DNA from: Candidatus Bathyarchaeota archaeon | GTDB lineage: Archaea > Thermoproteota > Bathyarchaeia > Bathyarchaeales > Bathycorpusculaceae | Direction of reading: 5' to 3' | DNA: 64,000 nt | NCBI GenBank assembly: GCA_026014545.1 | Contig: JAOZIH010000002.1 | Location: forward strand, 62,001-126,000 | Shown here: in pieces, positions 1-64,000 of the stretch | Position numbering within the stretch: the stretch's first letter is position 1 | How the letters are laid out: every line of letters starts with the position of its first letter | The notes under the pieces: generated by a model | What the model was told of the DNA's origin: nothing | Database searches by the model: none | Seen by the model: the letters and a program-made list of their open reading frames with translations, nothing else | Translations under genes and position numbers: made by a program

Positions 1-202
1 TTTAGAGCCCACCGCGCAGATGCATGCATGCTCAAGCTTTCAGAAAAAATTTTGAAACCGAACGTGCTATAGATCACATGAAAACAATGTTTAATCATAT
101 TTTTAGCTCGAATCAAATTTGGGTAAAAGAGGAAAACCGTGATCTATACACAAACTATGTAAAGGATTAAGCGAAATTATATAGATGCTGGTGAGGGAAC
201 GT

Positions 203-1795
203 ATGAAACAGCAGCTTGTTTTCTGCGTTACTCTCACAATAATGCTATGCTTGTATTTTATTAGCATAAGCGATTTTTCCGTTGCAATGGGCTGCTATGG
301 TCCGCACATAACCGCAGAAATAAGCGCGACTGAAGCATACATAAATGAGAACGTAACTGTAACAGGGAAAATTTGCCCTGCAGAACCAAACGCAACCGTA
401 AGAGTAACCTTCACCAGACCAGATTACACATGGATAGACCACTACGTCACTGCTGACCCAGAGACGGGCGAATTCACAGTTACCCAAACACTCGACATGG
501 TTGGATACTGGAACATATTCCCAATCTACGGGCACCTATGCGACCGATTATATGTAAACGTAACTGACCCCGCGGATCCACTGGCGCCGTTGCCAATGCC
601 CACATTGCCGCCGTACAGGCCTAACGTGCCGCTCGTGACAGCAACCGCCATCTCAATAAGCATTGGCGTAGTAGCGGTGACTACTGGAAGAAAAAACAAA
701 ACGAGAAACGTAAGCTCCCTGAGGTTGTTTGTCCAAATAGGCATGGTCTTCCTTATATTCTTCGGCATGTTCATCGACCACCGAATCATACCCGTGCCTG
801 CTGAGCAGATTACACCCCATGAATTCCTTGTTGTTACAAACGTTTTTGGCGTGTCAATGCCCGATGGATTTCCCGTGCCATTCTTCGGATGCTATTATCC
901 TTGCGGCAAAACGGTGACTTGCGCACTCTGGGAACTTCAAACATACCTCTACCCATTCTGGGATACTGGACGCGGGTGGGGAGTAGAATACGTGTCTCAT
1001 GGCATAATGAGGCTATCCGTTGTCCTAGGCGCATTATTCGTATTGTCGCTGCTTCTCGGAAAATTCTTCTGCGGCTGGATTTGCCCCTTCGGCTTATACA
1101 TGGATCTGCTTTCGCGATTCAGAAAAGCACTAAGGATAGAGCATCGAAACTTTTCAGACCGTTTCAACGAGAAGTTCCATCAACTAGGCTACGTTATTTT
1201 GGCGCTCATCATAATCCTAAGCGTTCTCTTCGGTTCACAAGCCATATTCGGCACTCAATTGGTGCCTGGAACAGAAAAGGGCGGATTCATTTACACTTAC
1301 TTTTCAGCACCCTTCTGCCAAGTCTGCCCCATGAAGCCACTATGCGTCATGCTTCAAGCTTCTGTTGGTCTTATGCGGCCAGAGTGGCTCACTGAAAACA
1401 CTACAGGCGAATTCTACCAACTAGGCCTCTATCTGACCTCGATAAATCTATTTGTTCTTGGTCTAGTTACAGTAGCCGCCTTCTTTTATAGACGCGTCTG
1501 GTGTAGAATCTGCCCTCTCGGCGCCTTAATCGCCTTGTTCAGTCGTTTTCCACCATTCAAACGCTTTTCAGGCGTCAGATTAGAAAAGGAGGAGCAAAAA
1601 TGCACCAAATGCGGTATCTGCAAGCGCGTCTGCCCCACGCAGGTGACGGATGTTTATGAAAAGAAAAGCGGTGATGTGACTAGCTCCAACTGTATACTGT
1701 GTTTGCGCTGCGTTGAAATGTGTCCGTATGAAGATACTTTGAAGGCGAAGTTTCTCGGAAAAACAGTATTTAAATCACGCAACTGGCTAGAATAA
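203..1795 (+). CDS. NapH/NosR-type membrane polyferredoxin with extracytoplasmic N-terminal domain
   Basis: The protein starts with a signal-like hydrophobic segment and a roughly 110-residue extracytoplasmic region of Ig-like character. Several membrane helices follow. Motifs CGWICPFG (about residue 291), CQVCPMKPLC and CRICPLG lie beside helices, and the C-terminus carries two ferredoxin motifs, CTKCGICKRVCP (about 467) and CILCLRCVEMCP (about 497). This layout is that of NapH/NosR/CcoG-like proteins that move electrons to or across the membrane. An ATG at 185 is possible, but the ATG at 203 has GGTGAGGG eight bases upstream and gives a cleaner signal peptide. It leads a three-gene operon with a NosD-like and a DsbD/TauE-like gene. 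The electron acceptor is unknown. Confidence 0.8.
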   Translation: MKQQLVFCVTLTIMLCLYFISISDFSVAMGCYGPHITAEISATEAYINENVTVTGKICPAEPNATVRVTFTRPDYTWIDHYVTADPETGEFTVTQTLDMVGYWNIFPIYGHLCDRLYVNVTDPADPLAPLPMPTLPPYRPNVPLVTATAISISIGVVAVTTGRKNKTRNVSSLRLFVQIGMVFLIFFGMFIDHRIIPVPAEQITPHEFLVVTNVFGVSMPDGFPVPFFGCYYPCGKTVTCALWELQTYLYPFWDTGRGWGVEYVSHGIMRLSVVLGALFVLSLLLGKFFCGWICPFGLYMDLLSRFRKALRIEHRNFSDRFNEKFHQLGYVILALIIILSVLFGSQAIFGTQLVPGTEKGGFIYTYFSAPFCQVCPMKPLCVMLQASVGLMRPEWLTENTTGEFYQLGLYLTSINLFVLGLVTVAAFFYRRVWCRICPLGALIALFSRFPPFKRFSGVRLEKEEQKCTKCGICKRVCPTQVTDVYEKKSGDVTSSNCILCLRCVEMCPYEDTLKAKFLGKTVFKSRNWLE

Positions 1796-1817
1796 CAAAG
1801 TGGAAGATGAACGGAAA

Positions 1818-2741
1818 ATGAAACAAATCATGGCCGTTGCCGTTATACTGTTGCTCCTAACAGCAGCGCTTTCATCAAGTTTGGCACGCTCGTCAATACC
1901 AATCTTACCGGTGATTCGCATATTACCAGATGGCAATATTGACCCACCAAACGTGCCGATTCAACGCAGCGGCGACTTGTATATGTTTACTGATAATATT
2001 TATGCGCGAATTGTCGTAGACAGAGACAACCTTGTAATTGATGGAACCGGCTATACGCTCTACGGGAACTATAATGGTACGCGAACAGACTCGTGGGTTG
2101 TCGGTCAAGGACCCAATCAAGAATATAACGAAACCGCAATTCCGTGGTCTATTGGAATAGATTTGGCTAACAAAAATAGGCATAACCTAACAGTCATGAA
2201 CTTGAACATCAAGAATTTCTACATAGGCATATATGTCTGGACAACAAATAACACTATAACCAACTGCGCAGTTACAGACTGCATCGTAGGCATTCTGCTT
2301 TCAGGAGATTCAAACAACATAACGGGAAATTACATTGCACGCAACGAGCAAGGCGTGTTCTTCGGCGTAAACCAGCCTGGAAACGAACCCATAAACATAA
2401 TGCTTACACACAACAGCTTCATCGATAACATAGTACACTTCAGCGGCTGCTTCTGCGAAGAATACAATCCAAACGAGCCCATACACACATGGGACAACGG
2501 CAAAGAAGGCAACTACTGGAGCGACTACAACGGCACAGACACAGACGGCGACGGCATAGGCGACACACCCTACATAATTGACCCGCAGAATCAAGATCGC
2601 TATCCGCTAATGCTAGGTGTCGCTGAGCCACCAACGCCCACATCGGGAATACCTATTGCAACAATAATCGCGGGTGCTGCAATAACAGTAATCACTGTTA
2701 CTGCAATAGTTGGCTACAGAAGAAAAAGAAATTCTAATTGA
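1818..2741 (+). CDS. NosD-like right-handed beta-helix surface protein
   Basis: This is a secreted protein with a signal peptide, a central parallel beta-helix of the NosD/CASH type (recurrent short N-I-x-x-N turns around residues 110-210) and the C-terminal motif DGIGDTPYIID common in archaeal NosD-like proteins. A single C-terminal membrane helix followed by RRKR anchors it outside the cell. An in-frame GTG at 1800 is possible, but the ATG at 1818 starts directly before the signal peptide. It sits 22 bases after the polyferredoxin gene. NosD acts in copper-site maturation of nitrous oxide reductase, but beta-helix proteins of this kind are widespread in archaea, so a metal role is only suggested by the neighbours. 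Confidence 0.75.
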   Translation: MKQIMAVAVILLLLTAALSSSLARSSIPILPVIRILPDGNIDPPNVPIQRSGDLYMFTDNIYARIVVDRDNLVIDGTGYTLYGNYNGTRTDSWVVGQGPNQEYNETAIPWSIGIDLANKNRHNLTVMNLNIKNFYIGIYVWTTNNTITNCAVTDCIVGILLSGDSNNITGNYIARNEQGVFFGVNQPGNEPINIMLTHNSFIDNIVHFSGCFCEEYNPNEPIHTWDNGKEGNYWSDYNGTDTDGDGIGDTPYIIDPQNQDRYPLMLGVAEPPTPTSGIPIATIIAGAAITVITVTAIVGYRRKRNSN

Positions 2742-2773
2742 TAAGAGGAAATTTTGAGGAAAAGGCTAGCAAG

Positions 2774-3460
2774 ATGTCGTTCCTAATTGAAATGACGAAC
2801 CCGTATATCGAAGCATTTACCATTGGACTAATTTACGGTTTCGCATTTTGCACTTCCGCGTGTCTCCCATACGTTGCCAGCTACATCGCAGGAGTCGGCG
2901 CTGACTTCCGCAGAGGAGTAATCATCACCTTAACCTATAACTTGGGCCGAGTAGCTGCCTATGCCATGATTGGAAGCTTATCGGGCATTTTAAGCAGTAT
3001 ATTCCGATTTGTGGTGGATGAATCCACAATAGCTACACTTCAAAACTACGCTTCATACGCCCTAGGCGCAGTAACAATAGCCATCGGCGCAAACATACTT
3101 CTTAAAAGCAGAAAAGCATCGAACTGTACTTTGAATATTAAAAGCGCCAATTTGGATAGACAGCGCGGAAAAATCGATGTGTATGCGTTCTTGCTTGGTT
3201 TCAGCCGAGGCTTAATCATATGTCCACCATTGGCAATGCTGCTTTTGTATGCTATACCCTTCGGCTCACCCTTTGACAATAGCATACTGCCAGTTTTATT
3301 CGGCATAGGCACCACCATCTCGCCTATACTTTTGCTTGGCGGCTTCACAGGCTGGCTTCTCAACAAAGCGCCATTGTTTAGAAGAACGCTTTCCATAGTA
3401 GGCGGTGCAGCGCTAATACTGCTAGGAATAATCGCTTTAGCTAGCACAATCATAAGCTAA
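2774..3460 (+). CDS. DsbD/CcdA-TauE-like six-helix membrane protein
   Basis: This is a polytopic membrane protein of about 228 residues with two homologous halves. The first half has a Cys-rich start (FCTSACLPYVASY) and a short Cys-containing hydrophilic linker follows at the middle. It resembles the DsbD_2/UreH branch of the LysE/CcdA superfamily, whose members pass reducing equivalents across the membrane or move metals. A TTG at 2738 overlaps the upstream stop, but the ATG at 2774 has a GAGGAAAAG stretch before it. Third gene of the operon with the polyferredoxin and NosD-like genes. Together they could deliver cytoplasmic electrons to an external thiol or metal site, which is inference. 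Confidence 0.65.
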   Translation: MSFLIEMTNPYIEAFTIGLIYGFAFCTSACLPYVASYIAGVGADFRRGVIITLTYNLGRVAAYAMIGSLSGILSSIFRFVVDESTIATLQNYASYALGAVTIAIGANILLKSRKASNCTLNIKSANLDRQRGKIDVYAFLLGFSRGLIICPPLAMLLLYAIPFGSPFDNSILPVLFGIGTTISPILLLGGFTGWLLNKAPLFRRTLSIVGGAALILLGIIALASTIIS

Positions 3461-3560
3461 ACCAATACGGAAAATGCGCATTCAACGATACAGTACAGAA
3501 AATGTAGCTGATGTGGCTCAGAAAAACGAAGGGCAAAATGATTAGGAATGTGGCGTAGAG

Positions 3561-3806
3561 CTATTGCTTTATTATGCGAAGCGCTTTTTCCGCGGTGGAA
3601 ACGCAGAAAAGCAGGTCGTCAATTGTGGCGAGAAAAGTGGCAAAGCTTCCTTCGGTTTTAACCTCTGTGAGCACAAGCTTGCCTTGCCTTGCCGTTGCGA
3701 TGGATAAGCCGCTGGGAGCCTTAAAATTGTCTGGAGAAACCGCTTTAGCCACGGCATCAGCAGTTTGCTCATCGCCATATTCAAGTGTTATTTGCGCTTC
3801 CAACAT
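3561..3806 (-). CDS. pcc1: KEOPS complex subunit Pcc1
   Basis: An 81-residue protein of the Pcc1/CTAG family, the small dimerising subunit of KEOPS, which makes the universal tRNA t6A37 modification. The alpha-beta-beta-beta-alpha order and the family-typical stretch ending in FLATIDDLLFCVSTAEKAL support the call. Its start overlaps the 3' end of the RecJ-like gene by 26 bases, so the two are translationally coupled in an S15-RecJ-Pcc1 operon. The other KEOPS genes found (kae1, bud32) are a separate operon at 8.4-10 kb. A Cgi121 subunit was not seen in the window. Confidence 0.8.
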   Translation of the reverse strand: MLEAQITLEYGDEQTADAVAKAVSPDNFKAPSGLSIATARQGKLVLTEVKTEGSFATFLATIDDLLFCVSTAEKALRIIKQ

Positions 3807-5250
3807 CCTCGCCCCTTAACTGCTTCCCCACAAGCTCGTTCACAGTACGTATAAAATTCTCTACTTGGTCAATGGGCACCTGTGCACCAGCAGCCACATT
3901 ATGGCCTCCGCCTTTGCCACCGTACTTCTCAGAAGCCACACGCATGACGCCGCCGAGGTTGACGCCTTTGCTTAGCGCCATTTCGGTTGTTCTAGCCGAA
4001 AACTTTGCTGCATTTTCTTTTTCAATGTTTGCGAAAGCAAGCAATGGTTTTTCAGGGTTTTCAAGACTGGAAACCAGTATGGAAGAGATGGTGCCGATCA
4101 TTTTTTCGTTTATGAAGGATTCGCCATAGATAACGTAAATGTGCTCAAACTCCCGCAGTCTATTAGGCTTCTCCATCACCCAGCTAAGGTACGTAGTAAT
4201 ATTCTTCTTGTAGTCCTCCAGAACTTTGTTGGCTTCTTCAAGCGCTGCGCCTCTGTCGCCCATGCAAATGGCTATGCCTAGGCTTGGTCTGTCCATGCGG
4301 CCTGTAGAGTTTAGCATTAAAGCGAATTCACGGGCGTCTCTAAGTGGAGTCCATGGTTCCTCACGATTTAAAACGTAAACATTTCCAACGAGATTTGCGA
4401 CTTCCGCGTGTAGGCCTCTTGAAATCAGGTAGTCTGCAAGCGCTGAGCAAAACCGCTTCTTCTCGTCTTCTGTTAGATCTCGAAGCGCCCGCCACCGCTC
4501 GCCCTCTTTAAGCTTAATGTCCAAGCTTGCCAGAAAAGCCAAGCATTTGTCTTCTTCTCCGCTTAAACCTGGAATAAACGGGCTGGTTGAGGATGCAAGT
4601 GCCTTATGAATCGGCCTGGTTTCTCTGCCGAAGAAAGTTAAGTCCTTCTCCACGGTAACCAGCTTAGCGTTAACTGCATCTTCCACTATTAACTGGTTTA
4701 ACCCGCAGAGCTTTCGCTCCTCATTCTTATCCTGCAAGTCGCCGAGAGCACCAACCAGCGCGATAGGCGCCAAATCCACATTCTCCGCGTTGACGTTCTT
4801 AGCTACGAAGTAAGCGACGCCAGAGCCGCTAACTTCTGTAGCGCCATCCAAGCCGTGCAAATGCGGGTTGACCTGAACAAAATTTCCATTATTAACAGTC
4901 TCACCGGCAACTTGGTGATGATCAAGAATTAGCACTTTGAAATCAGCAGCCTTCGCGCTTAACAGGTCAAGATAACCGCTTCCGAAGTCTGTCAGAATCA
5001 AGAGCTGCGGCTTGTCTGCAACGAGTACATCTATTATTTTCTCGTCAACCCACTGGGTCACTCTAACTCTGAAACGGGCATCAAGGCGATGCAGGGTTTT
5101 TCCCATTATGCCTGCAGCCGCCACGCCATCTGCATCTAAATGCGAGAAAACATGGATGAAGCCGTCTTTCTCCACAGTTTCCAAAATAACCTTTGCTGCT
5201 TGAGCAGCTGCGGCTAAAAAACTTTCAACTGGTGACTGCGCATTAGCCAT
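3781..5250 (-). CDS. Archaeal RecJ-like DHH-family nuclease (GAN/RecJ)
   Basis: A 489-residue DHH phosphoesterase. The N-terminal DHH domain has the metal motif SHLDADG (D39, D41) and ILDHHQV near residue 110; the C-terminal DHHA1 domain carries GGGHNVAAG. Archaeal relatives are single-strand-specific exonucleases, one of which (GAN) associates with the GINS-CMG replisome. Position between S15 and pcc1 is the usual archaeal context. Start ATG at 5250 is preceded by a GTGA-containing leader. Which of the archaeal RecJ paralogues it is cannot be decided from sequence alone. Confidence 0.85.
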   Translation of the reverse strand: MANAQSPVESFLAAAAQAAKVILETVEKDGFIHVFSHLDADGVAAAGIMGKTLHRLDARFRVRVTQWVDEKIIDVLVADKPQLLILTDFGSGYLDLLSAKAADFKVLILDHHQVAGETVNNGNFVQVNPHLHGLDGATEVSGSGVAYFVAKNVNAENVDLAPIALVGALGDLQDKNEERKLCGLNQLIVEDAVNAKLVTVEKDLTFFGRETRPIHKALASSTSPFIPGLSGEEDKCLAFLASLDIKLKEGERWRALRDLTEDEKKRFCSALADYLISRGLHAEVANLVGNVYVLNREEPWTPLRDAREFALMLNSTGRMDRPSLGIAICMGDRGAALEEANKVLEDYKKNITTYLSWVMEKPNRLREFEHIYVIYGESFINEKMIGTISSILVSSLENPEKPLLAFANIEKENAAKFSARTTEMALSKGVNLGGVMRVASEKYGGKGGGHNVAAGAQVPIDQVENFIRTVNELVGKQLRGEDVGSANNT

Positions 5251-5342
5251 GTGAAATCACTCTTGCCTAAAGGCACTTTTGAATTTAAAGCTGACGTTGC
5301 AGCCTGCACGAAAATTAACTCAAAAAGAGGAAAAGAGACGCT

Positions 5343-5783
5343 TTAGGATATTGTGGCTACTTTAGTCTCGTACTTCCATTTAGCTGGTAAAATGCCTTGC
5401 CGCTTATAATACCGGGAAAGCTTGTGAATACGTGCTTCAATATTTTGCAGCGCACGCTTGTTATGAAGATCCTTCTTGTGATTCTCCAAATGCACCGCAA
5501 GGTTCTGCGCCCTTTTTATCAAATTAGCTAGATCCTCCGGCAACGACGGCGCCAAACCTGCACTTTCAAGTATCTCAGTTATGCTTTTTCCAACGATAGG
5601 CTTCACTAAAGGAATTGCATACTGATCTCTAAGGATCGTGCCTATCCGGCTGGGCGGATACCCATCCTTCGCAAGCTTTATGATGAAGGCTTCAACTTCC
5701 TCAGACTGATACTTGCACCAGCTCGGCGGTCGCTTACTAACAGGCCTTGTTGAATGAGACTTCCCCTTTTCTTGCTTCGGCAT
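5343..5783 (-). CDS. rps15: 30S ribosomal protein S15 (archaeal/eukaryotic S13e type)
   Basis: A 146-residue protein with the archaeal/eukaryotic N-terminal extension (basic, then WCKYQSEEVEAFI) and the S15 helical core ending in RIHKLSRYYKRQG. It binds 16S rRNA in the small-subunit platform. The start has GGTG five bases upstream, and a TATA-like box lies about 40 bases upstream on the minus strand. It leads the operon with the RecJ-like nuclease and Pcc1. Confidence 0.93.
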   Translation of the reverse strand: MPKQEKGKSHSTRPVSKRPPSWCKYQSEEVEAFIIKLAKDGYPPSRIGTILRDQYAIPLVKPIVGKSITEILESAGLAPSLPEDLANLIKRAQNLAVHLENHKKDLHNKRALQNIEARIHKLSRYYKRQGILPAKWKYETKVATIS

Positions 5784-5820
5784 TTATACACCTTAAGCAT
5801 TAAGACCCACGGAACACGAA

Positions 5821-5830
5821 TATTTAAAAT
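5821..5830 (-). promoter_or_regulatory. TATA-like box for the S15 operon
   Basis: On the minus strand the sequence ATTTTAAATA lies about 38-47 bases before the S15 ATG. It is AT-rich between GC-richer flanks and is at a suitable distance for a short leader carrying the GGTG ribosome binding site. Prediction only. Confidence 0.45.
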
Positions 5831-5941
5831 TTCTTATGCCGATAAGCCTGTATCGCTTATATCTGGCTATACGTAGGGCATATTAGCTTTTAAACTCCCA
5901 CATACTGCTTAAGGCATCAGAAGCCCGCTATGGCTCGCCTA

Positions 5942-5950
5942 TTTTATATA
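5942..5950 (+). promoter_or_regulatory. TATA-like box for TspO-like gene
   Basis: TTTTATATA lies about 37 bases before the ATG at 5983. A start of transcription 25 bases downstream, near 5970, would exclude the upstream ATG at 5956 and include the GGAG site at 5973-5976. Confidence 0.45.
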
Positions 5951-5982
5951 CTCAAATGGAACAATGGTTAATGGAGATTTTA

Positions 5983-6753
5983 ATGGCAGCATTGACTTCT
6001 GAAGTTTTGAAATGGGCAAACATCTTGGCCTTTCTGTTAACGCTTATAGTAAACGGCTTAGCAGGCAGCACAACAATTATCGGCGGCAAAAACACAGCGC
6101 AAATTTCTGATGCCAATCCAACGCTTATAACCCCTGCAGGCTACGTGTTCTCCATATGGGGTGTCATATACATTCTGCTCGGTGTCTTTGTGGTCTTACA
6201 AGCCTTGCCAAGCGAGAAAGGAAAAAGCTATCAGAAGAGGATAGGTTGGCTTTTTGTTCTAAGCAACGTATTTAACATTGCTTGGCTTTTCCTTTGGCAA
6301 TTCGAGCAGCTTATTCCATCTCTTGCGCTTATGTTCCTGCTGCTTACAACGTTGATTACGATTTACTTACGCCTTGATGTAGGTAAGTCGACGGTTTCAT
6401 TGCGTGAACGGCTAGCGATTCATCTACCATTTAGTGTTTATCTAGGCTGGATTACCATTGCCTCGATTGCGAATGTTGCTGTCGCGTTGGTTTCGGTGAA
6501 CTGGAATGGTTTCGGGATAAACGCTGAAATATGGGCTACTCTGATCATAATCATTGCATTACTGATTACGCTCTTTGTTATAGCCACGAGGAAAGACATA
6601 GCATATGGATTGGTGATTATCTGGGCGTTATTAGGCATAGCGACAAAGCAAAGTGAAAATCTCAATATCGCTATAACAGCAGAAATAAGCGCTGTAGTTG
6701 TCACTGTAGCTTTAAGCGTTGTAATCCTATCTGCTATACTCAAACGTCGATAA
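5983..6753 (+). CDS. TspO/MBR-related multi-helix membrane protein
   Basis: A membrane protein of about 256 residues with seven to eight predicted helices. The N-terminal half contains the TspO-like signature TPAGYVFSIWGVIYILL and a tryptophan-containing WLFLWQFEQ stretch; the C-terminal half adds further helices seen in longer TspO-like proteins. The role is unknown; TspO relatives bind tetrapyrroles or sense stress. ATG codons at 5956 and 5971 are in frame, but the ATG at 5983 has GGAG six bases upstream and fits the TATA position. No functional partner is evident nearby. Confidence 0.65.
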   Translation: MAALTSEVLKWANILAFLLTLIVNGLAGSTTIIGGKNTAQISDANPTLITPAGYVFSIWGVIYILLGVFVVLQALPSEKGKSYQKRIGWLFVLSNVFNIAWLFLWQFEQLIPSLALMFLLLTTLITIYLRLDVGKSTVSLRERLAIHLPFSVYLGWITIASIANVAVALVSVNWNGFGINAEIWATLIIIIALLITLFVIATRKDIAYGLVIIWALLGIATKQSENLNIAITAEISAVVVTVALSVVILSAILKRR

Positions 6754-6863
6754 AGCAGCATCTTCAGCAAAGGTAGCTAACTACGCTATTTGAGGCTCTA
6801 AACACACAGAGAAGGCAGTTCAAACAGTTGCGATAACTAAAACATGGTTATGCGAGGAATAGG

Positions 6864-6870
6864 TTTTTAT
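6864..6870 (+). promoter_or_regulatory. TATA-like box for CDF transporter gene
   Basis: TTTTTAT is centred 28 bases before the ATG at 6895, the spacing expected for a leaderless archaeal transcript. No ribosome binding site is seen before this ATG. Confidence 0.4.
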
Positions 6871-6894
6871 CAATTATCAAAGCCTAGTTAAATT

Positions 6895-7797
6895 ATGCCT
6901 GAACGGGAAGAGAGAGTGCGATATGCAGCACTCTTAAACGTCGCTTTCACAATGATAGAAGTGATTGGCGGCTTCCTAACTAACAGCTTAGCCATATTTT
7001 CCGATGCGCTACACGACTTCGGCGACAGCGCTACCTTGCTTGTTTCATGGTTTTTCGAGCGCAAAGCCAAAAAGTCGCCAAACGCCAAATACACCTTTGG
7101 CTACCAAAGGCTCTCGCTATTTTCTGCGCTTTTTGCTGCATCCATTCTAATCGGCGGTTCAATTGTGATAATACTACAAGCCATCCCGCGCTTCCTTAAT
7201 CCTGAACCAGTGAACGCGTTCGGCATGATCGGCATAGCCCTCATAGGAATTACATTTAACGGTGCCGGCTTCTTTCTGTTAAAAAGAGGTGAAAGCCTAA
7301 ACGAAAAAGTCCTATCATGGCATCTTCTCGAAGACGTGTTGGGCTGGGTGGGCATTTTACTCGGCGGCTTAATCATTTATTTCTGGAAATTTTATCTGAT
7401 CGACCCCGTATTAACCATTGGTTTAACAGCTTTCATTTTATACGGCGTAACAGAAAATCTACGGGAGGCAATCAACATACTTTTACAAGGTGTGCCAAAG
7501 CACATAGACATTGAGTCGGTAAAGCGCGACATTGAATCAATCAAGGGTGTACTTGGGATACACGATGTTCATATTTGGTCGCTTGAAGGTGAAACAGACG
7601 TTTTCAGCGCGCATGTAGTGTTAGATGATGAAACGCTGCAAAAGGCGCCAGAGCAAACGCGCCAAGCCATCAAAGACGCACTTCAGCGCCATCATATCGA
7701 GCACTCTACCATCGAGTTGGAGAGTCAATATCAATGTGTTGGCGTAGTATGCGAAGAACGCCATGAAAAAGCGAAGAATAAGGAAAAAGGTCATTGA
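6895..7797 (+). CDS. Cation diffusion facilitator (Zn/Co/Cd-type) transporter
   Basis: A 300-residue CDF exporter. Six membrane helices cover residues about 10-185, with the metal-site motif SDALHDFGD in helix 2 (D37, D41) and HLLEDVLGW in helix 5. A cytoplasmic ferredoxin-like domain follows, with the family motif VHDVHIW seen here as IHDVHIWSLEG near residue 222. It exchanges divalent metal for protons. The protein ends in a His/Cys-containing charged tail. Its 3' end overlaps the convergent XTPase gene by 7 bases. The metal cannot be assigned. Confidence 0.88.
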   Translation: MPEREERVRYAALLNVAFTMIEVIGGFLTNSLAIFSDALHDFGDSATLLVSWFFERKAKKSPNAKYTFGYQRLSLFSALFAASILIGGSIVIILQAIPRFLNPEPVNAFGMIGIALIGITFNGAGFFLLKRGESLNEKVLSWHLLEDVLGWVGILLGGLIIYFWKFYLIDPVLTIGLTAFILYGVTENLREAINILLQGVPKHIDIESVKRDIESIKGVLGIHDVHIWSLEGETDVFSAHVVLDDETLQKAPEQTRQAIKDALQRHHIEHSTIELESQYQCVGVVCEERHEKAKNKEKGH

Positions 7798-8381
7798 AAC
7801 TTTCTGTACCATTCGGCAAAATTGCGGATGGCCCGCGCCCTGTGCGAAAAACCATTTTTCTCTTCAAGCGTCATTTCCGCAAACGTCTTAGCACTTCCCA
7901 GCGGTTTGAAGATGGGATCAAACCCGAAACCTGATTTACCGTTGCCGATATGTGCTTCACGTGTTATACTTCCATCGACTTTGCCCTCAAAAACCAAAGG
8001 CGCTGCCGCGTCATTGTCGCAGTATGCTATAGCTGACTGAAACATGGCTTTCCTGTTTCCGACGTTCTCCATAAGCTTCAGTAAGCCCTCGTTACCTATT
8101 GTTTGGTAAACATAAGCAGCGTAGGGCCCGGGAAAGCCTCTTAACGCCTCCACAAAAAGCCCTGCATCCTCCACTATGATGGGCAGACGGGAACGTTTGA
8201 ATGCATCCTTGGCGCTTGCTTGAGCTATTTCTTTAAGGTTATTACTTTGAATCTCCAGAGCCTTAATTCGGAGCATGCCCACTGCTATATTATATTCCGC
8301 TAATACGCTTCGGGCTTCGTTAAACTTGTTCACGTTGTTTGTCGCAAAGAAAATGACTTTCCCTTTCAGCTTGAATGCCAT
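7791..8381 (-). CDS. rdgB: XTP/dITP diphosphatase (RdgB/Ham1 family)
   Basis: A 196-residue house-cleaning pyrophosphatase that hydrolyses non-canonical purine triphosphates. Motifs: FFATNNVNKFNEA at the N-terminus, VEDAGLFVEAL near residue 71, GFGFDPIF near 149 and SHRARA near the C-terminus. Length is normal for the family. It follows bud32 with a 2-base gap, the last gene of the kae1-bud32-rdgB operon, an arrangement common in archaea. Confidence 0.92.
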   Translation of the reverse strand: MAFKLKGKVIFFATNNVNKFNEARSVLAEYNIAVGMLRIKALEIQSNNLKEIAQASAKDAFKRSRLPIIVEDAGLFVEALRGFPGPYAAYVYQTIGNEGLLKLMENVGNRKAMFQSAIAYCDNDAAAPLVFEGKVDGSITREAHIGNGKSGFGFDPIFKPLGSAKTFAEMTLEEKNGFSHRARAIRNFAEWYRKFQ

Positions 8382-8383
8382 CG

Positions 8384-9049
8384 CTATTGTTCCTCCTTTC
8401 TTTCCGACACATATCGTCCGCGCCTTTCTATCTCCACAATTTTCGCTATAACTTCCTTTGCCTCCTCCTCGCCTAAAACCGCGGAATAGCCTCTAAGCAC
8501 GCCTTCGAAGCATTCTTGAGCAAACTGGTAATGTGTACTCTGTAATGCACGCTTCATTAGATGCAAGTCTACACCTCTAGCTTCAAGTTCTGCGCTTTTC
8601 TCACCTAATCCGAAATCAACCAGAAAAATTTTGCCCTCAGCATTCATAAGCATATTTGACGTTGTTAGATCTCCGTGAATCACGCCGTGTTTATGCAGTT
8701 TCCCAATTAACTCGCCGATTTTAACGCATAATTCTTGCCTTTCCTTCTTTGGCATGCTGCCTAACAGCTGCTTTACCTGCGTACCCTCAATAAACTCCAT
8801 TATTATAGTGGCGTTTTTTGGATACACCAGAAAAATTGTCGGAGTCGACACTCCAGCCTTTTTCGCTTCATGCATAAGCAATGGCTCATGCATTGTTCGG
8901 TAACTACGGATTTTCTCATCCAGCTCTACAGGGCGATACTTTTTTGGAAAACGCGTCTTGATTATCACTTTTCTACAGTGCCAATCTGCAAGGTAGAGGC
9001 TTGCTTCTGCGCCCTTCTTAATCAGAGTCTTCGAGGCTACTTCACCCAT
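8384..9049 (-). CDS. bud32: KEOPS complex kinase/ATPase Bud32
   Basis: A 221-residue small atypical kinase of KEOPS. The glycine-poor N-lobe (KKGAEASLYLADW) and the catalytic loop HGDLTTSN (D127, N132) and metal motif VDFGLG (D145) are all visible. It stimulates Kae1 during t6A tRNA modification. It overlaps the end of kae1 by 13 bases. In many archaea the two are fused; here they are separate, coupled genes. Confidence 0.92.
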   Translation of the reverse strand: MGEVASKTLIKKGAEASLYLADWHCRKVIIKTRFPKKYRPVELDEKIRSYRTMHEPLLMHEAKKAGVSTPTIFLVYPKNATIIMEFIEGTQVKQLLGSMPKKERQELCVKIGELIGKLHKHGVIHGDLTTSNMLMNAEGKIFLVDFGLGEKSAELEARGVDLHLMKRALQSTHYQFAQECFEGVLRGYSAVLGEEEAKEVIAKIVEIERRGRYVSERKEEQ

Positions 9050-10053
9050 GGAACATCAACCTTATCCAGCCGCCATCGCAGCTTTACAAAACTTTCTTCT
9101 ACAGGTGTAACTATGCCATGTTTGTAGGCTAGTACTCCAGTCCAAGCTATCATGGCGCCATTATCTGTTGCAAACTCGCGCGGCACAACATGAAACCGTG
9201 CTCCGTGCTCCTCCGCGATTGTGCTAAGCATGGATTGCAAGCGCTTGTTAGCGGCTACGCCTCCTGTCAACAGCACCTCACGTTTCTCAGTGTGCGCCAA
9301 TGCTCTTTCGGTAACCTCAGTAACCATGGAAAACGCATGCTCTTGCAGGCTGTAGCAGAGATCCTCCAGCTTACATTCGCCCTTGCGGAGGAGCGTAGTA
9401 GCAGCAGTTAGCAAGCCGCTTAAAGAGAGATCCATGCCCTTAACAACATAAGGCATGGGAATCAGCTGTTTACCGTTGGCAGCCAATTTTTCGAGCGCAG
9501 CACCAAGCGGCATGCCCTTCTTATGCTTAAGGCCGGCTTCTCTTGCGAAAACGTCTAGGCAGTTACCGAGGGCGATGTCTAAGGTTTCGCCGAAAACTCG
9601 GTAACGTCCAGAATCAAACGCGGATACAATTGTGTTGCCGCCTGAAACATAAAGTGTAACTGGATCAGCTGCGCCCGTTGTTAGTTTGCCAATTTCGATG
9701 TGAGCTATAGAGTGATTCACGCCTACAAGCGGGAGGTTAAGATATGCCGCCAGTGCTCTAGCCACTGTGGCGCCAGTACGGAGGCATGGTCCTAAACCTG
9801 GACCTTGAGAAAACGCGATCAGTGTTAAATCTCTGGGTTTTATTCCTGCTTTTGTCAAAGCTTCCTGCAGAACGGTGTCTGCGACTTCGGCGTGGTGCCT
9901 CGCAGCTTCTCGCGGGTGAATCCCTCCCTCTTCGGGCACGTAATCGCTTGAGGCATTGGCTAATATTTTGCCATTCAATGTGACTATGCCAACTCCGAAG
10001 TCATCTGCTGTTGATTCTATGCCTAAACAGTAGGCCTCAGATGAATCTTTCAT
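9037..10053 (-). CDS. kae1: KEOPS complex threonylcarbamoyltransferase Kae1
   Basis: A 338-residue ASKHA-fold protein that transfers threonylcarbamoyl to A37 of ANN-decoding tRNAs. The metal ligands are seen as NHSIAH (H114, H118) and the Asp in ATDNGAMIAW (D297), with the GPGLGPCLRTG nucleotide loop near residue 85. Length matches unfused archaeal Kae1. It leads the kae1-bud32-rdgB operon and is divergent from the TFE-beta gene; the 96-base intergenic region carries TATA-like boxes for both directions. Confidence 0.94.
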   Translation of the reverse strand: MKDSSEAYCLGIESTADDFGVGIVTLNGKILANASSDYVPEEGGIHPREAARHHAEVADTVLQEALTKAGIKPRDLTLIAFSQGPGLGPCLRTGATVARALAAYLNLPLVGVNHSIAHIEIGKLTTGAADPVTLYVSGGNTIVSAFDSGRYRVFGETLDIALGNCLDVFAREAGLKHKKGMPLGAALEKLAANGKQLIPMPYVVKGMDLSLSGLLTAATTLLRKGECKLEDLCYSLQEHAFSMVTEVTERALAHTEKREVLLTGGVAANKRLQSMLSTIAEEHGARFHVVPREFATDNGAMIAWTGVLAYKHGIVTPVEESFVKLRWRLDKVDVPWVK

Positions 10054-10115
10054 TTTGCTGAACCTTCATTCATTTTTCGGGTTTGCCGAGGTACATATTT
10101 TTATCTGGAAGTACT

Positions 10116-10124
10116 GCATATATC
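10116..10124 (+). promoter_or_regulatory. TATA-like box for TFE-beta/rlmE operon
   Basis: GCATATATC is centred about 30 bases before the ATG at 10150, with no obvious ribosome binding site between them, consistent with a leaderless transcript. A second AT-rich block at 10093-10103 could serve kae1 in the other direction. Confidence 0.4.
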
Positions 10125-10149
10125 TAGTAGATGCTGGGACTGATAAACA

Positions 10150-10554
10150 ATGCCTAAACGTAATGATCTAGAACAGAAGGCGCTTCACTTCGTAATGAAT
10201 ACTGGGTCAGCTGGTGTGCTTCAGTCAGACTTGTGGCGAGAGCTTGGCGCAAGCAGTAGGGAAGGCTCTCGAATAGCCATTAAGCTGGAAGAGAAGGGGC
10301 TCATTCGAAGAGAAAAAGAGCTGCAGGATGGAAGATGGACTTACAGGCTCTTCCCCAAGCGTGTGCCTGCCTCTATCGATTCGATAGTAGATTGCCCATG
10401 CTTGCTATGTCAGGATAACGCCAGATGCGACCCGACAACGCCAATTTCGCCGACGAACTGCCCGAAACTTACTGATTGGATCTTATCATTGGGAAAAGAG
10501 AATCCAGCCCCGTTAGGTGACAGTACGCTTGCCCAAGGCTTGGGTCCAAGATAG
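10150..10554 (+). CDS. Transcription factor E beta subunit (RPC34/RPC39-like, wHTH plus Fe-S motif)
   Basis: A 134-residue protein. Residues 1-72 form a winged helix. Residues 82-104 hold cysteines spaced C-x2-C-x5-C-x10-C (C84, C87, C93, C104, plus C82), followed by a hydrophobic KLTDWILSL tail. That spacing and the ISPTNC context match, as I recall them, the cubane Fe-S domain of eukaryotic RPC39 and archaeal TFE-beta, and the length fits TFE-beta. Such proteins pair with TFE-alpha to help open promoter DNA. The rlmE gene overlaps its 3' end by 38 bases. A generic zinc-binding wHTH regulator remains the alternative. Confidence 0.72.
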   Translation: MPKRNDLEQKALHFVMNTGSAGVLQSDLWRELGASSREGSRIAIKLEEKGLIRREKELQDGRWTYRLFPKRVPASIDSIVDCPCLLCQDNARCDPTTPISPTNCPKLTDWILSLGKENPAPLGDSTLAQGLGPR

Positions 10555-11158
10555 AAAACGGGATTACTACTATAAGAAGGCTAAGGCGGAAAATTACCGA
10601 TCAAGAGCGACGTACAAGCTGGCGCAAGCCGCGGCGACTTACAATTTTATACGTAAAGGCGATGTTGTAGTTGACTTGGGCGCGGCGCCAGGCGGTTGGA
10701 TTCAGGCAGCCAGAAAAATCGTGGGTAAAACGGGCTTTGTTTTAGGCGTAGACTTGAAGCCGATTGAACCTTTCCCGCAGGAGTATGTGCGAACCATCGT
10801 CGCAGACTTCACTGAGCCAGACGCGCTGCAGCAGATTCTTGATTTGCTGCCGAGGAAAGCGGATGTCGTGCTTTCAGATGCGTCGCCGAATATTTCAGGG
10901 ATTTGGGAGGTTGACCATGCCCGCCAAATAGACTTAGCCTCTCAAGCATTGAAAATTGCCTTGAGCGTGTTGCGGCCCTCTGGGAACCTTTTTGTTAAGG
11001 TTTTTGAAGGCGATATGCTTGAGGATTTTGTGAAAAAAGTGAAAAAGCACTTTGTTACTGTTAAAGTTATAAAACCCAAAGCAAGCCGCGCTAAAAGCTC
11101 AGAAATGTTTGTTTTGGCGATGCACTTGAAATCCGCTGAGGCTGCTGCAGAGAAGTAA
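10517..11158 (+). CDS. rlmE: RlmE/FtsJ-family 2'-O-ribose rRNA methyltransferase
   Basis: A 213-residue SAM-dependent methyltransferase of the FtsJ family, which methylates a uridine 2'-OH in the large rRNA peptidyl-transferase centre. Visible motifs: the substrate-binding start DYYYKKAKAENYRSRATYKL, the SAM motif DLGAAPGGW (about residue 53), the catalytic Asp region LSDASPNISG and the Lys in LFVKVFEG. The GTG start lies inside the TFE-beta gene (38-base overlap), so expression is probably coupled to it. Confidence 0.92.
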   Translation: MTVRLPKAWVQDRKRDYYYKKAKAENYRSRATYKLAQAAATYNFIRKGDVVVDLGAAPGGWIQAARKIVGKTGFVLGVDLKPIEPFPQEYVRTIVADFTEPDALQQILDLLPRKADVVLSDASPNISGIWEVDHARQIDLASQALKIALSVLRPSGNLFVKVFEGDMLEDFVKKVKKHFVTVKVIKPKASRAKSSEMFVLAMHLKSAEAAAEK

Positions 11159-11190
11159 AGCTAATTTTGCAGTTACCTAATTATGAGTAG

Positions 11191-11892
11191 GTGCAAGCTT
11201 TGCGAATTGTTTCCGCGGACTCTGCAGCAGCGATATTAGATGAGAAATTTACGCCAGTATCGCTTGTTGCGTCTGCTTCAGTTTTAGTTAATCCCCCATA
11301 TAGAGAACCGTTTGCCCGATTAGCGGAGCCCATATTTAAAGAAGTGGAAAACGGCTGCGAACTAATATTGCAGGAGGCGTCGCTTTGCAGAGAGTTGCTT
11401 AGCAAGGTAAAAGCGGATGTTGTGCATTTAGATATGACTTTGGGTGCGGTGCCTATTGAAGCTATTTCGCCAGTTGAACTGTCAAATATGAAGTTGTCCA
11501 GTAAAGCGCGGCAGCAGATTTTGAAAGTATTGCCAGCGCTTCGGAAAGCAGCCGGAGAAATTAAAAGGGCATATGGCGTGGAAGTTTTGGCAATTGGTAA
11601 AGAGAGCGTTCCCGTGCGAGTAGCGGAGTTGACAGCGGGCGCTGAAGCGGTCTTGTTTGCTTGTGCCAAGGCAGTGCGGGAAAAGAAAAATCTACTTTTA
11701 GGTTTGCCCTCTGCATGTCAGCCCAAAATTGCTGACGACAGCGTTTGCCTTTACTCGCTTTTGCCTGCGGAGCATGATGTTCGCGGCTACGCTGAGGACA
11801 CTGAAGGAATTTTGAGGAAAGTTAATATTGTGGAAACTTTAAATCCCTGTGCAAGAGGTTTTCGTGCCTTAAAGATAAAGCCTTTAAGTTAA
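11191..11892 (+). CDS. DUF4152-like conserved archaeal protein
   Basis: A protein of about 230 residues starting with a beta-strand-Asp motif (RIVSADSAAAILDE) and containing a second acidic strand (VVHLDMTLGAV near residue 74). This resembles the archaeal DUF4152 family, described as having an RNase H-like fold. The function is not established. The start could be GTG at 11191 or TTG at 11200; the latter has GGTG six bases upstream and gives a protein beginning M-R-I-V. It follows rlmE by 32 bases on the same strand. Confidence 0.6.
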   Translation: MQALRIVSADSAAAILDEKFTPVSLVASASVLVNPPYREPFARLAEPIFKEVENGCELILQEASLCRELLSKVKADVVHLDMTLGAVPIEAISPVELSNMKLSSKARQQILKVLPALRKAAGEIKRAYGVEVLAIGKESVPVRVAELTAGAEAVLFACAKAVREKKNLLLGLPSACQPKIADDSVCLYSLLPAEHDVRGYAEDTEGILRKVNIVETLNPCARGFRALKIKPLS

Positions 11893-11907
11893 AACCAGGA
11901 GCTACAT

Positions 11908-12459
11908 ATGATGGTTCTGGACATTTGGCGAAATGCTTCACCAAAGCGTAAGCGCATTTACTCTGTAATTGTGGTTTTCGCGCTTTCAGTCATAATTACT
12001 TTAGTGGGCAGCCTTGTGCCCGTAGATGCTGAACAAGCTAGGCAGATTAGCGAAAAGCTTAACCAAACTTTAGCCACAGCACGTGAAAGCGAAATGCTGA
12101 TGCAGTACATTTTCGGGAACAACTTTTTCATCTGCCTAATCATGTTTATTCCAGTTGTGGGACCGATCTTCGGCTTTTTCGTGTTATTCAGCACAGGCGC
12201 AGCAGCAAGCGCTATCGCGGCGGCGCAAGGGTTCCCCCCAATCTTAGCACTCATCGCTTTGGTCATAACTCCAGTATTTTGGCTAGAGTATGCGGCGTAT
12301 TCAACCTCCATGGCTGCAAGTGTTTGGCTTTTCCGGCGCATACTCCAAGGAAGAGGACGGAATGAGTTCAGAAACACATGTCTATTCATTACCTTATGCG
12401 CAGTGCTACTCGCGATAGGCGCAGTTGTGGAAACCGCGCTGATAACGTTAGCCACATGA
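11908..12459 (+). CDS. SpoIIM/DUF95-family membrane protein
   Basis: A 183-residue membrane protein with about four helices. The family core FGNNFFICLIMFIPVVGP, with a glycine-rich turn and a following FSTGAAASAIAA helix, identifies the SpoIIM/DUF95 family, found in many archaea without sporulation and of unknown role. GGAG lies seven bases before the ATG at 11908. It follows the DUF4152-like gene by 15 bases, so it probably shares the transcript that begins at TFE-beta. Confidence 0.75.
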   Translation: MMVLDIWRNASPKRKRIYSVIVVFALSVIITLVGSLVPVDAEQARQISEKLNQTLATARESEMLMQYIFGNNFFICLIMFIPVVGPIFGFFVLFSTGAAASAIAAAQGFPPILALIALVITPVFWLEYAAYSTSMAASVWLFRRILQGRGRNEFRNTCLFITLCAVLLAIGAVVETALITLAT

Positions 12460-12471
12460 GAGTGTCGATGC

Positions 12472-13344
12472 TTAACCTTTGCTTTTTCTTTTGATAGGTG
12501 CTATTTCTAAACTTACATCTAACGCGCTGACGCTATGAGTAAGTTCACCTATGCTTATGAGGTTAACCCCTGTTTTAGCGTAGTCCAAAAGGTTTTCCTC
12601 TGCGATTCTGCCACTTGCCTCTAACAAGACTTTTCCAAAACCTGCTTTTTTCAGCGCCTCAACTGCTTCTCTAATCTGCTCAGGTGAGAAATTATCGAGC
12701 ATGATTATGTCTGCGCCTGCTTCTGCAGCTTTTAGTGCTTCTTTGACGCTGGTAACTTCTACTTCAATTTTTTTGCTGAAGGATGCGTTTTGCTTAGCTT
12801 TCTGCACTGCACTTTCAACGCTACCAGCTATCGCAATATGGTTGTCTTTAACCAGAATCATGTCATCCAGATGTAACCTATGCGTGTCGCCTCCGCCCAT
12901 GAGCACGGCTTTCTTGTCAAAATAGCTGAGTCCAGGCGCCGTTTTGCGTGTTGCCGCGATTTTGACCGGCAATTTTGCTTCTTCAAGTTTTCCCACAAAA
13001 CTTCTCGTTTTCGTGGCGATGCCACACATACGCGAGAGTAGATTCAGCATGGTTCGCTCGGCTGAAAGGATTGTTTGCGCATCTCCAGAGATAGTCATAA
13101 TAACTTGGCTATTTCTGATTTTTTCGCCATCTTTGATTTTGGCTCGCACGCTTAATCCAAGGCTTTCCGCAAGAATTGTTGTCTCTTCAATTCCAGCCGC
13201 GACCCCGGCTTCTTTAGCCACAATTGAAGCTTCAACTCTCAAGCCCGCGGGAACAACAGCGGCCGATGTTACATCACCTTGACCGATGTCCTCAGCTAAT
13301 AGCTGTTTTAGCTTATCCTCCAGAATCTTACGCGGAACCAACAT
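12472..13344 (-). CDS. nadC: Nicotinate-nucleotide pyrophosphorylase (carboxylating), NadC
   Basis: A 290-residue quinolinate phosphoribosyltransferase that turns quinolinate and PRPP into nicotinate mononucleotide for NAD synthesis. Family motifs seen: LLAEDIGQGDVTS, ATRKTAPGLSYFDKKA, the HRLHLDDMILVKDNH phosphate/substrate site and the ADIIMLDNFSPE barrel strand. Full length. NadA and NadB were not found in the window. It is convergent with the SpoIIM-like gene. Confidence 0.94.
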   Translation of the reverse strand: MLVPRKILEDKLKQLLAEDIGQGDVTSAAVVPAGLRVEASIVAKEAGVAAGIEETTILAESLGLSVRAKIKDGEKIRNSQVIMTISGDAQTILSAERTMLNLLSRMCGIATKTRSFVGKLEEAKLPVKIAATRKTAPGLSYFDKKAVLMGGGDTHRLHLDDMILVKDNHIAIAGSVESAVQKAKQNASFSKKIEVEVTSVKEALKAAEAGADIIMLDNFSPEQIREAVEALKKAGFGKVLLEASGRIAEENLLDYAKTGVNLISIGELTHSVSALDVSLEIAPIKRKSKG

Positions 13345-13494
13345 GGCTTTTCACTTTCCCTGTTTTGGCTTAAAACACTTACCTTAACTGCGTCAGCCAA
13401 TCCATAAATAAATTATCCATTGAATAATATTTATTGAAGTTTTTTAGTCTCTTTCATAGGCTATAGCGCTAACTATGGCTCTCGAGACAAAAGG

Positions 13495-13502
13495 TATATT
13501 TG
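13495..13502 (+). promoter_or_regulatory. TATA-like box for L40e gene
   Basis: GTATATTT about 50 bases before the L40e start, followed by a leader containing AGAGG eight bases before the ATG. The best AT-rich candidate in this interval. Confidence 0.35.
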
Positions 13503-13548
13503 AGAGTTAACCATCTGAAGTTTAGCACCAAAAGTAGAGGGCCAACAA

Positions 13549-13710
13549 ATGCCGATATTAGATCCACTTAAGAAGTCGATTGCGCAAAAGCATAGGTTAT
13601 ACATGAAGATTTGCAGAGACTGCGGAGCCAGAAACGCGGAGACTGCAATAAAGTGTCGAAAATGCAAAAGCAAGAATCTTCGCTGGAAGAAACGAGAGAT
13701 TGTAAAGTAA
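13549..13710 (+). CDS. rpl40e: 50S ribosomal protein L40e
   Basis: A short gene encoding 53 residues. It begins MPILDPLKKSIAQKHRL and contains the zinc ribbon C22-x2-C25 and C36-x2-C39 of archaeal/eukaryotic L40, ending in a basic tail. In eukaryotes this protein is made as a ubiquitin fusion; archaea have it alone. AGAGG precedes the ATG. It is convergent with the DUF116 gene, with stop codons only a few bases apart. Confidence 0.92.
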   Translation: MPILDPLKKSIAQKHRLYMKICRDCGARNAETAIKCRKCKSKNLRWKKREIVK

Positions 13711-13714
13711 ACTT

Positions 13715-14329
13715 TTAGAGAACTTTAACTAATGTTTCCATATTGAAAACTGTGTTTGCACATCCATTTTTTATTAAAGGGACAGCTTGCCCAGCGATGT
13801 TCATTTGATCCAAGGCGTTTACAGCCATTTTTACCTCTTCGCCGCAAGCTACGCCAACTATGCCTTCGTATTGGTTTCTTGTCAAAACTTTTGAAATGCA
13901 TGAACCGCCTGGAACCACGTAAACATCGTATCCTTTTTTCTTGGCTAAGCTTTCTGCCTTGTTAATTAGGCAGTCTGGAGAGCAATGCGCACAGGTATAA
14001 GAGGGAATGCTGGCGTCGAAAGAGGCTTTACATCGGCTATCCATATATTTTCTGGAGCAATGCGGAAGCAAAAGAGCCCTTTTCTTCGCTTGCAGAAACC
14101 TTTTCCTTTCCAGAAGATTTACGGACTGCATTTCGATAAAGTCTTGGAGAATGACTATGGCATCGGAAAGATTTAGGCCAGTGGCTTCTTGTATTCTAAA
14201 CTTTTTAATGATATCCTGCAAGTTACTGAGAAAAGCTTTGTGCATGCCTCTCTGATAGCTGATTTTGGCAATTTCAGTGAAGAAGAAACGTGGAACCTTT
14301 GAGAGATCGAATGTAAACTTGTATGGCAT
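13715..14329 (-). CDS. DUF116 family protein
   Basis: A 204-residue protein of the DUF116 family. The C-terminal two thirds show the family pattern: LLLPHCSRKY, a cysteine cluster with CAHCSPDCLI near residue 118, GYDVYVVPGGSCI, GVACGEE and a final NGCANT. The conserved cysteines suggest an Fe-S or metal site. Members occur in methanogens and anaerobic bacteria; the function is not known. It stands alone, convergent with L40e. Confidence 0.75.
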   Translation of the reverse strand: MPYKFTFDLSKVPRFFFTEIAKISYQRGMHKAFLSNLQDIIKKFRIQEATGLNLSDAIVILQDFIEMQSVNLLERKRFLQAKKRALLLPHCSRKYMDSRCKASFDASIPSYTCAHCSPDCLINKAESLAKKKGYDVYVVPGGSCISKVLTRNQYEGIVGVACGEEVKMAVNALDQMNIAGQAVPLIKNGCANTVFNMETLVKVL

Positions 14330-14393
14330 AACGTAAGATTAACGACGGACAAACTTAAAAGAATACCTATTTGGACTTACGCAAATTCAATGT

Positions 14394-14831
14394 CTAAAGA
14401 GGCCACTTTGCCTCTCCGTCGACACCTAAAAGCTCCCTCAGAGCTTTTATTTCTTCGCGTAGCTGTTTTATTTCAACCTCAAGAGTGTTAGCTCGCGATT
14501 CAGCAACTTTCTTAAGCTGTTCAATCTCCATTAGCAGAGCCTGCCGCTCTGTTTCCAGCGCGTTTATTTTTTCCCGCAAAAACCTCAGCGTCTGAGTTAA
14601 GCCTTCATGTATATCTTTAACTTTTTCAGCCAAAATTTTAACGTCCTTTGTTTCCAGATGCTGTGTGATGTTGTTCACTTTGGATCTAAAGGTTGATTTG
14701 CATTCGGGACATTTGAAAAGGCCAACTCGGAATTCTGGTATAACGCCATATGCTGCTTGTTTGGCAGGTGAAACAGTCCAGCATTTGACAGCAGTGGTTA
14801 CTGTTGTGCCGCAATTTGGACAGTTAACCAC
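14394..14831 (-). CDS. Zinc-ribbon and coiled-coil protein
   Basis: A 145-residue protein. CPNCG at the start and CPECKST near residue 40 form a zinc ribbon; residues about 60-135 are a heptad-rich coiled coil. GTG start with GGGG about nine bases upstream. No named family is recognised. It lies upstream-adjacent to nothing obviously related (TFB/Gar1 form the next operon on the same strand). A nucleic-acid or protein-binding scaffold is plausible but unproven. Confidence 0.6.
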   Translation of the reverse strand: MVNCPNCGTTVTTAVKCWTVSPAKQAAYGVIPEFRVGLFKCPECKSTFRSKVNNITQHLETKDVKILAEKVKDIHEGLTQTLRFLREKINALETERQALLMEIEQLKKVAESRANTLEVEIKQLREEIKALRELLGVDGEAKWPL

Positions 14832-14972
14832 TGTATATACCCCGCTTGCTTAAGGTCATCCGGTATCCACGAAAATTATTCCTCCGATTAGCCTATAAAA
14901 TTTTGCATTATTTATCTAAATTTGCAGTCAAGGGATATTAAAGAAAAAGTTGGGAAGATGGAAGCCTAATTA

Positions 14973-15947
14973 TCAAATGCTGATCTGGAACAGCAATTTT
15001 TCAACAAGTTCTTTGTAGCGATTTCGAATGGTAACCTCTGTTACCTGCGCAATCTCAGCTATTTCCCGTTGCGTCTTCCGCTCGCCTGTTAAAACAGAAG
15101 CCACATAGCTTGCTGCAGCAGCGATGCCGGTTGGCCCCCTGCCTGAAGTGAGCTTAAGTTCTTTTGCTACTGCCAAAATTTTATGCGCAATTTCTTCAAC
15201 TTTGCCTTGCATTGTTAATTGATTAGAAAACTTTGTTATGTACTGGCTGGGCCGAAGCGGCGGGATGGAGTAATTTAGCTCTTTAATTAGAAAGCGGTAA
15301 CTGCGCCCAATTTCTTTTTTGTTAACGGCAGATGCTTGTGAGATTTCATCCAGCGTTCTTGGTAATCCACATTGCCTACACGCCAAGTAAATCGCTGCGG
15401 AAGTCACACCTTGAATAGATCTTCCACGTATCAGACGCTCTTTTACTGCTTTTCTGTAAATTACCGAGGCTGTTTCCAAGATGTTTTTGGGAAGATTCAG
15501 GTTATTGGAGATTTTTGTGATTTCCGATAAAGCAAATGCCAAGTTTCGTTCTGTAGCGTCTGAAACGCGTATGCGCCGCTGCCATTTTCGCAGGCGGTAA
15601 ACTTGCGCTTTCTGACCGGGCGAGAGGCTTTTTCCATATATGTCGCGGTCGTGCCAATCGATTGTTGTTGATAAACCTTTATCGTGAATCGTGTACGTTA
15701 GGGGCGCGCCAACCCTTGTCCGTTTTGATCTTTGCTCATCGTCGAAAGCACGCCATTCAGGGCCTCTGTCAGCTATTTTGGCGGCTACTACGAAACCGCA
15801 GTCCATGCAGACTATTTCGGCGCATTCGTAATCGCGCATGAGTCTTGTGCTGCCGCATTCTGGGCATGACTGAACCTTGGATGGCTCAACGCGTTGAGCC
15901 ACGTATGAGGGATCTACATCTTCATGCAGTTTATTATCGCCACTCAT
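14973..15947 (-). CDS. tfb: Transcription initiation factor IIB (TFB)
   Basis: A 324-residue TFB. The N-terminal zinc ribbon (CPECGS..., CMDCG) is followed by the B-reader/linker region including the GPEWRAFD segment and two cyclin-fold repeats (about residues 115-210 and 215-310) ending with a helix-turn-helix that reads the BRE element. It recruits RNA polymerase to TBP-bound promoters. It follows gar1 with no gap, the usual archaeal gar1-tfb arrangement. Only one TFB is seen in this window. Confidence 0.95.
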
Positions 15948-15948
15948 G

Positions 15949-16197
15949 TTATTTTTTACTCCGCCCTTTATTCGAGAGAAGCATATAGAGTTGCTTGCCG
16001 ATTAACTTTTTAGGCTCTTTAATTGCTGGTTTCACTACTGCATAAGGCGAAGACACTGGACCGATTACGTCGGAGACTTTTCCGACAACCTTAAGATTTT
16101 CATCAACAACGGCGGAACCAATTTTCGGGTTTTTGTCAGCCTTGACAACAATGTTCTGAGAAGGCGCCACACTAAGCACTTTGCCCAATCTCTGCAA
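15949..16197 (-). CDS. gar1: H/ACA ribonucleoprotein protein Gar1
   Basis: A small beta-barrel RNP protein, partner of Cbf5 in guide-directed pseudouridylation. The core [17 protein letters not shown] and the [19 protein letters not shown] strand are typical. A GTG at 16230 would give 93 residues, but the TTG at 16197 is preceded by a strong GGGAGAGGTG site and yields a protein beginning M-Q-R-L-G-K, which fits other archaeal Gar1 starts (82 residues). It is directly upstream of tfb. Confidence 0.85.
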
Positions 16198-16230
16198 GCA
16201 AACACCTCTCCCGAAAAATAAGAACGACAC

Positions 16231-16571
16231 CGTAACAGTTTATTTAAACCTTTCTGCGTAACATGATATACAGAAACTCAAAGGACTATTTAAAGCGCCT
16301 TAAACTCTGGCAATAGGCTGTTAAAGGCAGCATTTGCTCTATAGACAAAAAACCAAGCTAATTTCACAATCCGCTTCAAATAACCAAATTTTGCTACGCG
16401 CCATGCCTCAAGAATGCCGTTACTTTGCGCTGTTAAAACGCTTCGTTCAGCTAAACCGCATCTGCCTTGGCGCTGCCGAAGTAGACCTCCCTCTATAGGT
16501 TTCTGCATAGAATCGCTAATAGGCGCCAAATATGAAGGCGCGAATACTTGTGCTAAGCTACTTTATCAAAA
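16231..16571. other. Intergenic region between Gar1 and the chemotaxis operon
   Basis: This interval holds repeat copy A and an open frame of 79 codons on the minus strand (16290-16529) that contains the repeat and continues into a basic, hydrophobic tail. No ribosome binding site or family match supports the frame as a gene. It may be the remnant of a lost gene or mobile element. Confidence 0.5.
16473..16535 (-). repeat. 63-bp dispersed repeat, copy A
   Basis: On the minus strand these 63 bases match 61512-61574 (plus strand) at 57 of 63 positions without gaps; the flanks diverge. The core GCAGAAACCTATAGAGGG is identical in both copies. The same reading frame in both copies encodes QKPIEGGLLRQ, but only three of six differences are at third positions. 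It lies in an interval without a convincing gene. Confidence 0.75.
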
Positions 16572-16982
16572 CTAAACTATGTAGAAAGTCTTACTTTTTT
16601 TGCCGCTTTGCTTTTTCAGCCAGTTTTCACTCATTAAGCACCATTTTGACTCTTTACCTTCGATGTGAAGCACTAGTATTAAATCGCCGCTGTCAAGCTT
16701 TGCGTATTCAACTAGCATGTTGTAGGTTTCTCGGTTGATTTCAATTTCAAGATCTTGAAGTTGCCCGTCGTTAGCTCTTCGTGCATGAAAAATGGCTTTG
16801 AGAGCGTCAACACCTTCTTGCATTTTCACGTTAACTCTATTAACAAAGTAGATTGTGTCGCCGTAGCTAAGGATGACGTTGTGCGCGTTTTCAGATTTAA
16901 CTTCGCTGCGCTCCCCCATCTTGCAGTCAACTTCCTTCATTAAACTGCAAGAAAGGATGGGAGCAATTAAGTGCTTTTCCAT
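16572..16982 (-). CDS. Hypothetical protein, last gene of the chemotaxis operon
   Basis: A frame of 136 codons, 54 bases downstream of cheA on the same strand. No family is recognised. The sequence reads as a compact alpha/beta protein (alternating hydrophobic strands such as DLILVLHIEG near residue 100) with a basic C-terminus. In-frame ATGs at codons 15 and 22 are alternatives, since none has a strong ribosome binding site. Its position suggests a chemotaxis-linked role, for example as adaptor or output protein, but this rests on location only. Confidence 0.5.
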   Translation of the reverse strand: MEKHLIAPILSCSLMKEVDCKMGERSEVKSENAHNVILSYGDTIYFVNRVNVKMQEGVDALKAIFHARRANDGQLQDLEIEINRETYNMLVEYAKLDSGDLILVLHIEGKESKWCLMSENWLKKQSGKKSKTFYIV

Positions 16983-17036
16983 TTACTGGAATATTCTTTA
17001 TTGCGACTGATCCCACTACAGTAGGCAATAGCTTTT

Positions 17037-19307
17037 TCAATTATTCTTTCGCGCGGTGTTGACGAACTGGCCCACATCTAGAACGAGGACTACTTGCCCA
17101 TCGCCTAGGATTGTGGCGCCGCTTATTCCTTTGATTCCCTTTAGGGTTTCGCTGAGAGGCTTCACCAGAATATCCTGCTGACTTATAACCGAATCCACTA
17201 TTAAACCAAGTTTCGTCTTTTCATCGCCTAAATGTGTGATTAAGAGTTCAAATTCTTCCTCATTAGGGCCTTCATATCCAAGTAGCTTATGCAGATGAAC
17301 AACTGGAATCACTTTGCCTCTGACAACTATTGCATCGGTTTTTCCCAGCAACTTTATGTCGCTTTTCTTTGCTCGAATAATCTCTGAGACTTGGCTTGTG
17401 GGAATTGTAAACGTCTGTCCAGAATCACGTACAAGTATAGCCTTAATAATCGCTAACGTTAACGGCACTTTTAGGATAATTTTTGTTCCTTTACCTACAC
17501 GTGTTTCAAATTGAACTGTACCGCCGAGAGCAGCAATTTTTGTTTTCACGACATCCATGCCAACTCCTCTGCCGCTTGTTTCAGTGACCTCTTTGCTCGT
17601 TGAGAAGCCAGGCAGGAAAATTAGGCTGACTAACTCGTTTCGACTCATCTTTTCAGCTTCTTCTCTGCTTACGAAGCCCTTCTTAATAGCGACTTCCTTG
17701 ATTTTCTCCGGATCAATTCCGGCGCCGTCATCTTCAACCTCGATGATAACATGCTCTCCGCTTCGCTGCGCTGCGAGTCTTATCTTTCCAACAGGATTCT
17801 TATTCAGTTTCTTTCTTTCTTCAGGTGGCTCTATTCCATGATCAATGCTGTTTCTCAGCAGATGGATAAGTGGCTCTCCAATTTCATCCAATACTGTGCG
17901 GTCAATTTCAATGTCTCTTCCTTCCATAACGAGCTCAATAAGCTTGTTTCGCTTCAGTGCAAGATCTCTCACTAATCTTGGGAATCGGTCAAAAATTTGA
18001 CTTACCGGAACCATTCGCACTTGCATTACCAGATCATGGAGATCAGATGTAAGTCTGTCAATGTTCTCAGCTATGCGCTTTAGCTCTCCGCTTCTGTTAT
18101 CCGAAATTAGCTGGAGCAGCGCGATCTTGTTAATGACAAGTTCGCCAACCAAATTCATTATCTTGTCAAGCTGCTCAAATTTCACGCGGACAGTTTGGGT
18201 AGCCCTGACCTCCGCAAACAGTTTCGTAGCTTCTGTTATTTGCTTGCTCTGTTCATCAATGCAGCGTTTTAAGGAAGACGCCTTATCTTCCATGATTGTG
18301 CTTTTAGTTTCTGGAGAAGGCGGCTCTGTCGCCGCTGACGTTTCAATTAGAGAAACTTGGCTTGCTCCTTGAATGTTTTGCTCTATAGCTGCGCAATAGG
18401 TCTTGAGTTCTGGTTTAGCTTCTAGCTTCTTTTCAGTTTTGACTGAAACTGCCGCTTCTGTTTTGACTTCTGGTTTAGCCTCTGCCTTGGCTGATTCTGC
18501 AGGGCTATAATGGACAACATGTACATCTTCTATCTCGCAGACTTGACGAATGCATTTTTCAATTTCCTCAGCGCTACATTTGCTTATAAGTGCAATTTTG
18601 AAACCAGCCTCAAGTTCATCTTCCTTAAATGCCTCAAGTTCTTTTTGATCAGGGTGCGTTTTGATTATTTCAGCCAACTCTGAGATCTTACTTAGAACAA
18701 GGATTGACCTGACGCTTTTGAAAGCGCAGTCTTTGCTGAACTTCAAATCTACAAAATAACAATGTTCACCGCATATTTCAGCGTTTATTATTGCTTCTTT
18801 TTCAGTTTCAGTAAGTTCTATTGCTACCTTCTTTGTCTCTGCAGGCAAAACTTCTTTCTTAATTTCGGCGGGTGGAACCTCTTTCTTCATTTCTTTTACT
18901 TCTTCAAGCGCGGTCAACTCAGTTGCTTCTTGAAGTTTCTGAAGTAACATTGGAACTTCAATTTCTTCTTCATTCATGTTTTGTATGTTCTCTAACCTAG
19001 CAGAGAGAGCGTCTGAACATTCAAGAAGCACGGTAATTAGGTTACTTGAAGGTTTAACGCCTTTTCGAAGGTCATCAAAGACATCCTCCATCGCATGTGT
19101 TAGCTCTTGGATATCCTTATAGCCCATCATGCCTGAGCAGCCCTTTAGAGTGTGCGCTGCTCTGAAAAGCATATTAACAAGTTCCATATTTTGCGGATCT
19201 TTTTCTAGACTTAGCAGTGATCTCGTAAGCGTATCGATATGTTCCCTTGCCTCTTCGATGAATACTTCTCTATATTGGTTACAATCTGTTGGCAAGAGAT
19301 CTCCCAC
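17037..19307 (-). CDS. cheA: Chemotaxis histidine kinase CheA
   Basis: A 756-residue CheA. Domains: P1 phosphotransfer (about 1-105) with H52 in AAHTLKGCSGM; a long linker (about 125-360) rich in Lys/Glu/Pro and including a small alpha/beta P2-like part; dimerisation helices from about 370; HATPase with N-box LLRNSIDHG (about 486), DDGAGID and TSGRGVGMDVV (about 580); and a C-terminal CheW-like domain. It phosphorylates CheY. GTG at 19307 is used; a TTG four codons later has GGGAG upstream and could be the true start. No cheW, cheB or receptor gene is seen in the window. Confidence 0.95.
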   Translation of the reverse strand: MGDLLPTDCNQYREVFIEEAREHIDTLTRSLLSLEKDPQNMELVNMLFRAAHTLKGCSGMMGYKDIQELTHAMEDVFDDLRKGVKPSSNLITVLLECSDALSARLENIQNMNEEEIEVPMLLQKLQEATELTALEEVKEMKKEVPPAEIKKEVLPAETKKVAIELTETEKEAIINAEICGEHCYFVDLKFSKDCAFKSVRSILVLSKISELAEIIKTHPDQKELEAFKEDELEAGFKIALISKCSAEEIEKCIRQVCEIEDVHVVHYSPAESAKAEAKPEVKTEAAVSVKTEKKLEAKPELKTYCAAIEQNIQGASQVSLIETSAATEPPSPETKSTIMEDKASSLKRCIDEQSKQITEATKLFAEVRATQTVRVKFEQLDKIMNLVGELVINKIALLQLISDNRSGELKRIAENIDRLTSDLHDLVMQVRMVPVSQIFDRFPRLVRDLALKRNKLIELVMEGRDIEIDRTVLDEIGEPLIHLLRNSIDHGIEPPEERKKLNKNPVGKIRLAAQRSGEHVIIEVEDDGAGIDPEKIKEVAIKKGFVSREEAEKMSRNELVSLIFLPGFSTSKEVTETSGRGVGMDVVKTKIAALGGTVQFETRVGKGTKIILKVPLTLAIIKAILVRDSGQTFTIPTSQVSEIIRAKKSDIKLLGKTDAIVVRGKVIPVVHLHKLLGYEGPNEEEFELLITHLGDEKTKLGLIVDSVISQQDILVKPLSETLKGIKGISGATILGDGQVVLVLDVGQFVNTARKNN

Positions 19308-19354
19308 CTTGAATTTTTAGAGACCACGCTATTCTCAAGGGCTTGCTGTTTTCA

Positions 19355-20275
19355 CTACTGTACAACTATCCCTTGTCCTCCTGTCAGATTATTTAGAGTA
19401 AGTGTGTTACCTTGCGCTACACCTAACTTGTATTCCGACTTACAAGAGGCGCCTTTTGAGGGCTTTTGGTAAACGCGGCAATTAACATCGATACACAAAA
19501 ACTTCATACTTGGTTCGCCGCTCAGTATTTCAGATTTTCCAGTCACTAGATACCCTCCTTCTCGGAGTGCATTGTAAAATTGCATGTGAATCTGCTGTTG
19601 GCTTTCTCTCGCGAAGAATATCATGACATTCCTGCAGAGTATCAAATCTAAATTGTTATGCAAAGGAGGCTTCATTAAGTCATGCTTTTCAAAGTGAACC
19701 AATTGCTTAACAAAATCCTTAACCCTATACGTCGTGGAATCATGCAAAAAATATTCGTTGATTAGCGAGTCTTCAACCTCGCACAATTGTTTTTTTGTGT
19801 ACTCGCCTTTTTGGGCTTTAGCTAAAGCATCATCATCGATGTCTGAGGCAAAAATTGTGACTTTATAATTTGGCAACTGGTTACCTAGCACTTTGTGAAC
19901 CAAAATCGCGAGGGAGTAGGGTTCTTCACCTGAAGCACAACCTGCGCTCCAAATAGTAACTTCCTTAGAATTGAAAAGAACTGGGAGAATTCTTTTTTCA
20001 AGATAATCATATACATCTCTATCTCTGAAAAATGTGGTAAAATTAATTGTCAAATCATTTAGAATATTATTAAATTCCGTTGGGTTTTTCTTTAAATAAC
20101 TCAAGTATTTGCTGTAAGTGTAGGTGCCAGTTGCCCTCAAGCGGATTGATAATCGCCTTCTGAGGTATTCATCACGATAACAACTAAAATTGAGTCCGAT
20201 GGTCTCACGTAACAAGTTTTTCAGTTTTTGGTAGGCTATGTCTTCAAGAAAATTATTAATTTCAACCGAAACCAT
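19355..20275 (-). CDS. cheR: Chemoreceptor methyltransferase CheR
   Basis: A CheR-type SAM-dependent glutamate methyltransferase of about 306 residues. The N-terminal helical domain includes RDEYLRRRLSIRL, followed by NFTTFFRD and the SAM motif SAGCASGEEPYSLA, then LDLILCRNVMIFF. It would methylate receptors, which are not in this window. The ATG at 20275 lies inside the end of the second cheC (14-base overlap) with GGAGG 12 bases upstream; a longer frame begins at 20335. A short C-terminal tail after the catalytic domain is of low complexity. Confidence 0.92.
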   Translation of the reverse strand: MVSVEINNFLEDIAYQKLKNLLRETIGLNFSCYRDEYLRRRLSIRLRATGTYTYSKYLSYLKKNPTEFNNILNDLTINFTTFFRDRDVYDYLEKRILPVLFNSKEVTIWSAGCASGEEPYSLAILVHKVLGNQLPNYKVTIFASDIDDDALAKAQKGEYTKKQLCEVEDSLINEYFLHDSTTYRVKDFVKQLVHFEKHDLMKPPLHNNLDLILCRNVMIFFARESQQQIHMQFYNALREGGYLVTGKSEILSGEPSMKFLCIDVNCRVYQKPSKGASCKSEYKLGVAQGNTLTLNNLTGGQGIVVQ

Positions 20276-20981
20276 CTTGCATGTTTTCCTCCAATGCAAC
20301 ACATTCAGTGCGCCCTGCTTCCAAATTTCCGTCATTTACAGAAGCATCGCCGATCAGCCATTTCCTGCCTTTCTGAACCAGTATCCTTTGAAGCTCATCG
20401 CCGAGAAAAGTTATGAGAAATCCTTCGGTTGAAGTGTTACATCGTTTAAAGCGCGCATCAAAAATCACTGCGACATCAGAGCATAACGCCTGTTTAATTA
20501 TAAGCCCATCTATAATTGCATCAAATGAGTCGACGATTAATTGAGGTGGCGTCATGACAAGCTTGGTTGATGTGAAATTAGCCATAGCGCTGAGGAAAGA
20601 AGTTAGTACTATAGATCCCATTTCTTCTATCGCCGATCTTTGAATTTCCGGGGTAACTTCCATACCGTTAGTCATTAACTCAACGATTTTCGCGCATTCG
20701 TTTTCCTCAAAAATTAACATGACATCGCAGTCTGCAGTGCCTCTTAATTGCATAAAGATGGCAGAGACCATGGTGTCGTGTTTTCCATAAATGCCAGGAA
20801 CAAGATGCGGCAATGTTACATGGACTCTCGGCAACTCGATTGCTATTGGTTCCTGCAGAACTCGGGAGAGCGCAGTAGTAGCATGCCCAGCGCCCATATT
20901 ACCAATTTCGAGAAGTATATCCTGATCTGTCAGCATTTCACCAAAATTCTCTGTTTTTGAAGTAGAAACTAATTCATTCAT
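20262..20981 (-). CDS. cheC: CheC-family CheY-P phosphatase, second copy with altered site
   Basis: A 239-residue CheC. The first active-site motif is complete (D21-x3-E25-x2-N28-x22-P51). In the second motif, S116-x3-E120-x2-S123-x22-P146, serine replaces the catalytic asparagine, so the protein may have a single working site. CheC removes phosphate from CheY-P and is stimulated or inhibited by binding CheD. Its ATG overlaps the stop of the first cheC by one base. Overlaps cheR at the 3' end. Confidence 0.9.
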   Translation of the reverse strand: MNELVSTSKTENFGEMLTDQDILLEIGNMGAGHATTALSRVLQEPIAIELPRVHVTLPHLVPGIYGKHDTMVSAIFMQLRGTADCDVMLIFEENECAKIVELMTNGMEVTPEIQRSAIEEMGSIVLTSFLSAMANFTSTKLVMTPPQLIVDSFDAIIDGLIIKQALCSDVAVIFDARFKRCNTSTEGFLITFLGDELQRILVQKGRKWLIGDASVNDGNLEAGRTECVALEENMQDGFG

Positions 20982-21727
20982 TAGTATTCACCTGCTATCC
21001 TATTTTTCCTTGCAGTCTTGCTAGGAGCTTTAGTTTCAATCTCCATGTTTCCAGCGAAAACTAATTCAACATCGCTTCTTTTTTCAGCCTTCTTTCTGGA
21101 AACTTTGGATCTGTTTACCAGCAGTTCTTGCAATTCAGGACTTGGAAATATCATGAGTTGGGCTGGAGCATAATAACCTCCTTTGCGCTTGAAGCATGTG
21201 TCAATAACTAAGGCTTCGCCGGTTGTCGCGGATAATTTTCTAACGAAATCGCTAATTATGGAGTCAAAAGGCGCGCCTATCAGCAGCGGTGGAGTTGAGA
21301 CGAGATTCATCCCTGTTAAATCCGAAATTGCAGTAAGGAATGAGCCTATCAGAATGTTGCCAAGTTCCTCAATTGCAGATAACTCAATAGAAGATTCTTG
21401 TTCTGTATGTGAAAGGCTTCTTGTCATAAGCATAGTAATCTCTTTCAATTCGAGCATCTCAAAGATAAACAGAAAGTGGCATTCCACTTTTTCTATGAGA
21501 TGTATGTAAACTGCAGTTGCAGGCATGTTCTGGCCATGATAGAACTTCGGCAACATACCCGGCGGAATCATGCCAACGCGAGGTACATCTATCGTTACTG
21601 GTTGCTTAAGAATCTTTGAGAGTGAATTTGCAGCATGTTTGGCGCCGATGTTGCCGATTTCAAGAAGTATCTTTAATTTTTTCTTCTCCAGAGCTTTGCT
21701 TGCTTTATTCTTACTTTTTATTCTCAT
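20981..21727 (-). CDS. cheC: CheC-family CheY-P phosphatase, first copy
   Basis: A 248-residue CheC with both Glu-x2-Asn pairs: E23/N26 with P49 in the first half and the SAIEELGN motif with the expected downstream Pro in the second. In the first motif a Lys stands where Asp or Ser is usual. A basic C-terminal tail of about 40 residues extends beyond the fold. Its ATG overlaps the cheD stop as ATGA. Two adjacent cheC genes in one operon suggest division of labour in signal termination. Confidence 0.9.
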   Translation of the reverse strand: MRIKSKNKASKALEKKKLKILLEIGNIGAKHAANSLSKILKQPVTIDVPRVGMIPPGMLPKFYHGQNMPATAVYIHLIEKVECHFLFIFEMLELKEITMLMTRSLSHTEQESSIELSAIEELGNILIGSFLTAISDLTGMNLVSTPPLLIGAPFDSIISDFVRKLSATTGEALVIDTCFKRKGGYYAPAQLMIFPSPELQELLVNRSKVSRKKAEKRSDVELVFAGNMEIETKAPSKTARKNRIAGEY

Positions 21728-22380
21728 ATCTCCTTTATCTCTCCATTAGAAAGGCGAATAGTTAACGTTCCATTTCCAATATTGAATTCGATTTTGCGCC
21801 CGTATGAACCTCCCACATCCTCGGCAACTAGCCTGATTCGATTGTCTTTCAACGCTGCTTTAATTGCATCAACATTTTTTCGGCCCACGTGCTGATCGTT
21901 ATTGCTTAAATTTGGAAGTATGCACGCGCCACCGGCTATCTTGGCCGAAAGAACGGTTTCTTTCCCGCCGATTTTTCGCACGGCTTCTGCCAAAGCTGGC
22001 ACAGCGGTGTCAGCAAATTTGCCTGGAACGGAATTCTGCAACTTGCGAGTGGTGCTTGGAAGCATAACATGTGCTAATCCACCACACTTGTGTATAGGGT
22101 CATATAGGCAGAGAGCTACACATGACCCGACATTGGTAACTAACTTAATCGGTTTATTTTCAACTTTTATCTCTGCCATTGCTACACGCACTTCCTGTAT
22201 GGGTAGCTGCACTTGAAGGCCTGCGAGATGCGTTGTTGCAGGCTGTGCATGTGTGATTAGCTGGTCGGGCAACCGCTGCAGTTCTTTTACGTTGTTTAAC
22301 GGTACAGTTGTTTCTACTTTTATTTCCGGCTGATCTACCACGTTGGTTGCCAAGTGGTTTTCCTCAGCAGTACTTCGCAA
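21724..22380 (-). CDS. cheD: Chemoreceptor deamidase CheD with N-terminal extension
   Basis: The core from about residue 65 matches CheD: catalytic Cys in NVGSCVALCLYD, His in GGLAHVMLP, then GKFADTAVPAL and KIAGGACILPN. CheD deamidates receptor glutamines and binds CheC. About 65 extra residues precede the core if the TTG at 22380 or the TTG at 22353 (GAGG upstream) is used. Starting at the in-frame ATG just before AEIKVENK would give a standard-length CheD of about 151 residues but leave an unusual gap to cheY. Confidence 0.88.
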   Translation of the reverse strand: MRSTAEENHLATNVVDQPEIKVETTVPLNNVKELQRLPDQLITHAQPATTHLAGLQVQLPIQEVRVAMAEIKVENKPIKLVTNVGSCVALCLYDPIHKCGGLAHVMLPSTTRKLQNSVPGKFADTAVPALAEAVRKIGGKETVLSAKIAGGACILPNLSNNDQHVGRKNVDAIKAALKDNRIRLVAEDVGGSYGRKIEFNIGNGTLTIRLSNGEIKEI

Positions 22381-22732
22381 GTGCTTCCATTACTTTCTCA
22401 GGTTGGAATGGTTTCACGATGAAGTCTTTGGCGCCGGCTTTGAGTGCTTCAGCTATTAGTGCTTGCTGACCGTAGGAGCTGACCATCACGATTTTTGCGG
22501 ATGGGTTTGCCGTTACTATTTGTTTTAATGCTTCAATGCCGTCTTTTGCTTTTGTTCCCGGGGGCATGACTATGTCCATGAGAACTAAGTCGGGTTTTGT
22601 TTGCTGGAATTTCTGTATGGCTTCGTCGCCGTTGGATGCTTCTGCTATTACTTTGTGTCCGGATTCTACGATGATTTTTGTTAGTACTGCTCTCATGAAT
22701 TTGGCATCATCTACTACGAGGACGGTTCCCAT
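22364..22732 (-). CDS. cheY: Chemotaxis response regulator CheY
   Basis: A 122-residue single receiver domain. Acidic pocket D8/D9, phosphorylation site D53 in LVLMDIVMP, conserved Ser in VMVSSYG and K107 in IVKPF. It is the output of CheA and would act on the archaellum switch. An ATG at 22750 is also in frame, but the ATG at 22732 has GAGG ten bases upstream and fits the TATA position. It is the first gene of the che operon. Confidence 0.93.
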   Translation of the reverse strand: MGTVLVVDDAKFMRAVLTKIIVESGHKVIAEASNGDEAIQKFQQTKPDLVLMDIVMPPGTKAKDGIEALKQIVTANPSAKIVMVSSYGQQALIAEALKAGAKDFIVKPFQPEKVMEALAKYC

Positions 22733-22776
22733 ATTGTTCTTGCCTCGCATGCACTCCTTTTTTATTCGGATTTAGA

Positions 22777-22786
22777 ATATAAAAAT
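22777..22786 (-). promoter_or_regulatory. TATA-like box for the che operon
   Basis: On the minus strand an AT-rich block reading ATTTTTATAT lies about 45-54 bases before the cheY ATG at 22732, so transcription would begin near 22755, just ahead of a GGAG/GAGG-containing leader. Confidence 0.4.
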
Positions 22787-23052
22787 ATTGTGTATTAAGA
22801 TACACTATTGCGCATAATTGCGTTCTTCAGAAACAACACAGAAAACCCAAGCAGAAATATGGCTAAAGAACTTTAGCCAACATGAAAACAGGTTACAGTG
22901 CCTTCCCAACATGCGCCGCTACACCTAAAAAGTGGGTAGTCTGATCCTGCCAAAACATAGTGCGAAATTGGATATGAATGAAATTGTCTTGTCTCATCGA
23001 TTTCTAAATATGTATTTTCTTTTCATAAAGCTATTTAATGATTTTTGGGACT

Positions 23053-23091
23053 GTAGTATTTCGAATTTGGGGATTTCCATATTCGAACTAC
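23053..23091. promoter_or_regulatory. Inverted repeat upstream of coiled-coil gene, possible operator
   Basis: GTAGT-x2-TTCGAAT (23053-23066) and ATTCGAACTAC (23081-23091) are inverted copies with a 14-base spacer and one 2-base bulge. The repeat abuts the AT-rich block at 23096-23106 that is the likely TATA box of the gene at 23146, so a repressor or activator site is plausible. Confidence 0.4.
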
Positions 23092-23145
23092 CCTCTAAAT
23101 AAAATATCGTAAGAAACGTGACTTTCACATTAACAGTGAATAAAG

Positions 23146-23553
23146 ATGAGCACCAACATCGAATTAGAACAATTACAAAACGAAAAAGCACGCTTAGAAG
23201 AAGAAGCACGAGACTTAGACGAAGAATTAAAGCAGCTAGAAATACGCTTTAAATTACTCAGGGAAAAAATAGCAATTCAAGAACTAAGAAAGAAAAACGC
23301 AGCCAAAAAAGAAGCCATAAATCAACTACAGTACAAAATTAGCCTATTAGAAACGCAATTAGAACAGTTATCAACAGCTGACGCCTCAAAAAACAACTTA
23401 TCTATTGACGAAAACATCGGAAACGAGGACATAAACGAAACACTCAGCACGCAAGAAGATGACACTATCACGGTAACCGCAGTAAGCAATGAAGAAGAAA
23501 TAACCGAAAATTTCGAAACTGAATATGCAAAGAAAAAGGGCTTTAACTTTTAA
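23146..23553 (+). CDS. Coiled-coil protein of unknown function
   Basis: A 135-residue acidic protein. Residues about 3-78 are a continuous charged coiled coil (repeated E-L-x-x-L-E spacing); the C-terminal 55 residues are acidic and Ser/Thr/Asn-rich, probably unstructured, ending in a short basic-aromatic tail. No signal peptide or membrane helix. ATG start; AT-rich promoter block about 45 bases upstream. It is divergent from the che operon. No family is recognised. Confidence 0.6.
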   Translation: MSTNIELEQLQNEKARLEEEARDLDEELKQLEIRFKLLREKIAIQELRKKNAAKKEAINQLQYKISLLETQLEQLSTADASKNNLSIDENIGNEDINETLSTQEDDTITVTAVSNEEEITENFETEYAKKKGFNF

Positions 23554-23646
23554 AGCAATTAAGCCAATCCCTTAAAATCAGTACCCGACACGCTCAGCTC
23601 TTCAGCAAATTTTAAAAAATACAAATTCACTTACCAATACAATAAC

Positions 23647-24288
23647 ATGAACAGAAAACTCGGCTTATTAACCGCCTTGCTCGCTGTCTCTTTCATAGTA
23701 AGTACTGCAGTTGCCGCAATTTTGGTGGGAGTGAAAAAAGGCGACTGGATAGAGTATCGAGCAGTTTTCACAGGCACACCTCCCGCTGGGCATGAAGTAA
23801 CTTGGGCAAGAACTGAAGTTTTAGATGTCCAAGGAACAATCATTGACCTAAACGTTACAACAAAATTCGCCAATGGAACACTATGGCATGAAACAATAAC
23901 GTTAAATCTCGCCACGGGTCAGCTTGGAGACGAGTTCATAATCCCCGCAGACTTGAACGTGGGCGATACCTTCTTCGATAAGTATCACGGTAACATAACC
24001 ATCAGCAAAATCGAGAAAAGAACTTACGCAGGCGCCACACGCACCGTTATCTCCGCAACCGCAGCACAAAGCACCTATTACTGGGATCAAGCCACCGGCG
24101 TTCTTGTCGAAGGTATCTCCGAGTTTCCAGATTACACTATTCATTCTATAGTGGAAAAAACAAACATGTGGCAAGCACAAATTTTCGGCTTAGAGCCAAC
24201 AGTTTTCTATGCACTCTTAATTCTGGCTACCATTATAATCGTGGTCGCGTTAGCTTTTCTTGCGATACGTAGAAGAAAGAAACATTAA
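23647..24288 (+). CDS. Secreted, C-terminally membrane-anchored surface protein
   Basis: A 213-residue protein with an N-terminal signal peptide, an extracytoplasmic beta-rich domain of about 150 residues (GDWIEYRAVF, several N-x-T glycosylation-like sites, YYWDQATGVLVEG), then one membrane helix and a RRRKK stop-transfer tail. This architecture is common among archaeal surface proteins. The function is unknown. It ends with a 4-base convergent overlap with the ABC ATPase gene. Confidence 0.65.
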   Translation: MNRKLGLLTALLAVSFIVSTAVAAILVGVKKGDWIEYRAVFTGTPPAGHEVTWARTEVLDVQGTIIDLNVTTKFANGTLWHETITLNLATGQLGDEFIIPADLNVGDTFFDKYHGNITISKIEKRTYAGATRTVISATAAQSTYYWDQATGVLVEGISEFPDYTIHSIVEKTNMWQAQIFGLEPTVFYALLILATIIIVVALAFLAIRRRKKH

Positions 24289-25382
24289 ACTGATAGTTCT
24301 TCTGCCAAAGACGTTTCTGGATACGGAAAGACATGCGCTTTCTCTGGCTCAAAGCTTAATGTGATGCCAGCGCCAACCTCAAACCACTTTTCAGTTAAAG
24401 AAGGCCTAATAACAACCACTGAATCCTCGCTTCTCAGCTTGATCTCGTACCTCACAAATGTGCCTTCAAACGAAATTTTCTCCACAGTACCCTTGAGCAC
24501 GTTCTCGCCTTGTTTCTTTTGCTCAACCATGAAAACTTCAGGTCTCACCACAACAACTGCTCTTTCGCCTTTCTTTAGCCCTTCTCCGAAAACCTTGACT
24601 TTGTCTCCGCCACGTAGCTCTATCACCAGCTCACTATCTTTAGCTTCTACAACTGAGCCTTCCAAAAAGTTTGATTCACCGATAAAGTATGCAACAAAAA
24701 GACTGTTCGGCTTCATGTAAAGCTCCTGAGGCGTGCCAACCTGCACGATTTTCCCTTTTTTCATAACCGCAATCCTATCTGAGATCGACATGGCTTCTGC
24801 TTGATCATGCGTAACATGAATAGCGGTCAGATTCAAGTCCTTCGCCATACGGCGCATTTCATATCTTATTTCATTTCTTACTTTCGCATCCAATTGTCCA
24901 AGTGGTTCGTCCAGAAGCAGCGTCTTCGCTCCAGCGGCCAGTGCACGTGCAACTGCTATTCGCTGCATCATGCCGCCGCTTAGCTCGTTTGGGTAAGCGT
25001 TTAAGCGTTCATGAAGCTTAACAAGCTCCAGCACCTCATGCCCTATCGTCCCCGCGGCCTTCAAGTCGAAGTTCTTTACTCGAGGACCATAATTTACGTT
25101 TTCCCAAACCGTCATGTGAGGAAACAAAGCGAAAGTTTGAAAAACAAAGCCGATTTCTCGGTCTTCCGGCGGGACATTGTCCACGCGTTTGCCGCCGATG
25201 TAAATTTCGCCGCTGTCCGGCTCAATTAGCCCCGCGATCAGCCGTAGCAGGGTGGTTTTTCCGCAGCCGCTTGGACCGAGCAATGAGAAATATTCTTTGT
25301 CATGGATTACGAGGTTAACGTTATCCAAAGCCACGATGTTTCCGAATTTTTTGGTCAAATTTACAACGCGGACTTCAGGCAT
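24285..25382 (-). CDS. ABC importer ATPase (CUT1/Fe3+/thiamine/polyamine type with TOBE domain)
   Basis: A 365-residue ATPase. Walker A GPSGCGKTT (about 37-45), Q-loop VFQTFALFPH, signature LSGGMMQRIAVARAL, Walker B LLLDEP and the switch His in VTHD are complete. A C-terminal TOBE-like regulatory domain spans about 240-350. AAGGAG precedes the ATG. It is 56 bases downstream of the fused permease gene; together they form an importer of the FbpC/PotA/ThiQ group. The substrate cannot be assigned since no binding protein gene is adjacent. Confidence 0.85.
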   Translation of the reverse strand: MPEVRVVNLTKKFGNIVALDNVNLVIHDKEYFSLLGPSGCGKTTLLRLIAGLIEPDSGEIYIGGKRVDNVPPEDREIGFVFQTFALFPHMTVWENVNYGPRVKNFDLKAAGTIGHEVLELVKLHERLNAYPNELSGGMMQRIAVARALAAGAKTLLLDEPLGQLDAKVRNEIRYEMRRMAKDLNLTAIHVTHDQAEAMSISDRIAVMKKGKIVQVGTPQELYMKPNSLFVAYFIGESNFLEGSVVEAKDSELVIELRGGDKVKVFGEGLKKGERAVVVVRPEVFMVEQKKQGENVLKGTVEKISFEGTFVRYEIKLRSEDSVVVIRPSLTEKWFEVGAGITLSFEPEKAHVFPYPETSLAEELSV

Positions 25383-25438
25383 CTTTGAAGGCTCCTTTTG
25401 GGTTTATAGTGTGATGTTGCAAGTTATAATTTTTCATA

Positions 25439-27091
25439 TCAATATCTCCCTTTTCCCCTAGTAATTAGCCTTAGTAATAGGAGAATTATGAAGGAAAACA
25501 CTATTAGAATTCCGCAGCCTAGTCCGACCACCGATGGCGTGATATTTGCGTTTAAGGCGGGGTTCTGCAGTGCTCTTACCCAGTTAACTATAACCACAGG
25601 CGCAGTCTGCAGATTTGTCACCACCGCCAAGGTTGCGCCTGTTTCGCTTACGCTTCTGGTGAAAACCATTATAGCGCCTGACAGGATTGAATACTTCGTT
25701 AACGGCAACATTATAGTTCGGAATACGTCAAAGGGTTTAGCGCCAAGTGTTCTTGCCGCGTCTTCTATGTCTACGCTTATTCTTTCAAAAGCCGCAGATA
25801 TTGACCGCACAATATATGGATAAGTGATTGCAAGGTGAGCAAAAATTAGCAATATGAATTCTGGCATAAAAGCGAAGCTTTGCCAAAAAAATTTAAGAGA
25901 AACACCTAAGGCGATAGACGGCACTATCAGCGGCACGTTAATGAGGAGATCCAGCACGGTTGCAATGAAGCCGCCGAATTTCTTTCGCGCGATCAGTATG
26001 GCCATGGGCAACCCAACAATAAGGCCGATAACCGTAACAATTGCGCCTAAAAGGTACGAGATAAGCAGACTTTGCCAGTAATCTGTCCATAAGCCTGAAC
26101 CTGAGATCGCCGCGGAGAAGTGTTCGGTAAACAATGCTTGAAAGGCGGGCAACGCTACAAAAAGCGATGGAAGCAAAACTATTGCAAGAAAAACAAGTAA
26201 CGTAACTGTATTCCTTGAAGCAGTGGCTTTTGTGTAGCTGAGTTTCCTTTCTATGCTTGGCCAAACTCGGTTGAATGGCAGCCGTAACCGTGAACCTAAA
26301 ATGCGGATCAAAGCAAAAATTGAAAGAGAGGTAACTATCAGTATTAAGCTTGCAAAAATTGTGGCGCCCTCATAAGTGGCTTGAGAAACTAGGCCGTTGG
26401 AAAACGCATTTCGCATATTCTGGAGAAACACTGGGCCATTCTCAAAGGCTCCTGCTACGATAAATGTTGCGCCAGTTTCTGAAAGTGATCTTGCAAATGA
26501 AAGGATAAACGCGGCTATCAGCGCCGGTTTGAGTATTGGGAAAGTAACTGTTCTTGCCGCTATGAAAGGCGGCGCGCCAAGCGTTCTGGATGCTTGCTCA
26601 TACTCTCTTTTGTAGTCAAGTAATGCGCCGACAAAAACGCGAACTACAATAGGATAAGAAAACGTGAAATGAAGTAGTGCAACAAGTAGCCAGCCTGTAG
26701 AAATTAGAGAGCCGCCGAAAAGCGCAGACAAGCCCTCAGGTCCATTCCAGAAGAGCAGCAGTGAATATCCAAGCGCTGCGGTCGGCACAATAAACGGTAT
26801 ATCCGCGAACGTGTCGAGGACATTAAGCCATTTTGACTTGCCGCGTGTAATGAGCCAAGCCAGTGGGACTCCTGCCACTACATCCAATGCAGAGACAAAC
26901 AATGCAATAACAAAGGAATTCACTACTGCAATCAGTGCCCGATGCATAAGTGCTGGTTGACCTAGAACCTCTTCGATGGTGTTCCATTTTATGAAGATTC
27001 CAATTATGGGCGGCAGCAAGATTAACGCGAAGAAGACTGCTACTGCGGCAAGGTACATGGTGTATTTTAATGGCTTCTTAGCCGACATCAC
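25439..27091 (-). CDS. ABC importer fused double permease (FbpB/ThiP type)
   Basis: A 550-residue protein of two consecutive BPD_transp_1 permease halves with about twelve helices. Each half carries an EAA-like loop: EYEQASRTLGAPPF in the first and DIEDAARTLGAKPF in the second. This fused form is typical of ferric iron (FbpB) and thiamine (ThiP) importers. The start is GTG at 27091 or ATG at 27088; neither has a ribosome binding site, although GGAGGAG lies 30 bases upstream. No substrate-binding protein gene is present on either side. Confidence 0.82.
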   Translation of the reverse strand: MMSAKKPLKYTMYLAAVAVFFALILLPPIIGIFIKWNTIEEVLGQPALMHRALIAVVNSFVIALFVSALDVVAGVPLAWLITRGKSKWLNVLDTFADIPFIVPTAALGYSLLLFWNGPEGLSALFGGSLISTGWLLVALLHFTFSYPIVVRVFVGALLDYKREYEQASRTLGAPPFIAARTVTFPILKPALIAAFILSFARSLSETGATFIVAGAFENGPVFLQNMRNAFSNGLVSQATYEGATIFASLILIVTSLSIFALIRILGSRLRLPFNRVWPSIERKLSYTKATASRNTVTLLVFLAIVLLPSLFVALPAFQALFTEHFSAAISGSGLWTDYWQSLLISYLLGAIVTVIGLIVGLPMAILIARKKFGGFIATVLDLLINVPLIVPSIALGVSLKFFWQSFAFMPEFILLIFAHLAITYPYIVRSISAAFERISVDIEDAARTLGAKPFDVFRTIMLPLTKYSILSGAIMVFTRSVSETGATLAVVTNLQTAPVVIVNWVRALQNPALNANITPSVVGLGCGILIVFSFIILLLLRLITRGKGRY

Positions 27092-27230
27092 GTTTAGAAC
27101 ATTAACGATTTTGCGGCGAGACAGCGTTTCTCCTCCAATTTTGCTTGCTCAATCTGGTGATTCTATACTGTGATGTCAGGGCTCTATGCTCCCCTCGAAC
27201 CCAAATAGTACTCTATTTAGCCATCCAGAC

Positions 27231-27240
27231 TTTATATATA
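27231..27240 (-). promoter_or_regulatory. TATA-like box for ABC importer operon
   Basis: TATATATAAA on the minus strand, about 140 bases before the permease start, which would give an unusually long leader of about 115 bases containing GGAGGAG. No known riboswitch pattern (for example TPP) was recognised in that leader. Confidence 0.4.
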
Positions 27241-27305
27241 ATTCATAAATATTTTGTGCACCGCTATCGCGGAAATATTAAAAGAAAATAGGGAATAGCG
27301 GCATT

Positions 27306-27707
27306 TCACTTTTTAGCTTCTGGTTTCTCAATCAATTCGATAAGCGTTCCATCAGGGTCTTCTACAAACGCGATTAACGAGCCCGTGGCGCCGAGCCTAA
27401 ACGGTTCATCTGTTATGTTGACGCCCGCTTTCCTCATAGCCTCAATCGTCTGCTGCATATCCTTAACTTCGAAAGCTATGTGGTCAAACACGCGGTTCTC
27501 ATATTCAGCTTGGATAAACTTCTTTTGGTTGCGGTACCAGGTTAATTCAAGCGTTGCGCCCTTGCCTTCAGGGTCTCTGAGGAAAGCTATCTCAGCGTTG
27601 TTCTGCGGGATTTCTCGGCGGCTCACAAGCTTAAGCCCTAAAAAGCGCATGTAGAAGTCTATGGATCTATCCATGTTGCTTGTTCGAATGCTAGCGTGAA
27701 CAAACAT
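27306..27707 (-). CDS. Glyoxalase I-like VOC superfamily protein
   Basis: A 133-residue protein with two beta-alpha-beta-beta-beta modules. Metal-ligand positions of the VOC fold are visible: H4 in MFVHASIRT, E54 region (ATLELTWY), H77 in DHIAFEV and the Glu in GTLIELIE at the C-terminus. This pattern fits lactoylglutathione lyase, although archaea lack glutathione, so the thiol or the reaction is probably different. It follows the RNase H gene by 14 bases on the same strand. Confidence 0.8.
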   Translation of the reverse strand: MFVHASIRTSNMDRSIDFYMRFLGLKLVSRREIPQNNAEIAFLRDPEGKGATLELTWYRNQKKFIQAEYENRVFDHIAFEVKDMQQTIEAMRKAGVNITDEPFRLGATGSLIAFVEDPDGTLIELIEKPEAKK

Positions 27708-27721
27708 TCTTCCCTCGCCAG

Positions 27722-28153
27722 TTATGCGTTAGTTTTTCTACTAGAATAATTTTCTGATGTTTCGTCCAGCGTCTTGTTGACAAGGGCGTCTGCCCTCTGA
27801 ATTTGAACGTTTGTCCTAGGCACATTTATAAAACTAACTTTTTTGAAGCAGCGGCTTAATTCTCTGGCTGTGCTCCACAACTTTCTCAGTTCAGAATTTT
27901 TCACCGAGTACTCTCCCGTAAGCTGTTTGACTACCAGTTCACTGTCAAGGTGGCAGACAACTTCTTCCGCGTGGGCAGCAGCTGCAAACTGTAGCGCCGC
28001 TATTAACGCTTCATATTCAGCTTGATTGTTGGTGCGTATGCCTATGTAGCGCGAGTTCGCGGTTAGAATTTGGCCGTTCTCTGACATAGCTATAAACGCT
28101 GACGCGGCGGGTCCGGGATTTCCTCTTGCGCCGCCATCAGAAAAAAGCAGCAT
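27722..28153 (-). CDS. Ribonuclease HI-type protein
   Basis: A 143-residue RNase H fold protein with the four acidic catalytic residues: D6 in SDGGARGNPG, E46 in NNQAEYEAL, D70 in HLDSELVV and D122 near the C-terminus. It would cut RNA in RNA-DNA hybrids. The N-terminal strand begins at once after the ATG, with no hybrid-binding domain. Same strand as the VOC gene. Confidence 0.87.
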   Translation of the reverse strand: MLLFSDGGARGNPGPAASAFIAMSENGQILTANSRYIGIRTNNQAEYEALIAALQFAAAAHAEEVVCHLDSELVVKQLTGEYSVKNSELRKLWSTARELSRCFKKVSFINVPRTNVQIQRADALVNKTLDETSENYSSRKTNA

Positions 28154-28192
28154 TTTCTTATGTATAGCGTTTCCCCCAGTTTTTATTCCAGA

Positions 28193-28429
28193 TTAATGGC
28201 CACTTTTTTGCCATTCTTCTCTTAATTTTAAAATAAAGCTTGCTTCATCTTTTGCCAAGTGAGCTTTAACGTGTTTCCAAGTGGCTGGGCAGTTTTTGTA
28301 GTCCACGCCGACAAGCTTGTGGATTATTTTGTCGATTTCGGCTTTATTTTGAGGTGTAAGCTCTATTCCCGCCTTTTGAAAGACTTCTTTTAAGTGCCTA
28401 AAGTAGCATGTCACGTTGGAACCGCCCAA
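28193..28429 (-). CDS. Small conserved hypothetical protein
   Basis: A 78-residue helical protein with no family name I can assign. It has a central VGVDYKNCPATWKHVKAHL stretch that looks conserved and a charged C-terminus. TTG at 28429 is the longest start; GTG at codon 6 is possible. It sits 40 bases upstream of the RNase H gene on the same strand and may share its transcript. Confidence 0.55.
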   Translation of the reverse strand: MGGSNVTCYFRHLKEVFQKAGIELTPQNKAEIDKIIHKLVGVDYKNCPATWKHVKAHLAKDEASFILKLREEWQKSGH

Positions 28430-28560
28430 GTTCTAAGTGTGGCTGTGGCCTTGTAAATTTTGTGCTGTTTTTTCCGCTTGATGCTGGCAGCAAACAGTTA
28501 CTATACATTATGTATGAAGTTTAAACTTTTAATTCGGCATTCTGTGCAAGTGCAGAAATC

Positions 28561-28568
28561 TTATATAA
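28561..28568 (+). promoter_or_regulatory. TATA-like box for aldolase gene
   Basis: TTATATAA about 55-62 bases before the GTG start at 28623. The leader downstream includes GGTGAAC seven bases before the start. Confidence 0.45.
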
Positions 28569-28622
28569 TGTGGTGTGTTCACTTCCGTTTACAATTAAAA
28601 TGATAGCACATGGTGAACGAAG

Positions 28623-29540
28623 GTGCTTGTTACAAATAAGGATTTGATGGTTCCCGCGAGAAAAAACGGCTACGCCATCGGCGCTTTTAACGTCCAAAAC
28701 CTCGAAAGCACATTAGCCATCGTTGAGGCGGCAGCAGAAGAGAAATCCCCTGTAATAATGCAGATTACGCCAAGCGTCATCAAATACGCAGGTTTGGCAT
28801 ATATAATCAGCATCGTGAAAACCGCTGCGCAATCAGCACCCGTGCCCGTGGCGATGCATCTTGATCATGGAGAAGACTTCGAAACAGCAGCAAAATGCGT
28901 TGAAGCCGGCTTCACATCAGTCATGATTGACGGTTCATTCCTCAGCTTCGAGGAGAACAGCGCGTTAACAAAGCGTGTAGTGGACATTGCACATAGGAAG
29001 GGCGTTTCGGTTGAGGCGGAGTTGGGCAAGCTTGCAGGTGTGGAAGAACGTAGCGTAGAAGAAAAAGAGGCCATCCTAACCGACCCAGATGCGGCAGCAG
29101 AGTTTGTTGAGAAGACAGGTGTGGACGCTTTAGCAGTTGCCATCGGCACTTCACATGGGGCATACAAGTTCAAAAGCGAAGCTAAACTGGATTTAGAACG
29201 GTTGAAAGCGATAAGCAAGAAGGTGAGTATCCCGCTGGTTTTGCATGGCGCCTCGAACGTGCCACAGTGGATCGTGGAGAAGGCCAACAAGTATGGCGCT
29301 GCGCTGAGCGGAGCAAAGGGCATACCTGAGGAGCAGATAAAGCAGGCTATCTCACTTGGCATCGCAAAAATTAATATCGACACAGACTTGCGCTTGGCTT
29401 TCACGGCAACAGTCCGCGAGGTATTGACGAATTCGCCTAAAGAATTTGACCCGCGGAAAATCCTTGGACCCGCAAAGGACGCCATGAAAGAAGTGGCAAA
29501 AAGCAAAATGCGCCTGTTCGGAAGCTCAGGAAAAGCATAA
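28623..29540 (+). CDS. fba: Class II fructose-bisphosphate/ketose-bisphosphate aldolase
   Basis: A 305-residue zinc-dependent aldolase. Catalytic Asp and zinc His lie in HLDHGED (D81, H82), the second zinc His in GTSHGAYK and the third in LVLHGASN, followed by the phosphate-binding KINIDTDLR. It cleaves fructose-1,6-bisphosphate or a related ketose phosphate. Class II enzymes are usual in bacteria; many archaea use class I aldolase or the bifunctional FBP aldolase/phosphatase. The GTG start has GGTGA upstream. It precedes the malic enzyme gene on the same strand, with a 174-base gap. Confidence 0.9.
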   Translation: MLVTNKDLMVPARKNGYAIGAFNVQNLESTLAIVEAAAEEKSPVIMQITPSVIKYAGLAYIISIVKTAAQSAPVPVAMHLDHGEDFETAAKCVEAGFTSVMIDGSFLSFEENSALTKRVVDIAHRKGVSVEAELGKLAGVEERSVEEKEAILTDPDAAAEFVEKTGVDALAVAIGTSHGAYKFKSEAKLDLERLKAISKKVSIPLVLHGASNVPQWIVEKANKYGAALSGAKGIPEEQIKQAISLGIAKINIDTDLRLAFTATVREVLTNSPKEFDPRKILGPAKDAMKEVAKSKMRLFGSSGKA

Positions 29541-29714
29541 CCTCCAAAAATTTCATTTTTTGCTCATTTTTCATTTAGCATTGGCAGTTTATCGATCAAT
29601 TTTTAGCGATGCAAAACAAGTGTTAGTTGCCTGTGCGAATTTACTTTTGCAGTTCTTGATGGCAAAAAGGTTAAAACAGAACAATGAATCATCCTTCGCA
29701 AGAAGGAGAAGTTC

Positions 29715-31094
29715 TTGGTGGCTGAGAAAAAACAGGAAAAACCAACAGTGGAGGAGTTGCTGGTTAAAGCTAAAAAACCCGCCTTGATAGCGCCGTCTAT
29801 GCACCGGTTCTATGAGGGCAAAGTGCAGGTCATGCCCAAATGCGCCATAAGGAGCATAGACGACTTCGCAGTTTGGTACACTCCAGGCGTAGCCGCCGCA
29901 TGCAAAGAGATCCAAGCGGACCATGAAAAAGCTTTTGAGCTTACGAACCGCTGGAACTATGTTGCCGTGGTCACAGACGGCACGCGCGTCCTCGGCTTAG
30001 GCGACATCGGGCCTGAAGCCGCCATGCCCGTGATGGAGGGCAAAGCGCTGCTGTTCAAGTATCTCGGCGGCGTGGACGCCTTCCCAATATGCCTCAAAAC
30101 CAAAGACCCAGACGAGATAGTGCGCGCCTGCGAGCTTCTTGAGCCCTCCTTCGGAGGCATAAACCTTGAAGACATCGAGAAGCCGAAGTGTTTCCATGTT
30201 TTAGAAAAGGCTCGGGAGCGTCTTCAGATTCCAGTTTGGCATGACGATCAGCAGGGAACAGCCACCGTCATCTTGGCAGGCTTGATTAACGCATTTAAAA
30301 TTGTGGGCAAAAAACCGCAAGACTGCCTCATAACGCTTGTGGGTTCAGGCGCAGCCAACATACGCACTGCTTATGTGCTGATTAAGTGGGGTATCAAAGC
30401 TGGCAACATAATAATGGTAGACACTAAAGGCATCGTTCACGCTAGCCGCGCCGACATAACACGCGAAGAGGACCCATGGAAATACGAGCTGGCTCAGAAA
30501 ACCAATAGCGAGGGCAGAACTGGCGACATCGCAGAAGCCTTCAAAGGCGTAGACGCCGTAGTTGCCGCCTCAAAGCCAGGGCCAGACACAATAAAAAAGG
30601 CTTGGATTAAAACGATGGCGGATGGCGCTATAGTTTTTGCTTGTGCCAACCCTATACCGGAAATTTGGCCTTGGGATGCGGAGGAGGCTGGCGCGCGGAT
30701 TGTGGCGACTGGCAGAAGCGACTTCCCTAATCAAGTAAACAACAGTCTTGGGTTTCCAGCAATCTTCCGTGGGGTGCTTGACGTGAAGGCGCGAACTGTT
30801 ACGGATGACATGTGCATTGCGGCAGCCCAGGAATTGGCAAAGTTCGCTGAGGAAAGAGGCATGGATGAACATAGTATCCTGCCACGGATGGATGAATGGG
30901 AGGTCTTCCCCAGAGAAGCCGTGGCTTGCGCTCTCAAATCAATTGAACAAGGCGTAGCCAGAGTAAAACTGAGCCGCGAGGAACTCTATCAACGAGCCTC
31001 CATGATTATTCAGAACGCGCGGCAAGCAACAGCGCTTCTTATGAAACAAGGTTTGATAAAGAAGGCACCTCCTGAAGATAAACTCTTAAAATGA
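29715..31094 (+). CDS. Malic enzyme (oxaloacetate-decarboxylating malate dehydrogenase)
   Basis: A 459-residue malic enzyme. The N-terminal domain has WYTPGVA and GDIGPEAAMPVMEGK (catalytic Lys region), with DDQQGTA for metal and substrate; the NAD(P) Rossmann motif VGSGAANIR follows near residue 215. It converts malate to pyruvate and CO2. Length matches the short bacterial/archaeal form without a phosphotransacetylase domain. TTG at 29715 has GGAG six bases upstream; the next codon, GTG, is an alternative start. Confidence 0.92.
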   Translation: MVAEKKQEKPTVEELLVKAKKPALIAPSMHRFYEGKVQVMPKCAIRSIDDFAVWYTPGVAAACKEIQADHEKAFELTNRWNYVAVVTDGTRVLGLGDIGPEAAMPVMEGKALLFKYLGGVDAFPICLKTKDPDEIVRACELLEPSFGGINLEDIEKPKCFHVLEKARERLQIPVWHDDQQGTATVILAGLINAFKIVGKKPQDCLITLVGSGAANIRTAYVLIKWGIKAGNIIMVDTKGIVHASRADITREEDPWKYELAQKTNSEGRTGDIAEAFKGVDAVVAASKPGPDTIKKAWIKTMADGAIVFACANPIPEIWPWDAEEAGARIVATGRSDFPNQVNNSLGFPAIFRGVLDVKARTVTDDMCIAAAQELAKFAEERGMDEHSILPRMDEWEVFPREAVACALKSIEQGVARVKLSREELYQRASMIIQNARQATALLMKQGLIKKAPPEDKLLK

Positions 31095-31185
31095 ACCCTT
31101 ATGCGGTCGTAAAAATCCGAAAGACTTTCCAAAATGGGAGAAAATTATTTAAGAGGTTCCATGGAACATAAGCTCAGGGATTAAA

Positions 31186-31695
31186 ATGCGTTTAGACTAC
31201 ACGTTATACGTTCTAGGTGCGTTGATTTTAGTAATAACAGTAGTGCCTTTCGTTATTACAATAGAAGGCTTCGAGTCAGATGCAAGAAACCTCTGGGTAG
31301 TATCAACAGTAGTGCTAGGGCTCTTATCCATTGGCTTAGGTTACTCTCAACGACCCAAAACAGCGGCACAAGCATGTCAACCAGTCGCAACGACAGCACT
31401 TCAGGAAACAGCACCCGCAACGGTAGCACCTCAGGAGAGTGTGACTATGCAGACGCAAGCAGCAACAATTCAAGAGCAAGTGGCCCAGGTCGCTGAGGCT
31501 TCTGCTCCAGCGGCTTTAGAGTTGACGGAAGTGAAAGGCATCGGTGAAAAGAGGGCAGCGCAGCTGAGGGCTTTAGGTATAAATAATGTTACTGAGTTGG
31601 CCAAGGCTTCTGCAGAAGACATTGCAGGCAAACTGCAGGTATCCGCGAAGATAGCGCAAAAATGGATTGATAACGCACGAGAACTCATTAAGTAA
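31186..31695 (+). CDS. Membrane-anchored helix-hairpin-helix protein
   Basis: A 169-residue protein with two N-terminal membrane helices (about 5-28 and 36-53), an Ala/Gln/Thr-rich linker to about residue 110 and a C-terminal helix-hairpin-helix domain (VKGIGEKRAAQLRALGI). Such domains bind DNA or mediate protein contacts. The function is unknown. AT-rich block TTATTTAA lies about 40 bases upstream of the ATG. Confidence 0.65.
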   Translation: MRLDYTLYVLGALILVITVVPFVITIEGFESDARNLWVVSTVVLGLLSIGLGYSQRPKTAAQACQPVATTALQETAPATVAPQESVTMQTQAATIQEQVAQVAEASAPAALELTEVKGIGEKRAAQLRALGINNVTELAKASAEDIAGKLQVSAKIAQKWIDNARELIK

Positions 31696-31699
31696 TCAT

Positions 31700-31975
31700 T
31701 TAGAAACTGCCCTGTTTATAGGGCATTATTTTCACTATATTTCTTTTCTCCAAACGTTTAATGGCGTCCATAAACTCGTCTTTTTTCTTATCAGTAAGGT
31801 TCAAGTTCTGCATTATATCCCTAATTGACATGCAAGGCTTTCCAAAATTCTTGTGCCTATTATGAAGATGCTTGACTATTGATTTTTCAAGTTTGCCGCA
31901 TCGCCATGTAGTGTTGCGCATCAGAACAACTATTGTGTGAACGAGAGTTTGTTCATTGGATTTGCGTTTCCGCAA
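31700..31975 (-). CDS. Small hypothetical protein, possible winged helix
   Basis: A 91-residue basic protein. The C-terminal half (SIRDIMQNLNLTDKKKDEF and following RLEKRNIVKI) reads like a winged-helix DNA-binding fold. No family is recognised. The TTG at 31975 is preceded by a GGGGGAGAGGGAG run; an ATG at codon 19 is an alternative. It is convergent with the HhH gene. Confidence 0.5.
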   Translation of the reverse strand: MRKRKSNEQTLVHTIVVLMRNTTWRCGKLEKSIVKHLHNRHKNFGKPCMSIRDIMQNLNLTDKKKDEFMDAIKRLEKRNIVKIMPYKQGSF

Positions 31976-32091
31976 GGCTCCCTCTCCCCCGCAGTATTAG
32001 TCTATTTTCATCAACATTTTTAAACGTTTATTCCCAAAGCCGCAATTCTGATCCTCTAAAATTAAACTTAAAGTTAAAATTCTGGAAAGTG

Positions 32092-32544
32092 TCAACTCAA
32101 AATTTTCCTTAAATATAAACCGTGGGCCTCGCCATAGTACTTTTCAAGTTTACCTACTACCTTGTAACCCAGCTTTCTGTAAAGATTCAATGCAGCAACG
32201 TTATCTTCTCGCACTTCCAATCGGCATTCCTTGACACCTTTCTCTCGAAGCATTGATTCAATTCCAGCTAGAAGCCTCTGCGCTATACCCTTGCGGCGAT
32301 AAGTCGGCTCCACATTCAACGTCAATATATGACCAAACAGCAGGTTTCTTTCAACATCTATTTGCGCCAATATAAAACCCGCTATTTCATCGTTAACTCG
32401 CGCCACCAAGCCAATAGTATTGTAGTCAGTCAACAAGTAAGCTAAGTGCTGCTTTGTGAACGCTTCTTGCGTAAAGCATTGTTTTTCGATTTCATAAAGC
32501 TTATCAAGAAGTCTAATTGTTGCGTCTTCAATTTTTATCGCCAT
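32092..32544 (-). CDS. GNAT N-acetyltransferase (RimI/ArdA-type N-terminal acetylase)
   Basis: A GNAT protein of about 150 residues with the acetyl-CoA loop YRRKGIAQRLL (about residue 84) and the N-terminal acetylase features RLEVREDNVAALNLYRKLGY. The protein resembles archaeal NAT/RimI enzymes that acetylate protein N-termini. The ATG at 32544 is chosen over an upstream TTG at 32559. It is 34 bases downstream of the flippase-like gene on the same strand. Confidence 0.85.
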   Translation of the reverse strand: MAIKIEDATIRLLDKLYEIEKQCFTQEAFTKQHLAYLLTDYNTIGLVARVNDEIAGFILAQIDVERNLLFGHILTLNVEPTYRRKGIAQRLLAGIESMLREKGVKECRLEVREDNVAALNLYRKLGYKVVGKLEKYYGEAHGLYLRKILS

Positions 32545-32578
32545 GTCTATCAGAAACAAAAGGCGTAAAAGGGCGCTT

Positions 32579-33655
32579 TTAGGCTTTTTCTATAGACAAG
32601 TTATTCATTGGTGCTAAAACTGGCTTGAGCTCTAGCAACTGTTGCGCCACGAAGCCTATGGCAAATTTCAACCAGAGCGTTATAAGCCTACTCATTAATG
32701 TCGCCGTGGCACTTATCCCTGCGGGCACGCCAAGCGACGTATAGAGCGTCGTCATGGTTATTTCAGGTATTCCCACCTCAAAGGGTATTCCTACAGGTAT
32801 GGATTTGACTGCCAAAACTATAGTTGAAGTTACGAGAATAACGCTCCACGAAACAGGAAACCGAAGCGATAGGAAGACTAAGTAGGGTATGCTTAAACTC
32901 AAAATCCAAGATAACGTGAGATAAAATAGAGAAAAAACAATTGCTTGAGGCTTATGCTTAAACTCCTTCATTGAATCATGAAAACTCTTCACTATTCGAC
33001 AAGCATCTTCCTTAATTTTGGTTAACTGCCCCTGCCATTTTCCCCGACTAAGAAACTTGCCCAGCCTTGTTAGCCAATCAATTATTTTCAAGATCCATGT
33101 CTCTTTAAAGGAAAAAAGCACGATCAAGAAGAGAGTAACCGCTATGCCTGATGCAAGAAAAAGAATTAGATTAAAAATTAAAGGGCTAACCTGTGTTTCA
33201 GTGAAAAGCAAAAACATGCCCACGATAAGAACTACAATGTTCAGACCCATGCCCAAAAGCCTGTGCACGACAAGAGACGCAACTGCTTGACCACACTTAC
33301 TGCTTCCTTGCTCTCTTGTAATCAAGTAAACTCGTATTGCTTCACCGCTTATGGACTCCGCTGGAATAAGCGTGTCTACGAATATGCTATACCACACATA
33401 AAGGTAAGATTTAATCACCGACAGCCTAATCGCGAGAAAATTAGCTAATACACGCCAGGATACTGAAAAAAATAGCACTTCCGCCAAGCTGAAGCCTATC
33501 GCCACAACGTAAGGTAAGGGATCAGCGTGTTGCGCTGTGGCGACAATGGTTGCGATGTCTACTTGAAAGAGGTAAATGTACGCAAAGAAGGCTACTAAGC
33601 CTATCAGTGGAAACAGCAATGCTTTGCGTGTTATTTTAGGCTTCCGCGCTTGCAT
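32579..33655 (-). CDS. Flippase-like LPG-synthase-type membrane protein (UPF0104)
   Basis: A protein of about 358 residues with roughly eight membrane helices. The family pattern is seen in FSVSWRVLANFL, the DTLIPAESISGEAIRVYLI segment and the C-terminal GVPAGISATATLMSRLITLW. Members of this lysylphosphatidylglycerol-synthase membrane domain family act in lipid or glycolipid transfer; the archaeal role is unknown. ATG at 33655 preferred over TTG at 33661. It lies between the TrmB gene and the acetyltransferase gene. Confidence 0.78.
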   Translation of the reverse strand: MQARKPKITRKALLFPLIGLVAFFAYIYLFQVDIATIVATAQHADPLPYVVAIGFSLAEVLFFSVSWRVLANFLAIRLSVIKSYLYVWYSIFVDTLIPAESISGEAIRVYLITREQGSSKCGQAVASLVVHRLLGMGLNIVVLIVGMFLLFTETQVSPLIFNLILFLASGIAVTLFLIVLFSFKETWILKIIDWLTRLGKFLSRGKWQGQLTKIKEDACRIVKSFHDSMKEFKHKPQAIVFSLFYLTLSWILSLSIPYLVFLSLRFPVSWSVILVTSTIVLAVKSIPVGIPFEVGIPEITMTTLYTSLGVPAGISATATLMSRLITLWLKFAIGFVAQQLLELKPVLAPMNNLSIEKA

Positions 33656-33722
33656 TTGCAACTACATCCAACAAGTAAACGCAGAAAAGTTGCAGCTTCA
33701 ACGATTAATATGCTTTTGCTTA

Positions 33723-34592
33723 CTAAGAAACTTCCAATGAATTGTTCAATGTATTTGGCGCTTTTTGGCGAACTGCCTTTATACTTTTGTTTGCAGAAGC
33801 CACAAATGTATCGGGTGCATCATTCCATAATTCTTCGAAATAAGCAGCTATCACCTTTATGAATCTCGGGTTAGTTGAACATAGGCTGGGCACTTCATTA
33901 TCAGGCAACGTTGCTATGCACATGTTTATCTCTTTTCCATCATGAATTACGGCGTTAACTGGAATTGGCGCAGAGCTGTATTTTATCTCAAACGAGGGAT
34001 ATTCCATGAAAGATTGTATAATTTTTTCAACATGCTTGTCCTTTTCATGCATCTCCGTGATTATCCTAAGCTTTACGCCTCTTTTCAACGCATTCACAAC
34101 ATCGGACGCTCTATTGAAAAAAGTGGCTCTAATTGTTTTCCAGTTTGCAATTGCAACTATACTTTTTTGCGCCGTTCTATCTTTTTCAGAAAGCTTTTTT
34201 TGCAGCAACCTTCTCGACGAAATGATACTAAACTGCTCTTCCTCTTGTGATGATACTTCATCAGCTTTTTCCTTCAAATTATTAAGCATATACTTCATCT
34301 TTATTTGTAGTTCCATGCACTCTCTTGTTTTATTTTCAAGCAAAACGCAAAGACTTTCCTCTATTGGAGTAACCTTATACAATGTTGGTGAAGCCACAAT
34401 TTTTTCTACAAGCCCCATGTTCTGAAGCGCAGGCATTATTCGATAAACATCTTGTCTAGCTACCTTTGAAGCTCTTGAAATTGTTTTTACATCTGCCTTC
34501 CCAAGCTTAGCAAGAGCTAAATACACTTTTGCCTGCAAAAAAGTAAGCCCTAACCGAGACAATATTTGGACGTATTCGTCTTCCTGAATCAT
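33723..34592 (-). CDS. TrmB-family transcriptional regulator
   Basis: A 289-residue protein. The N-terminal winged helix (LGLTFLQAKVYLALAKLG, then ISRASKVARQDVYRIMPAL) is typical of TrmB, followed by a coiled coil near residue 90-115 and a phospholipase D-like C-terminal domain (RGVKLRIITEMH). TrmB regulators usually sense sugars, but the ligand-binding part of this protein is short and the ligand cannot be named. It is first in a same-strand run with the flippase-like and acetyltransferase genes. Confidence 0.82.
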   Translation of the reverse strand: MIQEDEYVQILSRLGLTFLQAKVYLALAKLGKADVKTISRASKVARQDVYRIMPALQNMGLVEKIVASPTLYKVTPIEESLCVLLENKTRECMELQIKMKYMLNNLKEKADEVSSQEEEQFSIISSRRLLQKKLSEKDRTAQKSIVAIANWKTIRATFFNRASDVVNALKRGVKLRIITEMHEKDKHVEKIIQSFMEYPSFEIKYSSAPIPVNAVIHDGKEINMCIATLPDNEVPSLCSTNPRFIKVIAAYFEELWNDAPDTFVASANKSIKAVRQKAPNTLNNSLEVS

Positions 34593-35137
34593 GCATCAGC
34601 CTCAGCAAGCTTACAGAGAAAAGTATCTGTGGGAGTTTATGAATGTTTTTAATTTTTGTCAGAAGATGCACTTATTCCATATGTTTAAAAATCTCCAAAA
34701 ATAATTAAACCGCTGGGAAAGGAGAACGTTGGAGGTAAGGCGCTGAGAGAGGGCTGAGAAGGCTCTGGGCGTAGTGGCAACAGCCTTTAATTTTAAATTG
34801 TTTTTTCTATTCTCCTTTAATCTCCCTATCCAGAGCCTCAGCAAACCCTTATGAAGGCTTTCTTGCAAATAACTCCCTTGTTTTTGCGCAAAATATGGGA
34901 TAAGCGCTTTCTTCCATTTTTAATCAGTATGCTTTATACTAATAGTCACAGTACTGGGTTTGCTTAATACTGATACCTAAAAAGAAGTAGATAATGTGAA
35001 GAACAGCCCTTTTTGTATAAATGCTATGCCCATGGTAATTTTCTCTATGCGGTAGACAACTGTAGCTTTAAGAAACGATAATTTTTGTTCCTTTTGATCT
35101 TATTCAAATTCTAAATGGAGATTAGCTTTAGTCGAGA
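34593..35137. other. 545-base intergenic region with a structured-RNA candidate
   Basis: No credible coding gene. The central GC-rich island at 34703-34792 has long-range pairing (described separately). The right half is AT-rich and holds several TATA-like blocks, but nothing else was recognised. Confidence 0.5.
34703..34792 (+). ncRNA. Candidate structured non-coding RNA
   Basis: AATTAAA (34703-34709) pairs with TTTAATT (34786-34792), and GCTG (34712-34715) with CAGC (34781-34784); alternatively CCGCT (34710-34714) pairs with AGTGG (34773-34777), leaving an ACA trinucleotide just 3' of the stem. The island is G-rich inside an AT-rich interval. Further complementarity extends downstream: AAAGGAGAA (34718-34726) with TTCTCCTTT (34810-34818), and GCTGAG-x2-GGCTCTGG (34753-34768) with CCAGAGCCTCAGC (34830-34842). 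The strand is not certain. It might be a guide RNA or a regulatory leader; no known family was matched. Confidence 0.35.
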
Positions 35138-35698
35138 TTAAACTATGTAGTTTCCTGCTTTTTCGAAGTCTTTAACTATTTGAATAACGCGTTTCGGAGC
35201 GTTGAGCGCTTGGACAGGAATATTTTGTAGAAGAACCCAGGGGGTTTTGAGGGCGATAATCGTTGCGATGTGTTTCTCGCCAAAGCATATGCGGGCAACA
35301 TTGACGACTTGGCGCCTTACCGCTGTTTCAGATAATTCGCCTAGAGCATGCAGGTACTCGTGAAGTAGAAGGTTGTAGGCTAAGGCGTTTACCACCTGCT
35401 TAGAACTCATTGAAGCCTCAACTATTTCGATTAATCTTCTGTTTAGGACAATGTTGTTTGTACCAATAGGATGATAAGCGCCTAGTTGCAGTGGTAAATC
35501 GTCTAGAAATAGCATCATGCTGCCTCCACGTTTGCCCAATGCGAATTCAACAGTGTCCTTGACGACTTGCCAAACTTCAGCGTAACTTTCAGCGGTGTCA
35601 AGTCTATTGCGAAACTTGTTTATGATTGATTCATCTATGCTCAAGCGTTTCACTTCACTACCAAAGTGATAATAATGCCAAAGCTCACCTTTAAACAC
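35138..35698 (-). CDS. Uncharacterised protein with zincin-like HEYLH motif
   Basis: A 186-residue protein. A helix carries LLLHEYLHALGELSE (H113, E114, H117, with a further Glu downstream), the zinc-binding pattern of gluzincin-like metallopeptidases. No signal peptide. No named family is recognised. It starts 26 bases downstream of pyrG on the same strand and may be cotranscribed. A protease role is suggested only by the motif. Confidence 0.6.
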   Translation of the reverse strand: MFKGELWHYYHFGSEVKRLSIDESIINKFRNRLDTAESYAEVWQVVKDTVEFALGKRGGSMMLFLDDLPLQLGAYHPIGTNNIVLNRRLIEIVEASMSSKQVVNALAYNLLLHEYLHALGELSETAVRRQVVNVARICFGEKHIATIIALKTPWVLLQNIPVQALNAPKRVIQIVKDFEKAGNYIV

Positions 35699-35723
35699 AT
35701 GCTGTGATTAAGCAGGTAAAAAC

Positions 35724-37352
35724 TTAGTCGAAAATAGGCTTTGGTTTTCCAAGCTTTCTGCTTAAGCATGCGCTGACAAAGCCGTAGTATTCTGGTGATG
35801 GTTTGCTCGGGCGACTTTTGAATTCGCCATGAAACTGCGAGGCAAAGAAGAAGTAGTTTTTAGGTAATTCCAGAGTTTCCATTCTTCTGCCATCGGCGCT
35901 TCTGCCGGAGAAACATAAGCCTTTTTCCTTCAGAATCTGCAAGTAGTCAAGGTTAACTTCATACCTATGCCGGTGCCTTTCATAAATTTCCCTGCACTTG
36001 TATAAGCTATATGCCATAGTACCTGGTTCCAGTATCACTTTATGAGCGCCTAATCGCATGGTGGCGCCTTTGTCCTTCACATCCCGTTGTTCAGGCATGA
36101 GAGCGATGACTGGATGTGGCGAGTCAGGATTAATTTCCATGCTGTTCGCATCTTTTAAGCCGCAGACGTTTCTGGCAAACTCGATGACTGCCAACTGGAA
36201 ACCGTAACAGATGCCGAGAAATGGGATGTCGTTTTCCCGCGCGAATTTTATGGCAGCCATTTTTCCTTCGGTGCCTCTTGGGCCGAAGCCATAGGGAACG
36301 AATATGCCGTCAAAGTTTGCCAAGTCTTTTATGCATTCTGGGTTTCGTTCAAGCTTTTCCGCCTCCAAATATGTGATGCATACGCGGGTTTTGCATGCGG
36401 CTCCGCTGTGGCGTAGTGCCTCGTTCATGCTCACGTAGCTATCTGTTAGGCCGGCATACTTGCCTATTAAAGCAATATTGACTTCGTGTTCAGGCTTTAG
36501 CAATGCGGTTAGAAATTGTTGCCACTCTTGGAAGTCCTGGACATTGCAGTTATAGCCGAACCTCTTGCAGATGAAGTCGCCCATGCCTTGCTTGTCAAGA
36601 ATAAGCGGCACTTGATAGACGGTTTCAACGTTGTATGAGCAGAAAACTGCGTTTTCAGGAATTGTTCCGAACAACGCTATCTTACGCAAGGTTTCGGAGT
36701 CAATCATTTTTGGGCTTCGCGCGACTATTATGTCTGGCTGGATACCGATGCGTCTTAGCTCGTTCACGCTGTGCTGCAGTGGCTTCGTCTTCATCTCGTT
36801 AGTAACATCCAAAATTGGAACCAAAGCAACATGAACATACAAGGTGTTCTCAAAACCCTCTTCTAAACGCATCTGACGTATCGCTTCTAGGAAAGGTAAG
36901 CCTTCTATGTCGCCTACTGTGCCGCCCACTTCGGTTAGGACAACATCAGCATTCGAGGTTTTCGCTACATTTCTTATGCGATGCTTAATTTCGTTCGTCA
37001 CATGCGGCACAATTTGGACACAACGCCCCAGAAAGTCTCCGCGGCGCTCCTTCTCAATTATCGTCTTGTACACAAGCCCTGTGGTTACATTGTTCTCTCG
37101 TGTTAGGCTTAAGTCCAGAAAGCGCTCGTACCAGCCTAAGTCTAGGTCGGTTTCGCCGCCGTCGTCTGTAACGTAGACTTCCCCGTGCATGTAAGGGTTC
37201 ATGGTTCCCGCGTCAACGTTCACGTAAGGGTCGATTTTTATGACTGTAGGCTTTAGCCCCCTCACTTGAAGCATCTTGCCTATAGAAGAGGTTAAAATGC
37301 CCTTACCAACAGAGCTTAACACTCCGCCTGTGACAAAAATGTACTTGACCAT
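35724..37352 (-). CDS. pyrG: CTP synthase
   Basis: A CTP synthase of about 542 residues. The synthetase domain starts KYIFVTGGVLSSVGKG (P-loop) with DPYVNVDAGTM, and the C-terminal class I glutaminase domain has the nucleophile Cys in GICYGFQLA and His/Glu in SQFHGEFKSRP. It makes CTP from UTP, glutamine and ATP. The GTG at 37391 is in frame, but the ATG at 37352 has GGGGGA upstream and gives the conserved N-terminus. It precedes the zincin-like gene. Confidence 0.96.
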   Translation of the reverse strand: MVKYIFVTGGVLSSVGKGILTSSIGKMLQVRGLKPTVIKIDPYVNVDAGTMNPYMHGEVYVTDDGGETDLDLGWYERFLDLSLTRENNVTTGLVYKTIIEKERRGDFLGRCVQIVPHVTNEIKHRIRNVAKTSNADVVLTEVGGTVGDIEGLPFLEAIRQMRLEEGFENTLYVHVALVPILDVTNEMKTKPLQHSVNELRRIGIQPDIIVARSPKMIDSETLRKIALFGTIPENAVFCSYNVETVYQVPLILDKQGMGDFICKRFGYNCNVQDFQEWQQFLTALLKPEHEVNIALIGKYAGLTDSYVSMNEALRHSGAACKTRVCITYLEAEKLERNPECIKDLANFDGIFVPYGFGPRGTEGKMAAIKFARENDIPFLGICYGFQLAVIEFARNVCGLKDANSMEINPDSPHPVIALMPEQRDVKDKGATMRLGAHKVILEPGTMAYSLYKCREIYERHRHRYEVNLDYLQILKEKGLCFSGRSADGRRMETLELPKNYFFFASQFHGEFKSRPSKPSPEYYGFVSACLSRKLGKPKPIFD

Positions 37353-37564
37353 GAGTTTCCCCCGTAATAACCTACCCTTTTTCAGCGGCACTTAATATAA
37401 CTTTTTTGTGCGCCAAAAAACAGTAAATATGAACGTAGGTGCTTAATTTTTAGGCTTGGCTGAATCCGTTGAAGGTTTGCTAAAGTCTATTTCCGCGCTG
37501 ACGTTGGTGAGTAAAAAACGTTTTCTCGGCTAATACTTGCAGAAACCTTAAAGAGCAAGTGCCC

Positions 37565-37577
37565 CATATATATAAAT
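37565..37577 (+). promoter_or_regulatory. TATA-like box for dnaG
   Basis: An uninterrupted AT run reading ATATATATAAATA. Transcription starting about 25 bases downstream, near 37600, would give a leader of about 80 bases before the proposed dnaG start at 37680. Confidence 0.45.
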
Positions 37578-37610
37578 ACACTATAGGATAATAGCGAGTA
37601 ATCTCATGTT

Positions 37611-37630
37611 ACGCGAATAGTAATTCGTGT
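37611..37630 (+). promoter_or_regulatory. Leader hairpin upstream of dnaG
   Basis: ACGCGAAT and ATTCGTGT form an 8-bp stem (one G-U pair) around a 4-base AGTA loop in the predicted dnaG leader. A four-codon open frame (ATG at 37606, stop TAG at 37618-37620) overlaps its left arm. It could affect translation of dnaG. Confidence 0.35.
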
Positions 37631-37679
37631 CATGTGATTAACCTTAACTAGATAACTTGCACATTGGAGGTGCACGCTT

Positions 37680-38822
37680 ACGGGATCATCACAAACATTT
37701 ACCATAAAGTATATCATACACGCCAAATTCGAGATAGAAGGCGTAGTGGAGAAACCTGATGTTATAGGCGCAGTTTTTGGTCAGACAGAGGGCCTTTTCG
37801 GGCCTGAACTTGACCTTAGAGAACTCCAGAAAACAGGGCGTATAGGCAGAATTGAAATTGATTTGCACTCAAAAAATGACCGCACTACGGGTACGATAAC
37901 TGTTCCAACCAGCTTAGACCGAGTTAGCACAGCGTTAATCGCCGCAAGCATAGAAAGCATAAACCGTGTTGGACCCTGCGCAGCAAAAGTGGTTTTGGAC
38001 CGAGTCGAAGACGTTCGGGAAGCAAGACGCAAAATAATCATCGACCGTGCGAAGGAGATTCTGCATAAGTGGAATATCGAGTCCATGCCCAGTGTGGACG
38101 AGGTCTATAAGCAGATTTCGGATACGATGAAAATTGGCAAGGTTGAAAAGTACGGGCCTGAGGAGCTTCCTGCTGGGCCTGAGCTAGAGAATGCAAAAGA
38201 AATTATTATTGTGGAAGGCCGCGCGGACGTAATAAACCTAATGCGTTGTGGAATTATGAACACCGTGGCGCTTGAGGGCGCGAAAGTTCCGGAGTCAATT
38301 AAGAAGCTTACGCGGGAGAAGGAGGCTACGGCACTTTTAGATGGTGACCGCGGCGGCGATCTAATTCTTAAGGAGCTTTTGCAGGTTACGAATATCCGCT
38401 ATGTTAGCCGCGCCCCGCGAGGTAAAGAAATTGAGGAATGCAACTGTAAAGAGATTTATGAAGCCTTAGCGGCTCGTGTTCCCGTATCTGAAATTTTGAA
38501 GCCAAAGAAAGAGCGCCCAAAAGCAGAGGTTTCTGATGAAATTGTTAAGGCGGCGAAGGAGTTGCAGGGCACGCTTGAGGCAGTTCTTCTGAACGAAAAG
38601 CTTGAGCCCATTGAGCGGTTGCCTGTTAGCCAGCTAGCCGAAAAACTGCAGCAAGTAGCTAACGTGGACACTGTGGTTTTCGATGGCATTATTACCCAGC
38701 GGATTGTAGATATGGCCAGTGAGAGAAACATTAAGCGCATAGTCGCTTCTCGCCTTTCGGAAGCTGTCAAACCCGCGTTAAACGTGGAACTCCTAACCTT
38801 CAAGGATATTCTTCCAAGTTAG
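37680..38822 (+). CDS. dnaG: Archaeal DnaG primase-like protein, apparent ACG start
   Basis: Archaeal DnaG with a TOPRIM domain (IIVEGRADVINLMRCG, EGAKVPE, LLDGDRGGD near residue 220) and the N-terminal helical part FGQTEGL. It is a component of the archaeal exosome and has primase activity in vitro. The first ATG/GTG/TTG in frame is GTG 37746, which would delete conserved N-terminal sequence (KYIIHAKFEIEGVVEK). That sequence is open back to a TAA at 37653. GGAGGTG at 37666-37672 is seven bases before an in-frame ACG at 37680, proposed here as start (380 residues). A base substitution from ATG is the other explanation. Confidence 0.88.
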   Translation, partial: TGSSQTFTIKYIIHAKFEIEGVVEKPDVIGAVFGQTEGLFGPELDLRELQKTGRIGRIEIDLHSKNDRTTGTITVPTSLDRVSTALIAASIESINRVGPCAAKVVLDRVEDVREARRKIIIDRAKEILHKWNIESMPSVDEVYKQISDTMKIGKVEKYGPEELPAGPELENAKEIIIVEGRADVINLMRCGIMNTVALEGAKVPESIKKLTREKEATALLDGDRGGDLILKELLQVTNIRYVSRAPRGKEIEECNCKEIYEALAARVPVSEILKPKKERPKAEVSDEIVKAAKELQGTLEAVLLNEKLEPIERLPVSQLAEKLQQVANVDTVVFDGIITQRIVDMASERNIKRIVASRLSEAVKPALNVELLTFKDILPS

Positions 38823-41203
38823 CCATGCATGAAGTCCATTAGGCTTCTTGCGCCGCTTTCTTTTTTCTGCGGCTTCAGCAACTCTTCTTCTGTTATGCCG
38901 AAGAACTCGAGCACGCGGGCTGCTGCGGGCACAACTTGCTTGGTCACGTAGTACTCGGCGTCTATTTCGTCATAAGTGGCGAAGACGTAGGGTTTCACTC
39001 TGTCATAAAGTCGTCCTTCGCCGGCTAAGATTACGTAGCCTACTTTGTCGCCCACAGTCATTTTCCAGCCTTTGCGGCTCAAGGCCTTTGCGGCTTCCAC
39101 ATGCGAAGCCTTTATTTTGTATTCTTCAACCGGCTTTGTGAGGGTTTTCCAGATGATGAGATCGCGAAACGGCACCTTCTTTTGTCTTAAATCCGCTATG
39201 ACACCACGTACATAGTCAGCTGCTTTGTTGGGCGCTTGCTCTTTCAGGATTATTTCTAAAACATGTTCTTGGACTTTCTTGGCAACTTCTGCCCAGTCAC
39301 CGCGAATAACCTCTAAGCCAACGATGTCTAGGCTGCCGTCTGGGAGGAGCCCTGCGTAGCGTTTTTTGGCTTCTGTAAAGAATATGCGCGTGTAAAGTTT
39401 GTCTCGTTCGATTTCTAAGCCTAATTCCTGCTTGATTTGTGTTTCCAGTTCCTGGGTTTTCTTTTCCTCGTAGGCTACGAATAAGCTGTCGGTGTCGCCG
39501 TAGATGACTCGTAAGCCCTTCTGCTCAGCCATTTTGATGGCGGAGAGGATTGTGTGTCTGCCCCATGCTGAGGCTGCTTCAGCTACTGGCTTGCGGTACC
39601 ATCTTGCCCCTGTCCAGCCAGCATAGCCATAAGCGGCGTTTGTGATTACTTTAACAGCCTTTTGCCTTGCATCCAAGATTCGATATTCGGTGCTTTTTGG
39701 GTCTGTCGTTTTCATCTTTGTGCGTATTTCATTTCGCGTGTTAATTAGGTAAGTTAAGACTTCCTTGTAGAAGCCTGCTGGTTGCTTTCGGAATCTGTGC
39801 TTGACTTCCGGCGCTTCGAATGTGCCCTCTGGCGGCTCCTGCTCTGTTGGCGGTACGTAAGTGTCTGGTGAAAGGTTATAGGTGATCATTATGTTGGGGT
39901 ACATGGATTTGAAGTCTAAGACTGCGACGTTCGCGTGAAGTCCTGCTTGTGGTTTGAGCACGATGCCGCCAGCGTATGGTCTGTAGGGTTGCTCCACGCG
40001 TTTTGGGGCGAGCTCGCCGATCTTCTGTGCGTGCTTTATGAGGAACCATTCTACGCGGAAGCCTACGGCTGCCGTCATGACGTGGTCTAGCGGTAAGCCC
40101 ACGAGGCTTGAGAGTTGAATGGCGAAATCTAACAGCGCCGCTGTTACGCCTTTTACTCTACGCGCGTTTTCGCTGGAGAAGGTTTTGAGTGTCTCGCGTT
40201 TCTGCTTGCTTTCCCAGTAGTCTGCGAAGTCCACGTCTTCTATTATTGGATGCTGCGTGGTTTTCATGATACCCAAGTAGTCTGCGAGGTTCGGGAGGGT
40301 TTTGACTTTTATGTCTGGGAATTCATCTGCGAAGTCTGCGAGATCCAAGTTAGCAATGCCGGTCAGCGACGTGTGGCCGTAGACGCTGGTGTGCGGCTCG
40401 GTGCAAGCGCGGTCAATGCATAGCCTCAGCCCAAGATTGCTGCTACGTTCCTTCAAGTATGGCCAATCTGTTGTGTTTGTGCCGTAGCCCGCGATGACGT
40501 CTGGGTCGAATTTCTTGACGTAGCCTATGAACTGCTCCAGCAGTGGCTTATCGTCTCTGTCTTCTCTTGCAAGGAACTGTTTCTCTTCGCCGTTGCTTGT
40601 TGCCGTGGAAATTATCACTATTGGGTTTCTGTCAGGTTTAGGTGAGCCTTCGCGGCTGTAGCAGGTCATCGCGAAGCTGAGGATGCGCAGTGCCGGTGTG
40701 TCATGTCTTTCCAGCAGTTTCGGCGTTGACTTTGCCAGGTAGATTTTGTCTGCGCGCACGCCGAGGGTGTTTTCTGCTTCGTCCGCGTCTATTTCGTGCC
40801 AGCTGCAGGGCACCACGTTGTTGCTGACGAGGTATTGCATGGTGAAGCGAACGTCATCTTCGAGGCACTCTTCTATGCCTTCGACTTCTCGAAGCGCTTT
40901 TGCAAGCCTTGCGATTTCATCGGGATTCTTGCAGTAAACTTTTAGGGTCTGCACGCTCTTCCCGAAGAGCTTGCGCTGTGCAATCTCAAGCTTCACTATT
41001 GACGCGTTATGTGCTTTCCGTATTTCATCTGCAACTTTCGCGGGATCAAAGCCTTCTGCAAGCACGGCGTAAAAATAGCCAACAAAATTCCTGTCGATAA
41101 TGAGCACTCGTTCGCCGTTTTCAGCGATTCCCCAGAGCCACAGTTCCGCTTTGCCATCTCGCGGCTCGGAGTTGATTTCTAGAAGCCAAAAAGTAACCTT
41201 CAC
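38819..41203 (-). CDS. polB: Family-B DNA polymerase with degraded exonuclease motifs
   Basis: A 794-residue archaeal family-B DNA polymerase. Polymerase motifs are complete: motif A LDFKSMYPNI (D430), motif B RQKAVKVITNAAYGYAG (about 513-529), motif C YGDTDS (D570, D572). The 3'-5' exonuclease motifs are not: the ExoI Asp-Ile-Glu is replaced by Ala178-Met179-Thr180, ExoII keeps an Asp (D246) in a changed context, and the ExoIII Tyr-x3-Asp is missing near residue 350. The enzyme is probably polymerase-active without proofreading. GTG start. It is convergent with dnaG, stops overlapping by 4 bases. Confidence 0.93.
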   Translation of the reverse strand: MKVTFWLLEINSEPRDGKAELWLWGIAENGERVLIIDRNFVGYFYAVLAEGFDPAKVADEIRKAHNASIVKLEIAQRKLFGKSVQTLKVYCKNPDEIARLAKALREVEGIEECLEDDVRFTMQYLVSNNVVPCSWHEIDADEAENTLGVRADKIYLAKSTPKLLERHDTPALRILSFAMTCYSREGSPKPDRNPIVIISTATSNGEEKQFLAREDRDDKPLLEQFIGYVKKFDPDVIAGYGTNTTDWPYLKERSSNLGLRLCIDRACTEPHTSVYGHTSLTGIANLDLADFADEFPDIKVKTLPNLADYLGIMKTTQHPIIEDVDFADYWESKQKRETLKTFSSENARRVKGVTAALLDFAIQLSSLVGLPLDHVMTAAVGFRVEWFLIKHAQKIGELAPKRVEQPYRPYAGGIVLKPQAGLHANVAVLDFKSMYPNIMITYNLSPDTYVPPTEQEPPEGTFEAPEVKHRFRKQPAGFYKEVLTYLINTRNEIRTKMKTTDPKSTEYRILDARQKAVKVITNAAYGYAGWTGARWYRKPVAEAASAWGRHTILSAIKMAEQKGLRVIYGDTDSLFVAYEEKKTQELETQIKQELGLEIERDKLYTRIFFTEAKKRYAGLLPDGSLDIVGLEVIRGDWAEVAKKVQEHVLEIILKEQAPNKAADYVRGVIADLRQKKVPFRDLIIWKTLTKPVEEYKIKASHVEAAKALSRKGWKMTVGDKVGYVILAGEGRLYDRVKPYVFATYDEIDAEYYVTKQVVPAAARVLEFFGITEEELLKPQKKESGARSLMDFMHG

Positions 41204-41327
41204 AAGCTATCGCCGATAGTAAAATAGGCGGCAAGCGCCTTTAAACCTTTAAGCACTCTTGTGTCAGGTGCAGTCTATAGTTTTCCTTATGTAAGGTAGA
41301 ACTTGCCGCCAAGATAAAGCGTGCTGC
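41204..41327. other. Upstream region of polB
   Basis: GGCGGCAAG (41227-41235) and CTTGCCGCC (41302-41310) are perfect inverted copies 66 bases apart. A promoter for polB on the minus strand is expected here, but no box stands out clearly. Confidence 0.3.
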
Positions 41328-41782
41328 TCAGTCAGTGATTTGGATTTTGCATTCGGCAATGCCATGTTCAAGTGAGACCTTGATTATGTAATTGCCTGCT
41401 TCCACCTCTGTGTAGTTTGAGTTTTTCTGATTCCAAACATGCGGGAAATAGGAATACTTGGAATGCGGCTGGTATGTAGGCAACGGGCTTGGGAAAGTAA
41501 TATCTATTCCACAGTTGTAAACTTCTCACCCTTCCGAGTCAAACACGACATAAAAAAGCGATGTCACGCAATTGACAGGTTCCTTTTGCCGTTAATCACG
41601 CAAGCCGTTATCTGCACATCTTCGCCTTTCCTATATACCGCTTTATCCGTCACAAGCTGAACCTTTAAGGCATCGTTATATAAAAGCGGGTCCTGAACGC
41701 TTGCGCTTTTAAACCTTAGGAAGGCTACCGCAAGCATAATAGCCAAGACAGCGACTAAGGCAAAACCATAATAGACTTTGCG
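41328..41782 (-). pseudogene. Degraded secreted-protein gene
   Basis: On the minus strand a membrane/signal segment (AIMLAVAFLRF) is followed by an Ig/BsuPI-like strand (KAVYRKGEDVQITACVINGK), after which the frame stops. The continuation is in another frame: SLFYVVFDSEG, an in-frame TGA, then a coherent segment ending YTEVEAGNYIIKVSLEHG and a stop at 41328. At least one frameshift and one nonsense codon therefore break what looks like a single small exported protein. No full-length reading frame remains. Confidence 0.6.
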
Positions 41783-41916
41783 ACTAGGCTAATATTGTTA
41801 TCAGCTACTAAATATCTGCTTTCCATTCAAGCTTAGGCGTATTCTTTGTATTAACAAGAGATTTAATTCGTGTAAACTACTGTGCTGCGTGCACGTGAAT
41901 TATGATGGAGCACTTT

Positions 41917-44037
41917 TCAAGTGTTGTTTTTGAGGAGGGCTATTACGTCTGGGAAATCGATGCCTAGCGCCTTTACCTTCTCTATTGTGGGTATTCCGTT
42001 TGGTGTCCAGCCGCGTCGCTTGTAAACTGCATCCTTCAGCTTCTCATACTCCGCCTCACGATGCCGCCTTAAGATGGCGATTTTCTCCTCTGTAGATTTG
42101 CCAGCCGGGTCTATGCCAAGCTTCTCCTTCAGCTGCTTGTCGTAACGTTCTCTGCGGCTCTCATACTCTTCCTTCGTGACAGGACCTACGGCGCGGTAGG
42201 GTATTGCATCGTGCTCGCGTGTGCCGTAGCCCATGCGCAGGTTGAAGATGCGCTGGAAATTGTAAACCCGCTCACTCATCAATATCAAATCGTCCACAGT
42301 AACTTTCTTGCCAGTAACCGCATAAAACAGCTTAGCATAGTTCTCCACGTGCGCCATTACTTTGGCAGGCTCTTTCGTCTGCTTGTTGTTTTCTGGCACA
42401 ACGTCGTTCCACGGCAGTTTGCATAAGCCGTTAAGCCCGAACCATGTGCGCCACATGGGGAACCAGTGCAGGCTTTCGGCTTTCTGCTCGAATGTGGGCA
42501 TAAGGTTATGCACCATGTCGAGGAAAATCAGCCACGCCTCGTCGTGCTGCGGGCCCTTGAGCGTCAGCCCGTAGCCGCCTTGCTGCGCCAGCGACTCCTT
42601 CGTAACGTACTCCGAGAACTCTAAGCCCTTCGCCTCCATACCAATGTCATTCATGATTACGGGGTCTGCGCCGTATTTTTCCGCGAAAATCTTTTTCATC
42701 CGCCTTATGCCTTGACCGACAACGACACCGAAGCCTTCGCCCCGCGCCATCTGATGCACCAGCTCCAGCGCCGCCTCCTTGTTGCCGAACCGCAAATCCA
42801 AGCCACCTGTGGCTTCCTTGTCAATTAAGCCCATCTCGTAGCATTCCATGGCGAACGCCGTGGCGGTGCCCACGCTTATGGTGTCCAAACCGTAAATGTC
42901 GCAGTAAAAGTTCATCTCGATAACGTGATCCACATCGAAGATACCGCAGTTGCTGCCTACCGCCGCCGCAGTCTCATACTCCGGGCCGGTGACGAACACC
43001 TTCTGTCCCTTGTATGGGCCAGTTTTCAGCTCAAAATCCTTGACTACATGCGCGCATGATAATGCGCAGCCCATCCAGCAGCCGTCAAAGCCCTTGTGGA
43101 ACTTCTGGCGGTAAACTTCGCGTCCAAGCTTTTCCGCTTCAGGATGCGAGCCATAACGGAAATTATTCACGGGCAATAAGTCAAAATTATTCATTGTAGA
43201 CACAAGCTGAGGCGACCCGACGATTGACATCTCGTTCTGCTTCGGATCAAGCATCCTTATCTCCCTGTTATGTGCGGTGCCGACCTCCTTCACCAACGCG
43301 GCGTCAGCGGGCCCGTTACTTTCAACGGTTATCCGCCCCGAATACTTGACCACGATGGCCTTTATCCGCTTGTTACGCAGCACCGTGCCAATGCCGCCTC
43401 GGCCCGCCTGCTTAAGCCGATGCACACGCCTCGCAGCGTCATACCATGACACATTCAAACAGCCGATCAGCGTGTGCTCCGCGCCAGGACCAGAAGAAAC
43501 AACGGATATGCTGAGCGGGTTATCTTTGCCATACTTTTCCGCTAAAATGTCAGTGATCAAGTGCGCTTCCGAGGGCAGCTCGTCCGCGGTTTCCACTTGA
43601 ACCTTGCACTGGTCACCGTCAATGAATATGACTACTTCGGATTTGGGCTTGCCCTGCACCTCAAGCGCATCCCAGCCGGCGAACTTCAAGTAAGGTCCAA
43701 AGTAGCCGCCCACGTTAGAGTCCACAACCATATTTGTTAAGGGCGAGATGGAAACCGCAATGCTTTTTCCGCTGCCAGGATAAACGGGGATGCCGCCTAA
43801 AGGTCCAGAGGCTATGCAGATTTCGTTTTCTGGATCATTCCACCGCACGATGCGGTTTTTGGGCAAAGCGTTCCAGAGCAGCCACAGGTTGAAGCCGCGG
43901 CCGCCCGTGAACGTTTCCTTCATCTTCTCTGAGACAGGTTTGCTGGCAATTTGCATGCTGGAGAGATTAACATAGAGCGTCCTGTTGTTGTAGCCTCTCT
44001 CCACCTTTCGGGGTTCATACTTAAACTCTGCAAGCAT
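41917..44037 (-). CDS. Aldehyde ferredoxin oxidoreductase family (tungsten enzyme)
   Basis: An AOR-family oxidoreductase of about 706 residues. The N-terminal AOR domain has YVNLS, GGRGFNLWLL and the NVGGYFGPYLKFAGWDAL cofactor region; the Fe-S cluster cysteines are in GCWMGCALSC near residue 325, with a further Cys near the C-terminus. It would oxidise aldehydes to acids with ferredoxin as acceptor, using a bis-pterin tungsten site. The exact substrate (AOR, FOR, GOR-type) is not decidable here. ATG at 44037 preferred over TTG at 44055. It is divergent from pelota. Confidence 0.92.
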   Translation of the reverse strand: MLAEFKYEPRKVERGYNNRTLYVNLSSMQIASKPVSEKMKETFTGGRGFNLWLLWNALPKNRIVRWNDPENEICIASGPLGGIPVYPGSGKSIAVSISPLTNMVVDSNVGGYFGPYLKFAGWDALEVQGKPKSEVVIFIDGDQCKVQVETADELPSEAHLITDILAEKYGKDNPLSISVVSSGPGAEHTLIGCLNVSWYDAARRVHRLKQAGRGGIGTVLRNKRIKAIVVKYSGRITVESNGPADAALVKEVGTAHNREIRMLDPKQNEMSIVGSPQLVSTMNNFDLLPVNNFRYGSHPEAEKLGREVYRQKFHKGFDGCWMGCALSCAHVVKDFELKTGPYKGQKVFVTGPEYETAAAVGSNCGIFDVDHVIEMNFYCDIYGLDTISVGTATAFAMECYEMGLIDKEATGGLDLRFGNKEAALELVHQMARGEGFGVVVGQGIRRMKKIFAEKYGADPVIMNDIGMEAKGLEFSEYVTKESLAQQGGYGLTLKGPQHDEAWLIFLDMVHNLMPTFEQKAESLHWFPMWRTWFGLNGLCKLPWNDVVPENNKQTKEPAKVMAHVENYAKLFYAVTGKKVTVDDLILMSERVYNFQRIFNLRMGYGTREHDAIPYRAVGPVTKEEYESRRERYDKQLKEKLGIDPAGKSTEEKIAILRRHREAEYEKLKDAVYKRRGWTPNGIPTIEKVKALGIDFPDVIALLKNNT

Positions 44038-44194
44038 CAAGCTTAAGCCCTTCAATTAGCCTTTGAGAAATTAAACCATGATGTGAAGGATGGATAATAG
44101 CCTTTCGATGCGTTTAGCCATTTCCTAAAAGGAAGATTCTGCGGTGAAAGCTATTTACCCTCGCTGCCCTATTCTCTAGGTGCGAGGCGGAAAA

Positions 44195-45283
44195 GTGAAG
44201 ATTATCGAGAAAAACCTTCAGCAAGGCTTCGTGAAAGTCATCCCCACATCGGAAGATGACCTCTGGCACTTGTATAACATTATCTACAAGGGCGACGAGG
44301 TTTACGCTTACTCCTCAAGAGCCATAAAAACCGAGCAGGAGTACTCTCGACCAAAGAGCGCCGAGCGCGTTTCAGCTTTCATGGGCGTGACGGTGGAATC
44401 AGTAAGCTGGGACAAGTTTATGGGTAAGCTGCGTGTTCACGGCGTAATCTGCCACGCGCCAGACATAATCCCGAAAGGCGCGCATCACACGCTTAGCATA
44501 GCCCTAAACCAGCCTTTAACCATCACTAAAAAGGAATGGCCTAAGCATCTTCTTGATAGGTTGACGCTGGCAAGCAGAACTGAGAAGCCGTTGCTTATCG
44601 TTGCGATTGACGATGAAGGCTACGCCATAGCTGAGACGAGGCAGTACGGCGTGGACATTAAGGTGGAAGAGCGCGTGAAACTGCCCGGCAAGCTGGAAGC
44701 CGAAAACCGCTCGGTCGCCGCAAAAGCGTACTTCCGTCGCGTAATGAACAGCTTAGCGCAGCTTTGGACGCCAACGCATAGCCCAATCGTAATCCTCGGC
44801 GTAGGCTTCGTGAAAAACGACTTTGCCAAGTTCCTCGCCGAAGAAGCAGCGGACATGGCGAAGGCAGTTGCAGACGTAAAAAGCGTTAACAACGGCGGCG
44901 CCGCCGGTATCTACGAAGCGCTTCGCTCAGGCGTGCTATCGAAAGCTGCAAGGCAACTGCGCATTATAGATGAAGCTGAGGTCATGGAGGAGGTCATGAA
45001 ACGCCTCGGAAAAGGCGAAGCCACTGTCGCTTATGGGCTTGAAGCGGTTGAGCATGCGGTGAAAATGGGTGCAGTTGAAAAACTAGCTATAGCCGACACA
45101 TTGCTGCGCGAGGCTATCGATGAACAGCGCTTGCAGTTGGAAGCGCTTATGCGTGCTGTTGAGCAGCATGGCGGAGGCATTACCGTAATCAGCTCGGAGC
45201 ATGAGGCAGGCGACAAACTTCGCGCCCTAGGCGGAATAGCCGCGCTCCTTAGGTTTCCTATCCATCGCGAGTATTCAACTTGA
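44195..45283 (+). CDS. pelA: mRNA surveillance protein pelota (Dom34)
   Basis: A pelota protein of about 362 residues. The N-terminal Lsm-like domain contains DDLWHLYNIIYKGDEVYAY; the central domain VGFVKNDF-like segment (ILGVGFVKNDFAKFL) and the C-terminal eRF1-like domain follow. With aEF1A/ABCE1 it rescues stalled ribosomes. The GTG at 44195 gives the conserved start (V/M)-K-I-I-E; the GTG at 44180 is an alternative that a TATA-like box at 44151-44157 would place at the transcript start. Confidence 0.94.
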   Translation: MKIIEKNLQQGFVKVIPTSEDDLWHLYNIIYKGDEVYAYSSRAIKTEQEYSRPKSAERVSAFMGVTVESVSWDKFMGKLRVHGVICHAPDIIPKGAHHTLSIALNQPLTITKKEWPKHLLDRLTLASRTEKPLLIVAIDDEGYAIAETRQYGVDIKVEERVKLPGKLEAENRSVAAKAYFRRVMNSLAQLWTPTHSPIVILGVGFVKNDFAKFLAEEAADMAKAVADVKSVNNGGAAGIYEALRSGVLSKAARQLRIIDEAEVMEEVMKRLGKGEATVAYGLEAVEHAVKMGAVEKLAIADTLLREAIDEQRLQLEALMRAVEQHGGGITVISSEHEAGDKLRALGGIAALLRFPIHREYST

Positions 45284-45340
45284 AAAGAGCATAAACTCGC
45301 AAGTATCGTGTTATAAAGAGATTATGTTATATACTTGTGC

Positions 45341-45350
45341 TTATTTAAAT
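45341..45350 (+). promoter_or_regulatory. TATA-like box for TBP gene
   Basis: TTATTTAAAT is centred about 27 bases before the ATG at 45373, the spacing of a near-leaderless archaeal promoter. Confidence 0.5.
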
Positions 45351-45372
45351 AGAGAAGACAAGTGAGCTTTAA

Positions 45373-45936
45373 ATGAGCAAGAGAAAACCAATAATCTCAA
45401 TCCAGAACATTGTTGCGTCGGTTTCTCTAAACCAGAAAATCGACTTGCAGGAGATAGTGGACAAGTTCCCTCAGACTGAGTATAATCCAAACGTGTTTCC
45501 CGGCTTGGTTTTCCGCCTTAAGGAGCCCAAAACTGCCACGTTGATTTTCGGCACAGGAAAGATGGTGTGCACAGGCGCCAAGTCCGAGAAGGAATCACGA
45601 AGCGCTGTGGAAAAAGTGGTCAACGAGCTGCGCAGCAAAGGCATCCAAATAACCGAGAAACCCGTGGTGAACATCCAGAACATCGTCGCCTCCGCCGAGT
45701 TAGGCGGCGAAATCGACCTTGAAAGCCTCGTGTTCAAACTCAGCCGAGTCATGTACGAACCAGAGCAGTTCCCCGGCGCCGTTTACCGAATGGATGAGCC
45801 GCCGGTGGTTTTCCTAATCTTCTCGGCTGGAAAGCTGGTTTGCGTAGGCGCCAAGAAGGAAGAGCAAGTTTACGAAGCCGTGGATAAAATACAGAAAATC
45901 CTTGAAGAGAAAAACCTCATCTACTACAGCGACTAA
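45373..45936 (+). CDS. tbp: TATA-box-binding protein (TBP)
   Basis: A 187-residue TBP made of two direct repeats (about 8-95 and 99-185), each with the pattern IQNIVAS, NPNVFPGLVFRL or EPEQFPGAVYRM and a strand ending in G-K-x-V-C-x-G-A-K. It bends promoter DNA and recruits TFB. No acidic C-terminal tail beyond a short stretch. It ends in a 4-base convergent overlap with the nucleotidyltransferase gene. With TFB and TFE-beta, three basal factors lie in this window. Confidence 0.96.
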   Translation: MSKRKPIISIQNIVASVSLNQKIDLQEIVDKFPQTEYNPNVFPGLVFRLKEPKTATLIFGTGKMVCTGAKSEKESRSAVEKVVNELRSKGIQITEKPVVNIQNIVASAELGGEIDLESLVFKLSRVMYEPEQFPGAVYRMDEPPVVFLIFSAGKLVCVGAKKEEQVYEAVDKIQKILEEKNLIYYSD

Positions 45937-46643
45937 GCCTCACTCTTCAGCCTTCGCCTCACAGCAGGGTTTTCATCCGCAAGTTTCTGCAGTGCCATCT
46001 CAAAAGTTTCTTCTGGCGCTAACTCCCGTTTTATGAATACGCCTGTCCTGCCTACTTCGTCCCTTTTCAGCAGAGCACGAACTCGGTCGCGCACGGTCTC
46101 TACCGACACGCCGAGAACCTTTGCCGCGTATTCCTCACGGCCGACTATACTGCTTTCCAAATGCCCCTTTTCCGTGGGTTCAATAAGCATTAGCCGCTTA
46201 TCCACGCCTATCACGCGCATACTCGCCTTTAGCTCCCTTAGGGTTACTTCGCCGCCGAACCTGTAGAATTCACGTTCAACCTTGCGCATACGCGTCAACG
46301 GGAAAGAGACGCTTGTCTTCTCATCTATCATGATATGCGCCTTTACAGCGTAGAGCGGCGTGGCCTGCACCAGCAAACGCGCGTTAATGGGCAGCCCCGC
46401 TTTCTCCAAGGCTGCTTCTACCAGAAAGGATGAAGGTGGCTCGGCGACAAAAACGTCGATGTCGCTTCTCTCGTTTACGTCTCCTCGGGCGATACTGCCA
46501 TGCATCAGCGTCTGCAGGCGGCATTGCTCCAATGCAGCCATTATGCGCAGGGCTTTTTCACGATATTCCTGGAGCAGCCGCCAGCGCTTGCTGGTGTAGA
46601 CGACTTCCCGGTATTCCCATTGTTTTTTCGGCTTAGCAGCCAT
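45933..46643 (-). CDS. Predicted nucleotidyltransferase (NTP_transf_2) with C-terminal DNA-binding-like part
   Basis: A 236-residue protein. Residues about 40-75 carry the Pol-beta-type motif HGSIARGDVNERSDIDVFV with the two metal-binding Asp. A later region, GREEYAAKVLGVSVETVRDRVRALLKRDE, reads as a helix-turn-helix. It fits a conserved archaeal predicted nucleotidyltransferase family of unknown substrate. ATG start; divergent from the tRNA thiolation gene. Confidence 0.75.
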   Translation of the reverse strand: MAAKPKKQWEYREVVYTSKRWRLLQEYREKALRIMAALEQCRLQTLMHGSIARGDVNERSDIDVFVAEPPSSFLVEAALEKAGLPINARLLVQATPLYAVKAHIMIDEKTSVSFPLTRMRKVEREFYRFGGEVTLRELKASMRVIGVDKRLMLIEPTEKGHLESSIVGREEYAAKVLGVSVETVRDRVRALLKRDEVGRTGVFIKRELAPEETFEMALQKLADENPAVRRRLKSEA

Positions 46644-46680
46644 CTTAACCGTCTCTTTACGGAAAATATTGCAAATGTGT

Positions 46681-46688
46681 TTATTTAG
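46681..46688 (+). promoter_or_regulatory. TATA-like box for tRNA thiolation gene
   Basis: TTATTTAG centred about 30 bases before the GTG at 46715; no ribosome binding site is seen, consistent with a leaderless transcript. Confidence 0.35.
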
Positions 46689-46714
46689 TAATTGTTAATC
46701 AAGACATTACCAGC

Positions 46715-47683
46715 GTGAAACATTCAATGTGCCAGGATGCTACTGCCGCTGTCTGCACCGTTTGCAAGCGTCGAGAAGCTTTCTTTTTTAGGCGGTACTC
46801 TGGAGAGAGGCTCTGCCGAAAATGCTTCGCCGAATCTATCGAGGCTAAGGTGCGGGCAACCATTGCCAAGTACAACATATTCAGCTTTGACGACCGCATA
46901 GCGGTGGCGGTTTCCGGCGGCAAAGACAGCCTAAGCCTGCTGCACATTTTGGCGAAGATAGAGCGTCGGCATCCTAAGGCTTCGCTGGTCGCTGTCACCG
47001 TGGATGAGGGCATAAGGGGTTACAGAGGCGAAGCTCTCGCAATTGCGGCGGCAAACTGCAAAACGCTGGGCATCGAGCATCACGTAGTCGCTTTTAAGGA
47101 GCTTTTTGGCTTTACGCTGGACGAGATAGTTGCGAAAGCACGAGAGAAGGGCGCCTGCGAGCTTACGCCTTGTGCTTACTGTGGCGTCTTACGGCGGAGA
47201 GCGCTGAATGTGGCTGCCCGCGAGGTTGGCGCTGACAAGATTGCGACGGCGCACACGCTGGATGATGAGGCGCAAACGATTCTTTTGAACATTTTCCGCG
47301 GCGACATCACGCGGCTGGCCAAGGAGAAACCGGTCACGGACGAGGCGCATCCGCTGTTCGTGCAGAAAGTTCGGCCGTTCTGTGAGATTCCAGAGAAAGA
47401 AAGCGCCTTGTACGCGTATGTTAAGAAGATACGGTTTCAGGATGTTCCGTGTCCCTATGCTTCGGAAGCCCTGCGGAATGAGATGCGCTTCATGCTTAAC
47501 CGCATGGAGGAGCGGCATCCTGGAACAAAATTTGCAGTTTTCAAAGCCATAGAACGCTTGAGACCTGCGCTTGACGAAATCGCCAGAAAAGCTGACTTCA
47601 AAGAGTGTGCTGCTTGCGGTGAACCCGCGGCTGCTGAGCTATGCAAGGTTTGCGAGTTGCTCAGACAGGTAGAGCGAAGTTAG
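46715..47683 (+). CDS. ncs6: tRNA 2-thiolation PP-loop protein (Ncs6/TtuA family)
   Basis: A 322-residue PP-loop ATPase. An N-terminal zinc finger (C-x2-C near residue 14 and CRKCF near 36), the PP-loop VSGGKDS near residue 69, the conserved CAYCG near 152 and a C-terminal zinc finger (CAACGEP, CKVC) define the TtuA/Ncs6 family, which thiolates tRNA uridine 34 or 54 using an Fe-S cluster or ubiquitin-like sulfur carrier. The particular position modified is uncertain. GTG at 46715 or ATG at 46727. Confidence 0.9.
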   Translation: MKHSMCQDATAAVCTVCKRREAFFFRRYSGERLCRKCFAESIEAKVRATIAKYNIFSFDDRIAVAVSGGKDSLSLLHILAKIERRHPKASLVAVTVDEGIRGYRGEALAIAAANCKTLGIEHHVVAFKELFGFTLDEIVAKAREKGACELTPCAYCGVLRRRALNVAAREVGADKIATAHTLDDEAQTILLNIFRGDITRLAKEKPVTDEAHPLFVQKVRPFCEIPEKESALYAYVKKIRFQDVPCPYASEALRNEMRFMLNRMEERHPGTKFAVFKAIERLRPALDEIARKADFKECAACGEPAAAELCKVCELLRQVERS

Positions 47684-47928
47684 CTGCGGCTGAAGCCCTT
47701 TTTTGCTTTCAAGTTTCGCAGTATTTCGGAGGCTTCGAAAGCGCTTTTGGCGGCGGCAACCCGCTTAGCCTTTCTCACATCGACGCGTGTGCCGCAGTAT
47801 GGGCAGGTTTTTGTTTTCTGGTCCTCTGGGGTGAGGAACAAGCCGCCGCATTTGCTGCATACGATGATTAAGGTTGGTTTGATGTGGTGTGCCTCCGAAA
47901 GACTTTTCCACAGTTGGCTAAATAACAT
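47680..47928 (-). CDS. Small zinc-ribbon protein (DUF1922-like)
   Basis: An 82-residue frame containing IIVCSKCGG and TCPYCGTRVDVRKAKR, a zinc ribbon as in DUF1922 proteins, then a short basic helix. The first 19 residues before the ribbon may not be translated, since family members begin close to I-I-V-C-S-K; no other ATG, GTG or TTG is available, though GGAGG lies about 22 bases before that point. It is convergent (4-base overlap) with the thiolation gene. Confidence 0.65.
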   Translation of the reverse strand: MLFSQLWKSLSEAHHIKPTLIIVCSKCGGLFLTPEDQKTKTCPYCGTRVDVRKAKRVAAAKSAFEASEILRNLKAKKGFSRS

Positions 47929-47950
47929 TTAGGGTTTAGGGTGAGAGTGG

Positions 47951-48316
47951 ATGAGCGTCGATGAGGGTCAGGCGAAAGCGCAGAGTCGGTTGGTTGATCT
48001 TGCGTTGCGTTACTTTAAGAAGGAAGGCTACAAGATTACTCAGGAAAACGCTGTAATCGAGGGTTACAGCGGTATACCCCGCAAGTTCGACCTTATTGTT
48101 CAGAAGGGCAAGGTTGAGCAGGGCGTTTGGATACGCGACTGGAACCGGACGATAGGTGTTAATCTCGTCATTAGCTTGGACACTGCATCGGAAGATGTGG
48201 GCTTGTCAAATCCCATATTGATTGGCGAGAAATTCAGCGACCACGCCAAGTCCTATTCGAACAGACGCAAGATTACACTTTTGACGCGGCAGAAAATAGC
48301 CATGAGCCTCAGATAA
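47951..48316 (+). CDS. Conserved hypothetical protein, possible restriction-endonuclease-like fold
   Basis: A 121-residue protein. An N-terminal helix is followed by RKFDLIVQKGKVEQGVWIRDWNR, whose strand order recalls PD-(D/E)XK nucleases, but the usual Glu-x-Lys is replaced by Ile-Arg-Asp, so an active nuclease is doubtful. GGTGAGAG lies close before the ATG. Divergent from the zinc-ribbon gene and convergent with the Fap7-like gene. Confidence 0.55.
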   Translation: MSVDEGQAKAQSRLVDLALRYFKKEGYKITQENAVIEGYSGIPRKFDLIVQKGKVEQGVWIRDWNRTIGVNLVISLDTASEDVGLSNPILIGEKFSDHAKSYSNRRKITLLTRQKIAMSLR

Positions 48317-48318
48317 AA

Positions 48319-48906
48319 CTAAATTTTCAAGTACTCGTCTACCAAGTTCTCTTTCTCCAGCATGCCCAGCCAGTCCACAAGGCCTATAAAACACTTCTCG
48401 CGACCGCCCAAAACGGCGAGTATCTCGCTTGTGGCTTCCTCTGCCGTTTTGCCTGTTACGTCTAATTCGCAAACTTTTTCTTGCCCCTGCGCTTGTAGGG
48501 CTTCAACAAGGCAGACGTCGAGGATTTCTGCGGCAAGGTTCTCCCAGAGCTTGTCGCCTGCGAAGCCGCGTTGCTCCATAAGCCGCTTGAGCTCTATGGG
48601 GTTTCGGCGTAGCACAAATATGCGTGTAACATAGCGTTTTGGAACAACTGCGTGCGCATAGTGCCCATCAATGATGATGGCAGTTTCCTTCGCTGCTTTT
48701 ATTGTTTCGACGATTTTTATGCGCGTTTTTTCCTCATCGATTACGCGGGTTCTACGCTTTTCGTCCTCGCCTGCGATTAAATGATGCTTCTCGGCATACT
48801 CGGTAAGGTTGATGTAAAGCGCGTCAAGCTTCTCGGCAAGCCGCTGTGCTATGGTGGTTTTTCCAACGCAAGGTGTGCCAGTGATAAGAATGACGCTTTT
48901 CTTCAT
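48319..48906 (-). CDS. Fap7/AK6-type adenylate kinase
   Basis: A protein of about 195 residues. P-loop GTPCVGKTT at residues 10-18, the NMP-binding region INLTEYAEKH, IIDGHYAH and the R-x-x-R lid-like LRRNPIELKRLMEQRGF are typical of Fap7/hCINAP, which is both a nucleotide kinase and a small-subunit ribosome assembly factor. An extra C-terminal segment of about 30 residues (FIGLVDWLGM...) is present in many archaeal forms. ATG at 48906 preferred over ATG at 48921. Confidence 0.87.
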   Translation of the reverse strand: MKKSVILITGTPCVGKTTIAQRLAEKLDALYINLTEYAEKHHLIAGEDEKRRTRVIDEEKTRIKIVETIKAAKETAIIIDGHYAHAVVPKRYVTRIFVLRRNPIELKRLMEQRGFAGDKLWENLAAEILDVCLVEALQAQGQEKVCELDVTGKTAEEATSEILAVLGGREKCFIGLVDWLGMLEKENLVDEYLKI

Positions 48907-49017
48907 AACTGTTAATATCATTGAATGAGATTCTTATCTGTTCCGCAAGACCTCAGAGCGCCTTTACTACGTACTTAATATATGACTTTGGTGCTCTTTT
49001 CAGAACTGTGAACAAAA

Positions 49018-49905
49018 ATGAGCAGATTAGCATTTTATTTTGTTGACGTGTTTGCTGAACAGAAGTACTCGGGGAATCAGCTTGCCGTTGTTGATGGCGG
49101 CGCCGGCTTGTCCACTGCACAGATGCAGGATATAGCCAACGAAATGCATTTTTCCGAAACAACTTTCATCATTTCACATCGGCAACATCGGGGTGGATTT
49201 GATGTTCGCATATTTACGCCTGTAACGGAAGTACCTTTCGCGGGACATCCGACGTTGGGTACAGCGTACGTGATAAAGCATTTCATAATGAAGAGGAGAT
49301 CCGTTCGCGATGTCTTGTTGAACTTGAAGGTGGGTCAGATACCAGTTAGCTTCGATAAAATTGGAGAATCGCAAGAGATAGCCTGGATGAAGCAGATGCC
49401 GCCGACTTTCGGCAAAACATTCAGCGTTTCGCAGTTTATACAAATTCTAAAGCTTGAGGCAGAGGATTTTGATAACCGCTATCCCATTCAGGAGGTATCC
49501 ACAGGATTGCCCTTCATCATTGTTCCCTTAAAGACGCTAGCTACTGTTAGACGCGCAAAAATCCACAGGGAAAGCCTGCTGGAGTTGGCGAAGGAAGCGA
49601 AAGCAGGGATTCTAGTTTTCTGCCCTGAAACATACAACAAGAGCAACGATTTGAATGTACGCGTGTTCGTTGATTTGTTCGGTATTCCAGAAGATCCGGC
49701 TACAGGTTCAGGCAACGGTTGCCTAGCAGGCTACTTATCGCGTTACCGCTATTTTGGCACGGATCACGTGAACATCAGAGTTGAACAGGGCTATAAGATA
49801 AACAGGCGCTCGCTGCTGTTGCTAAAGGCGGAAAACAAAGCTGGAGAAATACGTGTTTATGTTGGCGGCAAAGTAGTGCTGGTTGCTAGTGGCAAACTCA
49901 TGTAG
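49018..49905 (+). CDS. PhzF-family isomerase/epimerase-like protein
   Basis: A 295-residue protein of the PhzF family. The start FYFVDVFAEQKYSGNQLAVV, then MHFSETTFI (catalytic Glu region), TEVPFAGHPTLGTAYV and the second-half GIPEDPATGSGNGCLAGYL are all characteristic. Members catalyse isomerisation or epimerisation of small acids; the substrate is unknown here. An AT block (TTAATATATG) lies about 40 bases upstream. It is followed closely by rnpB on the same strand. Confidence 0.88.
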   Translation: MSRLAFYFVDVFAEQKYSGNQLAVVDGGAGLSTAQMQDIANEMHFSETTFIISHRQHRGGFDVRIFTPVTEVPFAGHPTLGTAYVIKHFIMKRRSVRDVLLNLKVGQIPVSFDKIGESQEIAWMKQMPPTFGKTFSVSQFIQILKLEAEDFDNRYPIQEVSTGLPFIIVPLKTLATVRRAKIHRESLLELAKEAKAGILVFCPETYNKSNDLNVRVFVDLFGIPEDPATGSGNGCLAGYLSRYRYFGTDHVNIRVEQGYKINRRSLLLLKAENKAGEIRVYVGGKVVLVASGKLM

Positions 49906-49938
49906 AAATTCTTATTGCCCACGGGTACCCATTGCATT

Positions 49939-50262
49939 ATTGGGCTGGCGAGTTGGCGTGTGGCTTTCGTTCCCTCTTTTGGGAATGAGGAAACTCCGCC
50001 CACACGTAGAATTGCACCCCGTTTATTCGGGGAAGGCGAGAGCCTTGGCTACAGAGCAGAAACGAAACGTCCACTTGGCAAGTGAAAATGAGGCATGCTA
50101 AGTTGCCGACCTATGCCCTGTGGAAGCGGTGAAACGGCTGTCCTGCAAGTGGAAAGGGCAAACAAGCGCCGATGAGGCTTCTACCCAAAGGGCGCGGGTA
50201 GCCCGATTAGCCGAATGCCACAGTCAACAGAAGGCGGGTTACAGCCAACACACCAGCCCAAT
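49939..50262 (+). ncRNA. rnpB: RNase P RNA
   Basis: ATTGGGCTGG at 49939 pairs with CCAGCCCAAT at 50253-50262 to close helix P1. Universal conserved regions are present: GAGGAAACTCCGCCC near 49986 (CR I) and ACAGAAGGCGGGTTACAG near 50227 (CR V), with inner stem-loops such as CCCCGTTTATTCGGGG. The 324-base length fits the archaeal type A form. It is the catalytic RNA that cuts pre-tRNA 5' leaders. Ends are placed at the P1 stem and may be off by a few bases. Confidence 0.93.
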
Positions 50263-50550
50263 ACAACTGTGCACAACCCATTTTCTAAACATATTAATCA
50301 AAATGGAAGACCTCTTTAATTTACCATAAAACTACTAAACTTTAATGAATAGGAATGGACTTTCAAAACAGTCATCAAAATTGAGCAATGTGCCCAATTC
50401 ATAGAGAACGTACTCGAATATATAATGGAAAGGGTAAAGCTATTCTGAAAATGAGTATTCACTCTCTTTTTATAATTCTGCCTTTTGGCGGCAAATATTT
50501 TGTTAACTAAAATCTTAAGTAGAACTTTTTTAAATATAAAAACGACCGTT
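50263..50550. other. AT-rich intergenic region after rnpB
   Basis: About 290 bases, markedly more AT-rich than the flanking housekeeping genes, with no gene of its own. The right end carries an AT block (TTAAATATAAAAA near 50530) that is the likely promoter of the next gene, spaced for a leaderless start at 50551. Confidence 0.5.
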
Positions 50551-50952
50551 ATGAGCAAGATCAAGTTGATTATCAAGGGCAATAGATGCAACTTGGTTAT
50601 TTTAGGCACCAGCCTAGATGAAGTAGTCCGAGAGTACGAAAGCAATCGAAAGAGAATAGATGAATTAGTTGGCTACTCTTCAGGAGAATTTGAAGCCAGT
50701 GAACACAAAGAAAGACTGAAAAAGCCTTCTGGAAGCACAATGCAAGACCGAATAATCTCATTAATAAATGAAGGTTATTTCCAAACACCAAGAATGGCAA
50801 AAGAAGTTAAAGAGGCATTGAAAGAAAGAGGGTTCACATATTCTTTTGAGCATGTTAGTATTGGTTTAGTTCGGCTGGTACGAAGAAGAGAATTAAGAAG
50901 ACTTGCTCAAGAGAAAGATGGAAAGACCGTCTATGTTTACACAAATCCATAG
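50551..50952 (+). CDS. Winged-helix-like protein, first gene of a two-gene cassette
   Basis: A protein of about 133 residues. Residues 1-40 are a strand-rich part, then an acidic/basic linker and a winged-helix-like C-terminal domain (MQDRIISLINEGYFQTPRM, then SIGLVRLVRRRELRRL). A longer frame opens at 50485 with TTG, but the ATG at 50551 fits the TATA-like block. It is 15 bases upstream of the HEPN-like gene. Base composition is AT-rich, suggesting acquisition. No family is recognised. Confidence 0.6.
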   Translation: MSKIKLIIKGNRCNLVILGTSLDEVVREYESNRKRIDELVGYSSGEFEASEHKERLKKPSGSTMQDRIISLINEGYFQTPRMAKEVKEALKERGFTYSFEHVSIGLVRLVRRRELRRLAQEKDGKTVYVYTNP

Positions 50953-50967
50953 ACTTGGAGCGTAGTT

Positions 50968-51735
50968 ATGAGTGAAGAGCTTTCTTCAATTGATAAAAAT
51001 CTTTTAGCACTCGAACAAGTCACGGCAAGCATCAAAAGACGGAGAACTCCACAAAGAATAGATAATTACTATCGTCTAATTTTGCAAGTAAAAGAAGACT
51101 TGATTAGGCTAAGGAGAAAATTGAGACGATTCACAGCCTTAACTCCTGAAGATGAGACTGACAAGATTGAAGCAAACGACCTGATCGAAGATATGTTAAG
51201 TTGTATCAAGGAAAGAGAATGGGAAATTGACGAAAGCCCGACAGATATTCTTGTTGAAGATGTGAAGAATCTTCGAATAATTTTTGCAGAACTCAGCGGA
51301 AGTCTTCCCGTGGCGCAAATAATGTTTTCAGTAAACTGCGTGAATATTCCTCAGGAAATAGAAGAGGAGTTAAAGCTTGATTTGCAAGAGATACGCACCT
51401 GTTTTTATAGTGATGCTTTTCGATCAGCAATTGCTATGTGCGGCAGAATACTGGAACTATTACTGAGCAGAAAATATTTTGAGACAAGAAACATTGACCC
51501 TCTTGAGGAAAAATGGCCCATTGGTACACTAATCAAGAAATGTTTTGAGGACAACGTTATTAATGATCAAAGTATCGCTCACATGAGTAATTTGATAAAC
51601 AGTTCAAGAATTGCCTCTGTGCATAATAGACATAGAGTTTTCAAACCGTCAAGAGAGGAAACTAAAACTATAATCGAATTTACCATTGGCTTACTTCGAC
51701 GCTTGTATCCTCCATCTGTACCACTTAATGCTTAA
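50968..51735 (+). CDS. HEPN/DUF4145-like protein, second gene of cassette
   Basis: A 255-residue protein. The N-terminal half is helical and charged; the C-terminal half (from about residue 150) has the DUF4145/HEPN-like plan: FRSAIAMCGRILELLLSRKYF, IGTLIKKCFEDNVI and then SSRIASVHNRH, which contains Arg-x4-His as in HEPN ribonucleases. TTGGAG precedes the ATG. Coupled to the winged-helix gene, it could be part of a toxin-antitoxin or defence unit; this is inference. Confidence 0.6.
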   Translation: MSEELSSIDKNLLALEQVTASIKRRRTPQRIDNYYRLILQVKEDLIRLRRKLRRFTALTPEDETDKIEANDLIEDMLSCIKEREWEIDESPTDILVEDVKNLRIIFAELSGSLPVAQIMFSVNCVNIPQEIEEELKLDLQEIRTCFYSDAFRSAIAMCGRILELLLSRKYFETRNIDPLEEKWPIGTLIKKCFEDNVINDQSIAHMSNLINSSRIASVHNRHRVFKPSREETKTIIEFTIGLLRRLYPPSVPLNA

Positions 51736-51973
51736 ATTAATGTTTTGGTGTTGCTTTCTCTGCCTCGCGCCAAACGAACCGCACAAGGCAAAGAATTGAT
51801 AAAGAATAGCTGCATAGGAAGAGCACCATAACAGAAAACTAGAAAATTCTCAGGCTTTCATGACACCAGTTGCTTTTATTTAGCGATGCTTATGAATTGG
51901 CTTTCGTAAAGTTTAATTATGCTCAGCGTGTATGGTGCTTCGTTCCGAAGCTGAATCTGATGGAGGTTAATCT

Positions 51974-52387
51974 TTGAACGTGCCTAAGAAATCAAGAACT
52001 AAGCTAATTATTGTAATAGCCGTCGCGATTATTGTGGTTTTGCTTGTTGCTTATTCAGCGCTTACCTGCACGAGGGTTTTGGTTGATTTTTCAGTCTCAT
52101 TCACCATAGGCGCGGACTCGAGGCATGTGGAGTTTGAAGTTCCATTTCTCCATAAATACGTGAAGGTTGAAGTTTCTGTTCACAGCGGCGGCTCGCTTTG
52201 GACGGCTAAAATCCTAAACGGCGACGATGTATTATGGAGCCACGCGACATCGCAGCGTGAACAGACAACCTACAGCAGCGAATGGATAAGGCTGCCAAGC
52301 GGCCAATACAATTTCACTTTTGCAACCGCCGGCTTGGGCTCTCTAGAAGCAGAAATTAAGCTAACGTCGAAAGGCGGATTCTGGTAA
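51974..52387 (+). CDS. Membrane-anchored small exported protein
   Basis: A 137-residue protein with an N-terminal membrane anchor (about residues 9-30) and a beta-rich extracytoplasmic domain. TTG start at 51974 with GGAGG seven bases upstream. No family recognised. TTTTATTTA about 95 bases upstream could be the promoter. The 238-base gap before it has no other recognisable content. Confidence 0.6.
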   Translation: MNVPKKSRTKLIIVIAVAIIVVLLVAYSALTCTRVLVDFSVSFTIGADSRHVEFEVPFLHKYVKVEVSVHSGGSLWTAKILNGDDVLWSHATSQREQTTYSSEWIRLPSGQYNFTFATAGLGSLEAEIKLTSKGGFW

Positions 52388-52538
52388 AATGAGGCAAAGC
52401 CGCGCGGCACTCAAAAATGGCGAAAACCTAAAAATTAACTCAAAATAGTCTTTTTATGATACAAGCGAATAGGCGGCATTGAAAGTTATCTAAAAAATTT
52501 ATAACTCGTGAATTTTAAACTTAAAGTAATTGATCGCC

Positions 52539-53639
52539 ATGAGCAAAACCACGTTGTTGATGCCGCTTTCTGCTGCTTTACTTCTTGCTTTAGCTTCTGC
52601 CTCAGTTCAAGGCTTTGAAGTAACTGACACCATAATTTTAGAGCGCTTCGGCGGCTATTATGGCCTAGCCTACAACCCCAACAGAGGCGAAATCTTCCTG
52701 ACAAACGGCGACTTCCACCTTGTCTACGTAATCTCTGACAGCACCCACTCCGTAGTTGCCACCATACCCGTAGGTCACATACCATCGGCGATAGTCCATA
52801 ACCCCGAAAAAGGGGAACTGCTAGTAACCAATTTTGGCTCCGACTCGGTGTCAGTCATCTCCGCCAGCGATTACACAGTGACTGCGACAATACCCGTGGG
52901 GCACAGGCCCATGGGCGTAGCCGTTGCGCCGGATAAAAGGAAAATTTTCGTAGCTAACTATGGCTCAGACACAGTATCCATCATATCAGACGACGACCAC
53001 TCGTTAATTGCAGCGATACCCGTGGGGAAAATGCCCTGCACCTTAGCCTACGACTATGCCAAGGGCGCGGTGTTCGTGGGCCATGCTGGCTGCAACCAAG
53101 TCTTAGCAATATCAGCCGACACGCACAGCATTATCGCAAACATAACCGTGGACGGATTGCCCATAAGCCTAGCGCACTGTGCTGATAAAGGCGAAATTTA
53201 TGTAGCCAACCACAACTTCAGTTTAGTGTCAGTAATATCAACAAGCAACTACGCTGTAAAGGCAACCATACCTGTTGGGCAACAGCCAAGCGCCTTAGCC
53301 TATGACGGCGAAAGTGGGCAAATTTTCGTGGCAAACTCACGGTCAAAGTCGGTATCAGTCATATCTACAGAAAACAGCTCTGTCATCGCAACCATACCTT
53401 TAGAGGGCGAACCACAAGGCATATGCTATGACTCTGGCAAAAAAGAGCTCTACGTGGCTTTTTCTGAGAGCAACAGGGTAGCAGTGGTATCCACCTTCTC
53501 GCCCAATTCCACCAGCCCAGCACAAAACAATTCTATCGTGTATCACACGCTCATCGCCGTTTCCGTTTCCCTTGCGCTATTGGCCCTTACAGCGTTACTC
53601 TACAAAAGACTCAGATTAAAGCGCGCATACAATCAATAA
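52539..53639 (+). CDS. YVTN-type beta-propeller surface protein
   Basis: A protein of about 366 residues with a signal peptide, seven imperfect YVTN-like repeats of about 42 residues, each built on VSVIS...ATIPVG...P-x-x-(L/I)AY and (I/V)(F/Y)VAN, and a C-terminal membrane helix with a basic tail. Such propellers are common in archaeal surface layers. The ATG at 52539 is chosen over a TTG at 52530; AATTTATAAC lies about 40 bases upstream. Function unknown, probably a cell-surface binding protein. Confidence 0.8.
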   Translation: MSKTTLLMPLSAALLLALASASVQGFEVTDTIILERFGGYYGLAYNPNRGEIFLTNGDFHLVYVISDSTHSVVATIPVGHIPSAIVHNPEKGELLVTNFGSDSVSVISASDYTVTATIPVGHRPMGVAVAPDKRKIFVANYGSDTVSIISDDDHSLIAAIPVGKMPCTLAYDYAKGAVFVGHAGCNQVLAISADTHSIIANITVDGLPISLAHCADKGEIYVANHNFSLVSVISTSNYAVKATIPVGQQPSALAYDGESGQIFVANSRSKSVSVISTENSSVIATIPLEGEPQGICYDSGKKELYVAFSESNRVAVVSTFSPNSTSPAQNNSIVYHTLIAVSVSLALLALTALLYKRLRLKRAYNQ

Positions 53640-53724
53640 ACAAGTTTGTTAACCAATCAGAGCATCAATTCAGCAACAGCAAAAATAGAAAAAAGGAATG
53701 GGTTAGCACATGTAATTTGCGTTA

Positions 53725-54234
53725 TCAGCTCGGCGGCGGAGGTGGCGGTGGCGGCGGAGGCTGCGTAGCAGCAGCGAATACCTGCTTCACCTGGATCACC
53801 GTAGTTCCCGCCATGCGGTCGGTATATTTCTGGCGCCTGTCAGGTCCAGGCGTAGCAATGCCGATTATCCAGTCCAATAAGAGGAAAAGCCAATAGATTT
53901 TGCTTACGTTGCGAAGGAATGCCTGTCCGAATTGTACTTTGCCGCCATTTGTCATCTGCACTTTTAAGCCCAATATTCTCTTGCCGATGGTAGCGCCCCA
54001 TGCCACATCCAGTATGACAAAGTAGAATAGTTGTATTATGCCAAAGATGAATGGAAGTATAAGCCAAGAGCCGTATCCTATCACCCACCATGCGCCGCTC
54101 CAGAATATTGACCAAAACACGAAGTTCCATATGATATATACTGGAATGCCGATGATTATGCTGTCAATGACTAACGCGAGAAAGCGGTAAAGCCAATGAT
54201 TAAAGTCAATCCCTGAACTACTTTCTGCAGTCAT
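53725..54234 (-). CDS. RDD-family membrane protein with polyproline tail
   Basis: A 169-residue membrane protein of the RDD family. The Arg and Asp markers are seen in WLYRFLALVIDSIIIG and DVAWGATIGKRILGLKVQ, with about three helices. The C-terminus is a run of prolines, perhaps a protein-interaction tail. RDD proteins act in ion or small-molecule movement. Alone on this strand. Confidence 0.75.
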   Translation of the reverse strand: MTAESSSGIDFNHWLYRFLALVIDSIIIGIPVYIIWNFVFWSIFWSGAWWVIGYGSWLILPFIFGIIQLFYFVILDVAWGATIGKRILGLKVQMTNGGKVQFGQAFLRNVSKIYWLFLLLDWIIGIATPGPDRRQKYTDRMAGTTVIQVKQVFAAATQPPPPPPPPPPS

Positions 54235-54392
54235 CCATTTCTCCCTCTGATTGAGGGTTTTTAACGCAAGTTATTATTATGGTTTTCTATCGGCAGGATT
54301 TTGGCGGATAATCACAAAACCACGATGAATTTTTGTCAATAATACTTTAGACATATTAAAGCTTATTAAAACATGAAGCGAAGTATCAATAG

Positions 54393-54749
54393 GTGCCACA
54401 ATTGGAGAAAAATCAGAAAAGTATACCAAAAGACAAATTGATTGGCATGCAAGTTATTGACGCAGAAGGAAACCTAGTCGGCAAAGTTAAAGACGTAAGC
54501 TTCGTCATTGGACAACCAAGCATCTCGCTCAACGTTGAAGACAAAAGCGGCAAAGCCACCGACATCTCCTGGGAAAGAGTGCAAGGTGCAGCAGACTTTA
54601 TCGTCCTTAAGCCCACGCCGCAAACAACAGCGGCGCCTGAGGCTGCAGCGCAATCTGCACAGCCAGTTTGCCCAACCTGCGGAGGCCCATTAACTTATAT
54701 TCAGCAGTATAAACGCTGGTACTGCTATAAAGACCAGAAATACGTTTAA
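54393..54749 (+). CDS. PRC-barrel and zinc-ribbon protein
   Basis: A 118-residue protein. Residues about 14-75 form a PRC-barrel-like beta domain (LIGMQVIDAEGNLVGKVKDV), followed by an Ala/Pro/Gln linker and a C-terminal zinc ribbon (CPTCGGPL ... WYCYKDQKY; one Cys of the second pair appears as Cys-Tyr-Lys, so metal binding may be partial). GTG start with GGTG overlap. PRC-barrels bind RNA or regulators; its role is unknown. Confidence 0.65.
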   Translation: MPQLEKNQKSIPKDKLIGMQVIDAEGNLVGKVKDVSFVIGQPSISLNVEDKSGKATDISWERVQGAADFIVLKPTPQTTAAPEAAAQSAQPVCPTCGGPLTYIQQYKRWYCYKDQKYV

Positions 54750-54792
54750 GCGGCGAAGCAACAATCTAATCTTCCATATTTGAGGAACCTGC

Positions 54793-55527
54793 CTACGTAA
54801 GTAGCTTTAACCTTTTAAGTTCATCTACAGAAATTTTCCCAGAATGCAAAGCCGTGGCAACGAGAACGCCAGCTACGCCAATTTTTTCTAGTTCAATCAA
54901 GTCGTCAATATTGCGTAAACCGCCGCCAACAAATATGTGCCCATGGAAATTCTTCAGCGCATCCTCTATGAAGCGCATGTTAACGCCTTCTCCACTGCCT
55001 ACCCTTGCCAAGTCCAAAACAATAACTTGTGAAGCACCTGCTTCCTGAAGCGCTTGTAAAAGCGCCATTGGTGACATAGGCGCCGCTGTGTCCAAGCGAC
55101 TGAGCACTTGACCGTTCATTAAGTCGAGGCTCACTATCACTTTTTTGTTTCCGAATAAGCGCACGGCTTCAGCTACAAGGTTAATAGTAGGCAAGGTTTC
55201 TGTTCCGATAATAATCTTTGAGGCATGATTCTCCAACAAGCGCTCCGCTTTTTCGAGTTTATCCACGCCAGCGTCAACCATAAGTTCCAGTCCAGTTTCC
55301 TCCGCGATGCCCCTTAAAATTGAGAGATTCATTTTTCCGCCTAATATAGCGTCTAAGTCGGCTACGTAAAGCTCGCTGAAGCCCAGCTTCCTAAATGCGG
55401 CAGCAACATCCAGCGGGTCTGTGGAGGAGCATAAGCGGCTTTTGAGCGGCTGATACTCTTTCCTTTTGCCGCGTACCGCATGAACCACTTTGCCGCCGAG
55501 TATATCGATGACTGGTATAACCTTCAC
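54793..55527 (-). CDS. HisA-like TIM-barrel protein at the methanofuran locus
   Basis: A 244-residue HisA/HisF-fold protein. The start IPVIDILGGKVVHAVRG has the HisA catalytic Asp, VSLDLMNG the second, and VGGGLRN and GVLVATALHSG the C-terminal phosphate-binding loops. No other histidine gene lies nearby; instead it is divergent from mfnB with 137 bases between. HisA-like genes also occur beside the C1-pathway genes of methylotrophs, so a role in methanofuran or related cofactor synthesis is plausible. The alternative is a true HisA. Confidence 0.7.
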   Translation of the reverse strand: MKVIPVIDILGGKVVHAVRGKRKEYQPLKSRLCSSTDPLDVAAAFRKLGFSELYVADLDAILGGKMNLSILRGIAEETGLELMVDAGVDKLEKAERLLENHASKIIIGTETLPTINLVAEAVRLFGNKKVIVSLDLMNGQVLSRLDTAAPMSPMALLQALQEAGASQVIVLDLARVGSGEGVNMRFIEDALKNFHGHIFVGGGLRNIDDLIELEKIGVAGVLVATALHSGKISVDELKRLKLLT

Positions 55528-55664
55528 AGTGCTTGCCTCTACTTAACAATTCCGCTTGCCTATTTAGAAAAAGCTTGCCTTTATTAGCTGCTTCTGGCTA
55601 CAGCAACATCCTTGTGCAGGCGCTGATGACAAAAACTTTAAAGGTTTAGGAATTCCGCTTCAAT

Positions 55665-56420
55665 ATGATTAAATTGAAACTGTTAATAAGCCCAATGAAC
55701 GAAACAGAAGCATTAGAAGCCATCGCCGGCGGCGCCGACATAATCGACGTCAAGAACCCTCGGGAAGGTGCATTAGGCGCCAATTTTCCATGGGTGATAA
55801 AACGCGTCCGCGAACTCGCACCAGCAAACGTTGAAGTAAGCTGCACCATAGGCGAGTTGCCCAACCTTCCCGGCGCGGCGTCGCTGGCTGCTCTCGGTGC
55901 GGCAACAACAGGCGTAAACTACGTCAAAGCCGGGCTCTGCGGGTTGAAGACGCTTGAAGAAGCCGTTTACTTCATGCGCCACATCGTCCGGGCAGTAAAG
56001 GAATTTGATTCTTCAATCAAAGTGGTTGTTGCAGGGTACGCTGACGCTGAAAGAGCCGACGCAATAGACCCGCTGCTTGTGCCCGAAATAGCCTATAAAG
56101 CCCAGGCGGATGTGGCTATGCTTGACACGGCGGTTAAAGATGGCAAACGCCTCTTCGACTTCCTCTCGATGGAGCAGCTTAAGCGATTCGTTGAGGCAGC
56201 GCACAATTACCATTTAGAAGCGGCATTAGCGGGCTCGCTGCGAAAGGAGGACTTGCCTGTTGTTTATGCTTTAGGCGCTGATGTAGCTGGCTTGCGCGGC
56301 GCTGCATGCACACAAAACGACCGCGTCAACGGCAGAATTACAAGAGAAAGAGTCCAGGAGCTTGTTGAGGCAGTTAGACGCGCAGAGGCAAAGGCCGCAC
56401 CAAAGCTCAGGAAGTTTTAA
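55665..56420 (+). CDS. mfnB: (5-formylfuran-3-yl)methyl phosphate synthase MfnB
   Basis: A 251-residue TIM-barrel enzyme of the DUF556 family that makes the furan precursor of methanofuran from two glyceraldehyde-3-phosphate molecules. Key lysines are K30 (DVKNPREGALG, Schiff-base candidate) and K158 (LDTAVKDGK), in the positions known from the methanogen enzyme, with GLRGAACTQNDR near the C-terminus. It starts the mfnB-A-D-F-E run; the next gene starts two bases after its stop. Confidence 0.93.
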   Translation: MIKLKLLISPMNETEALEAIAGGADIIDVKNPREGALGANFPWVIKRVRELAPANVEVSCTIGELPNLPGAASLAALGAATTGVNYVKAGLCGLKTLEEAVYFMRHIVRAVKEFDSSIKVVVAGYADAERADAIDPLLVPEIAYKAQADVAMLDTAVKDGKRLFDFLSMEQLKRFVEAAHNYHLEAALAGSLRKEDLPVVYALGADVAGLRGAACTQNDRVNGRITRERVQELVEAVRRAEAKAAPKLRKF

Positions 56421-56422
56421 TC

Positions 56423-57589
56423 ATGCGGGATAAGGGGCTGAGCCGAAAGGCGGTGCTTGCTGCGCTGAAAAAGTTTCTGGAGCAAGACAGAGGCTATGCG
56501 GACGGCAAAATCCTGTGCTCAATGTGCACTTCACCACACAGTATCGCGCGAACAGCGCACAGATGGTTTTTAAACCCGAATCTCGGGGACGCAGGGCTGT
56601 TCCCAGGAAGCCTAAAGCTGGAAAAAGAAGCTGTTCAGCGTCTCGCGGCGCTACTTAACGGCGAAAACAGCGTTGGCTTCATTGTTTCCGGAGGCACAGA
56701 GGCTAATCTTTTGGCGCTTTGGGCAGCAAGAAACATGGCTTGCGCATGCAATCCTGAGGTTGTTCTGCCGGAGTCTGCGCATTTTTCCTTCAAGAAAATC
56801 TGCAACTTGCTTGGGCTAAAACCTGTCTATGCAAGTTTAGACAGCGCATACCGAGTTAAGCCTTCATCCGTAGAGAAATGCATCACGCGGAACACTGTTG
56901 CCATCGTCGGCACAGCTGGAACAACCGAGCTAGGCACAGTTGACCCAATTGACAAGCTCTCTGCGATTGCCGTGACTCACGGCGTTTATTTGCATGTGGA
57001 CGCAGCCTTCGGCGGCCTAATAATACCATTCCTAAACGACATGGGCTACGAAGCCAAGGAATTTGACTTCCGCTTGGAGGGCGTAAAATCCATCACCGTT
57101 GACCCGCATAAGATGGGTATGACGCCTATTCCCGCAGGCGGCATCCTATTCCGCGACAGCGCAGTTCTGGATTACATCAAGACAGAAACGCCCTATCTAA
57201 CTGAAAAGTGGCAGTACACGTTTGCAGGCACAAGGTCGGGCGCGTCAGCAGCGGCTGCTTGGGCAGTGTTTGAGCACTTAGGCCGCGAAGGCTTCAAAAA
57301 AATAGTCAGGCGATGCATGCGGCTAACCAAGTTTTTGTCCTCGAGGCTTGAGGCTTTAGGCTTTACTCTTGTAGTTCAGCCACAGTTGAACATAGTGGCG
57401 TTTAAAGCCGCAGACACAAAGCAGTTAGTGGAAAAACTTAGGCAGCACGGCTGGCTCGTATCTTACATTCCGCGTCTTGACTGCATCAGAATAGTTATCA
57501 TGCCTCATATAAGAAAAAGGCACTTGGCAGCGTTTTTGAAGGATTTAAGCCACATTGCCCAAGCAGACGCTTCCTCCTTAAAGCCATGA
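56423..57589 (+). CDS. mfnA: L-tyrosine/L-aspartate decarboxylase MfnA
   Basis: A 388-residue group II PLP decarboxylase. The PLP Lys is in VDPHKMGM (about residue 230), the ring-binding Asp in HVDAAFGG, and SGGTEANLLA marks the phosphate loop. It makes tyramine from tyrosine for methanofuran; some archaeal homologues decarboxylate aspartate for coenzyme A. The surrounding mfn genes favour tyrosine. It is spaced 2 bases after mfnB and 12 before mfnD. Confidence 0.93.
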   Translation: MRDKGLSRKAVLAALKKFLEQDRGYADGKILCSMCTSPHSIARTAHRWFLNPNLGDAGLFPGSLKLEKEAVQRLAALLNGENSVGFIVSGGTEANLLALWAARNMACACNPEVVLPESAHFSFKKICNLLGLKPVYASLDSAYRVKPSSVEKCITRNTVAIVGTAGTTELGTVDPIDKLSAIAVTHGVYLHVDAAFGGLIIPFLNDMGYEAKEFDFRLEGVKSITVDPHKMGMTPIPAGGILFRDSAVLDYIKTETPYLTEKWQYTFAGTRSGASAAAAWAVFEHLGREGFKKIVRRCMRLTKFLSSRLEALGFTLVVQPQLNIVAFKAADTKQLVEKLRQHGWLVSYIPRLDCIRIVIMPHIRKRHLAAFLKDLSHIAQADASSLKP

Positions 57590-57601
57590 AGATAAGAGGC
57601 G

Positions 57602-58837
57602 ATGTTCTTGAATGTTCTAGTTTACGAGCATGTTTCCGGCGGAGGCTTCGCTGGCACGCAAGTTCCGCCAAGCGTATTAAGCGAAGGCTTCAGCATGCTG
57701 CGCAGTTTAGTTGCCGATTTCAAAGCCGCTGGACACACTGTAACCACTATGCTTGATTCGCGAATTGCAAAGTTTACTCCGCCTCTTAACGCTGACTGCA
57801 TCGTACCAGTTTTCGCCCAGAAAGAAATCCAAGAGATAATCAGCAAGAACGCGGCTTCAGCTGATGCAGCCTATGTGATTGCGCCGGAATCCGAGGGCGT
57901 GCTGCAGTCGCTTCTGGAAACTGTCGAGAAGACCGGCGTGGCCTCGTTGAACTGCGCTGCTGACGTCATCGGCAAAGTCGCGGACAAGGCGGTTCTCCAC
58001 AAGTTCCTAAGTGAACTGGACGTGCCCCAGCCCGAGACCATGGTTTTTGGCGCGGAAGCATATGCAGAAGAGGTTAAGCGGGCTGTCACGGGCAAGCTGC
58101 GTCTTCCTTTAGTATTCAAACCTTCCTGTGATGTTAGCTGCGGCGGCTTGAGCCTCGCCAGAAATGAGCGGCAAATAGCAGCGGCAGTGGCCAAAATTAG
58201 GCGGGAGTGTGTAAGTAAGCGTTTTCTGGTTCAAGAATTCATCCGCGGAGCTGCCGCCAGCGTCAGCGTAATCTCCACCGGCGGCGAAGCCATGCCCATA
58301 AGCCTAAACTGCCAAGACATCGCCCTTAAAACGCCTGATGGTGCTTCAGTTTATCGTGGCGGTTTGGTGCCTTTCGAACATCCAATGCAGTTTAAGGCGT
58401 TTGCAACAGCGGAAAAAATTGTTAAATCTTTCCCTGGCCTCAGAGGATATGTCGGGGTAGATTTGGTTCTGACCAACGAAGAAGCGTTCGTAATTGAGGT
58501 TAACCCGCGATTAACCACGTCCTACGTTGGGCTGCGGCGTGTTGTCAACTTTAACCCTGCTGAAGCCATCGTAAACGCTGTTTTAAAAAGCGAGTTGCCA
58601 ACCAATGTGCAAGCTTGCGGGCACGTCCTATTTTCAAAGGTGGAACTGCCACCGCCGACGCCGAATATTCTTCAGACAATATATGAGATGAGTGAAGTTG
58701 CTGCTCCGCCTTTCCCGCTTTCAAGCAGCAGCGCATGCGCACTTATTTCCGCTTACGGCATCACAGTGAAAGCGGCGACCGCAAGGTTTCGCGAAGCTAA
58801 AAAGCGCATCCTCAAAGTGGCGCAGGGAGGCGAATAG
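57602..58837 (+). CDS. mfnD: Tyramine-L-glutamate ligase MfnD (ATP-grasp)
   Basis: A 411-residue ATP-grasp ligase. The N-terminal pre-domain begins NVLVYEHVSGGGFAG, a hallmark of this family; the ATP-grasp core includes LVFKPSCDVSCGGLS, FLVQEFIRG and the metal site VIEVNPRLTTSY. It joins glutamate to tyramine via the gamma-carboxyl, an early step in methanofuran side-chain assembly. AAGAGG precedes the ATG. Its TAG stop shares one base with the mfnF GTG start. Confidence 0.92.
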   Translation: MFLNVLVYEHVSGGGFAGTQVPPSVLSEGFSMLRSLVADFKAAGHTVTTMLDSRIAKFTPPLNADCIVPVFAQKEIQEIISKNAASADAAYVIAPESEGVLQSLLETVEKTGVASLNCAADVIGKVADKAVLHKFLSELDVPQPETMVFGAEAYAEEVKRAVTGKLRLPLVFKPSCDVSCGGLSLARNERQIAAAVAKIRRECVSKRFLVQEFIRGAAASVSVISTGGEAMPISLNCQDIALKTPDGASVYRGGLVPFEHPMQFKAFATAEKIVKSFPGLRGYVGVDLVLTNEEAFVIEVNPRLTTSYVGLRRVVNFNPAEAIVNAVLKSELPTNVQACGHVLFSKVELPPPTPNILQTIYEMSEVAAPPFPLSSSSACALISAYGITVKAATARFREAKKRILKVAQGGE

Positions 58838-59913
58838 TGTTGGTCAACGTTATGGGCTTGGACATTGGAGGAGCCAACACCAAAGCGGCTTTCGTACGCG
58901 CCGAAAATGGCGGAGTCGCGGAGCTTAAAACTGCAAGTGAATACTTTCCAGTGTGGAAGGATAAAAGCAAGCTTGTCAGCGTGCTTCTGGAGATGAAGAA
59001 GCGGTTAAGCGGCGCAGCACCGCTTCACGGCGTCGGCTTGACCATGACTGCCGAGCTATCGGATGCTTATGAAACGAAACGGGAAGGCGTCAACCACATC
59101 CTAAAATGCACAGCTGAGGCTTTTGCGGATGTGCCAATCTTCATTTTAGACGTGGACGCCACCTTAAGGCCCATAGACTCCGCGAAAATGGAGCCGCTCC
59201 GTGTAGCCGCAGCTAATTGGGCTGCTACGGGCTGGATGGTTTCTCAGTTAATAAAAACCTGCGTCGTAGTTGACATCGGAAGCACCAGCACCAGCATAAT
59301 CCCCATCGTTAACGGGTGCGTCGCCGCCGCAGGCAAAACTGACCTTGAGAAGCTAATGTGCGGCGAGCTTGTTTACACGGGCACTCTGCGAACCAACATC
59401 GCTGCAATCGCAAGTTCCGTTCCGCTTAGAAATGGTCGCGCGCGGGTTTCATCGGAGCTGTTTGCGCAGTCTGGCGATGTACATCTAATCTTGGGCAACA
59501 TTACGGCTAAGGAGTACACTTCAGAAACTGCGGATGGCCGAGGGAAAACACTGCGAGAAGCCATGGCGCGGCTTGCGCGAGTTATCTGCGCAGACATCGA
59601 GATGCTAACCGAGCAGGAAATACTCCAGATGGCCCGCTACATCTACAGCAAGCAAGTTGAGCAAGTAGCCGACGGGCTAAGCGAGGTTTATTCCCGCGTA
59701 AAAGCTCTTGCAGCAGGCGAAGTTCCAGTCGTCGTTACAGGCATCGGCAAAAACTTTCTTGCACGAGCTGCCGCGGAAAAAATCGGCGCGGACAAAATCA
59801 TCGACCTCGGAGAGTTGCTAAGTGGCGATGCAACCGTGGCTTCGCCTGCCGTAGGCGTCGCATTGATGATGGCAAGCAGACTTGAAAGGAGAGCCGTCAA
59901 ATGGACGCGGTAA
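58837..59913 (+). CDS. mfnF: Methanofuran condensing enzyme MfnF (hydantoinase/oxoprolinase-like)
   Basis: A 358-residue ASKHA-fold protein with GLDIGGANTKAAF at the N-terminus and VVDIGSTSTSIIPI mid-protein, the pattern of the H4MPT-linked C1 transfer pathway protein. In methanogens MfnF couples the diphosphorylated aminomethylfuran to gamma-glutamyltyramine. The GTG start follows GGGAGG by six bases. It overlaps mfnE by 13 bases. Confidence 0.9.
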   Translation: MLVNVMGLDIGGANTKAAFVRAENGGVAELKTASEYFPVWKDKSKLVSVLLEMKKRLSGAAPLHGVGLTMTAELSDAYETKREGVNHILKCTAEAFADVPIFILDVDATLRPIDSAKMEPLRVAAANWAATGWMVSQLIKTCVVVDIGSTSTSIIPIVNGCVAAAGKTDLEKLMCGELVYTGTLRTNIAAIASSVPLRNGRARVSSELFAQSGDVHLILGNITAKEYTSETADGRGKTLREAMARLARVICADIEMLTEQEILQMARYIYSKQVEQVADGLSEVYSRVKALAAGEVPVVVTGIGKNFLARAAAEKIGADKIIDLGELLSGDATVASPAVGVALMMASRLERRAVKWTR

Positions 59914-60575
59914 TAAAAATAGGAGGCAGCCTAGCCGAGAGCCCTGAACAGCTGAAAGCCTTAGGCTTTAAACTAAGTGAGCTAGCAAAGAAATATGCTG
60001 TTACTGTTGTGCCAGGTGGAGGCCGCTTCGCTGACATGGTAAGGGAGATTGATAGGCGCTTCGCTTTATCCAGCATGCTTGCGCATAGAATGGCGATTCT
60101 GGGCATGGACCAGTATGGGTTGCTGCTGACGCAAATCATTCCAAACTCCGTTGCAACCTACCTGCTCAGCGACGCAAGACAACTGTCAGAGATTGGTGCT
60201 GTGCCCATTTTTTTGCCATCGCGGCTAATGTTCAAGGAAGATCCGTTGGAGAATTCGTGGGATGTCACTTCAGACTCGATTGCCGCTTATGTTGCCAGTC
60301 GCTTGGGCGCAGCAAAATTGCTGCTAGTTACCGATGTGGATGGAATTTTCACAGAGGATCCAAAGCAGTACGCGGACGCGGCTCTGATAGAGCGGTCATC
60401 AACCGGGGAGCTACTAAGGCTGAATAAGCGAACCAGTGTTGACCGTCACTTGCCTAAGCTGCTTTTAGAAATGCCAATGGATTGCTATGTGGTTAATGGG
60501 AACTATCCTGAAAGAGTAGCTGCCATCTTGGACGGGCAGCACACTGTTTGCACATTTATCGCTCCGAGAAAATAA
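59901..60575 (+). CDS. mfnE: [5-(aminomethyl)furan-3-yl]methyl phosphate kinase MfnE
   Basis: A 224-residue amino-acid-kinase-fold enzyme. The start AVIKIGGSLAESPEQL, VVPGGGRFADMVR and LLVTDVDGIFTEDP are typical. MfnE phosphorylates the furan phosphate to the diphosphate that MfnF uses. Start inside the mfnF end. The transaminase MfnC, needed to make the amino form, is not in this window. Confidence 0.92.
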   Translation: MDAVIKIGGSLAESPEQLKALGFKLSELAKKYAVTVVPGGGRFADMVREIDRRFALSSMLAHRMAILGMDQYGLLLTQIIPNSVATYLLSDARQLSEIGAVPIFLPSRLMFKEDPLENSWDVTSDSIAAYVASRLGAAKLLLVTDVDGIFTEDPKQYADAALIERSSTGELLRLNKRTSVDRHLPKLLLEMPMDCYVVNGNYPERVAAILDGQHTVCTFIAPRK

Positions 60576-60582
60576 CACTATT

Positions 60583-60589
60583 TTTTATA
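60583..60589 (+). promoter_or_regulatory. TATA-like box for DUF362 gene
   Basis: TTTTATA centred about 28 bases before the ATG at 60614, pointing to a leaderless transcript separate from the mfn operon. Confidence 0.4.
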
Positions 60590-60613
60590 GGCCAAGCATG
60601 AGTGTATATGTGT

Positions 60614-61444
60614 ATGCAAGAGCTTCCACTTGTAGCTGTTGTTAAAGGCGAGCGTGGTCATGCGCCGGTTTTCAAAGCCTTAGACCTAATCGACTACAAG
60701 AGCGCTCTTGTCGGCTACGATAAAGTGCTTATCAAAGTTAACTTCATAACCAACAAAACCTGGGATACGGGGGCAACCACCGATCCCGTGGTGGTGGAGG
60801 CCATAATCAAGAAGCTTGAAGTGCTGCCCGTGAAAATCTACGTGGTCGAGTCGGATGCTACCATCACCAACGCGGATAAAGCCTTCGAAGTTACGGGTAT
60901 GAAGGACATGTGCCAACGAAATGGCGTTGAATGGCTTAATCTGCGGCACGTTAAAGATAAGGTTACCCTTGCTATACCTGACGGTGAAGCGCTTAAGAGC
61001 ATAACTGTGCCGCGAATAGTTACTGAATCCGCCGTCATCAGCGCCGCCAAGCTAAAAACGCATGTGGATACGGGCGTAACGTTGGGCATGAAGAACATGT
61101 TCGGGCTGCTTCCTGAGAAATTTAAAGGCAAATACCATTTGAAAGGCATAAGCAAAGTGGTTGTTGACATTAACACGGTGCTTAAACCCGCGCTAACTGT
61201 TATCGACGGCTTTGTAGGCATGGAAGGCAAAGGCCCCATAGACGGCACACCAGTACCGATGAACCTCATCATCGCGGGAAAAGACCCTGTAGCCACTGAC
61301 GCCGCTGCTTGCCGAGCCATGGGGTTCAATCCATACGAGGTAAGCCACATAAGGCGGGCCAGCGAAAAAGGCTTAGGATGTATCGAAGCGCAAATCGTGG
61401 GCGAAAAACTCGAAGCAGTAGCCAAGCAATTCAAAAGAAACTGA
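60614..61444 (+). CDS. DUF362 family protein
   Basis: A DUF362 protein of about 276 residues (full domain length) without an added ferredoxin domain. Family motifs: VLIKVNFITNKTWDTGATTDP near the N-terminus, KLKTHVDTGVTLGMKNMFG near residue 155 and the C-terminal DPVATDAAACRAMGF. The function is unknown; many members are near Fe-S or redox genes. GTG 60602 and ATG 60608 are in frame, but the ATG at 60614 fits the TATA spacing. It lies between the methanofuran and hydrogenase genes. Confidence 0.82.
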   Translation: MQELPLVAVVKGERGHAPVFKALDLIDYKSALVGYDKVLIKVNFITNKTWDTGATTDPVVVEAIIKKLEVLPVKIYVVESDATITNADKAFEVTGMKDMCQRNGVEWLNLRHVKDKVTLAIPDGEALKSITVPRIVTESAVISAAKLKTHVDTGVTLGMKNMFGLLPEKFKGKYHLKGISKVVVDINTVLKPALTVIDGFVGMEGKGPIDGTPVPMNLIIAGKDPVATDAAACRAMGFNPYEVSHIRRASEKGLGCIEAQIVGEKLEAVAKQFKRN

Positions 61445-61768
61445 ACAAACCACTAAACGCTCGGCCTTAGCAAAATTGGAAAACATTAAACTATATTACA
61501 CAGGCGCGTCATCATATTTGGCGGCTATTAGTGGTTCATTGCAGAAACCTATAGAGGGGGGTCTACTTCGGCAGCAGCGGTAAGCCAGTTGATGCTGTCA
61601 TTTGGAGTTTAAAATTAGCAGAGAATACTCTCTTCAGCGTGCATAATTGTGTCGCTTTATGGATATAGTTGGTCTTTCGCTTGAAAATTCAAACTAAGAT
61701 GGAAAAACCAATGAAAGCACGGCTTAAGCTTTATGTAGTTGTTATGCAATTTGAAAAGCTATCCATGA
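61445..61768. other. Intergenic region between DUF362 and hydrogenase genes
   Basis: Holds repeat copy B at 61512-61574. A short frame through the repeat (ending QKPIEGGLLRQQ-R and a stop at 61578-61580 region) has no start or binding site. AT-rich blocks further right could contain the hydrogenase promoter. Nothing else recognised. Confidence 0.5.
61512..61574 (+). repeat. 63-bp dispersed repeat, copy B
   Basis: Matches the minus strand of 16473-16535 at 57 of 63 bases with no gaps. The core GCAGAAACCTATAGAGGG is identical. Sequence beyond both ends is unrelated, so the shared unit is short and sharply bounded on the right. Confidence 0.75.
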
Positions 61769-61858
61769 ATGGTGCTTAACAAAATGTTGCACAAGACAAA
61801 GCCCAAAGTCACCATTCCCAAAAACTTGAAAGAGCATCTGAAGGTGCAAAATAAATGA
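61769..61858 (+). CDS. Possible 29-residue leader peptide overlapping mvhG start
   Basis: ATG at 61769 opens a 29-codon frame (basic, ending HLKVQNK) whose TGA overlaps the mvhG ATG as ATGA. A shorter start exists at 61784. No family is recognised. It may be a translational coupler or the remnant of a degraded upstream hydrogenase gene; it may also be chance. Confidence 0.3.
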   Translation: MVLNKMLHKTKPKVTIPKNLKEHLKVQNK

Positions 61859-62835
61859 GTATGAATAAAAAACTGAAAATAGCCTTCTACTGGGCTGCAA
61901 GCTGCGGCGGATGCGAAATAGCGGTTTTGGACATAAACGAGAAAATTCTTGATGTAGTGAAAATCGCTGACATCGTGTTCTGGCCTGTAGCGCTCGATGT
62001 TAAATACGCAGATGTTGAAGCGATGCCGGACAAGTACATTGACATCACCTTCTTTAACGGGTCTATTCGCAACAGTGAACAGGAGTACATGGCCAAACTC
62101 CTGCGGAAAAAGTCCAAGACGCTGGTGGCTTTTGGTTCATGCGCTCACGAGGGATGCGTGCCTGGCTTAGCTAATCTGCATGACAGCAAAGAAATTCTTG
62201 AACACGTTTACTTGAAAGAAAAGTCAGTTGTGAACCCTGAAGGCGTTATTCCCCAGCCCGAGACAAAAGTTAAAGAGGGCGTTCTTGAGATTCCAGAATT
62301 CTACGACATTGTAAAAACCCTAGCGCAAACAGTAGATGTAGACTACTACTTGCCTGGTTGCCCACCGCCTGTTCCGCTCATAGTTAACGCCATAGACGCC
62401 ATCGCAAAAAACGAACTTCCACCGAAAGGCTCAGTGCTTGCACCGTTGAAGGCGGTGTGTGACGAATGCCCCCGAAAAAGAGAAAACAAGAAAATCACCA
62501 AGATTTATCGAGTGCATGAGAAGGCTCCTGAACCCGAGAAATGTCTCCTTGAGCAAGGAATACTCTGCATGGGTCCAGCCACTCGTAGCGGTTGCGGCGC
62601 GCAGTGCTTAAAAGTGGACATGCCTTGCACAGGCTGTGGCGGAGCTGCACCGAACATGCCGGAGCTTGGCGCTGGAATGATAACGGCATTAGCCGCTATA
62701 CTTGGCTATGACGAGAAGTCGGCGTCTCTAGAGGATGTTGAGAAACTAATGGCTCAAGTAAAGGATCCGGTTGGCACGTTCTATATGTATTCTCTTCCAG
62801 CTTCAATTCTACGAAGAAAGGTGATGAAGAAATGA
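61855..62835 (+). CDS. mvhG: F420-non-reducing [NiFe] hydrogenase small subunit MvhG
   Basis: A 326-residue small subunit. Fe-S cluster cysteines: SCGGCE near residue 18, CAHEGC near 97, CPPP near 168, then CDECPRK, CLLEQGILC and the C-terminal CGAQCLKVDMPCTGCGG, together ligating three clusters. It relays electrons from the NiFe site, in methanogens to MvhD and heterodisulfide reductase. No mvhD is seen upstream. GAAGGTG lies nine bases before the ATG. Overlaps mvhA by ATGA. Confidence 0.88.
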   Translation: MSMNKKLKIAFYWAASCGGCEIAVLDINEKILDVVKIADIVFWPVALDVKYADVEAMPDKYIDITFFNGSIRNSEQEYMAKLLRKKSKTLVAFGSCAHEGCVPGLANLHDSKEILEHVYLKEKSVVNPEGVIPQPETKVKEGVLEIPEFYDIVKTLAQTVDVDYYLPGCPPPVPLIVNAIDAIAKNELPPKGSVLAPLKAVCDECPRKRENKKITKIYRVHEKAPEPEKCLLEQGILCMGPATRSGCGAQCLKVDMPCTGCGGAAPNMPELGAGMITALAAILGYDEKSASLEDVEKLMAQVKDPVGTFYMYSLPASILRRKVMKK

Positions 62836-64000
62836 AAGAAGTAAGCATAAACCCAATTACTCGCCTCGAAGGCCACGGTAGCATTTCCATATTCCTCAAC
62901 GACGAAGGCGATGTGGAAAATGCATATTTGAAAATCCCTGAACTCCGAGGATTTGAGAAATTCTGTGAGGGAAGACGCGCTGAGCTTATGCCTCTCCTGA
63001 CGACGAGAATCTGCGGAGTCTGCCCTGTCGCCCACCACTTCGCCTCAACTAAAGCCTTAGACGCCGCATTCAATGTAGAACCACCTTCCGCAGCCAAGAA
63101 ACTCAGAGAACTAATGTACGCTGGCTACATAATCTACGACCACATATTGCATTTCTACTACTTGGGCGGACCCGACTTCATTGTTGGCCCGGATGCCCCG
63201 CCAGAAAAGCGCAACGTCTTGGGTGTCATAGAAAAAGCAGGCTTGGACATAGGTAAAGAAGTCATAAAGCACCGAGCCTACGGGCAGAAGATAACTGAGA
63301 TTCTCGGCGGTAAAGCTACACATCCCGTGTGCGGCTTGCCAGGCGGCATCTCAAAGCCCCTGAGCGAGGAGAATAGGCGAGAAATCGAGAAGATGGCTGC
63401 TTCCTCCGTGGAATTTGCCAAATTAAGCCTGAGACTCTTCCAGGATATAGTTTTAGGCAACAGCGCTTACGTTGACATGATTAAGAGCGACGCGTACACC
63501 ATGAAGACATACTACATGGGCTTGGTGGATGACAAAAACAGAGTTAACTTTTACGATGGAAAAATCAGAGTAGCAGACCCAAATGGCCATGAATTCCTAA
63601 AGTTTGCACCCAAAGACTACCTCCAGCACATTGGCGAGCATGTGGAGCAATGGACGTACTCCAAGTTTCCGTTCCTGAAGAAAGTAGGGTGGAAAGGCTT
63701 GGTCTACGGCGCCGACAGCGGCATTTACCGTGTAGGCCCACTTGGGCGATTGAACGCAGCTGATGGTATGGCTACACCGCTTGCACAAGCCGAGTACGAA
63801 GTAATGTACAAAACTTTAGGCAAACCAGTACATGGCACTTTAGCGTTTCACTGGGCTCGTCTAATCGAGTTGCTTTATGCTGCTGAGCGCGCGCTTGAGC
63901 TGGCGAAAGACCCAGAAATCACAAGCACGAACATACGTAATAAGCCCGGCGAGCCGGGAGAAGGCGTCGGCGTTGTTGAAGCAGCAAGGGGCACGCTGTA
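62832..64000 (+). CDS. mvhA: F420-non-reducing [NiFe] hydrogenase large subunit MvhA (3' end cut by window)
   Basis: A partial gene of 389 codons, open at the window end. The N-terminal NiFe ligand motif RICGVCPVAHH (about residue 57) has both cysteines and the following His, after ITRLEGHGS at the start. The C-terminal D-P-C-x2-C motif would lie beyond the window. The sequence fits group 3 (Mvh-like) cytoplasmic hydrogenases that interact with heterodisulfide reductase. Directly coupled to mvhG. Confidence 0.9.
   Translation, partial: MKEVSINPITRLEGHGSISIFLNDEGDVENAYLKIPELRGFEKFCEGRRAELMPLLTTRICGVCPVAHHFASTKALDAAFNVEPPSAAKKLRELMYAGYIIYDHILHFYYLGGPDFIVGPDAPPEKRNVLGVIEKAGLDIGKEVIKHRAYGQKITEILGGKATHPVCGLPGGISKPLSEENRREIEKMAASSVEFAKLSLRLFQDIVLGNSAYVDMIKSDAYTMKTYYMGLVDDKNRVNFYDGKIRVADPNGHEFLKFAPKDYLQHIGEHVEQWTYSKFPFLKKVGWKGLVYGADSGIYRVGPLGRLNAADGMATPLAQAEYEVMYKTLGKPVHGTLAFHWARLIELLYAAERALELAKDPEITSTNIRNKPGEPGEGVGVVEAARGTL

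Follow-up and report, generated by a model that had tools for sequence, protein, structure and literature searches.

A HisA-like TIM-barrel gene facing the mfn operon of a Bathyarchaeota archaeon very probably takes part in making methanofuran

In methanogenesis, in the Wood-Ljungdahl pathway of archaea and in the formaldehyde oxidation of methylotrophs, the first one-carbon unit is carried by methanofuran, whose biosynthesis is regarded as a six-enzyme pathway. In vitro, MfnB alone converts two molecules of glyceraldehyde-3-phosphate to (5-formylfuran-3-yl)methyl phosphate (4-HFC-P) (PMC11365854), and recombinant MfnA-F are reported to build the coupled core without a HisA-like protein (PMC11365854, PMC8141765). 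Several intermediates of the pathway are not yet unambiguously identified (PMC11365854), which leaves room for an extra step. A role for a HisA-like protein in methylofuran synthesis is already known in bacteria through Orf17 (Mext_1835) of Methylorubrum extorquens, a PF00977 protein whose gene shares a cluster with mfnB, mfnE and mfnF homologs and which was described as a homolog of MJ_0703 (PMC8141765). Deletion of orf17, reported in 2021, abolished methylofuran and could be complemented; no late intermediates were seen, and methenyl-dH4MPT was still present (PMC8141765). The authors left the role of Orf17 open and suggested an early step (PMC8141765). M. extorquens has neither MfnA nor MfnD, yet Orf17 is required, and its MfnC was not identified (PMC8141765). 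M. extorquens Orf17 is the only family member for which an in vivo need for methanofuran or methylofuran synthesis has been demonstrated (PMC8141765), and our literature search found no papers on Orf17 later than that study.

The window analyzed here, a stretch of 64,000 nucleotides whose closest named relatives are Candidatus Bathyarchaeota genomes, contains the following features.

54793 to 55527, minus strand: HisA-like TIM-barrel protein of the Orf17/MJ0703 (TIGR00734-related) family, 244 amino acids, GTG start codon; assigned by family scans, AlphaFold, fold comparison and tree
55528 to 55664, no strand: divergent intergenic region of 137 bases between the HisA-like gene and mfnB
55665 to 56420, plus strand: mfnB, 4-HFC-P synthase; assigned by family scans (NF002573, 330 bits, cut-off 341; Pfam 4HFCP_synth, 276 bits; 288 bits against the solved MJ1099)
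56423 to 57589, plus strand: mfnA, tyrosine decarboxylase (TIGR03812, 509 bits, cut-off 299)
57602 to 58837, plus strand: mfnD-like gene, tyramine-glutamate ligase of the ATP-grasp type (NF040722, 133 bits, cut-off 400; ATP-grasp_3, 120 bits, and preATP-grasp_3 domains)
58837 to 59913, plus strand: mfnF, coupling F1-PP with glutamyl-tyramine (TIGR03123, 340 bits, cut-off 244; NF040623, 283 bits)
59901 to 60575, plus strand: mfnE (NF040622, 175 bits, cut-off 300)

The ORF analysis confirmed the arrangement that the original prediction had described, five mfn genes head to tail with a HisA-like gene facing them across 137 bases. The mfn genes form a tight operon (55665-60575, plus strand), with gaps of 2 bases between mfnB and mfnA and 12 bases between mfnA and mfnD, and with overlaps of 1 base at mfnD/mfnF and 13 bases at mfnF/mfnE. 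Within the intergenic region, a candidate TATA-box-like stretch, ACTTTAAAGG, was recognized by eye about 25 bases ahead of mfnB. MfnB, MfnD and MfnE fall below their NCBIfam equivalog cut-offs, as can be expected in a divergent archaeon, and MfnE and MfnD score as divergent members of their families. Compared with the MfnA-F pathway of M. jannaschii, the window encodes MfnB, MfnA, MfnD, MfnF and MfnE, the five genes by which we recognized a methanofuran cluster, but family scans of the window ORFs found no mfnC in the mfn block. The HisA-like protein stands outside the six-enzyme pathway described for M. jannaschii.

The HisA-like protein scored 170 bits against PF00977. Its best NCBIfam model was the MJ_0703 model TIGR00734 (hisAF_rel), a hypothetical equivalog of the HisA/HisF family; yet at 155 bits it remained under the curated cut-off of 180, which one control genome passed. 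Against the HisA equivalog TIGR00007, it reached 137.9 bits, short of the cut-off of 228.95. In a tree of 96 rows (69 members of the HisA-like family, 24 HisA and 3 HisF), the HisA and HisF sequences split from all family members with support of 100/99, placing the window protein nearer to the Orf17/MJ0703 family than to HisA or HisF. It is a fresh member of this already known family.

The AlphaFold model (pLDDT 95.6) has a fold of the HisA/PriA type (TM 0.86). Relative to HisA/PriA, the window protein retains the strand-1 and strand-5 Asp residues and the C-terminal phosphate loops, but it lacks the strand-6 Asp, the GW substrate motif and the GGG-R motif, and it carries the additional residues R22, Y25, D85, E110 and H228, with much of the remaining HisA active site replaced. 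D7 and D176 are presumably the catalytic pair of Salmonella HisA. They are also the mutated pair in the titles of its PDB structures. The window protein keeps the strand-1 member of this pair (D8), and the strand-6 Asp is replaced by V176, as in 68 of the 69 relatives, which makes isomerization of the ProFAR type unlikely for this protein; the isomerase activity that the original prediction had envisaged is not supported so far. Invariant in all 69 aligned family members are P5, D8, G20, R22, Y25, Y54, A56, D57, L58, D85, G87, E110, S133, D135, G177, G202, G203 and L222, and H228 is kept in 67. We derived R22, Y25, D85, E110, S133 and H228, together with V176 in place of the HisA Asp, as family features, and the window protein has them all. 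In the model, the catalytic face holds D8, D85, E110, D135, G202-G203 and H228, each at the C-terminal end of a strand or just beyond it; R22, Y25, S133 and V176 likewise sit at such ends or in the loops that follow. The phosphate loop of strands 7 and 8 is retained and the N-terminal one (HisA GGG-R) is partly lost, suggesting that the ligand should be small and singly phosphorylated rather than ProFAR.

These features bear on one alternative, that the gene encodes an ordinary HisA (ProFAR isomerase) paralog adjoining mfn genes by chance. The fold match and the two retained Asp residues are what such a paralog would show, but the lost catalytic Asp and substrate motifs and the position of HisA and HisF outside the family in the tree argue against it. 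The original prediction had noted that no other his gene lies near, which holds for the whole mfn/HisA-like block, and had asked for a second hisA in a his operon. This we found as a hisA-hisF pair on another contig of the same genome (G000:C36:19922-21391), and the window gene is therefore not the genome's histidine gene. Three further genomes (G276, G234 and G275), some of them incomplete, carry the HisA-like gene with hisA and hisF undetected. Together, the separate hisA-hisF pair, the lost HisA residues, the tree and these HisA-like-only genomes led us to reject an ordinary histidine gene, and we regard a chance paralog as extremely unlikely.

We then examined the co-occurrence of the HisA-like gene with mfn genes in 200 genomes of the phylum, each at least 85% complete. 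mfnB was found in 31 of them and mfnF in the identical 31. A first screen detected the HisA-like gene in 29 of these 31 genomes, a count that rises to 30 with a copy lying in two pieces at contig ends in G128, and in none of the 169 genomes without mfnB (Fisher exact test for 29/31 versus 0/169, p = 6e-33, relatedness ignored). The 31 positive genomes are spread over 11 families, of which four (f1, f6, f15 and f20) are mixed, containing both positive genomes and genomes with neither gene. Among 41 close relatives, mfnB was present in 12 and a full-length HisA-like gene in 10, 9 of which belong to the 12. Individual cases include G004, an mfnB genome in which the HisA-like gene is cut by a contig end; G040, the tenth of the genomes with a full-length copy, in which the HisA-like gene is adjoined by mfnE, mfnF and mfnD and mfnB was not found; and G010, an exception that we examined, which has an mfn cluster with broken mfnA and mfnF frames and a second mfnF and an mfnE elsewhere. 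In G056 (98% complete), mfnB, mfnF and mfnE are present and the HisA-like gene was not found, the one clear exception. Among 14 named control genomes, matches at E < 1e-30 were confined to M. jannaschii and M. acetivorans, and these are also the two with mfnB and mfnF; they are the methanogens of our sample, in which the metagenome bins are incomplete. The link between the HisA-like gene and the mfn genes is far beyond chance.

A wider scan, with one genome per species, yielded 574 confirmed stretches, of which we considered the best 80, hence no random sample. The archaea among these 80 are Bathyarchaeota, Asgard archaea, other Thermoproteota/Nitrososphaeria and Altiarchaeota, and the bacteria are Planctomycetes, Chloroflexi, Acidobacteria, Gemmatimonadetes, Deltaproteobacteria and Hakubella. 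Searching whole genomes only where the flank held no mfnB, we found mfnB in 75 of the 80 named genomes: in the flank in 39, and at another place in 36 of the remaining 41. At 49 of the best 80 loci, the HisA-like gene has mfn genes within 8 kb, and at 38 of the 80 its immediate neighbor is a divergent mfn gene (mfnB in 18, mfnD in 17, mfnF in 3). Examples of this layout come from Asgard archaea, Chloroflexi, Desulfobacterota and Proteobacteria. The HisA-like gene faces an ATP-grasp gene with mfnF behind it on plasmids of Azospirillum, Thiodictyon, Aquabacterium, Azoarcus and Paraburkholderia, and in Phyllobacterium it faces mfnF directly. Since the divergent layout is found on proteobacterial plasmids as well as at archaeal loci, the arrangement seen in the window is common to both domains. 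All 14 planctomycete copies among the best 80 are unlinked to mfn genes, and mfnB is still present in 13 of those 14 genomes. The original prediction was open to challenge on two points, and both told in its favor: the gene is not the sole hisA of its genome, and its co-occurrence with mfn genes elsewhere is close to perfect.

The window protein and Orf17 are both PF00977 proteins, and proteobacterial homologs with approximately 30-37% identity to the window protein are encoded divergently from an ATP-grasp-mfnF pair. The window gene differs in being archaeal and in having mfnA and mfnD in its cluster. We infer that the window protein belongs with Orf17, the orthology resting on the plasmid relatives, gene order and family rather than on the Orf17 sequence itself. 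The hint from methylotrophs in the original prediction is borne out as well: the bacterial relative Orf17 is essential for methylofuran (PMC8141765). Many bacterial clusters with the HisA-like gene also hold H4MPT genes, consistent with a role in tetrahydromethanopterin synthesis as once proposed for MJ_0703. However, the orf17 mutant loses methylofuran and retains methenyl-dH4MPT (PMC8141765), and at most Bathyarchaeota loci the mfn genes are the only ones, of the gene set searched, beside the HisA-like gene. On the published bacterial mutant data, we reject a function in H4MPT synthesis, which we consider very improbable.

Overall, the co-occurrence and the Orf17 mutant support the proposal that the gene serves an unassigned step in furan cofactor synthesis, and it very probably takes part in making methanofuran. 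With a probability of roughly 0.7, we propose that its product is an enzyme dedicated to methanofuran/methylofuran biosynthesis, the counterpart in this archaeon of Orf17 and MJ0703, which would act in the furan branch between MfnB and MfnF. Its substrate, step and reaction we infer from the following considerations.

The actinobacterial genomes G383 and G522 (~7.9 Mb each) and the relative G016 have mfnB and lack both mfnF and the HisA-like gene. Streptomyces plasmids have mfnB together with genes for a methyltransferase and for alcohol and aldehyde dehydrogenases, and the HisA-like gene is absent from its surroundings. The absence of the gene from genomes with mfnB and without mfnF indicates that it tracks methanofuran synthesis rather than MfnB, and favors a step after MfnB. 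The same observation weighs against an action at the first step, in which the protein would supply or isomerize triose phosphate for MfnB or complete dehydration and ring closure of an MfnB intermediate. Barrels of the HisF type do close five-membered rings, a single phosphate site would suit a triose phosphate, and the gene directly faces mfnB in 18 of the 38 divergent cases among the best 80 loci; but mfnD is an equally frequent partner there (17 of 38), and MfnB alone gives 4-HFC-P (PMC11365854). We consider such a role unlikely. The tyramine/glutamate side-chain branch is also disfavored, given that M. extorquens needs Orf17 in the absence of MfnA and MfnD and that a phosphate site is retained.

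By elimination, the conversions of 4-HFC-P to F1-P and of F1-P to F1-PP are left for the proposed furan-branch enzyme. Its substrate would most likely be 4-HFC-P or F1-P, and its place the conversion of aldehyde to amine or a step adjoining it; it might work unaided or together with an aminotransferase, or it might handle the reactive aldehyde. Because MfnC was not identified in M. extorquens and the mfn cluster of the window contains no aminotransferase, our best guess is that it acts at the amination step or next to it. Elsewhere, the window genome encodes several class I/II aminotransferases, and an MfnC-specific model was not among their matches; one of them, L234, has 2z61 as its best solved relative and could be MfnC. 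Alternatively, the HisA-like barrel may itself turn the furan aldehyde into the amine and be the true MfnC of most organisms, by a cofactor-free 1,3-proton-shift transamination or an ammonia-fed amination. This idea strikes us as rather unlikely; if true, it would account for the lack of a clustered aminotransferase beside the window mfn genes and would represent new chemistry for the HisA/HisF fold.

Several observations count against the proposed furan-branch enzyme, namely the in vitro core reported for MfnA-F in its absence, which leaves no obvious need for a further chemical step, the G056 exception, the unlinked planctomycete copies and the possible identity of L234 as MfnC. A non-catalytic partner, which as a carrier or scaffold would shield the furan aldehyde or keep MfnB, MfnE and MfnF together, would explain why the pathway proceeds in vitro without a protein that the cell needs (PMC8141765, PMC11365854). 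However, the catalytic face bears invariant polar residues that resemble an active site and not a docking surface, and we judge a purely non-catalytic role to be quite improbable.

A seventh gene accompanies the six-enzyme pathway in organisms as far apart as Bathyarchaeota, Asgard archaea, Planctomycetes and Proteobacteria, and it is essential where this has been tested. Its co-occurrence with the mfn genes, its presumed branch and its invariant residues narrow the role of Orf17 to a small set of assays.

G056 is the sole clear exception to the co-occurrence of the HisA-like gene with mfn genes. In this near-complete genome (loci L208, L228 and L230), mfnB, mfnF and mfnE are present, and the only HisA/HisF-type genes are an ordinary hisA-hisF pair. 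The HisA-like gene was also not found in G010 (L210, L229), a relative with a 0.87 Mb, single-contig genome. The mfn cluster of G010 has broken mfnA and mfnF frames, reflecting either decay or sequencing errors. About 280 kb from this cluster are another mfnF, whose profile match begins at position 42, and mfnE.

Two divergent HisA-like copies were observed in genome G196, one adjoining mfnB/mfnF/mfnE and the other on a separate short contig (L055, L073); 7% contamination could explain why one genome holds both. Whereas hisA and hisF are separate in other relatives of the window's organism, they are apparently fused in G035, in a single 509-aa frame (L029, G035:C22:1250-4936, minus-strand frame of 509–511 aa).

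Further genes in the window include the following:
60602-61444, same strand as mfnE, starting 26 bases past it: DUF362 protein
from 61855, next after the DUF362 gene: VhuG-like hydrogenase subunit
17037-22380: chemotaxis cluster (cheA, cheR, cheC-like)

The DUF362 gene may be co-transcribed with mfnE.

Streptomyces plasmids (L099, L194, L195) carry a conserved cassette of mfnB, aldehyde dehydrogenase, alcohol dehydrogenase and SAM methyltransferase genes, with no further mfn genes. Here the furan synthase seems to have been put to a different use, which may be a natural product pathway.

Finally, the window's genome encodes an aminotransferase (L234, G000:C16:13833-14840) flanked by apparent chorismate synthase and prephenate dehydrogenase genes. 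Because its closest solved structure is 2z61, titled 'probable aspartate aminotransferase 2' and presumably MJ0684, the protein reported as MfnC, we consider it a candidate MfnC. Judging from its gene neighbors, this candidate may be located in an aromatic amino acid operon.
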